Origin: Bacteroidota bacterium
GTDB taxonomy: Bacteria > Bacteroidota > Ignavibacteria > Ignavibacteriales > Ignavibacteriaceae
Length of the DNA stretch: 32,043 nucleotides
Assembly (NCBI GenBank): GCA_021824565.1
Contig: JAKAKL010000113.1
Span: 1 to 32,043, forward strand
Direction: 5' to 3'
Of the stretch, positions 1 through 32,043 are shown piece by piece; positions within the stretch are counted from its first letter, which is position 1, and each line of letters starts with the position of its first letter. A program made the position numbers and the translations under genes. Under the pieces are notes generated by a model, which made no database searches, was not told the origin of the DNA, and was given only the letters and a program-made list of their open reading frames with translations.

Positions 1-145
1 CGTATTAGTTAACGAAGAGAAAAACGCAGGCAGCTATAGAATTAAATTTAATGGAAGCACGTTATCCAGCGGAATATATTTCTATAAACTGCAGGCGGGG
101 AATTTTACGCAGACAAAGAAGTTGATATTACTGAAATAATATAAA
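1..145 (+). repeat. Direct repeat copy A: T9SS tail cassette
   Basis: Positions 1-145 match 2671-2815 with only two differences by eye (C/T at 25 and G/T at 39). Identity runs through the stop codon and about six bases beyond, then stops. The left limit of copy A is cut by the window edge. Confidence 0.95.
2..139 (+). CDS. 3' end of a T9SS-sorted secreted protein (partial)
   Basis: The open frame enters from the left edge and encodes about 45 residues, ending KKLILLK followed by TAA at 137-139. The residues match the last strands of a type IX secretion type-A sorting domain ([10 protein letters not shown], then [12 protein letters not shown]). Such tails direct cargo through the T9SS outer-membrane translocon and are usually removed during anchoring or release. 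The stretch is the same, apart from two bases, as the end of the gene at 380-2809, so the missing part was probably a similar surface protein. The body of the gene lies outside the window, so its function cannot be stated. Confidence 0.85.
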
Positions 146-171
146 CTAGGTATATAATTTTGTTTACTATA

Positions 172-194
172 ATGTCTCTGTGGTTCAGAGACAT
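172..194 (+). terminator. Hairpin after the first T9SS gene
   Basis: A 9-bp perfect inverted repeat (ATGTCTCTG / CAGAGACAT) with a 5-nt loop lies 33 nt after the stop of the partial gene. Outer bases (ACTATA near 165 and TATAGT near 208) can extend it. The downstream sequence is T-rich but has no clean T-run, so termination is inferred. Confidence 0.5.
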
Positions 195-264
195 AATTTG
201 TCTTTATAGTAGAAGCATTGACATTACTTTTGTTATAAAATCTTTTAAAAGTTGGGAAAAATTA

Positions 265-295
265 TTGCTTAAATCTATCACATGGGATATTTTAA
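265..295 (+). promoter_or_regulatory. Promoter of the Asp-box T9SS gene
   Basis: TTG (265-267), exactly 20 nt, then TATTTTAA (288-295). This follows the Bacteroidota-type pattern of a -33 TTG and a -7 TAnnTTTG and matches the spacing of seven other sites here. It predicts a start near 302 and a leader of about 78 nt. Confidence 0.5.
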
Positions 296-379
296 ATAGT
301 ATAAAAAATAATAATTAGGAAGTTACAATAGCTATTTGATTCTTAGGCAATATCATCTTAACCAAGAGGAGTTATTAAA

Positions 380-2809
380 ATGAAACGCTCGCTTATACTA
401 TCCATGTTTTTACTTTTCACAATGTTTTCAGCAAAAGCGCAATGGCAGCCGGCAAATGGAGCAGGAGGCACGGTTACATGTTTTGCATCTTGTCCGGATG
501 GATCGGGAGGAACAAATATATTTGCCGGTACAACGAACGGTGTTATAAAATCAACAGATAATGGTCTCACATGGACATCCGCGAGCAAGGGTATTACCTG
601 TATGTCGATCCATGCACTTGCTGTCAGTCAGAATGGAACCGGCGGCTATAATATTTTTGCAGGTACAGGCGTTATAAGTGGTTCTGGTTTAGCGTATAAA
701 GTGAATGGAGGGGTTTTCATTTCTACTGATGGCGGTACAAACTGGAGCGATGCAGGGTTAGATACAATATTCGTTACATCGCTTGCAGCGTATCCTAACT
801 CAACAAATGACTGCAACATTTTTGCAGGCGCAGGCTTTGGTAGTAGACACCACTTATTTTCTTCTACGAACAACGGCTTAACCTGGAACTCTATTGGTTC
901 TGACAGCATCGCAGTGTGGTCGCTAAATTCATATCCGAACGGTGCAGGCGGCTACAGTCTTTACGCAGGATCAGGAATCTACACACAAGTGGGGAGTGTA
1001 GTGGAAACTATAGGAGGCGTCTATCGCTCGACAGATAATGGTAAAAGCTGGGATAGTTTACTAGCAGGCGATGTTAACTGCATTGCGGTAAAGGATTCAG
1101 ATATTTATGCTGGAACAATTTTAGGATTATATCATTCTTCTAACAATGGTGCAAGCTGGAACCCAGACACAATCACATTAAACGGCTTTCACCTGCCAAA
1201 TCAGTTTATTGGCGGCACGAGTATAACGAGCATAGCTGCAATCCCGGATGGAAAAGGCGGAACAATACTCTTCGCCGGCATAAATGCCAAATCTGGTTCT
1301 GTTAGTGTTAGTGCATTGGTTCGCTCAACAGATAACGGCGTAACATGGAGCTGCCCTATATCCTGGTCTTCGTCTGTTAGCGCTGTACCAAATGGTGCGG
1401 GGGGATTTAATATATTTGCCGGCGGGCAGAAATTACTTCGTTCTACGGACAATGGGGCAACGTGGTTAACAACAAATATTGGTATGTCAGATGCGGATAT
1501 TCATTTTCTCACTACTGTTCCCAATAGTTCAGGAGGTACTGATCTTATTACTTCATATTACCCAAATTTCTTGCTCCGTTCTACAAATGATGGAGCAACC
1601 TGGTTTGATATCGATACTTCGGGATTGGCAAGTGGATTTGTGAGTCCATACGGGGGGGCTTTTACAACTATGCCAAATAAATCTGGTGGTGTAAATTTTT
1701 ATGTTGCCTGCTATGGCAAATTGATTAATCTATTTAACCTAAGCACGATTGTGAAATTTTATGAATCGACTAACAATGGATCGAGTTGGAACTCCCTGAA
1801 TGGTATTAATACTAACATTTTAGATTATGACGGTACACTGAGCATGGCATCAGCACCAAACAGAATTGGAGGATATAACATTTTTGAATCAGGTGAATCA
1901 ACGCCAAATATGCTATCGACCGATAATGGTTCAACATGGCAAACTCCGAAAGAATCATTTCAAGCTTACACATACGTTGTGGATGACTCAATTACTTATG
2001 CGCTTAATGGCGGAATAAATTTTTCTACAGATGGAGGTCTAACTTGGGCAAGGACTAATTCGCCAGGGTATCTGGTTTGGTCATTTGCCGCGAAGGGTAA
2101 ATATCTACTTGCAGGCACCCCTAATAACGGTGTATATTTATCAACCGATAGTGGTACAACTTGGAATGCTGTTAACAACGGCGCATTGAGCAGTGTAATT
2201 TCAAATTCTGGAATTAGTTCTGTAGGTATAGTTCCGGATGGAAATGGAAGTTACAAATTCTTGGTTTGTACTTTCCCTTTATATCAAGGTATACCCGGAA
2301 GAAATAATTATATATTCTTATCAACTAATTTTGGTGTAACATGGTCTGATGTGAGTGACGGGTTACCTTTGGATGGTGCTATTATAAACCTGGTCGAAAA
2401 AAATGATAGAAATGGAATCCCTTATATTTATGCAGGTTTCGGTGCGCCACTTTCTGCTCCATATTCTTTTGGTTATCATGGTATTTGGCGACGCCCACTA
2501 TCGGAGTTAGTTGTTGATGTAAAAGAATCGCTCAATCAAACTCCAACTCGTTTTTCACTCGGGCAGAATTATCCAAACCCGTTTAATCCATCTACAACGA
2601 TAAGCTATAGTATTCCGCAAAGGAGTTATGTAACGCTGAAAGTATATGATATGCTTGGCAAAGAAGTAAGCGTATTAGTTAACGAAGAGAAAAATGCAGG
2701 CAGCTATATAATTAAATTTAATGGAAGCACGTTATCCAGCGGAATATATTTCTATAAACTGCAGGCGGGGAATTTTACGCAGACAAAGAAGTTGATATTA
2801 CTGAAATAA
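380..2809 (+). CDS. Secreted Asp-box (BNR) repeat protein with T9SS sorting domain
   Basis: The 809-residue protein starts with a clear signal peptide (MKRSLILSMFLLFTMFSAKA, then Q). Its body is made of about 13 Asp-box motifs of the form STDNGxTW (for example STDNGLTWTS, STNNGSSWNS, STDGGLTWAR), the hallmark of sialidase/sortilin/Ycf48-type beta-propellers. The last 95 or so residues form a T9SS type-A sorting domain with YPNPFNP at residues 731-737 and the terminal KKLILLK. AAGAGGAG 10 nt upstream supports the ATG. The protein should be exported through Sec and then T9SS to the cell surface or medium. No catalytic sialidase residues were recognised, so a binding or structural role is as likely as an enzymatic one. 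It sits alone between its own promoter and tpiA. Confidence 0.9.
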   Translation: MKRSLILSMFLLFTMFSAKAQWQPANGAGGTVTCFASCPDGSGGTNIFAGTTNGVIKSTDNGLTWTSASKGITCMSIHALAVSQNGTGGYNIFAGTGVISGSGLAYKVNGGVFISTDGGTNWSDAGLDTIFVTSLAAYPNSTNDCNIFAGAGFGSRHHLFSSTNNGLTWNSIGSDSIAVWSLNSYPNGAGGYSLYAGSGIYTQVGSVVETIGGVYRSTDNGKSWDSLLAGDVNCIAVKDSDIYAGTILGLYHSSNNGASWNPDTITLNGFHLPNQFIGGTSITSIAAIPDGKGGTILFAGINAKSGSVSVSALVRSTDNGVTWSCPISWSSSVSAVPNGAGGFNIFAGGQKLLRSTDNGATWLTTNIGMSDADIHFLTTVPNSSGGTDLITSYYPNFLLRSTNDGATWFDIDTSGLASGFVSPYGGAFTTMPNKSGGVNFYVACYGKLINLFNLSTIVKFYESTNNGSSWNSLNGINTNILDYDGTLSMASAPNRIGGYNIFESGESTPNMLSTDNGSTWQTPKESFQAYTYVVDDSITYALNGGINFSTDGGLTWARTNSPGYLVWSFAAKGKYLLAGTPNNGVYLSTDSGTTWNAVNNGALSSVISNSGISSVGIVPDGNGSYKFLVCTFPLYQGIPGRNNYIFLSTNFGVTWSDVSDGLPLDGAIINLVEKNDRNGIPYIYAGFGAPLSAPYSFGYHGIWRRPLSELVVDVKESLNQTPTRFSLGQNYPNPFNPSTTISYSIPQRSYVTLKVYDMLGKEVSVLVNEEKNAGSYIIKFNGSTLSSGIYFYKLQAGNFTQTKKLILLK

Positions 2810-2815
2810 TATAAA
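2671..2815 (+). repeat. Direct repeat copy B: T9SS tail cassette
   Basis: Second copy of the sequence at 1-145, 143 of 145 bases identical. It covers the last 45 or so codons of the T9SS protein gene at 380-2809 plus the first bases after the stop. Homology this high at DNA level, including a few non-coding bases, suggests recent duplication or gene conversion. Confidence 0.95.
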
Positions 2816-2852
2816 GAAGCTTAATATTATTTTTTGAAACTGCTGAAAATGA

Positions 2853-2883
2853 TTGAAGGAAAGTTCTATCTTTATTAGCTTTA
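2853..2883 (+). promoter_or_regulatory. Promoter of tpiA
   Basis: TTG (2853-2855), 20-nt spacer, TAGCTTTA (2876-2883). Same architecture as the other promoters in the window; seven of the eight -7 octamer positions fit TAnnTTTG. Predicted start near 2890, about 40 nt before the tpiA ATG. Confidence 0.5.
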
Positions 2884-2928
2884 AAATGTAATTCCAAAAT
2901 ATTATTATAATTCAGAGTAGAGAAAAAA

Positions 2929-3684
2929 ATGCGTAGAAAAGTCATAGCTGGAAACTGGAAGATGAATAACAATCTTCCGGAATCGGAAAATCTAATTTCT
3001 AAATTAATAAGCGGACTAAGCACGGGAAAAAATAATTGCGACGTAATTATATGTCCGCCGTTTACATCATTAAGCCTGGCTGCTTCATTGATAAAGGGTA
3101 GTCAAATAAAATTAGGTGCTCAAAATATGTATTATGAAGAAAGCGGAGCTTTTACAGGCGAAGTTTCAGCTTCTATGTTAAAAAGCGCCGGCTGCGAATA
3201 CGTTATTCTTGGTCATTCAGAAAGAAGAACAATCTTTGGCGAAAAAGATGAGCAGATTAATAAAAAAATTAAGAAAGCTTTGAGCAGCGGATTGAAGCCG
3301 ATCTTTTGTGTAGGCGAAACACTTGAAGAAAGAGAGATCGGCGTTACAAATGATATAATAAAAAGACAGGTCAATGAAGGCTTAAGCGGTCTTAGTGAAA
3401 AAGACCTTGATACAATAATTATAGCATACGAACCGGTTTGGGCAATAGGGACAGGGAAAACAGCAACTCCGGCTCAAGCACAGGAAGTTCATAGTTTTAT
3501 TAGAAGTTTGATTTCCGGTTTATTTTCCCCGGCATCCGCTGAAAAAATGATAATTCAATACGGCGGAAGCGTAAAGCCGGATAATGCAAAAGAGCTTCTT
3601 TCTCAGAAAGATATTGACGGCGCGCTCGTTGGAGGCGCATGTCTGAAAGCAGAATCTTTCATCGGAATAATTGAAGCGGCTTAA
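2929..3684 (+). CDS. tpiA: Triosephosphate isomerase
   Basis: Interconverts dihydroxyacetone phosphate and glyceraldehyde 3-phosphate in glycolysis and gluconeogenesis, in the cytoplasm. The 251-residue length is normal. All catalytic landmarks are present: Lys11 in GNWKMN, His96 in GHSERR, the catalytic base Glu168 in AYEPVWAIGTG (start of loop 6), then the phosphate-binding GGSVKPDN and GALVGGACL near the C-terminus. The start is fixed by the family N-terminus (MRRKVIAGNWKMN); the ribosome site is weak (GAG then an A-run). It is transcribed alone, with its own promoter and a hairpin after it. Confidence 0.98.
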   Translation: MRRKVIAGNWKMNNNLPESENLISKLISGLSTGKNNCDVIICPPFTSLSLAASLIKGSQIKLGAQNMYYEESGAFTGEVSASMLKSAGCEYVILGHSERRTIFGEKDEQINKKIKKALSSGLKPIFCVGETLEEREIGVTNDIIKRQVNEGLSGLSEKDLDTIIIAYEPVWAIGTGKTATPAQAQEVHSFIRSLISGLFSPASAEKMIIQYGGSVKPDNAKELLSQKDIDGALVGGACLKAESFIGIIEAA

Positions 3685-3709
3685 AATATTATTTATTAAC
3701 AAATTATGC

Positions 3710-3742
3710 GGGCAGTTAAAGCCATAAATTGCTAAGCTGCCC
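3710..3742 (+). terminator. Hairpin downstream of tpiA
   Basis: GGGCAG (3710-3715) pairs with CTGCCC (3737-3742), extended by TTA/TAA across a one-base bulge. It lies 25 nt after the tpiA stop. The sequence after it is AT-rich without a strong T-run, so it is a moderate terminator candidate. Confidence 0.45.
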
Positions 3743-3753
3743 TAAAATTTCCG

Positions 3754-3784
3754 TTGATTTCCCCTCCTTTATTTTGTATATTTG
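3754..3784 (+). promoter_or_regulatory. Promoter of the GH2-like/smc operon
   Basis: TTG (3754-3756), 20-nt spacer, TATATTTG (3777-3784), a perfect TAnnTTTG. Transcription would start near 3791. That is downstream of a TTG at 3782 that could otherwise open the reading frame, so it favours the ATG at 3821. Confidence 0.55.
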
Positions 3785-3820
3785 ACAACTTTTTTTAAAA
3801 TCTTAGGACGAACTATTCGG

Positions 3821-6412
3821 ATGGGTCTTTCCAGATCATTTTTTCTTTCGTTTTTTTTCTTGCTGACAATTTTTACCTGCCCAAACAATGGACAAATAAT
3901 CTTCAAAGAATTACCGCAGTATAAAGCAAATTTTTCAGATTCTACATTTTTCGGCACCACACAGACAAGAAAAGTTATTTCCCTTGACGGCACCTGGAAG
4001 GTTTTTCCTTCAGCCAAAAAAGAAGACCAGGCTGTGGAAATAACAGTCCCATCAATTTTCCAGGGAAACGGCAGCTTAATTTTTGAAAAGCATTTTTATT
4101 TAACAAAAAATCAAGTTGAAAACCATCGCTTAAAGCTTTCTTTCTTAGGATTAAATTATTCGGCGGATATATCGGTTAACGGCGTAATTATTTACAGACA
4201 GACAGGCGGCGAATTTCCTTTTGAAATAAATCTTCCAAAGGATATACTAAAGGAAGATGAGAATAATTTACTCTCGGTAAAACTGTATTATAAACTTGAT
4301 TCGGAAAATACAATCCCGGTGAAACAGAGATTTCTTTTCCCCAAGAATTACGGCGGTATATTAAGAGATGTATTTATAATTCAAACGCCGGATGTTTCGA
4401 TTAATAATTTTAATATTTCTTACAACTACAGCCCTACGGCTAACAAAGCTAAAATAGATTTATATGCGCGGATAGAAAACCGTGATTTTAACAGGGACAC
4501 TTTAAATTCTTCTCCGGAATTTACATTGAAAGTAAAGTTTGTACCGCAAAGCGGCGGCAGCGTTCAGTATGCGCCGGATAATACTTTCCAGCTAAGCCAG
4601 AACAGGAATAAAGATGTTAACGAATCATTTGAAATAACTGCTCCGGATGTTTGGTCTCCTTCAAGCCCGCAATCTTATTTTGCTTATGTCGAGCTTTGGC
4701 GCGGCACAAGTTTAATAGACCGCGAAGTTCGGAACGTTTCGTTTTATTCATTAACATCGACAAACGAATCTTTAAATCTAAACGGCAGACAGTTTTCTTT
4801 AAACGGCGTTACTTATATCCCTTCATTCCAAAATTACGGCAATCTTGAAAGCTATCAGCAGATGGACCAGGACATCAAGATGATAAAGGAACTTGGTTTT
4901 AACTGCGTGCGTTTTGAAAAAGGAATTCCGCATCCTTATTATTTGTCCCTTTGTGAAAAATACGGCTTGCTAGCTTTCGTAGAGCTTCCGTTAAACGGCA
5001 TTCCATCTGAAATTATAGACAGCAAGAACTTTACCTCGCGCAGTGAAAATTATTTAACTAACTTTCTCAACGCATACAGAAAATATTCTGCTATCGCTGC
5101 GGTCGGTTTGGGCGATTCATATATTTCACAGCCGTCTTTAGTAAATCCGTTTATCAGCAAGCTCGCAGGTATTATAAAAAGCGAGACTAATTTTCTAACG
5201 TATGCCTCTTTTAGCAAAGACAAGATTTCTCCCATTGATAATTTAGATTTGTATGGATTAGAATTCTTAAATGCTCCGGTAAGCGGTATTATAGATCGTG
5301 TTAAAGCGGCTCAGGATGACTTAGGTGCCGGTAAAGTTTTTATCAGCGAAGCTACTTACCTTGTAAATGCCGGGAACACTGACGGCTATGTAAATGATTT
5401 TTCATTTGAAGCACAGGCAAAATACTTTCAGGATTTGCTCGATTATACAGCCAACAATCCGCTTGCCGGATTTTTTATAAACTCTATGTTTGATTACCGC
5501 GGCGATTATGCTTCTCTAAGCGCCGGGTACAGCAAGGATAATTTATATCAGCTTGGAATCTGCAGCGAAGATAGAAGCACCGACAGACTCGGCTATAAAG
5601 TTGTTTACTCTGTTTTTCACAATACCGACAAAGTAACAATTCCAATCGGGAATAAGAAAGATCATTCGCCGATGATATTTATTCTCGCCGGACTTCTGCT
5701 TGCCATCGCTTTAGGAATATTAGTGAACTCAGGACGTAAATTCAGAGAGGACGCTTCCCGCGCTCTGCTGCGACCATATAATTTTTTTGCAGATGTAAGA
5801 GACATGAGAATTATGTCCGGTCCTCAATCTACTTTCCTTGCTGTAATAGTTTCAATAACGTCTGCGCTCATACTCAGCAATATGCTTTTTTATCTGCGTG
5901 AAAATATTTTTATAGAGAAATTAATTTTATCTTTCGGAAGCAGCGGTATGATGGCTACGGCGAGCTATCTCGCATGGCATCCGATTCAATCGCTTGTATG
6001 GCTTACAATTGTATCTATTATGGTTCTTGTTGCTATAACAATAATAGTAAAAGCCGCTTCCTTTTTTGTTAGGAACAGAGTATTTTTATCAAGCGCATAC
6101 TTTGCGGTAATCTGGTCATTTCTTCCGATTGTGCTTCTTATTCCGGTAGGAATTGTATTATTTCGACTTCTCAATGCGGATATAGCGAACATATATATTT
6201 ATATTGGATTAATTTTATTTATGCTATGGATATTTTACCGTCTAATGAAAGGCATATACGTAATATTCGACGTCAATTCAGGCAGCGTATATTTTTACAG
6301 TATACTTATTCTTCTTGTTTTATTCGGCGGCATGCTGATCTATTACCAGGTAAAAAATTCGGCGTTTGATTACATCCAGCTCACTTTAAAACAATTCAAC
6401 ATTTTAGGATAA
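3821..6412 (+). CDS. GH2-like glycosidase domain fused to a Yip1-like membrane domain
   Basis: Counted from the ATG at 3821 the protein has 863 residues. It starts with a signal peptide (MGLSRSFFLSFFFLLTIF). Residues about 30-200 look like the GH2 jelly-roll sugar-binding domain, about 200-320 like the Ig-like domain, and about 325-600 like the TIM barrel (MIKELGFNCVRFEKGIPHP, LLAFVELPLNG). The usual LGNE acid/base site reads LGDS at 430-433, so the acid/base Glu seems absent. Glu510 in FISEATYL fits the nucleophile position. After residue 610 there are about six membrane spans resembling Yip1 family proteins. The frame is also open from a TTG at 3782, but the promoter and signal peptide favour 3821. 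It is probably an envelope protein facing the periplasm; sugar binding is more likely than hydrolysis. It is followed by smc after 6 nt. Confidence 0.75.
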   Translation: MGLSRSFFLSFFFLLTIFTCPNNGQIIFKELPQYKANFSDSTFFGTTQTRKVISLDGTWKVFPSAKKEDQAVEITVPSIFQGNGSLIFEKHFYLTKNQVENHRLKLSFLGLNYSADISVNGVIIYRQTGGEFPFEINLPKDILKEDENNLLSVKLYYKLDSENTIPVKQRFLFPKNYGGILRDVFIIQTPDVSINNFNISYNYSPTANKAKIDLYARIENRDFNRDTLNSSPEFTLKVKFVPQSGGSVQYAPDNTFQLSQNRNKDVNESFEITAPDVWSPSSPQSYFAYVELWRGTSLIDREVRNVSFYSLTSTNESLNLNGRQFSLNGVTYIPSFQNYGNLESYQQMDQDIKMIKELGFNCVRFEKGIPHPYYLSLCEKYGLLAFVELPLNGIPSEIIDSKNFTSRSENYLTNFLNAYRKYSAIAAVGLGDSYISQPSLVNPFISKLAGIIKSETNFLTYASFSKDKISPIDNLDLYGLEFLNAPVSGIIDRVKAAQDDLGAGKVFISEATYLVNAGNTDGYVNDFSFEAQAKYFQDLLDYTANNPLAGFFINSMFDYRGDYASLSAGYSKDNLYQLGICSEDRSTDRLGYKVVYSVFHNTDKVTIPIGNKKDHSPMIFILAGLLLAIALGILVNSGRKFREDASRALLRPYNFFADVRDMRIMSGPQSTFLAVIVSITSALILSNMLFYLRENIFIEKLILSFGSSGMMATASYLAWHPIQSLVWLTIVSIMVLVAITIIVKAASFFVRNRVFLSSAYFAVIWSFLPIVLLIPVGIVLFRLLNADIANIYIYIGLILFMLWIFYRLMKGIYVIFDVNSGSVYFYSILILLVLFGGMLIYYQVKNSAFDYIQLTLKQFNILG

Positions 6413-6418
6413 AGACAT

Positions 6419-9400
6419 TTGTATTTATCAAAGCTTGAAATACTCGGTTTCAAATCTTTTGCGCAGAAAACGGTCGTAAATTTTAACGAAGGCGTAACGT
6501 CAATCGTTGGACCTAACGGCTGCGGCAAAACAAATATTGTTGACGCGATACGCTGGTGTCTCGGCGAGCAGCGCAGCGGAACTCTGCGAAGCGATAAAAT
6601 GGAAAATGTTATTTTCAACGGCACGTCAAATAAGAAACCGATGGGAATGGCTGAGGTTTCTTTGTCAATTGAAAATAATAAAGGCATTCTGCCCACCGAA
6701 TATTCCGCTGTTACGATTACAAGAAGAATTTTCAGATCAGGCGAGAGCGAATATCTTCTAAACAAAAATATCTGCCGACTTAAAGACATAACAAATCTTT
6801 TCATGGATACCGGCATCGGAGCCAACGCTTATTCCGTTATCGAGCTTAAGATGGTGGAAACTATTTTAAATAATAAAACCGACGAGCGGCGCGTTATGTT
6901 TGAAGAAGCCGCAGGCGTAAATAAATACAAGCTTCGCCGCAGGCTCGCATTGAAAAAGTTAGATGAAGTTAAAGCTGATCTTACGCGTGTGAACGACATT
7001 GTTTCCGAAGTCGAAAAGAAAGTAAACTCGTTAGAACGGCAGGCAAAGAGAGCCGACAAGTACAATAAAGTTTCTTCAACTTTACGCGAACTTGAAATTG
7101 AGCTTGCAGAGAGAGAGTTGGCATTTTATAATCAGCAGAAGAAGGAAGCGCGAGAAATAAAGGAACAAAATTTTCAGGCTAAGATTAATCTTGAATCCGA
7201 GCTTGCAAAACTCGATGATGAAATAAAAGTAATTAAGCAGCAGCTTTCGGAGATAGAGTATCAATTAAAAATAAAACGCTCCGAGCTAAATGCAGAGACC
7301 GAAAAAATTTATAATGTTCAGAATAATATTTCCGTTTCGGTGGAAAGAAAAAACTCTCTTGAAAAGAACATCGAGCGTTTCAAACAAGAACTTGAGGAGC
7401 TAAGCCGGCAGCTTGCTGCAACCGAGAAAATAATTTCAGACGGCGCATTATCATTAAAAGATTTTGAAGATAAAATCGAGTCAAAAGAAGCTGAAAGATA
7501 TTCTGTTAAGGAAAAGTTAAACAGGCTCAAAGAAGAGCTTGATGAGAAAAGAAATTTCTTGAAAACGCAGGCGGATATTCTTCTTGATAAATTTAAAGAG
7601 ATTACCGGGAAAGAAAATGAGCTTTCTAACATTGAAAAATCTTTGCAGTCGAAAAACTCTTCTATAAGCAAGCTGAACGATAAAATTCAGTCGCTTACGG
7701 GCAATATCGCAAAAACCGTCGGCTATCTTGAAGAATTGAGCCAGGAAAAAAAGGAAACGGAAGATAAGCTTGCGGAAGCGGAGGAGATTTATCTGCAGAA
7801 GCAAAGGGAGAAGGAGACGCTTGAAAAAGAATTAAACAGCCTCCGGGCTAAAGAGCTTGAAATTAAGAGCGCAATAAACAGTATAAAGGATAAAATTAAC
7901 TTTATACAAAATCTTATCGATACACTTGAAGGCGTATCCAAAGGCGCCAAGGCTTTGATAGCGAACGGCGATTGGGCAAGAGGAGAAAAAGTATTGCTTG
8001 CGCATACCGGCAACTCGCCCGAAGAATACCGCTTTGCAATTGAAGCCTCGCTGAAAAATAATTTGAACAATATTCTTATAGAAAGCCTTGAAGATTTAAA
8101 AAGTGGAATAGAATATTTAAAGAACAATGAAATCGGTAAAGCGACGTTCTCCATTGTCAATGTATTTGACGGCAGCAAAAGCTTATTAGAAAAAATTTCG
8201 GAATCTATTTCCCGGAGAAAGGCGAAAAAGCTTTCTAAGGAAAACGGCTTTAAAGGCTGGGCGAAAGATTTTATTCAAGCTGACGCGAAATGGAAATTTT
8301 ATTTCGATAAAATATTGAGCAAGACTGCTGTTGTTGACACACTAGACACCGCTTTCAGCTTATCAAGCAAGTTCAGCGATTTCAACTTTGCTGCGTTGAA
8401 CGGAGATTATCTCGATAGAACGGGAATAATAGAAGCGGGTTCTGCGCCGCGCCTGGACGATTCTCTCTTCGGCAGGAAGCAGCTTCTCGAAAAACTTAAA
8501 GACGAATATCCGCTGCGCGAAGAAGAGCTGAATATTCTTAGACAAAAAATCCAATCTACGGAAGGAAAAATTTCCGAAATAGATCTTAAGGTATTGTCAG
8601 AGCGCGGAAGGCTTCTGGTAAATGATCTTGCTAATGTTGAAAAGCAAATAGCCCAATTTGAATTTGAAAAGCAAAAAGCGAATGACGAGATCGAAAAAAC
8701 CAGGCATGAGATTCAGGATTTAGTTTCCGAATCAAATAAGCTTGATAACGAATATAATGAACTTCAAAATGCTCTTTCAAACCAAATAGAAGAAAAGAAA
8801 AAGGCAGATGATAACCAGCATCTTCTCGAAGAAGACTTTAAGAAGTTCGAGCTTGAATATAACGCGGTTGTATCCGAGCAGAACAAACTGAATCTTGAAC
8901 TTGAACGGCTGCTTGGTGAAAAGAAAAACTCAGAGAACGCGATCCACCGCGCTAACGAATCAATAGAGAATATTAAGAAATCAGTATCAAAGCGCGAGTA
9001 TGATATTACTTCTTCGGGGGAGGAAGCGGAGGCTCTTGTTATAAATATTTCTGATAAAAGAAGTGAATTGGGAAAACTCGAACTTGGCAAGCATGCTTTG
9101 ATAGAAGAAGAGAAAAAGATCGATGCGGAGTACAAAGCAGTTCAAGAACAGATTACTAAAATCGAAAACCAGCAGCGCTCATTGAGAAAAGAGCGAGATA
9201 ACGTTTCCGAAACTGTGCATTCTTCAGAAATGAAACTTAATGAACTTGGAATGAAAATATCAGCGCTTCAGGAAAACATGCAGGAAAATTATTCTCTTAC
9301 AATCGAGCTGAAAGAATTTCAGGATAACGATACTTTCGATTTCAAACAGCGCAGCGATGATGTCCATGCACTAAAGCAGCAAATAAAAAATCTTGGTCCG

Positions 9401-10009
9401 ATTAATCTTCTTGCTTATTCGGAATATGAAGAAGAGAGAAGCAGGTTTGAGTTTTTGAACAAGCAGAGAAATGATTTAATTGAATCTGAAAAAGATATTG
9501 TTAAGACGATAGAGGAGATTAATGTAAATGCTCAGACTCTTTTCATGGATACGTTTGAAAAGATCAGAACGAATTTCATAAATATTTTCAGAGGATTGTT
9601 CAACCCGGGCGATGAAGCCGATCTTCGTCTTGAAGAGAACGCCGATCCTCTCGAGGGTAAAATAGAAATTATTGCTAAGCCGAAGGGAAAGCGTCCGACA
9701 TCTATTGAACTGCTTTCAGGTGGTGAAAAAACTTTAACGGCGATAGCGTTACTGTTTGCGATTTATTTAGTAAAGCCAAGCCCGTTCTGTATACTTGATG
9801 AAATAGATGCTCCGCTTGACGATGCAAACATCGACAGGTTCACAAAAATAATTCATGACTTCAGCAAGGATACTCAGTTTATCGTGGTAACGCATAATAA
9901 ACGCACGATGGAAGCTGCAAGCACGCTGTATGGAGTAACGATGCAGGAAGAAGGAATTTCAAAATTAGTAAGTGTTAGATTTAATGAGGACTTGAATTTT
10001 GTTTCTTAA
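6419..10009 (+). CDS. smc: Chromosome segregation ATPase SMC
   Basis: Core subunit of the SMC-ScpAB condensin that organises and segregates the chromosome. The 1196-residue length is typical. Walker A is GPNGCGKT at 31-38, followed by two long coiled-coil arms rich in E, K and L. The hinge lies between about 500 and 670. The ABC signature LSGGEKTL is near 1098-1105 and Walker B FCILDEIDAP is at 1123-1132, followed by the D-loop. The start is a TTG, giving MYLSKLEILGFKSFA, which is the expected SMC N-terminus; AGGATA lies just upstream. It lies 6 nt after the GH2-like gene and overlaps the next gene by 11 nt, so all three are probably co-transcribed. scpA and scpB are not in the window. Confidence 0.98.
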   Translation: MYLSKLEILGFKSFAQKTVVNFNEGVTSIVGPNGCGKTNIVDAIRWCLGEQRSGTLRSDKMENVIFNGTSNKKPMGMAEVSLSIENNKGILPTEYSAVTITRRIFRSGESEYLLNKNICRLKDITNLFMDTGIGANAYSVIELKMVETILNNKTDERRVMFEEAAGVNKYKLRRRLALKKLDEVKADLTRVNDIVSEVEKKVNSLERQAKRADKYNKVSSTLRELEIELAERELAFYNQQKKEAREIKEQNFQAKINLESELAKLDDEIKVIKQQLSEIEYQLKIKRSELNAETEKIYNVQNNISVSVERKNSLEKNIERFKQELEELSRQLAATEKIISDGALSLKDFEDKIESKEAERYSVKEKLNRLKEELDEKRNFLKTQADILLDKFKEITGKENELSNIEKSLQSKNSSISKLNDKIQSLTGNIAKTVGYLEELSQEKKETEDKLAEAEEIYLQKQREKETLEKELNSLRAKELEIKSAINSIKDKINFIQNLIDTLEGVSKGAKALIANGDWARGEKVLLAHTGNSPEEYRFAIEASLKNNLNNILIESLEDLKSGIEYLKNNEIGKATFSIVNVFDGSKSLLEKISESISRRKAKKLSKENGFKGWAKDFIQADAKWKFYFDKILSKTAVVDTLDTAFSLSSKFSDFNFAALNGDYLDRTGIIEAGSAPRLDDSLFGRKQLLEKLKDEYPLREEELNILRQKIQSTEGKISEIDLKVLSERGRLLVNDLANVEKQIAQFEFEKQKANDEIEKTRHEIQDLVSESNKLDNEYNELQNALSNQIEEKKKADDNQHLLEEDFKKFELEYNAVVSEQNKLNLELERLLGEKKNSENAIHRANESIENIKKSVSKREYDITSSGEEAEALVINISDKRSELGKLELGKHALIEEEKKIDAEYKAVQEQITKIENQQRSLRKERDNVSETVHSSEMKLNELGMKISALQENMQENYSLTIELKEFQDNDTFDFKQRSDDVHALKQQIKNLGPINLLAYSEYEEERSRFEFLNKQRNDLIESEKDIVKTIEEINVNAQTLFMDTFEKIRTNFINIFRGLFNPGDEADLRLEENADPLEGKIEIIAKPKGKRPTSIELLSGGEKTLTAIALLFAIYLVKPSPFCILDEIDAPLDDANIDRFTKIIHDFSKDTQFIVVTHNKRTMEAASTLYGVTMQEEGISKLVSVRFNEDLNFVS

Positions 10010-11993
10010 AGACGCCCGTAAATATTTAAACAATGGGCTTAAGAAACAATTGATACTTTTATTTTTATTACAGTTTATTTGTTCTTCACAACTTGATTTT
10101 GCTCAGTGGGTAAGTAATCCCTCGGTGAATAACGAATTAGCAACCGAGACAGTTGACCCGGTAGATATTTCAGCCGTTGACGATAATAACGGCGGAGCTT
10201 TTGTTTTTTGGCAGGATAATAAATACCGTTTTCAGAATGAAATTTATTTTATACACGTTGACGGAAGCGGTAGAATAAGCTTCAAAGCAGACGGAAAAAA
10301 AATAACGGCGCTGTCAGGTCCCGAAGATAATCCTATTTGCGCATCAATATTTTCAAACAGCGCAGTAGTAGTATGGAAAGATTTTACAAGATCGAAATCC
10401 GGGATATTAATGGCTCAGCGAGTGAACTATAACGGCTCTCTTTTATGGACTGATGAAGGCAAAGTTGTAGAGTCTTCAAGTGATGAAGTATATGATTATT
10501 CTGTACGCACGGATAATTCCGGGAATACGTTTATAGCATACGTTGATAAGGAGCCGGAGATTACGGGAAATTATAAAGTTGTATTGAAAAAAATTTCTCC
10601 TGCCGGAGAAGAAGAGTTTGATAAAGATGAAGTGTCTCTTAATAAATCGAGAATCAAAAAAAGCATGACTGAAGTAATTCCTGACGATGAAGGAGGCGCA
10701 TATTTATTTTGGCTCGAAGTTGTTGACGAAAAAGTAATCCTATTTGGTCAGCATGTTAATGCAGAAGGAAAAGAAAATTGGGGAAGGAAACCGATAGAGA
10801 TATCGAATAGAATTCATAATGTGCTTAACTTTACTGTTGCAAAAACCGGCTGGGGCGATTTATATGTTGCGTGGCAGATACAAAGTTCAGACAGAGTGAT
10901 TTACCATCAGTTAATAAATGAAAAAGGTAAAGTACTCTGGTATCCGGGAGGAAGACTTGCGGCAAATCTAAAAGGCAACGACGTTAATCCGCAGGCTGTA
11001 TATACTGATTCGGCAATTGTGTTAAGCTGGACGAATGATTATAAAAGACAAAAAGAAATTGTTGTGCAGAAATTTGATAGGCGCGGCAGAATAATGTGGA
11101 ATAGAGGAGGCGTTAAAGCAGTAGCGGTTAAAAGTCAGCAATTCGGTCAGCATATAATAAGCGACGGAGCAGGCGGCGTAATACTTGCGTGGGTTGACAG
11201 CAGAACTGATTCAACATACGCAGATATTTATGCGCAGCGTATTGACAAAAATGGAAATCTAATCTGGAATCCGTCCGGGTTAGAAGCTGCAGTAAATTAT
11301 AATACGCCTAAAAGTTATTTGAGTCTATTGTCAAGCGACGGCGGTGCAATTATAATTTTCAAAAATCGTAGAAATGGATTCAATAAGATTTATGCACAGA
11401 AAATATTTAGTTCCGGAAGTTTAATCTCTCAAATGTCAAGGCTGTCGGCACAGGTTGAAAATGATTCTGTAGAAATTTCATGGAGCGTATCGAATGAAAG
11501 AAGCGCTGATGTGTATGATATTCAAAGAGCTGTAGAATCGGACACATCGGGTATATACTGGAAGACGGTTTATACTTTTAGATCGTCAGTCGACACAAGC
11601 ATTAAGAACTATAGTTATATGGATCAGCCGGATACTTCGGGAACGCTGTATTATCGTGTTGAACAAACAGACGCAGCCGGAGATATTCAACCCTCCGATA
11701 TTGCCCGTGTAAATTATTTTGGAGAGAATTCCGATATAATGGTAATGCAGAATAATCCGAATCCATTTTCTGATTCTACCGACATAAGTTTTTATTTGCC
11801 TTCTGCCGATAGAGTCACAATTGAGTTTTACGACAGCCATGTAAATATGATTAGTCAAATTGATGATAAGCGATACCCGTCGGGGGAAAATCATATAATG
11901 TTTTCAGCTCAAGGATTAAAACCTGGAATTTATTTTTATCGCTTCAAATGCGAAGACTATGTTGAAGTAAAAAAAATGGTAATTACTAATTAG
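9999..11993 (+). CDS. Secreted repeat protein with T9SS sorting domain
   Basis: The 664-residue protein starts at a TTG inside the end of smc, with GAGGA about 10 nt upstream. A basic stretch and a hydrophobic segment (LILLFLLQFICSS) form a signal peptide ending near DFAQ. Residues about 45-450 contain about eight repeats of roughly 48 residues built on W-x-D, then IYxQxID, then NGxLxW (for example ILAWVDSRTDS and IYAQRIDKNGNLIW), suggesting a beta-propeller. A fibronectin-like region follows. The last 85 residues are a T9SS type-A tail (NNPNPFSDSTD near 586, then GIYFYRF and KKMVITN). No enzyme family was recognised. Co-translation with smc is odd for an exported protein. Confidence 0.85.
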   Translation: MFLKDARKYLNNGLKKQLILLFLLQFICSSQLDFAQWVSNPSVNNELATETVDPVDISAVDDNNGGAFVFWQDNKYRFQNEIYFIHVDGSGRISFKADGKKITALSGPEDNPICASIFSNSAVVVWKDFTRSKSGILMAQRVNYNGSLLWTDEGKVVESSSDEVYDYSVRTDNSGNTFIAYVDKEPEITGNYKVVLKKISPAGEEEFDKDEVSLNKSRIKKSMTEVIPDDEGGAYLFWLEVVDEKVILFGQHVNAEGKENWGRKPIEISNRIHNVLNFTVAKTGWGDLYVAWQIQSSDRVIYHQLINEKGKVLWYPGGRLAANLKGNDVNPQAVYTDSAIVLSWTNDYKRQKEIVVQKFDRRGRIMWNRGGVKAVAVKSQQFGQHIISDGAGGVILAWVDSRTDSTYADIYAQRIDKNGNLIWNPSGLEAAVNYNTPKSYLSLLSSDGGAIIIFKNRRNGFNKIYAQKIFSSGSLISQMSRLSAQVENDSVEISWSVSNERSADVYDIQRAVESDTSGIYWKTVYTFRSSVDTSIKNYSYMDQPDTSGTLYYRVEQTDAAGDIQPSDIARVNYFGENSDIMVMQNNPNPFSDSTDISFYLPSADRVTIEFYDSHVNMISQIDDKRYPSGENHIMFSAQGLKPGIYFYRFKCEDYVEVKKMVITN

Positions 11994-11995
11994 CA

Positions 11996-12715
11996 ATGTC
12001 AGAAAAAGTTTTTAAAATATTCGTTGATTTCGACGGCACAATTTCAAAAGAAGATGTCGGTGAAGCTATTTTCCGTCATTTCGGCGATAAGGGAAAAGTT
12101 GATTCAATAATCTCTCTTCTGCTCAATGATGAAATTACTGCGAGAGAGTGCTGGCTGATGCTCTGCCGCTCTGTTGATAGCATTGATGAAGAAACCTTAA
12201 ATCAATTTGTTGATAAGATAGAAGTTGATCATACTTTTAAAAATCTTGAAAATTATTGTGCAAAAAATAAAATTGAGATGTACGTACTTAGCGATGGTTT
12301 TGATTTTTATATCAACAGAATTTTTGGAAGGGAAAAGCTGACTCATTTGCAAGTTTATTCAAATAAGCTGCTGATAAAAGATCGCAATCTAATTCCCGAG
12401 TTTCCTTATCTTGATAATAGTTGTTCAAGCTCTGCTAACTGCAAGAGAAATCATATAATCAACCACAGCAGCGACGATGACTTTACGGTTTTTATCGGTG
12501 ACGGCAATTCAGATAAATATACTTCGCAGTTCTGCGACTTTATATTTGCCAAGAATGATCTTCTGAGATATTGCGAGCGTGAAAGGATTACATATTTCCC
12601 TTTTAGTAATTTTGATGATGTCGTTTTGAAGATCGATCAGCTTCGATCAAAAAAAAGATTAAAGAAAAGACACCAGGCAGAATTGAAAAGAAGAGAAGTT
12701 TATTTAACCGAATAA
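11996..12715 (+). CDS. HAD-superfamily phosphatase, MtnX/SerB-like
   Basis: A 239-residue cytoplasmic HAD hydrolase. Motif I is VDFDGT, with nucleophile Asp11 and Asp13. Motif II is VLSDG near residue 98, and motif III/IV is FIGDGNSD near 160. The C-terminal pattern FIFAKNDLLRYCERE is typical of MtnX-like phosphatases (2,3-diketo-5-methylthiopentyl-1-phosphate phosphatase of methionine salvage) and related phosphoserine phosphatase-like proteins. No other methionine salvage genes are nearby, so the substrate is open. The last 30 residues are strongly basic (KKRLKKRHQAELKRRE). It starts 2 nt after the T9SS protein gene; no clear ribosome site is visible, which suits translational coupling. Confidence 0.8.
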   Translation: MSEKVFKIFVDFDGTISKEDVGEAIFRHFGDKGKVDSIISLLLNDEITARECWLMLCRSVDSIDEETLNQFVDKIEVDHTFKNLENYCAKNKIEMYVLSDGFDFYINRIFGREKLTHLQVYSNKLLIKDRNLIPEFPYLDNSCSSSANCKRNHIINHSSDDDFTVFIGDGNSDKYTSQFCDFIFAKNDLLRYCERERITYFPFSNFDDVVLKIDQLRSKKRLKKRHQAELKRREVYLTE

Positions 12716-12767
12716 TATTTTGAAAATTATCGAATAAGAATTTTTAATAACGACTAAATAATATCAA

Positions 12768-13361
12768 ATGACAAATTCATCTATAGCATCAAAATTTTTT
12801 AAATACCGGAGTTATACTCCTATCCCGTTTTTAATATTAATGTTTCTTTATGAAGATGCAAATATTTGGAGTTTGATAGCAGGCTTCATAGTTGCGCTAA
12901 TCGGAGAATCGATAAGACTTTGGGGCGTAAGCTGGGCAGGCAGCGAAACACGCACAACGGGCAGCGTGGGCGGCACATATTTAATTATCAGCGGTCCTTT
13001 TTCACACGTCAGAAATCCACTTTATGTCGGAAATATTTTGATGTATTTCGGGCTTGGCTTAATGTCCTTTTCAATTTTTCCTTACCTTCAAATTGTCGCG
13101 CTGGTTTTCTTTTTCGTTCAGTATCATTTTATAATCAAAGAAGAAGAAAATTATTTGCAGAAAGCATACGGAGAAAGTTATCAAAATTATCTTAAAAATG
13201 TTCCGAGAATTTTTCCGCGCCTTACAAGATACAAAGCTGCGAAAGTCGAACAGCCGCCGTTTAATTTGAAAGAAGGATTGAAATCAGAGAAGAGAACACT
13301 GCAGGCATTTGCTGTTGTTTCGCTGACAATTTTTTTAATCTGGTTTTTTAGAAGAATGTAA
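12768..13361 (+). CDS. Isoprenylcysteine/PEMT-type integral membrane methyltransferase
   Basis: The 197-residue membrane protein has about four or five hydrophobic segments. It carries the ICMT/PEMT signature: GPFSHVRNPLYVGN around residues 77-90, then EEENYLQKAYGESYQNYLKNVPRIFPR around 125-151, which holds the SAM-binding Glu and Arg-Pro type residues. The family methylates isoprenyl-cysteine, phospholipid amines or other membrane substrates with SAM; the substrate here is unknown. A last hydrophobic segment near the C-terminus (VVSLTIFLIWFF) completes it. It lies between the HAD gene and lpxB on the same strand, 52 nt after the first and 7 nt before the second, so it is probably in the lipid A operon. 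Confidence 0.8.
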   Translation: MTNSSIASKFFKYRSYTPIPFLILMFLYEDANIWSLIAGFIVALIGESIRLWGVSWAGSETRTTGSVGGTYLIISGPFSHVRNPLYVGNILMYFGLGLMSFSIFPYLQIVALVFFFVQYHFIIKEEENYLQKAYGESYQNYLKNVPRIFPRLTRYKAAKVEQPPFNLKEGLKSEKRTLQAFAVVSLTIFLIWFFRRM

Positions 13362-13368
13362 TTTTACT

Positions 13369-14514
13369 TTGAACTCGGATTATAAAAATATTATGATCAT
13401 AGCTGGAGAAATTTCCGGTGACATGCACGGTGCGGCTCTTATTAAGGAATTAAAAAGATTGGATGAGGGAATTAATATCTTTGGAATCGGCGGTGATAAA
13501 ATGAAAGCCGCTGGAATGCAGATAGCTTATCATATAAACAGCATGGCTTTTCTTGGCTTCGCTGAAGTGATAAGGCATCTTCCATTTATCAGAAGAGTTC
13601 AAAAAGAATTAATTGAAATTATAAAAGAAAAAATGATCCGGACGGTTGTCTTAATTGATTATCCAGGCTTTAATCTAAGTATTGCCAAGAAATTGAAAAA
13701 GCTCGGTATAAAAATTATTTATTATATATCGCCCCAAATATGGGCGTGGGGCGCAGGCAGGATAAAAAAAATTAGGAATCTTGTTAGTAAGATGCTTGTG
13801 GTTTTCCCTTTTGAAAAAGATTTTTACAAAGAGAGCGGAGTTGAAGTTGAGTTCGTCGGTCATCCGTTGCTTGAAAGAATCAGCAGCTATAATTTCTTAA
13901 CTAAAGAAGAACTTTGTGAAAAATTTAATTTTGATCGCGGGAAAGAAATTTTACTTATTCTGCCGGGAAGCCGTCAGCATGAAGTTGAAAAAATTTTCCC
14001 GGAATGTATGAAAGCTGCGGAAAGTATTGCCAAAGAATTTGGTTTGCAGATTGTAATTGCCTGTTCGCCGAATATAAATGAAAATTTATTTAGAAAAATT
14101 TCGGGATCAGATGATTTTAGAATTGTTAAAGGATATACCTATGATCTGCTTAAAAATTCTAAGATAGGTATAATAAAATCCGGAACATCAACGCTCGAAG
14201 CAGCGCTGCTTGGTCTGCCGATGGTTATTGTTTATAAAACAAGTTTCTTAACATATTATATTGGAAAGAAACTGATTAAAGTTGATAATATAGGACTGGC
14301 AAATATAGTAGCTGGAGAAAATATTGCTGTTGAATTAATTCAAAATGAAGTTGCAAACGATAAAATTTCATTAGAGTTAAAAAAAATTTTATCCGATGAC
14401 AGTCTTTATTTTTCAATTAAAAGTAAAATGTCGGCTGTTAGATCGCATTTAGGAGAAATCGGAGCATCGGAAAGAGCCGCAAAAATAATTTATAAAGCGC
14501 TGAATGAAGCTTAA
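13369..14514 (+). CDS. lpxB: Lipid-A-disaccharide synthase
   Basis: Joins UDP-2,3-diacylglucosamine to 2,3-diacylglucosamine-1-phosphate (lipid X) to make the lipid A disaccharide, at the inner face of the cytoplasmic membrane. The 381-residue length is normal. Visible family blocks are IAGEISGDMHGA at the N-terminus, GIGGDKMKAAGM, YISPQIWAWGAGRIKKI, FPFEKDFY, EFVGHPLLE, LLILPGSRQHEVEKI and KSGTSTLEAALLGLPMVIVYK. The start taken is TTG at 13369, giving MNSDYKNIMIIAGE; the ATG at 13393 would leave only two or three residues before the glycine motif, shorter than usual. It overlaps the next gene by 11 nt. Confidence 0.96.
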   Translation: MNSDYKNIMIIAGEISGDMHGAALIKELKRLDEGINIFGIGGDKMKAAGMQIAYHINSMAFLGFAEVIRHLPFIRRVQKELIEIIKEKMIRTVVLIDYPGFNLSIAKKLKKLGIKIIYYISPQIWAWGAGRIKKIRNLVSKMLVVFPFEKDFYKESGVEVEFVGHPLLERISSYNFLTKEELCEKFNFDRGKEILLILPGSRQHEVEKIFPECMKAAESIAKEFGLQIVIACSPNINENLFRKISGSDDFRIVKGYTYDLLKNSKIGIIKSGTSTLEAALLGLPMVIVYKTSFLTYYIGKKLIKVDNIGLANIVAGENIAVELIQNEVANDKISLELKKILSDDSLYFSIKSKMSAVRSHLGEIGASERAAKIIYKALNEA

Positions 14515-15163
14515 AAAAATACGGCAGGATTTTTTAAGATTTATCGGCAACCATTTTCTTTATTATGCGGTAAATGTTCTTTGTAAAAGTTTGAAGTTCA
14601 ATTACACTAATAAAAATATAATTGACGAATTGGAGCGGCAAAATAAAAATTTTGTTCTTGCGTTCTGGCATGGCAGCATGCTGCTTCCGTGGTATTTATT
14701 CAAAAATAAAAATTTTGTCGCTTTAACAAGTCAAAGCAAGGACGGCGATTTGCTTGCAAGAATATTGAAGCGCTGGAATTACGATGTCGTTCGCGGCTCA
14801 AGCAGCAAAGGCGGCGAGGTTGCACTCGGAATTATGGTCGATTATGCAAAAAATAAATCCTCGATTGCGATAACACCAGATGGACCAAAAGGACCGCCGC
14901 ATCAATTTAAAGCCGGCGCAGTTATTATCGCTAAACGAAGCGGGCTGCCGGTAGTGCTCGCTGCAGTTGGCGTTAAACGTAAAAGGAATTTAAAAAGCTG
15001 GGACAGCTTTGAAATTCCAAAACTTTTTTCGCCGGCGAATGTTTTGTTTTCGGAACCGATGTATGTTGATGAAAAATTAAATCATGATGAAATTTCACAG
15101 GCGATAAAAAATTGTGAAATAAAATTGAATGAACTAAGCTTTAAAGCTAATTTGTTCAACTGA
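14504..15163 (+). CDS. DUF374 lysophospholipid acyltransferase-family protein
   Basis: The 219-residue protein belongs to the DUF374 branch of the LPLAT acyltransferases. Visible blocks are FVLAFWHGSMLLPWY (the His replaces the usual HX4D box), ALTSQSKDGDLLARIL, VVRGSSSKGGEVAL, and AITPDGPKGPPHQFKAGAV, followed by AKRSGLPVVL. Members probably transfer acyl chains to lipid A precursors or lysophospholipids at the inner membrane. Placement between lpxB and lpxK, with an 11-nt overlap with lpxB, argues for a lipid A role here, perhaps secondary acylation; this is inference. One hydrophobic N-terminal stretch could anchor it. Confidence 0.85.
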   Translation: MKLKKIRQDFLRFIGNHFLYYAVNVLCKSLKFNYTNKNIIDELERQNKNFVLAFWHGSMLLPWYLFKNKNFVALTSQSKDGDLLARILKRWNYDVVRGSSSKGGEVALGIMVDYAKNKSSIAITPDGPKGPPHQFKAGAVIIAKRSGLPVVLAAVGVKRKRNLKSWDSFEIPKLFSPANVLFSEPMYVDEKLNHDEISQAIKNCEIKLNELSFKANLFN

Positions 15164-15190
15164 AAGTTTTAAAAGTGTAGACAAGAGTAA

Positions 15191-16234
15191 ATGAAGTTTT
15201 TACGAATCATATTGCTTCCATTAATACCGGTTTATGCTTTTGTGATTAGAGTTAGAAACTTGTTCTTTGATAAAAATATTTTTAAGTATCAAAAAGTAAA
15301 CGCAAAAATTATTTCTGTCGGTAATCTTACGGTCGGCGGCTCCGGCAAAACTCCTATGGTAATTTATTTGGCTAACCTGCTAAACGATAATGGGAAAAAG
15401 ACAGGAGTGCTCAGCAGAGGGTACGGAAGAAAGTCGCATGGCTTTGTTCTTGTATCCGACAGTAACAAAGTATTAACAACGGTTGATTTATGCGGCGACG
15501 AAATTTATCATACTGTGAAAGAAACAAATCTTCCTGCGGCTGTTTCCGAGAACCGAGTTGAAGGAGCAAGAAAATTAATTCTGAGGACCGGCATTGATAC
15601 AATTGTACTTGACGATGCTTATCAGCATAGATGGATTTATCGCGACGCAAATCTTCTTCTTTTTGAGCAAAAATTTTTGTTGGACAAAAGAATACTAAAC
15701 CAAAGCCTTCTGCCGACAGGCTTGATGCGCGAGCCTTTCAGATCGGTTGAAAGAGCGGACGCTGTTATAATTAACAGAAAATTTTCTGAGAGAAAAGAAA
15801 TGCCGGCAGCCTTAAATAAATATTTTCATGATAAAATGGTTTTCACCGCATATTACGAAGCGGTTGGCTTGGTTGATATAAAAAAGCAAACCTTCTACAA
15901 AATAGAAGATTTTGAAGGACAAAAAAGTTTAGTCGTTTCTGGAATTGCAAACCCGTTTTCATTTATCAACGCTCTGGAGCAAACTAAAATTGATACGCAA
16001 AATCAAATTATTTTTAGAGATCATAAAAATTATGCATTAAAAGAAGTTCAGAGAATTAGAAAAGAATTTTACGACACCAATTCGCACTCGGTGGTTACAA
16101 CAGAAAAAGATGCCGTTAAGCTCGCTAAATTTTCCAAAGAACTGGACGACATAGATATTTTCTACTTAAAAATTAAAATAAGATTGGACGACGAAATTAC
16201 TTTTAAGAATTTTTTATTAGATAAAATTAATTAA
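15191..16234 (+). CDS. lpxK: Tetraacyldisaccharide 4'-kinase
   Basis: Adds the 4'-phosphate to the lipid A disaccharide using ATP, at the cytoplasmic face of the inner membrane. The 347-residue protein starts with a hydrophobic membrane-associating segment. Its P-loop is VGNLTVGGSGKTP at residues 43-55, followed by VLSRGYGRKSHGF, the DDAYQHR block (residues about 140-147) and the late VVTTEKDAVKL motif. The order lpxB, DUF374, lpxK puts two consecutive steps of the Raetz pathway in one operon. It starts 27 nt after the DUF374 gene. Confidence 0.97.
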   Translation: MKFLRIILLPLIPVYAFVIRVRNLFFDKNIFKYQKVNAKIISVGNLTVGGSGKTPMVIYLANLLNDNGKKTGVLSRGYGRKSHGFVLVSDSNKVLTTVDLCGDEIYHTVKETNLPAAVSENRVEGARKLILRTGIDTIVLDDAYQHRWIYRDANLLLFEQKFLLDKRILNQSLLPTGLMREPFRSVERADAVIINRKFSERKEMPAALNKYFHDKMVFTAYYEAVGLVDIKKQTFYKIEDFEGQKSLVVSGIANPFSFINALEQTKIDTQNQIIFRDHKNYALKEVQRIRKEFYDTNSHSVVTTEKDAVKLAKFSKELDDIDIFYLKIKIRLDDEITFKNFLLDKIN

Positions 16235-16276
16235 CAATATTTTTCAAATACCCAAACTATATAAAGGAAAAATAAA

Positions 16277-19054
16277 ATGGCAAAGCTACAAAAATATGTT
16301 TATTTCTTCGGCAATAAGAAAGCTGATGGAAAAGCGGAGATGAAAAATCTCCTCGGCGGTAAAGGTGCTAACCTGGCAGAGATGGTAAACATAGGTTTAC
16401 CGGTACCTGCCGGATTCACAATTACAACCGAAGTTTGTACTTATTATTACGGCAACAAAAAGAAATACCCGAAAGAGTTGAAGGATCAGGTTCTTTCGTC
16501 TCTTAAAAAAGTTGAATCGGCTATGGGCGCCAAATTCGGCGACGCTGAAAATCCTCTGCTCGTATCTGTTAGAAGCGGAGCGAGAGCTTCAATGCCAGGT
16601 ATGATGGATACAATCCTCAACTTAGGCTTGAATGACGTTACAGTTCAAGGGGTTATTAAAAAAACGAACAATCCCAGGTTCGCTTATGACTCTTACCGAA
16701 GATTCGTTCAAATGTACGGAGATGTTGTATTAGGATTAAAACCTGTTGACAAACATGATGAAGATCCGTTTGAAGTTATTCTTGAAAGGAAAAAACATGC
16801 TAATGGATTTAAACTCGATACCGAATTGTCTGCTGATCACTTAAAAGAATTGGTAAGCGAATTCAAAGATGCAATTAAGGAAAGAACCGGTTATAATTTC
16901 CCGAGCGATCCGATGGAACAATTATGGGGTGCAATCGGAGCGGTATTCGGTTCTTGGATGAACGAAAGAGCGATAGTTTATAGAAAACTAAATGCTATTC
17001 CGGCAGACTGGGGAACTGCCGTTAATGTTCAGTCAATGGTCTTTGGAAATATGGGCGAAGATTCCGGTACCGGCGTTGCGTTTACCCGTGATCCGGCTGC
17101 TGGTGATAATGTTTTCTACGGAGAATATTTATTCAACGCTCAAGGCGAAGATGTTGTTGCTGGAATTAGAACTCCTCTTCCAATTTCAAAATTGAAAGAA
17201 GACGATCCGAGAATTTATAAGCAGCTTGATGACATAAGAAAGACTCTTGAAAGACATTATAAGGATATGATGGACATCGAGTTCACAATTCAGCAAGGCA
17301 AATTATGGATGCTTCAATGCAGAGTTGGAAAGAGAACCGGATTTGCTGCTGTTAAGATGGCTGTCGATATGGTTAAAGAAAGACTGATAGAAAAAGAAGA
17401 AGCAATTAATCGTATTGAGCCAAATCAGTTGAACCAGCTTTTACGCCCTATTTTCGACATTGAACAAAAGCGAAAAGCAATTGATGAAGGAAGACTTCTT
17501 GCAAAAGGATTGAATGCAGGTCCTGGTGCTGCTTCAGGTAAAATTGCTTTAAGCGCTCAAGATGCAGAGGAGATGGCAGCTAAAGGTGAAAAAGTTGTCC
17601 TTGTTAGGATTGAAACTTCACCGGAAGATATAAAAGGAATGAATGCTGCTGAAGGTATTTTAACAGCGCGCGGCGGTATGACTTCTCATGCGGCATTGGT
17701 TGCGCGCCAAATGGGAAAAGTTTGCGTAGCCGGATGCGGATCATTAAAAATTAATTATAAAGATAGAAGCGTCGGCGTTGAAGGAAAAGATATTCTTCTT
17801 CATGAAGGAGATTATATTTCGATAGATGGAACCACCGGAGAAGTAATTTCCGGAAAGATTGAAACAAAACCTTCTGAGGTTATTCAAGTTCTAATTAACA
17901 AAACACTTGATCCAAAAGATTCTCCTATTTATCAAACTTATTCAAGTCTGATGGGCTGGGCGGATAAGCTGAGAAGATTGAATATCAGAACTAATGCAGA
18001 TCAGCCGGATCAAGCTTCAAATGCAATTGCATTTGGCGCCGAAGGAATCGGTCTTTGCCGTACTGAACATATGTTCTTTGGCGGAGACAGAATTATGTCA
18101 GTTAGAAAAATGATCGTGTCGGATACTCTTGAACAAAGAAAAGCTGCTCTTGCAGAGCTGCTGCCGCTTCAGCGATCTGACTTTGCTGGAATTTTTGAGG
18201 TTATGAAAGGACTCCCTGCTACAATCAGGACACTTGATCCGCCGCTTCATGAATTTTTGCCTCATTCAGAAAGAGAACAGGAAGAACTTGCAAATGCTTT
18301 AAATATTCCTGTCGAAAAATTAAAACAGAAGATCGACAACCTGCATGAGTTTAACCCGATGCTGGGCTTCAGAGGATGCCGCCTTGGAATCCTTTATCCT
18401 GAAATTACAGAGATGCAAGCCCGCGCAATTATAGAGGCTGCATGCGATGTGGCTGCAAAGGGAATTAAGGTAAAACCTGAAATTATGATCCCGCTTGTCG
18501 GCGACCTTAAAGAGTTCAAACTTCAGGAAGCAATTGTAAGAAGAGTTGCAGAAGAAGTTATGCAGGAAAAAGGTAAGAAAATTTCTTACATGGTAGGAAC
18601 AATGATTGAGCTTCCGCGAGCTGCCGTAACTGCAGATCAAATCGCGAAGGGCGCTGAGTTCTTCAGCTTCGGGACAAACGATCTTACTCAGACAACTTTC
18701 GGCTTGTCAAGAGATGATGCTGGTAAGTTTCTTCCTCTATACGTTCAGGATGAAATACTGCCTAGCGATCCTTTTGAAGTTCTTGATCAGGAAGGTGTTG
18801 GACAGCTCGTTAAGATGGGAACAGAAAGAGGTCGCTCAACTCGTCCCGATCTTAAAGTAGGTATCTGCGGCGAACACGGCGGTGAACCGGCTTCGGTAGA
18901 ATTCTGTCATAGAACCGGATTGAACTACGTAAGCTGCTCTCCATTCAGAGTTCCTATTGCAAGATTAGCTGCTGCGCGTGCTGTAGTAAAAGAGAGCGCA
19001 AAAAAATCGAGCAAGAATTCATCTAAGAAGAAAGCATCTTCAAAGAAGAAATAA
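16277..19054 (+). CDS. ppdK: Pyruvate, phosphate dikinase
   Basis: Reversibly converts pyruvate, ATP and Pi to phosphoenolpyruvate, AMP and PPi. The domains run in the usual order: N-terminal ATP-grasp nucleotide domain ([26 protein letters not shown]), central swivelling domain with the phosphorylated His471 in [16 protein letters not shown], and C-terminal PEP/pyruvate TIM barrel ([21 protein letters not shown], catalytic Cys864 in [10 protein letters not shown]). Thr469, two residues before the His, is the position regulated in plant enzymes. The protein has 925 residues, longer than the usual 875-900, because of a Lys/Ser-rich tail of about 20 residues at the C-terminus. AAAGGA precedes the ATG. 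There is a -7-like TATTTTTC 43 nt upstream of the ATG but no TTG at the right distance, so it may be read from the lpx operon. Confidence 0.98.
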
Positions 19055-19071
19055 TTAATAACAAATTCATA

Positions 19072-19110
19072 ATGGAGGAAGATAATTTCTTCCTCCATGA
19101 ATTAATTTTT
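19072..19110 (+). terminator. Intrinsic terminator after ppdK
   Basis: Perfect 11-bp stem (ATGGAGGAAGA 19072-19082 with TCTTCCTCCAT 19088-19098) and a 5-nt loop. The stem extends across a 3-nt bulge by AATTC/GAATT. A T-run ends at 19110. This is a strong plus-strand terminator 17 nt after the ppdK stop. Confidence 0.85.
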
Positions 19111-19132
19111 AACAAAACGAAGGTTATGAAGA

Positions 19133-20167
19133 ATGAAATTGTCAGACTTCAAATACAATCTGCCAAAGACACAAATTGCAAAATATCCGGTTTCTCCTCG
19201 TGATAAATCCAAGATGATGGTTTTAGACAGAGAGACGCAGGAAATGCAAACAAAAGTTTTTACCGATGTGGTTGACTACATGGAAAAAGGTGACGTTATG
19301 GTTGTCAATGAAACAAAAGTGTTTCAGGCAAGACTTTATGGGAAGAAGGAAAAAACAAATGCGAAGATAGAAGTCTTTCTTCTTCGCGAACTTAATGCAG
19401 ATGAATGCATCTGGGATGTTATTGTTGATCCTGCGCGAAAGGTGAGAATAGGGAACAAAATTTATTTTAACGATAAGCTCTGGTGCGAAGTAATTGACAA
19501 CACAACTTCGCGTGGCAGAACAGTGCGCTTTAATCAGCCTGGAAATGTTTTTAGAGCGGTTGAAAAAATCGGATTAACACCTCTTCCGCCGTATATAAAA
19601 AGGGAACCGGAGCCATCAGATAAGGAAGATTACCAGACAGTTTATGCGCGTGTAGACGGCGCAGTTGCGGCTCCAACAGCGGGGCTTCACTTTACTCAAA
19701 AGCTTCTGGCTAAAATTGAAAAGAAGGGAATTCAAATTGTGCCGGTAATTCTTCATATTGGTCTCGGTACTTTTAGGCCTGTAGAGGTTGAAGATTTAAC
19801 AAAGCATAAAATGGATTCAGAATATTTTGAGATTACACCAAAGTCAGCCGAATTAATTAATAAAGCTATTAACGCAAAGCATAATGTTTTCGTAGTTGGA
19901 ACAAGTGCCTGCAGAGCACTTGAAACAAGCACTACAGCCGAAGGATTTGTGAAATCTAATAGAGGCTGGACAGATAAGTTTATTTATCCTCCATACGATT
20001 TTAAAGTTACTAAAAAGCTGATTACTAATTTTCATGTTCCCGAATCAACACTGCTAATGCTCGTTGGAGCTTTCGGAGGAACAGAGTTTGTAATGAAAGC
20101 TTACAAAAAAGCACTTAAGGAAAATTTCAGATTTTTAAGCTACGGCGACTCAATGCTTATTTTATGA
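19133..20167 (+). CDS. queA: S-adenosylmethionine:tRNA ribosyltransferase-isomerase
   Basis: Transfers and isomerises the ribosyl part of SAM onto preQ1 in tRNA, giving epoxyqueuosine at the wobble base of GUN anticodons. The 344-residue length is normal. Diagnostic blocks are LPKTQIAKYPVSPRD at the N-terminus, VVNETKVFQARLYGKK, LPPYIKRE, YQTVYARVDGAVAAPTAGLHFT and LHIGLGTFRPV, and the C-terminal NFHVPESTLLMLVGAFGG. GAAGG lies just upstream of the ATG. The gene overlaps ispD by 4 nt (ATGA). It sits directly after the ppdK terminator without a recognisable promoter of its own. Confidence 0.98.
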   Translation: MKLSDFKYNLPKTQIAKYPVSPRDKSKMMVLDRETQEMQTKVFTDVVDYMEKGDVMVVNETKVFQARLYGKKEKTNAKIEVFLLRELNADECIWDVIVDPARKVRIGNKIYFNDKLWCEVIDNTTSRGRTVRFNQPGNVFRAVEKIGLTPLPPYIKREPEPSDKEDYQTVYARVDGAVAAPTAGLHFTQKLLAKIEKKGIQIVPVILHIGLGTFRPVEVEDLTKHKMDSEYFEITPKSAELINKAINAKHNVFVVGTSACRALETSTTAEGFVKSNRGWTDKFIYPPYDFKVTKKLITNFHVPESTLLMLVGAFGGTEFVMKAYKKALKENFRFLSYGDSMLIL

Positions 20168-20838
20168 AAACTTATGTTATTATTCCGGCGGCAGGGAAAG
20201 GTGTTAGGAGCGGATTTTCCGCTCCTAAACAATATTTGAAAATTAAAGGGAAAGAATTGATAGCATATACGCTTGATGTTTTTCAAAAGTGTAAACTTGT
20301 TGACGAAATAATTATTGCCGCTGATCCGTTTTATTTTAATCTCCTAAAAAAAATAAAAATTAAATATCACTTAAAAAAAATTACATCTTTAGTAGAAGGC
20401 GGCAAGGAAAGACAGGACTCAGTTTATAATGCGCTGCTGTCGATTAAAGCAAATCCAAGCGATCTAATAGCTGTCCATGATGCCGCACGTCCATTGTTAT
20501 CACTTGAAATTCTAAAGACTGCTATTACAACCGCACAAAAAAAAGGCAACGCCTTAGTTTGCGTTAAAGCTAAAGATACTTTGATTAAGGGCGATAGTTA
20601 CGTTCATAGTTATATTAATCGCGATGAAATTTTTTATGTCCAGACACCGCAAATATTCCGTCATAAAGAAATCAAAAAAGCTATGGACGTAGCATACTCG
20701 CAAAATTTTTATGGTACGGATGAATCAATTCTTGTAACTAGAATGGGAATCAAGGTAAATATTGTGGAAGGCTCAATAATAAATTTTAAGATTACTACAA
20801 AGTCTGACATGGAATTATTAAAAAGAATAACCGGTTAA
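20164..20838 (+). CDS. ispD: 2-C-methyl-D-erythritol 4-phosphate cytidylyltransferase
   Basis: Third step of the MEP isoprenoid pathway: couples MEP with CTP to CDP-methylerythritol. The 224-residue protein has the CTP-binding loop IPAAGKGVRSGFSAPKQY at residues 7-24, then VEGGKERQDSVYNAL, the AVHDAARPL block near 105, and the FYVQTPQIFRHKE and GTDESILVT motifs. The start ATG overlaps the queA stop as ATGA, so translation is probably coupled. Dxr, which makes the substrate MEP, is encoded about 5 kb away on the opposite strand. Confidence 0.96.
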   Translation: MKTYVIIPAAGKGVRSGFSAPKQYLKIKGKELIAYTLDVFQKCKLVDEIIIAADPFYFNLLKKIKIKYHLKKITSLVEGGKERQDSVYNALLSIKANPSDLIAVHDAARPLLSLEILKTAITTAQKKGNALVCVKAKDTLIKGDSYVHSYINRDEIFYVQTPQIFRHKEIKKAMDVAYSQNFYGTDESILVTRMGIKVNIVEGSIINFKITTKSDMELLKRITG

Positions 20839-20883
20839 ACATTTACGCTATAAGTACGATAATGTTCAGTGTATTCTATACCA

Positions 20884-20914
20884 TTGAATATTTAGTTCAT
20901 AATAATTACTTTAG
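20884..20914 (+). promoter_or_regulatory. Promoter of plsY-gpsA
   Basis: TTG (20884-20886), 20-nt spacer, TACTTTAG (20907-20914). The -7 element is identical to that at 27965-27972. Predicted start near 20921, which leaves the ATG at 20939 within the transcript with a short leader. Confidence 0.55.
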
Positions 20915-20938
20915 CCGGACTTAAATTTGTTAATTTAT

Positions 20939-21607
20939 ATGTTTTTGTTAGCAACAATAATAATACTTTCTTATCTAATAGGTTCTATTCCTACAAGCAT
21001 AATAGTAACCAAAGCGATAAAAGGCGTTGACATTAGAGATTACGGCAGCGGTAATGCCGGAGGCACAAACGTAATGCGTGTTCTCGGCTGGAAAATTGGT
21101 CTGCTTGTAATAATACTTGATGCATTTAAAGGAGTTTTAGCAGTGGTTATAGTTGCAAGGCTGCATTACGGTTCTATGCCTTTTACAAACTCTACTCCTT
21201 TTGATGATTTCACATTGATTCAAATTATTGCCGGTTTATCTGCTGTAATCGGGCATATATGGACTGTGTTTGCCGGCTTTAGAGGCGGCAAAGGAATTGC
21301 TACAGCGCTCGGCATGCTTTTGATGATCTCAACAGTCGATATATTGGTTGCAGTCGGAGTTTTTATTCTTGTTGTAAGCGTTTCAAGATATGTTTCTCTC
21401 GGATCAATTTTGGGTGCAATCTCTGTTCCTTTGACCTTAGTTATAAGAGAAAATGTTTTTGACGTTCATATCCCAGGTTATGATACATTGCTGCCGTTTG
21501 TAATTGGAGTATCGTTGCTTGTAATATTTACGCACAGAAAAAATGTTGTACGTCTTTTAAACGGCAGTGAAAGCAAAGTAAGCTTTTCCAAAAAGAAAAA
21601 TTCTTAA
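20939..21607 (+). CDS. plsY: Glycerol-3-phosphate acyltransferase PlsY
   Basis: Integral membrane enzyme that acylates glycerol 3-phosphate with acyl-phosphate, the first acylation in phospholipid synthesis. From the ATG at 20939 it has 222 residues and the three conserved loops: YLIGSIPTSIIV at the N-terminus, GSGNAGGTNVMRVLG, and GHIWTVFAGFRGGKGIATALG, plus a late HRKNVVRLLNGSE. There are about six or seven membrane spans. A TTG at 20927 would add four residues; the ATG was preferred because the protein then begins at the first hydrophobic segment, as in the family. gpsA, which makes its substrate, begins 8 nt after the stop. Confidence 0.96.
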   Translation: MFLLATIIILSYLIGSIPTSIIVTKAIKGVDIRDYGSGNAGGTNVMRVLGWKIGLLVIILDAFKGVLAVVIVARLHYGSMPFTNSTPFDDFTLIQIIAGLSAVIGHIWTVFAGFRGGKGIATALGMLLMISTVDILVAVGVFILVVSVSRYVSLGSILGAISVPLTLVIRENVFDVHIPGYDTLLPFVIGVSLLVIFTHRKNVVRLLNGSESKVSFSKKKNS

Positions 21608-21615
21608 ATTAATTA

Positions 21616-22611
21616 ATGAAAATATCTGTTTTAGGCGCTGGAGGCTGGGGCACAACCCTTGCGATCCTGCTTCATTATAACGGACATAACGTCACCCTTT
21701 GGGAATATAAACGGAGCTACGCTAAGCTTCTTAATAAAAAAAAAGAAAATATTGATTACCTTCCTGGCATTACTATCCCGGATGAAATTTTAATTACTCA
21801 CGACATTGAGGAATCAACGTGCAATCAAAATATGATTGTGCTTGCTGTTCCATCACAATTTTTAAGAAGTGTTGTGAAGGAAATTAAATTTTCTGATATA
21901 AAAAATTCTCTAATAGTTAACGTCGCAAAAGGGATAGAAACAAAAACTTTGATGACAATGTCGCAAATGTTAAAAGATGAAGTTCCCCTAATAGATGAAA
22001 ATCAGATCGGAGTTCTATCCGGTCCGAGCCATGCTGAAGAGGTCAGCAGAAGAATTCCCACAGCAGTAGTTGCTTCGTCGAAAGACCATGATACTTCAAA
22101 ATCGATTCAGTCAACTTTTATGACTTCATATTTTAGAGTTTATTCTTCTACTGATATTCTCGGTGTTGAACTCGGAGGTTCATTAAAAAATGTTATTGCA
22201 ATAGGCGCAGGGATTATAGACGGCGCAAAGTTCGGCGATAATACAAAAGCAGCGATTATGACACGCGGAGTTGCAGAGATAGCAAGGCTTGGTGTTGCGA
22301 TGGGAGCCTGCCCGGAGACTTTTTCCGGCTTATCAGGAATGGGAGATTTGATCGTAACTTGCATGAGCCGGCACAGCCGCAATCGATTTGTTGGCGAGCA
22401 AATCGGCGCGGGGAAAAAATTAAAAGAAGTTTTGAAATCTATGACAATGGTTGCCGAAGGAGTTGAAACGAGCAGATCTGCTTCTCATCTGGCAAGGAAG
22501 AATGATGTCGAAACTCCGATTGTTGATGAAGTATATAAAATTTTATTTGAAGACAAAGATCCCGTAAAAGCGACAACAGATCTTATGACCCGCGATATGA
22601 AAATGGAATAG
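21616..22611 (+). CDS. gpsA: NAD(P)-dependent glycerol-3-phosphate dehydrogenase
   Basis: Reduces dihydroxyacetone phosphate to sn-glycerol 3-phosphate, the backbone for phospholipids, in the cytoplasm. The 331-residue protein starts with the Rossmann loop VLGAGGWGTTLA. It then has NVAKGIE, LSGPSHAEEVSRRIPTAVV, the catalytic Lys region GGSLKNVIAIGAGIIDG, AAIMTRGVAEIARLG, the SGMGDLIVTC motif and SRNRFVGEQIG. It directly follows plsY and shares its promoter, so substrate supply and first acylation are encoded together. tpiA, in the same window, produces the DHAP it uses. Confidence 0.98.
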   Translation: MKISVLGAGGWGTTLAILLHYNGHNVTLWEYKRSYAKLLNKKKENIDYLPGITIPDEILITHDIEESTCNQNMIVLAVPSQFLRSVVKEIKFSDIKNSLIVNVAKGIETKTLMTMSQMLKDEVPLIDENQIGVLSGPSHAEEVSRRIPTAVVASSKDHDTSKSIQSTFMTSYFRVYSSTDILGVELGGSLKNVIAIGAGIIDGAKFGDNTKAAIMTRGVAEIARLGVAMGACPETFSGLSGMGDLIVTCMSRHSRNRFVGEQIGAGKKLKEVLKSMTMVAEGVETSRSASHLARKNDVETPIVDEVYKILFEDKDPVKATTDLMTRDMKME

Positions 22612-22713
22612 AAAATTTCGATCAAATCAATTTTTAAAACCTGTGGTAAAGCTTTAACAATTCTTCCGAAAAATTTTGCTGAAGTAACGAGTTGAAATAT
22701 TTTGGATAGGAAT

Positions 22714-22740
22714 GTAGACGGAGTTGTCCACTCCGTCTAC
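22714..22740. terminator. Perfect hairpin between convergent gpsA and fbaB
   Basis: GTAGACGGAGT (22714-22724) and ACTCCGTCTAC (22730-22740) form an 11-bp perfect stem with a 5-nt loop, 11 nt from the end of fbaB and about 100 nt after gpsA. Neither side has a real T-run, so it may be a two-way 3'-end structure or a dispersed REP-like palindrome rather than a classical terminator. The rest of the 22612-22751 gap shows nothing else. Confidence 0.55.
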
Positions 22741-22751
22741 GAAAAATAAAT

Positions 22752-23801
22752 TTAGGCAACAGTAATAGCTTTTTCTAAATAAACGTCTTGAATAATATTT
22801 AAGAGTTTAACACCTTCAGTCATTGGACGTTGAAAAGCCTTTCTGCCTGAAATTAAACCCATACCGCCGGCTCTTTTATTTATAACGGCAGTCTTAGCAG
22901 CTTCAGCAAAATCATTTTCTCCCGAAGCTCCGCCGCTGTTTATCAATCCTGCTCTTCCCATATAATTGCTTATTACCTGGTAGCGTGTAAGATCGATTGG
23001 ATTTTCGCTTGATAATTCCGAATAAACTTTTTTGCTTGTCTTTCCGAATTTTAATGCATCGAAGCCTCCATTGCATTCGGGAAGCTTTTGTTTAATTATG
23101 TCAGCTTCAATAGTAACGCCGAGATGATTAGCCTGTCCGGTTAAATCAGCTGCAACATGATAATCTTTTTCTTTTGTTTTGAAAGCTTCATTTCTTAAGT
23201 AGCACCAAAGAACAGTTGCCAATCCTAACTCGTGAGCGCGGTGGAAGGATTCGCTTACTTCGATTATTTGTCTGTTGCTTTCTTCGGAACCGAAATAAAT
23301 AGTGGCTCCGACTGCTGCTGCGCCCATTTCATAAGCCTGCTCGACATTTGCAAACATTATTTGATCATACTTGTTCGGATAAGTTAGAAGTTCGTTATGA
23401 TTTAGCTTTACAAGGAAAGGTATTTTGTGTGCATATTTTCTTGAGCACATTCCAAGCACGCCTAAAGTTGAAGCAACAGCATTGCAGCCGCCTTCGATGG
23501 CAAGCTTAACTATATTTTCAGGATCAAAATACTGTGGATTTGGCGCAAAGGACGCTCCTGCTGTGTGTTCAATTCCTTGATCAACAGGTAAGATAGAGAC
23601 ATAACCGCTGCCGGCTAATCTGCCGCTCATGAAAATCCATTGCAGGTTTTTTAAAACATTAATATTTCTGTCGCTCTGGGCAAATATTCTGTCGACGAAA
23701 TCCGGACCAGGCAGATGAAGTTGTTCTTTTGGAAATTTAGCTTTATAACTTAAAAGTGATTCGGCTTCGCTTCCTAATAACTCTTGAATTTTATTTAACA
23801 T
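22752..23801 (-). CDS. fbaB: Class I fructose-bisphosphate aldolase (FbaB/DhnA type)
   Basis: Cleaves or forms fructose 1,6-bisphosphate through a Schiff-base lysine, without metal. The 349-residue protein resembles Escherichia coli FbaB along its whole length: [90 protein letters not shown] and [17 protein letters not shown], ending in [11 protein letters not shown]. On the minus strand GGAG lies just before the ATG, behind its own promoter. Together with tpiA and ppdK it can run gluconeogenesis or glycolysis. Transcribed alone. Confidence 0.97.
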
Positions 23802-23844
23802 TGTTACTCCGTTTTTATTAAAATAAATAACCTAATTCCCGATA

Positions 23845-23875
23845 CAAAAATAAAGTTTAGTGTAGTGGAATTCAA
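23845..23875 (-). promoter_or_regulatory. Promoter of fbaB
   Basis: On the minus strand: TTG (complement of 23873-23875), 20-nt spacer, TATTTTTG (complement of 23845-23852), a perfect TAnnTTTG. Predicted start near 23838, about 37 nt before the ATG. Confidence 0.55.
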
Positions 23876-23921
23876 TTGTAAAATTTAAATAAAAAAACAA
23901 AACATTCGTAAAGCTTTAAAT

Positions 23922-23962
23922 AATAAAAAAACCTCAAAAGACTATGTAAATCTTTGAGGTTT
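23922..23962 (-). terminator. Intrinsic terminator of dxr-rseP
   Basis: AAACCTCAAA (23929-23938) pairs with TTTGAGGTTT (23953-23962), a 10-bp stem with a 14-nt loop. On the minus strand it is followed by a run of T (complement of the A-run at 23924-23931). It lies 26 nt beyond the rseP stop. Confidence 0.85.
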
Positions 23963-23988
23963 AGTTTAATATTTATACTAAAATAAAT

Positions 23989-25341
23989 TTAGAGATTCAT
24001 AATATCATTATAAATTATAAAAGCCATCAGCAGAAGGAGAATAACAAATCCTGCATTTTGAATTGCAACTTTTACTTTGATCGGAATTTCTTTTTTCATT
24101 ATTCCTTCAACAATGATCATGACAAGATGCCCGCCGTCCAATGCAGGGAAAGGAAATATATTTATCAAAGCAAGGCTCAAGCTTAAGAACGCAAGAAAAT
24201 AAATGAAGCTTAGAAGTCCGTTATCGGCAGACTTAACTGCAAACTCAGCAATCTTAATTGGACCGCCGAAAACTTTTCCGAACGCAACTTTACCGCTGAA
24301 TACTTTCCCGATCATTTGAACAGTTAGATCTGCGTAACTTATTATATCTCCGCCGGCGTAATAAAACGACGAAAAGAAGCCGTATGTTTTTATTTCAACC
24401 GGACCGGTAAATATATCTCCAAGCCCGATCCCAATCATTCCGTTCGAGCCGGGAATAACCGACAGGTTAAGAGTATCTTTTCCTCTTTCTACAACTACCG
24501 GTATCGGAATATTTTTATGACTCGAAATTATTTGAGTTACTTCCTGGCTAGAATAAATTGGGCTTTTATTTATTGAAAGAAAAATATCTCCTTCTTTTAA
24601 TCCGCCCTTGCTAGCCGGCGAATTTGGCAGCACTTGAACGACACCGGGTTTAACGCCGTCAGGTATCAGGAAAAATTGTTTGTCTTCAGACCCTAATTCA
24701 GATCTCCCCACATTAATAATATGATTAGCACCGTTTCTGTTTATCTTGAAGCTTAAATTTTGTCCGATATATTTTACAAGTACATCAGTTCTTACGTCGT
24801 CCCAGTTTTCAACCGAGCTTCCATTGATAGATAAAATTTTGTCCCGCGCTTCAAACCCAAGTGAGTCTGCTTTACTTTTAGGAACAACAAATCCCACAGA
24901 AGTAGTTTTTGTAATCTCGCGTCCCCGGAAGAAATTTGACCACCAAAATACCATCAATGCAAGAATCAAATTCATTATAACACCGGCGGTAATAACAATT
25001 ATCTTTTTCCATGTAGGCTGAACTCTAAACTCATAAGGCTTCGGTTCCTGGTTTGCAAATTCTGTATCAAAACTTTCATCAACCATTCCAGCAATCTTTA
25101 CATATCCTCCTAGCGGAAGCAAGCTTAGCCTGTAATCAGTGTTTCCTTGACCGTCAAATTTTTCTGGAAGATCTCCGAAAGTAAATCCATTAATTTTATT
25201 CCAGCCGAATAATCGCTTTCCGAATCCTATCGCAAAAACGTCGGCGCGCATTCCTAATAATTTAGCGGCAGCAAAATGACCAAACTCATGTATAAAAACC
25301 AAAATACCGATTGTTATAGCAAAATAAATAACGTAATCCAT
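23989..25341 (-). CDS. rseP: Site-2 zinc metalloprotease RseP
   Basis: Membrane-embedded protease that cuts transmembrane substrates such as anti-sigma factors after a first cut. The 450-residue protein has the zinc motif HEFGH near residue 18-22 in the first membrane span (GILVFIHEFGHFAAAKLLG). Two PDZ-like domains follow between about 140 and 310 (GFVVPKSKADSLGFEARDKIL and NSPASKGGLKEGDIFLSIN). The second active-site motif NIFPFPALDGGHLV is near 393-406. Membrane segments lie at both ends. It starts 18 nt after dxr and shares its promoter and terminator; the dxr-rseP pair is common in many bacteria. Confidence 0.96.
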   Translation of the reverse strand: MDYVIYFAITIGILVFIHEFGHFAAAKLLGMRADVFAIGFGKRLFGWNKINGFTFGDLPEKFDGQGNTDYRLSLLPLGGYVKIAGMVDESFDTEFANQEPKPYEFRVQPTWKKIIVITAGVIMNLILALMVFWWSNFFRGREITKTTSVGFVVPKSKADSLGFEARDKILSINGSSVENWDDVRTDVLVKYIGQNLSFKINRNGANHIINVGRSELGSEDKQFFLIPDGVKPGVVQVLPNSPASKGGLKEGDIFLSINKSPIYSSQEVTQIISSHKNIPIPVVVERGKDTLNLSVIPGSNGMIGIGLGDIFTGPVEIKTYGFFSSFYYAGGDIISYADLTVQMIGKVFSGKVAFGKVFGGPIKIAEFAVKSADNGLLSFIYFLAFLSLSLALINIFPFPALDGGHLVMIIVEGIMKKEIPIKVKVAIQNAGFVILLLLMAFIIYNDIMNL

Positions 25342-25359
25342 TAAAGGGAAAACTCCTTT

Positions 25360-26502
25360 TTAATTAAGTGTTGAAACATATTCTCTTGTTTGACGGTCGC
25401 AGTCGAATATAGTTTCAATGTTTGGGGATTTATGATTTTCTATTTTATCCAAAGCTTTGTTTATATAAACAGGTATTGATGTGAACTTAATTTTTCTGCT
25501 TAAAAACTTTTCAACAGCGACTTCATTTGCAGCATTCAAAATACACGGCGCTGTTCCGCCTTCCTCGAGAACTTTGTATGCAAGACCAAGGCATTCAAAT
25601 TTTTCGAGATCAGGCTCGAAAAAAGAAAAGCTGCCGATCTTTGGAAGATCAGTTCTTTCAAAATTATTTTGAAGACGTTCGGGATAAGTTAATGCATATT
25701 GAATCGGCAGCTTCATATCTGGCAATCCAAGCTGCGCTTTAATTGAGCCGTCAATAAACTGCACCATCGAATGTATAATCGACTGCGGGTGTATTACCAC
25801 ATCAATTTTATTTTTCCTAATCCCAAAAAGCCACCGAGCTTCTATTACTTCGAGTCCCTTGTTCATCAAAGTTGCAGAGTCAATCGTAATTTTATTTCCC
25901 ATCTTCCAGTTTGGATGATTCAGCGCTTCTTCAACAGTTACATCTTCAAAATATTTTTTCTCTTTTTTATGAAAAGGTCCTCCGGAAGCTGTTATAATTA
26001 ATTTCTCAATTGATTCCGTACTTTCGCCTTCAAGGCATTGATATATTGCGCTGTGTTCGGAATCTATCGGGATTAATTTTGAGCTAAAAACATTACAGAG
26101 ATTTGTTACAAGCTCGCCTGCAACAACAAGAGTTTCTTTATTTGCAAGTGCGATTATTTTGCCGCGCTTAATTGCTTCGAGCGCCGGAGCAAGCCCGTAA
26201 AATCCAACCATCGCCCCGACAAAAATATCATAATCCAAACCTGCCGCAGCGTCTATTAAGCTTGAAGCTCCGGTAAGAACTACACATTTATTTCCAACTT
26301 TATCTCTTAGCTTTATGCCTGCCGCTTCGTCTTTTACCACAACATATTTCGGATGAAATTCTTCAATTTGTTTTTCCAGCAAATCAATTCGAGTGTTTAC
26401 GGTAAGAGCTGCAACTTCAAATCTGTCAGGGAAATTTCTAATTACATTTAATGTATTTACGCCAATGGATCCGCTTGATCCTAATATTAAAATTTTTTTC
26501 AT
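25360..26502 (-). CDS. dxr: 1-deoxy-D-xylulose 5-phosphate reductoisomerase
   Basis: Converts DXP to MEP with NADPH, the committed step of the MEP isoprenoid pathway. The 380-residue protein begins with the NADPH loop KKILILGSSGSIGVNTLNVI. It then shows ALANKETLVVAGELV, the metal and substrate block IPIDSEHSAIYQCLEG, ITASGGPFH, HPNWKMGNKITIDSATLMNKGLEVIEA and HPQSIIHSMVQFIDGS. Length and start agree with the family. It is the first gene of the dxr-rseP operon, and is divergent from the heme-porin gene. Confidence 0.98.
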   Translation of the reverse strand: MKKILILGSSGSIGVNTLNVIRNFPDRFEVAALTVNTRIDLLEKQIEEFHPKYVVVKDEAAGIKLRDKVGNKCVVLTGASSLIDAAAGLDYDIFVGAMVGFYGLAPALEAIKRGKIIALANKETLVVAGELVTNLCNVFSSKLIPIDSEHSAIYQCLEGESTESIEKLIITASGGPFHKKEKKYFEDVTVEEALNHPNWKMGNKITIDSATLMNKGLEVIEARWLFGIRKNKIDVVIHPQSIIHSMVQFIDGSIKAQLGLPDMKLPIQYALTYPERLQNNFERTDLPKIGSFSFFEPDLEKFECLGLAYKVLEEGGTAPCILNAANEVAVEKFLSRKIKFTSIPVYINKALDKIENHKSPNIETIFDCDRQTREYVSTLN

Positions 26503-26522
26503 AATCCCAAATAATTAGGGCT

Positions 26523-26553
26523 TAAAAGTAAGTAAGAAAGCCTTTGGAATCAA
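26523..26553 (-). promoter_or_regulatory. Promoter of dxr-rseP
   Basis: Minus strand: TTG (complement of 26551-26553), 20-nt spacer, TACTTTTA (complement of 26523-26530). The start should fall near 26516, giving a leader of about 14 nt before the dxr ATG. Confidence 0.5.
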
Positions 26554-26623
26554 TGTTAAAGAAAAAACTTGTCATGTGTATTATTACTTATAAATGTTTT
26601 ATAACACAGGATAAAAAGATGTT

Positions 26624-26654
26624 TTGAAAATTATGACAAATAAATTTATTTTAA
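26624..26654 (+). promoter_or_regulatory. Promoter of the heme-porin gene
   Basis: TTG (26624-26626), 20-nt spacer, TATTTTAA (26647-26654), the same -7 octamer as at 288-295. Start predicted near 26661, about 23 nt before the ATG. It stands back to back with the dxr promoter, about 70 nt apart. Confidence 0.5.
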
Positions 26655-26683
26655 CTTAAAACATTCAACCATCCATTAACACT

Positions 26684-27838
26684 ATGAGAAAAATAATGAG
26701 AAATTCAAAACTCTGGTTAGTTATTTCAATTCTTTTTTTAGCGGCGAATCAAAATTTTGCACTTCCGCGGTTTGCGTTAAGAATGGGCGCACAATGTGCA
26801 GACTGCCATGTTGATCCAGACGGCGGCGGCATGCGTACTCACGGCGGCTGGCATTACGGTCTAAGGGTTCTTCCTCTTGTTTCGCCGACTGAAAGAGACA
26901 AAGATTTAACTATGGGAGACGATATCGGAAAGAACATTCGCATCGGCTTTGATTACCGTACTCAATACATTTATTCACAGGAGCTTGGGAAGACTGCATT
27001 CCAGAAAATGCAAGGCTCTTTTTATTTGAGTACGAAAATTCTTGATAAGATAGACGTTTACTCGAATTATGATTTCGTAAATTCAACCTGGGTTGGATTT
27101 GCCGCAGCCCATATTCTTCCGAATGACAGCTACATAAAAGCCGGCGCCTTTGTGCCGGACTACGGCGTTCTTCTTGATGATCATACTGCTTATACACGCG
27201 GCGGCGACCTCGGCTATTTGTTTGCAACTAACCAGCGCCAGGGATTAATTTTTGATCCAAGGTACAGCGTAACCGGCGTGGAAGTCGGCTACAACATTTC
27301 TGATTTCGGAGTCTTTACCGCAAGCGTTGGCAGTCCGGTGTCGCTTAATTTTCAAAGCGATCCTGCTTACACTGCTTCAATCAGATTTAACCCGGTAATA
27401 GCAAACAAGCTTGCGTTAATGTTTGGAGGATCGTTTACAAACTTCCAGGGCCCGTTAATTTACACACAAGTTCCTTCCGAGCATAAAGTAAATATGTACG
27501 GCGGATTTTTAGGGTTTGGTATTGACGACTTTACCCTTATCGGCGAATATGATATTGCTAACGATTATATTTTGACAGGCACGAAATCAAGCGCGCAAAT
27601 GCTTGAGGCTTCCTATGTACTTACAAAAGGTCTGGAAGCGGTAGCGAGGTATGATAGGTTTGTCCCGAACACGAGCGTATCAAATAACAATGTTTCGAGA
27701 TTAGTTTTAGGATTTAGTTTTTATCCTTACAGCTTTGTTGAAATAATTCCTCAATACAGATTCCAGTTCCAGCAGTCGCCGGGGCAGCCTGCTCCAAAGC
27801 AGGATTCCGCTCTTCTGCAATTCCATTTTTATTATTAA
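26684..27838 (+). CDS. Exported mono-heme motif protein with predicted outer-membrane beta-barrel
   Basis: The 384-residue protein has a signal peptide (LWLVISILFLAANQNFA, cut near residue 26). A single c-type heme site CADCH follows at 38-42, with nearby His53 and His57 that could supply the distal ligand (DPDGGGMRTHGGWHYG). The remaining 320 residues alternate polar and aromatic strands typical of porins (GFDYRTQYIYSQ, GSFYLSTKILDKIDVYSNYDF, SRLVLGFSFYPYSFVEIIPQYRF) and end in an aromatic residue (FHFYY), the usual barrel-assembly signal. Heme attached to a barrel suggests electron transfer at the outer membrane, as in porin-cytochrome systems, but this is inference. An ATG at 26696 is an alternative start. 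Monocistronic, with its own promoter and terminator. Confidence 0.75.
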   Translation: MRKIMRNSKLWLVISILFLAANQNFALPRFALRMGAQCADCHVDPDGGGMRTHGGWHYGLRVLPLVSPTERDKDLTMGDDIGKNIRIGFDYRTQYIYSQELGKTAFQKMQGSFYLSTKILDKIDVYSNYDFVNSTWVGFAAAHILPNDSYIKAGAFVPDYGVLLDDHTAYTRGGDLGYLFATNQRQGLIFDPRYSVTGVEVGYNISDFGVFTASVGSPVSLNFQSDPAYTASIRFNPVIANKLALMFGGSFTNFQGPLIYTQVPSEHKVNMYGGFLGFGIDDFTLIGEYDIANDYILTGTKSSAQMLEASYVLTKGLEAVARYDRFVPNTSVSNNNVSRLVLGFSFYPYSFVEIIPQYRFQFQQSPGQPAPKQDSALLQFHFYY

Positions 27839-27852
27839 GATTATTTAAAAGA

Positions 27853-27875
27853 AAGAGCCGCATTGTGCGGCTCTT
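27853..27875 (+). terminator. Terminator after the heme-porin gene
   Basis: Perfect 10-bp stem AAGAGCCGCA / TGCGGCTCTT with a 3-nt loop, 14 nt after the stop codon. The tail is T-rich (ATTGTATATATTTCTTTT) rather than a pure T-run. Confidence 0.75.
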
Positions 27876-27941
27876 ATTGTATATATTTCTTTTAGCCGTG
27901 TTACGCTAACATTAATTCTTTGCTCCAATTTTATTTTCTTC

Positions 27942-27972
27942 TTGACAGTGGCAAACGATTTCCCTACTTTAG
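27942..27972 (+). promoter_or_regulatory. Promoter of the tandem lipoprotein region
   Basis: TTG (27942-27944), 20-nt spacer, TACTTTAG (27965-27972), the same octamer as the plsY promoter. It also reads as TTGACA-N17-TACTTT in sigma-70 terms. It lies upstream of two small ORFs and the first lipoprotein gene. Confidence 0.55.
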
Positions 27973-28011
27973 TTCAGTATTATTTATACAAGAATATTTT
28001 AGGGAGCGTTT

Positions 28012-28128
28012 ATGTATTACGTTAAGAATATTTTTGGTCATTTATTTTTTAATTCAATCACCCCCCCCCATTCTATAATTGTTATAAATCCTGTTTTAAT
28101 CCGGAAGGTTAAAGTAACGCTTAAATAA
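28012..28128 (+). CDS. Small ORF, 38 residues, unknown
   Basis: It begins MYYVKNIFGHLFF and ends VKVTLK. AGGGAG is placed 7 nt before the ATG and the TTG-N20-TACTTTAG promoter lies 40 nt upstream, which is why it is listed. It contains a run of nine C (28061-28069). No family is recognised. It may be a leader peptide or chance; the promoter and ribosome site are the only support. Confidence 0.3.
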   Translation: MYYVKNIFGHLFFNSITPPHSIIVINPVLIRKVKVTLK

Positions 28129-28146
28129 GTATCAGGGAGAATAACA

Positions 28147-28317
28147 ATGCTTTTGAAAGGGTTCGTTTTTTGTTTAATAATTTTGCTACCTTGTCAATTC
28201 GTTTATAGGCTTAATGACAAGAGAAGCAAATCTATTTATCGCACAGGTCTGATTCATTCCCGTAACAAGGTGGAAAACTTTTTATTAACTCTCCTTATTC
28301 ATACGGTACTAACATGA
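28147..28317 (+). CDS. Small ORF, 56 residues, coupled to the lipoprotein gene
   Basis: Starts MLLKGFVFCLIILLPCQF, a hydrophobic N-terminus resembling a signal or membrane segment, and continues with a basic, polar part. AGGGAG precedes its ATG by 8 nt. Its TGA overlaps the ATG of the next gene (ATGA at 28314-28317), and that gene has no visible ribosome site of its own. Either it is a real small protein that couples translation to the lipoprotein, or an upstream leader. No family recognised. Confidence 0.4.
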   Translation: MLLKGFVFCLIILLPCQFVYRLNDKRSKSIYRTGLIHSRNKVENFLLTLLIHTVLT

Positions 28318-29687
28318 AACTTATTACTCTTAGTAATCTATCATTGAATAAATTCTTAAACTTGATCTTAAACTTACTCTTAATCTTAAACCTCTTTTTC
28401 CTTTTATCTTTTGAAAGCTGTAAAAGCCCAACTGCGCCCAAGAGCTACAGGCTTAGTCTTTCTGTCTCTGATGTTAGCTGCACAGAAGCGTGGATTAAAC
28501 TTACCGTTAACAACGCTCCTTTGCCGGCTAATGTTGTAATAAAGAGAAACGGAAATAATTTATTCAGCTTTAATCTTACAAGCAGCGATACTACTGTTTA
28601 CGACAGTACTCTTTTACCAAACCAAACCTATACATATCAGGCAGCATACGGGAAAGCCTATCCCACAGAAACAAGCCAAACAGTTACTGCTAAAACAATG
28701 GATACTACAAGCAATAATTTTACCTGGCAGACAATTGTACTTGGTGATGGATTAAATAATTACTTTAACGATGTTGCGGTTGTTAGCGATACTTCTATCT
28801 GGGTTGTAGGTAAATTTAATCTTCAGGATTCAATCGGCATGTTCAATGTAATGCATTGGGACGGAATTAAATGGAATCCTTTTCATCTTACAGCTATTGA
28901 TTCAAGTGGTAATCCATTAACGCCTGAGCTAAGAGGAATATTATATTTTTCTGAAAATGATATATGGTTTGCCGGCGGCAGTATTTTTCACTGGGATGGA
29001 AAGAAATTTAGTTTTTCACTTGAAAGATATACCTATTTCAACGGAGGAAGTGAAACTGTAGATAGGTTATGGGGCAATTCTGATCAAAATATTTATGGTG
29101 TAGGTTCTTTAGGAACAATTGTTAAAAATGACGGGAAAAGCTGGCAACAGATACAGAGCGGTACTACATTAAACATTCAAGATATTTGGGGCGCTAATGA
29201 TCCAATAACCGGCAAAGAGCAAATTCTTTGTATTGCCTCTAATGTACTTTCGTTAAACCAAAATGTGTTAATTCAAATTAAAGATGGTTCTGCTCATCTT
29301 ATCTCTAACCAGGGTCTGCCTCCTTATTATTTTAGTTCGGTCTGGTTTAAGAATTCTAATCTTGCCTATGTAACTGGTAACGGTACTTATAAAAGTTATA
29401 ATTTTTTTAATAATACAGGATGGATAACAATACTGCCTCTTATTACAACATATTATTCATACTCTATAAGAGGCAACGACGTAAACGATATATTTTTTTG
29501 TGGGTCATATGGCGACTTAGCGCATTATAACGGGGTGCATTGGTATGACTATTTAGGAAAGGAGCTGCAAACATTTAATGGTAACTTATACGGATTTAGC
29601 GTTAAGGGTAACACTGTCTGTGCAGTCGGAGCGGTAGCAGGCAATAAAGTTCAGGCAGTGATAATACTTGGAAGGAGAAATAATTAA
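28314..29687 (+). CDS. Lipoprotein with fibronectin-like N-domain and beta-propeller-like body (paralog 1)
   Basis: The 457-residue protein starts with an unusually long low-complexity hydrophobic segment (LNLILNLLLILNLFFLL) and a likely lipidated Cys in SFESCKSP; the box is imperfect but fits Bacteroidota lipoproteins. Residues about 37-136 form a beta-rich, fibronectin type III-like module (KSYRLSLSVSD, then GKAYPTETSQTVTAKT). The rest carries repeats with W-V-G/F-G-G and WDG-x-KW patterns (DTSIWVVGKFN, NDIWFAGGSIFHWDGKKF, NDIFFCGSYGDLAHYNGVHW), suggesting a propeller. The module is about 90% identical in DNA to the gene at 29852. Surface exposure is likely; function unknown. Confidence 0.8.
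   Translation: MKLITLSNLSLNKFLNLILNLLLILNLFFLLSFESCKSPTAPKSYRLSLSVSDVSCTEAWIKLTVNNAPLPANVVIKRNGNNLFSFNLTSSDTTVYDSTLLPNQTYTYQAAYGKAYPTETSQTVTAKTMDTTSNNFTWQTIVLGDGLNNYFNDVAVVSDTSIWVVGKFNLQDSIGMFNVMHWDGIKWNPFHLTAIDSSGNPLTPELRGILYFSENDIWFAGGSIFHWDGKKFSFSLERYTYFNGGSETVDRLWGNSDQNIYGVGSLGTIVKNDGKSWQQIQSGTTLNIQDIWGANDPITGKEQILCIASNVLSLNQNVLIQIKDGSAHLISNQGLPPYYFSSVWFKNSNLAYVTGNGTYKSYNFFNNTGWITILPLITTYYSYSIRGNDVNDIFFCGSYGDLAHYNGVHWYDYLGKELQTFNGNLYGFSVKGNTVCAVGAVAGNKVQAVIILGRRNN
28416..28722 (+). repeat. 307-bp module, copy 1 (lipoprotein N-domain)
   Basis: Matches 29906-30212 without gaps (offset 1490) and with about 30 mismatches by eye, about 90% identity. It begins just before the lipobox Cys codon and ends after TMDTTSNNF. 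Most differences are silent. Similarity falls away outside these limits. Confidence 0.9.
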
Positions 29688-29851
29688 ATAATGCTGCAAT
29701 GTCATATAAGAGAACCTACAACAAATTAAAAACCGGCATCAAAAGCTGGCGGGCTTAAGATACCGGCATTGTGCAAATATCAGAACGTTCCTACGGAGGC
29801 TGAATAAAAAGATTCTGCTTAGTTTCTAAGAAATTATTGAAAGTGTTTTAG

Positions 29852-31186
29852 ATGAAGAACTTTTATATTTTATTTTTAGTAGTAATAATAACTTTCTTAC
29901 AGTTTAGCTGCAAAAGCCCTACTGCACCTAAGAGCTACAGGCTTAGCCTTTCTGTCTCAGATATTAGCTGCACCGAAGCGTGGATTAAACTTACCGTTAA
30001 CAACGCTCCTCTTCCCACTAACGTTGTAATTAAGAGAAACGGAAACAGTATATTTAGTTTTAATCTTACAAGCAGCGATACTACTGTTTATGATAGTACT
30101 CTTTTTCCAAACCAAACCTATATATACCAAGCAACATACGGAAAAGCTTATCCCACAGAAACAAGCCAAACAGTTACTGCTAAAACAATGGATACTACAA
30201 GTAATAATTTTTCTTTCCAAACATTTACTTTTGGCGCCTCAAATGCCGGAAGCAGCTACTTAAATGATATAGCAATAATAAATGATAATGACATCTGGGC
30301 TGTAGGCGCTGTGTATCTTGATAGTGCCGATGGAGCGCCAGACCCTAATGCTTATAATGCAGTTCAATGGGATGGTAGTAAATGGAATTTAAAGAGGATT
30401 TTTTATTATGGAAATTGCAGTGCAGTAAAATATCCTCCATTAAGATCAATATATATTTTTTCAGATAATAGTATTGTTGTAACAAATGGCGGAAGTGTCG
30501 GCTGGGTAAATGACGATTCGGTAAAGCTAGACTGCCGAGTAAATCCTTTGCTAACCGGAGCTATAAATAAAATATGGGGGACATCAAGTAATGATTTTTA
30601 TGTAGTAGGTAATGGTGGCAGTATTGCACATTACCAAAACGGCTTGTGGCAGCAGATAGAGAGCGGAACAAATCTGCAATTTCTCGATATATATGGAGTA
30701 GCTGATCCTGCTACTGGCAAGCAGCAAATTCTTGCTGTCTGTTCGCAAAATTATCCTCCAGGCAACGGTGTATTTAGTATTCAAGGAAATACTGCAACGG
30801 AGATTTCATCTAATTTCAATTCTCCTGGTTATCCTGTTCTTCCCGAATTATTCAGCGTATGGTTTGTACCTAACACACGTTATTATATTGCAGGAGACGG
30901 CATATTTGAAAAGCATTCTCTTTCAGATAGTCAATGGAATAATGGACCACATGATATTACAAGGTATGGAACAGCGAGTATAAGAGGCACCGGGCTTAAC
31001 GATATATTTGTTGCCGGGTCTTTTGGTGATTTTCTTCATTTCAACGGAGTAAGGTGGCAAAGCTTCACAGATAAAACAAGCCTTCCTAACGGCAGTTATT
31101 CGAGGGTGGCAATAAAAGGAAATTTAATTATCGCTGTTGGGGTTAATGATGCCCGTGCAGTAATTACAATGATAAAAAGGCAATAA
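29852..31186 (+). CDS. Lipoprotein with fibronectin-like N-domain and beta-propeller-like body (paralog 2)
   Basis: The 444-residue protein has a classical lipoprotein signal (MKNFYILFLVVIITFLQFSC, Cys20). Next is the same fibronectin-like module as the gene at 28314, about 90% identical in DNA. The body has matching repeats: NDIWAVGAVYL, WDGSKWN, SSNDFYVVGNGGSIAHY, DIYGVADPATGKQQILAVC, LNDIFVAGSFGDFLHFNGVRW. The bodies of the two paralogs align in order but have diverged much more than the N-domain. No enzyme motif is seen. No promoter of the local type and no clear ribosome site are visible in the 164-nt gap before it, so it is probably on the transcript of paralog 1. Confidence 0.8.
   Translation: MKNFYILFLVVIITFLQFSCKSPTAPKSYRLSLSVSDISCTEAWIKLTVNNAPLPTNVVIKRNGNSIFSFNLTSSDTTVYDSTLFPNQTYIYQATYGKAYPTETSQTVTAKTMDTTSNNFSFQTFTFGASNAGSSYLNDIAIINDNDIWAVGAVYLDSADGAPDPNAYNAVQWDGSKWNLKRIFYYGNCSAVKYPPLRSIYIFSDNSIVVTNGGSVGWVNDDSVKLDCRVNPLLTGAINKIWGTSSNDFYVVGNGGSIAHYQNGLWQQIESGTNLQFLDIYGVADPATGKQQILAVCSQNYPPGNGVFSIQGNTATEISSNFNSPGYPVLPELFSVWFVPNTRYYIAGDGIFEKHSLSDSQWNNGPHDITRYGTASIRGTGLNDIFVAGSFGDFLHFNGVRWQSFTDKTSLPNGSYSRVAIKGNLIIAVGVNDARAVITMIKRQ
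29906..30212 (+). repeat. 307-bp module, copy 2 (lipoprotein N-domain)
   Basis: Second copy of the module at 28416-28722. Both copies keep the same phase relative to the lipobox Cys, so the unit is a protein domain: lipidation site plus fibronectin-like fold. Confidence 0.9.
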
Positions 31187-31202
31187 GAAAGGAAAAACAA
31201 AT

Positions 31203-31295
31203 ATGAAAAGAGCGCCGCCCGAAGAAAGAAAAACCGTCCCCCGTGTTTGCCCACAGGGAACGGCATTATGCAAACAAATTGAAGCCAGTGTTTAA
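31203..31295 (+). CDS. Small ORF, 30 residues, PEERK motif
   Basis: A complete frame, starting MKRAPPEERKTVP and ending CKQIEASV, with AAAGGA 9-14 nt upstream. It has two Cys eight residues apart in the second half. The PEERK string recurs near the N-terminus of the gene that begins at 31995. No family known; could be a remnant of such a gene or chance. Confidence 0.3.
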   Translation: MKRAPPEERKTVPRVCPQGTALCKQIEASV

Positions 31296-31329
31296 TGCGA
31301 AGCTTTGCATCGCATTAGTATGCTTTTTT
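31294..31329 (+). terminator. Hairpin with T6 before the last secreted protein gene
   Basis: AATGCGA (31294-31300) pairs with TCGCATT (31310-31316), with an inner GC/GC pair around a TTT loop. A run of six T is at 31324-31329. It overlaps the stop of the 30-residue ORF and would end the lipoprotein transcript. Confidence 0.5.
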
Positions 31330-31408
31330 GTTTGCTGTCTAAACAAAGGAATTTCCGTACCAGTTAATATAAAATAAAATTTGCAAAAAATTTAATTGGA
31401 GTATTAAA

Positions 31409-31924
31409 ATGAAAAATATAATTATTTTAGTTGTGACTTGTACTATTATAGCGCTTATACCGGCAGCTATTTTTGCCCAGCAGTCTGGAACATACAGCCT
31501 CACAACGTCAACATATCAAAGACAACTTATCAAAACATCATCAACTAATCCTACATCACCGGGGCTTAATAACGGTACCGATCTTAACGTCGGTACACAG
31601 TCTCTTGGAGGTAGTACTTACTATTATAGATCATTCTATGAATGGAGTATCCCTGACTCTGTAATACCCTCCGGTGCTACCATCGACAGCGTTGAATTGC
31701 ATTACGAGTATTATAATAATCTTCAGGGCTATCACCCTTTATTTACTAATTTATATGATGGAGCAGTAGATTTAGTAAATCCTGATCTAAATACGCTCTG
31801 GAATAATTCTCAAGATCCATTTCATGAAATAGCCAGTTTTCTACCTGGTTCTCAGGGAGTATATGACCAGGTGTATGGACCTGGAAGTGCAATGGTATAT
31901 TCTATACAGCATGAGCTTTTGTAA
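31409..31924 (+). CDS. Short secreted protein, probably the N-terminal part of a larger surface protein
   Basis: A signal peptide (IIILVVTCTIIALIPAAIFA, then QQSG) and a GGAG ribosome site 11 nt before the ATG support the start. The 171 residues contain a beta-sandwich-like pattern (YYYRSFYEWSIPDSVIPSGATIDSVELHYEY) reminiscent of carbohydrate-binding or DNRLRE-type domains of large secreted proteins in this group. The reading frame stops at 31922-31924 soon after a GSQGVYDQVYGPGS segment, with no sorting tail. It may be naturally short or a gene broken by a nonsense change; the other frames do not continue it for more than a few residues. No TTG-N20 promoter was found before it. Confidence 0.65.
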   Translation: MKNIIILVVTCTIIALIPAAIFAQQSGTYSLTTSTYQRQLIKTSSTNPTSPGLNNGTDLNVGTQSLGGSTYYYRSFYEWSIPDSVIPSGATIDSVELHYEYYNNLQGYHPLFTNLYDGAVDLVNPDLNTLWNNSQDPFHEIASFLPGSQGVYDQVYGPGSAMVYSIQHELL

Positions 31925-31994
31925 TGCTTAAGTTGGAAATGGACTTTTGTTAAATTTAATTATGTTTAAGAAACAAAATATACAGGAGTAAAAA

Positions 31995-32043
31995 ATGACA
32001 GAAATAAACGCGAAGCCGGAAGAACGGAAGAGAATGAGCGCAA
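31995..32043 (+). CDS. Start of a gene cut by the window end
   Basis: CAGGAG lies 7 nt before an ATG, and the frame is open to the edge: MTEINAKPEERKRMSA. Sixteen residues are too few to name it. The soluble, charged start lacks a signal peptide, unlike its neighbours. The PEERK string is shared with the small ORF at 31203. Confidence 0.6.
   Translation, partial: MTEINAKPEERKRMSA

Follow-up and report, generated by a model that had tools for sequence, protein, structure and literature searches.

Several families of bacterial surface proteins are known as mosaics that are shaped by gene conversion, among them vlhA of Mycoplasma, Opa of Neisseria, TprK of Treponema and Msp2 of Anaplasma. The family that we describe here is like them in having many paralogues per genome, an exchange of segments, and a combination of shared and variable parts, but it differs from them in its propeller fold, and our comparison is made with one genome per species. 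A second relevant system is that of the polymorphic toxins, whose C-terminal domains are described as exchangeable in the abstract of PMC3482391: the likeness lies in a variable back part that is swapped by recombination, while the difference is that our two genes have no identified toxin domain or immunity gene, and that their back part is a propeller, itself a mosaic. Among the matches listed in our literature search, which covered titles and the starts of abstracts, none deals with the present family or with gene conversion among its members.

The window that we have analysed is a whole stretch of 32,043 nucleotides from a genome of the Ignavibacteriaceae, referred to as G000, and the two genes of interest, W1 and W2, adjoin each other on its forward strand. 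Both share the same plan: a signal peptide, a predicted fibronectin type III (FN3)-like module and a predicted propeller. The features to which the text refers are the following:

28061..28069, + strand: C9 homopolymer upstream of W1, its end lying 244 bp from the start of the gene (homopolymer scan)
28314..29687, + strand: W1, 457 aa, with signal peptide, FN3-like module and propeller (open reading frame; family profile)
28314..28418, + strand: signal peptide of W1, up to the residue before Cys36 (by eye)
28416..28721, + strand: homogenised tract of W1 (ungapped-segment comparison)
28701..29141, + strand: linker and front propeller half of W1 (alignment and segments)
29142..29684, + strand: back propeller half of W1 (segment comparison)
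29852..31186, + strand: W2, 444 aa, plan as in W1 (open reading frame; family profile)
29852..29908, + strand: signal peptide of W2 (by eye)
29906..30211, + strand: homogenised tract of W2 (ungapped-segment comparison)
30191..30646, + strand: linker and front propeller half of W2 (segment comparison)
30647..31183, + strand: back propeller half of W2 (segment comparison)

The best ungapped segment between W1 and W2, in fixed register, spans 306 bp with 277 of 306 positions matching (90.5%), in close agreement with the preliminary description, which gave a gapless stretch of 307 bp and about 90% from the lipobox to the end of the fibronectin-like module. The tract starts one codon ahead of the conserved cysteine and ends inside the codons of DTTSNNF; when the match/mismatch vector was shuffled 5000 times, its score was never reached. 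Outside the tract, the two genes are 50% identical in DNA, and the identity falls off on either side of it in a sliding window of 30 codons: the signal peptides share 39% DNA identity (19 aligned codons) and the propellers 51% (318 codons), so that these parts are indeed far less alike, as had been claimed.

A tract of this kind could in principle be left by purifying selection alone, with the module kept alike and the propellers diverging without any recombination; the low pN of the W1–W2 module (0.036) and the strong conservation of the motifs DVSCTEAW and DTTS across 38 modules are what such an explanation expects. The synonymous divergence of the module, however, is low as well, with a pS of 0.32 (20 of 62 sites) versus 0.69 in the propeller (140 of 203 sites; Fisher p 5e-7, from rounded counts), whereas simple purifying selection, as the preliminary description put it, would have meant equal synonymous divergence in module and body. 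In other pairs, the module reaches pS values of 0.5–0.9 (0.88 between W1 and its paralogue C81, 0.59 between W1 and G9a, a gene of genome G009), hence its synonymous sites are free to diverge; the module is, moreover, absent from six of the 12 family genes of G000. On the synonymous counts, we reject purifying selection as the sole cause and regard it as very improbable.

The 12 family genes of G000, located on eight contigs, have been recovered by a search with W2; a profile search further detects five N-terminal fragments of them, as well as five weak matches at other places, and a DNA search for module copies gives three matches of 77–90% over 296–308 bp (one of which is W1) and two short pieces. 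All 12 full genes are open frames, each with its own start, and all six modules are located inside such genes, with neither an expression site nor a silent module copy found in G000. In the six genes without a module, CKSPTAPK-like residues run almost directly into DTTS. Because half of the copies lack it, the module is not, in this genome, the constant anchor that had been proposed; the accompanying view of diverged propellers holds in so far as the bodies of W1 and W2 differ, but the propellers are themselves mosaics with exchanged halves. Two short frames with similar ends, of 127 and 123 aa, occur ahead of family genes (L016 2891-3274 before C17, and L014 5006-5377 before C20c).

The comparison of the G000 copies with each other reveals a patchwork: four of them (C20a, C20c, C43 and C126) have the upstream DNA and the signal peptide in common (69–80% over 172–289 bp), C17 and C20b have the module and the propeller start in common (82%, 489 bp), and C20a and C20b are 85% alike over 200 bp directly past modules that differ (46% in DNA). 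The signal-peptide DNA of W1 is 86% identical to that of the paralogue C114 over 118 bp, while the signal peptide of W2, together with about 28 bp of leader, shares 78% DNA identity over 116 columns with another paralogue, C11a. The nearest relative of the W2 module is that of W1 (93% aa). The front half of the W2 propeller is nearest to C126 (78% aa), followed by G2a of genome G002 (77%), both module-less; the next nearest front halves, from genes of G031 and G047 (57–59%), both occur with a module, so that a gain of the module by W2 and a loss by C126 and G2a are both possible. The back half of W2 is only 48% alike to C126 and 46% to G2a in amino acids, though C126 and G2a are 87% alike there, and its best match among 78 other proteins is a G034 gene (54%). 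Judged from these alignments, W2 appears to be a four-part mosaic. The back half of W1 has its nearest relative, among the 78 others, in the G009 gene (55% aa over 130 codons), the 3' end of which is unlike the rest of the family.

For the W1/W2 pair taken alone, a single partial duplication is possible, by which the module was duplicated once into an adjoining propeller gene, with no ongoing exchange in the family: the two genes are adjacent, and the front half of W2 is closest to the module-less C126 and G2a. This explanation leaves aside that the signal peptide and the back half of W2 have still other nearest relatives, and that all three segments have been exchanged in other genomes, in some cases with pS values of 0.00–0.02; overall, we consider it unlikely.

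The conflict between module and propeller is also found in trees, which were built from 17 module-bearing proteins, separately for the module and the propeller data, and compared by AU tests. In the propeller tree, W1 is joined with the G009 gene (support 100/99), and the propeller data reject a clade of W1 and W2 (p 0.0017), while the module data reject the grouping of W1 with G9a (p 1e-4). The module tree, being short, has little resolution; it contains a long-branch group next to W1 and W2 and does not place the two in one clade. A tree constrained to unite them is worse by 4.7 log units (p 0.22), which neither supports nor rejects their union. Two genes of G006, G6c and G6d, have modules that are 97% identical in protein, and their grouping is rejected by the propeller data (p 2e-7); with a third gene, G6e, the modules are 83–97% alike in amino acids, the module clade of the three has a support of only 82/63, and the corresponding propeller clade is rejected (p 3e-4).

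Within the taxonomic family, the profile has matches in 68 of 80 genomes, representing 27 of 29 genera, and the weak ones among these matches may be other propellers; from these profile-matched genomes, the sequences of seven have been fetched. Our comparison set consists of 79 proteins from 16 genomes, 62 of them with the module; one of the searches gave 35 matches, of which 22 entered the set and 13 (pieces, duplicates and distant propellers) were dropped. The 51 related loci found in named records include 31 with titles of the Ignavibacteria, Ignavibacterium or Melioribacter type and nine of Bacteroidetes, the remainder belonging to Calditrichia, Neomarinimicrobiota and others. A first scan of named genomes, conducted with W2 only, gave 98 pattern matches without a true relative and was discarded.

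The contrast that is seen between W1 and W2 recurs within other genomes. Nine genomes with at least three module-bearing copies give 166 within-genome pairs (an identical G061 pair being kept), of which 22 combine a module pS below 0.45 with a propeller pS above 0.6, while the reverse combination occurs in none of the 166. Twelve of the 22 pairs come from G031; G043 and G047 contribute none, because propeller halves are also shared there. In G000 itself, a contrast of this strength is shown by only one of the 15 module pairs, and the median pS is 0.70 for module and propeller alike.

When recently shared segments are defined by a pS below 0.45 and an amino-acid identity above 0.7, with the one identical G061 pair excluded, sharing within genomes (nine genomes for modules, 13 for propellers) is found for the module in 40 of 165 pairs, from all nine genomes, for the front half in 12 of 244 pairs, from four genomes, and for the back half in five of 244 pairs, from five genomes; the pairs are not independent, and the thresholds were set after the data had been seen. 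Between genomes, the corresponding counts are 2/1725 for the module, and 3/2836 for each of the two propeller halves. For 55 module-bearing genes, the nearest relative among genes with a module is located in the same genome in 44 cases for the module, 28 for the front half and 18 for the back half. With segments that are closer to paralogues of the same genome than to relatives elsewhere, and that conflict with each other, the family has the features of a mosaic driven by gene conversion.

Recent exchanges are found in genomes that are assembled in one contig. In G034, the gene at L078:2525-3832 has a front half that corresponds to the gene at L079:2512 (pS 0.02) and a back half that corresponds to the gene at L079:685 (pS 0.00, 540 nt without a difference); the switch occurs between the equivalents of W1 residues 269 and 285, where all are alike, and the gene is a chimera that was recently formed from two paralogues. 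The shared units of G034 extend through the intergenic DNA into the module of the next gene. In a tandem triplet of G043, the module is shared between genes 1 and 3 (pS 0.01), the front half between genes 2 and 3 (0.07), and the back half between genes 1 and 2 (0.02).

These genomes also bear on the question of whether the modules are alike only because a short-read assembly has merged paralogues, which is a serious concern in draft genomes. Several family genes are located at contig ends, and the same 106-bp piece of the module terminates three G006 contigs, as merging would predict; but the modules of W1 and W2 differ at 29 of 306 positions within a single contig, and segments are also shared in the single-contig genomes G031, G034, G042, G043 and G047. 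The chimeras in such genomes argue against assembly artefacts, to which we give next to no weight, less than to any other alternative. G006 also has short module frames, two of three being cut by contig ends; one frame (L047 1410-1829), which is composed of a signal peptide and a truncated module and overlaps a family gene without a module at its start, is possibly an intermediate of module gain or loss. A module in an open frame of just 237 aa (G031:C1:3253385-3253699) may belong to a truncated family gene.

The ends of the shared tracts are located near conserved motifs more often than in the chimera null: 28% of 53 5' ends (null, 14%) and 45% of 58 3' ends (null, 17%) fall within six residues of five landmarks, which were picked after the ends had been seen, and the pairs are not independent. 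The clustering occurs mainly at the cysteine, the sole landmark above the null for 5' ends, and at the DTTSxNFTWQ linker, while the single landmarks WDGxxW (9% versus 4%) and WQxIxSGTT (10% versus 5%) are little above it.

Taken together, both the W1/W2 mosaic and the wider family are best explained, with a probability of roughly 85%, by an exchange of segments between paralogues within one genome, through homologous recombination or gene conversion; gene conversion or domain shuffling had been suggested from the pair itself, and the synonymous contrast, the conflict between module and propeller, and the recurrence elsewhere speak for it. The predicted plan of the family begins with a hydrophobic stretch and a conserved cysteine, continues in many copies with a single FN3-like module, and ends in a seven-bladed propeller; gene conversion or unequal crossing-over would copy segments from gene to gene within a genome. 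Homologous recombination would likely take place at conserved motifs, i.e. the cysteine region, the DTTSxNFTWQ linker, WDGxxW and WQxIxSGTT..DIWG, presumably with RecA-type recombination as the agent. For W1 and W2, the module of one gene would have been copied onto the other, in either direction, and would have been either grafted ahead of a module-less propeller or put in the place of an older module.

The identity of the domains is based on predicted structures. The module alone gives a model with a pLDDT of 86.5 and seven strands. Its highest-ranking Foldseek matches include FN3 chains, the top one being 2w1n, a construct of cohesin plus FN3 (E 5e-4); chitinase A accounts for 13 of the 50 rows, and just one row has an E of 0.001 or below. 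We describe the module as a predicted FN3-like, seven-stranded sandwich. It resembles the fibronectin type III domain in this model, in its Foldseek matches and in weak profile matches to fibronectin (best E 0.003), while it has a consensus of its own, DVSCTEAW and DTLLYxDSLLPNQTY, and no match to the Pfam fn3 model, which is found neither at the cut-off nor up to E 1 for W1 or W2, nor among the 22 Pfam families listed for 32 family members.

The remainder of both proteins is predicted to be a seven-bladed propeller. The best model of W2 (pLDDT 70, pTM 0.68) has 28 strands of at least three residues from residue 120 onwards; it is based on a two-row alignment, and the remaining four models have a mean pLDDT of only 43–48. 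From about residue 110, its best Foldseek match is YCF48 (5ojp, E 1.3e-10, TM by query 0.51), and its best VIA-align match is the G-beta chain 9jco_B (Z 30.0, rmsd 3.0, 287 aligned residues). We take these YCF48- and WD40-type matches to be seven-bladed propellers, one designed chain being so named in the VIA-align rows; the likeness is that of the predicted fold of W2, while its sequence identity is 6–15% in the listed rows, and a common fold shows no function. A sequence-profile search of the PDB up to E 1 gave a ribosomal protein (E 0.19) as the sole match. At the cut-off, Pfam has no model for W1 and W2, and NCBIfam none for five members (three weak matches); the 22 Pfam families matched by the 32 members are scattered, the best being Kelch in one member (E 1.8e-5), and models of defence systems do not match W1 or W2.

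The conserved cysteine, present in at least 90% of the alignment rows, follows a hydrophobic stretch that is recognised by eye. The lipobox is loose (QFSC and FESC): judged by the lipobox consensus, the serine before the cysteine fits, while the residue at position -3 (Q or F) is non-canonical. W1, W2 and the family are putative lipoproteins, probably lipid-anchored; they may be located at the outer membrane or the surface, where the FN3-like module might act as a spacer and the propellers as heads that bind varied ligands. Elsewhere in the window, the proteins encoded at 380-2809 and 9999-11993 end in a sorting domain of the Por secretion system, the former also having BNR/sortilin-type repeats.

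The two genes that precede W1 (25360-26502 and 26684-27838) are neighbours in 11 stretches from 10 relatives of the genus, none of which has a family gene directly after them; in three of the 11 stretches, the part covered on the relevant side is shorter than 1.6 kb, and two further genomes from the genus are not included. Since the conserved neighbours occur there without a following family gene, the placement of W1 and W2 appears to be specific to this lineage. In the G002 genome, a pair of family genes begins about 5 kb off the conserved neighbours; the two encode identical proteins, and each is followed by a similar gene of 225 aa. The region (L178 912-5300) appears as a tandem duplication of the family gene with its 225-aa neighbour, either recent or a doubling by the assembly. 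The protein of 26684-27838 carries CADCH, a CxxCH motif, close to its N-terminus, and Pfam gives no match for it up to E 1; its identity to the matches in 11 further genomes from the genus is 72–82%, with matches in 12 of 13, its own included. Flanking repeats were considered as gene carriers and dismissed: 31187-31408 matches nothing else in the genome, and the matches of 27839-28313 are limited to two short stretches of 31 and 46 bp on a single contig.

The C9 homopolymer ahead of W1 is possibly a slipped-strand switch, a reading that was formed post hoc. On the gene strand and within 400 bp upstream, tracts of C8 or longer precede 5 of 118 family genes and 0 of 195 control genes, and tracts of C7 or longer precede 6 and 2, respectively; G7 or longer occurs before none of the 118 family genes and before one control. 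The whole genome has four tracts of C9 or longer, and as only two of 16 such tracts in six genomes precede family genes, a phase switch common to the family was rejected.

A wider reading, which we put forward tentatively and hold to be less likely than its opposite, is that the family is a running combinatorial repertoire, in which frequent recombination inside the genome keeps building new seven-bladed propellers out of exchangeable halves, with an FN3-like module in common ahead of them, as a system of surface variation comparable to the antigenic variation of pathogens. If true, this would be surface variation in environmental bacteria, for example against phages or for the specificity towards ligands. 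Concerted evolution that lasts for hundreds of millions of years has been called very rare, in the abstract of PMC6053082; here, the sharing proceeds segment by segment, and the chimeras are recent enough for the synonymous sites of half a propeller to be identical. The family is thereby a natural experiment on the tolerance of propellers to the exchange of their halves. For genes of this type, it is also a warning not to rely on ortholog calls or on short-read assemblies, and it points to a variable repertoire of the cell envelope that bears no Pfam or NCBIfam name at the cut-off in the members tested.
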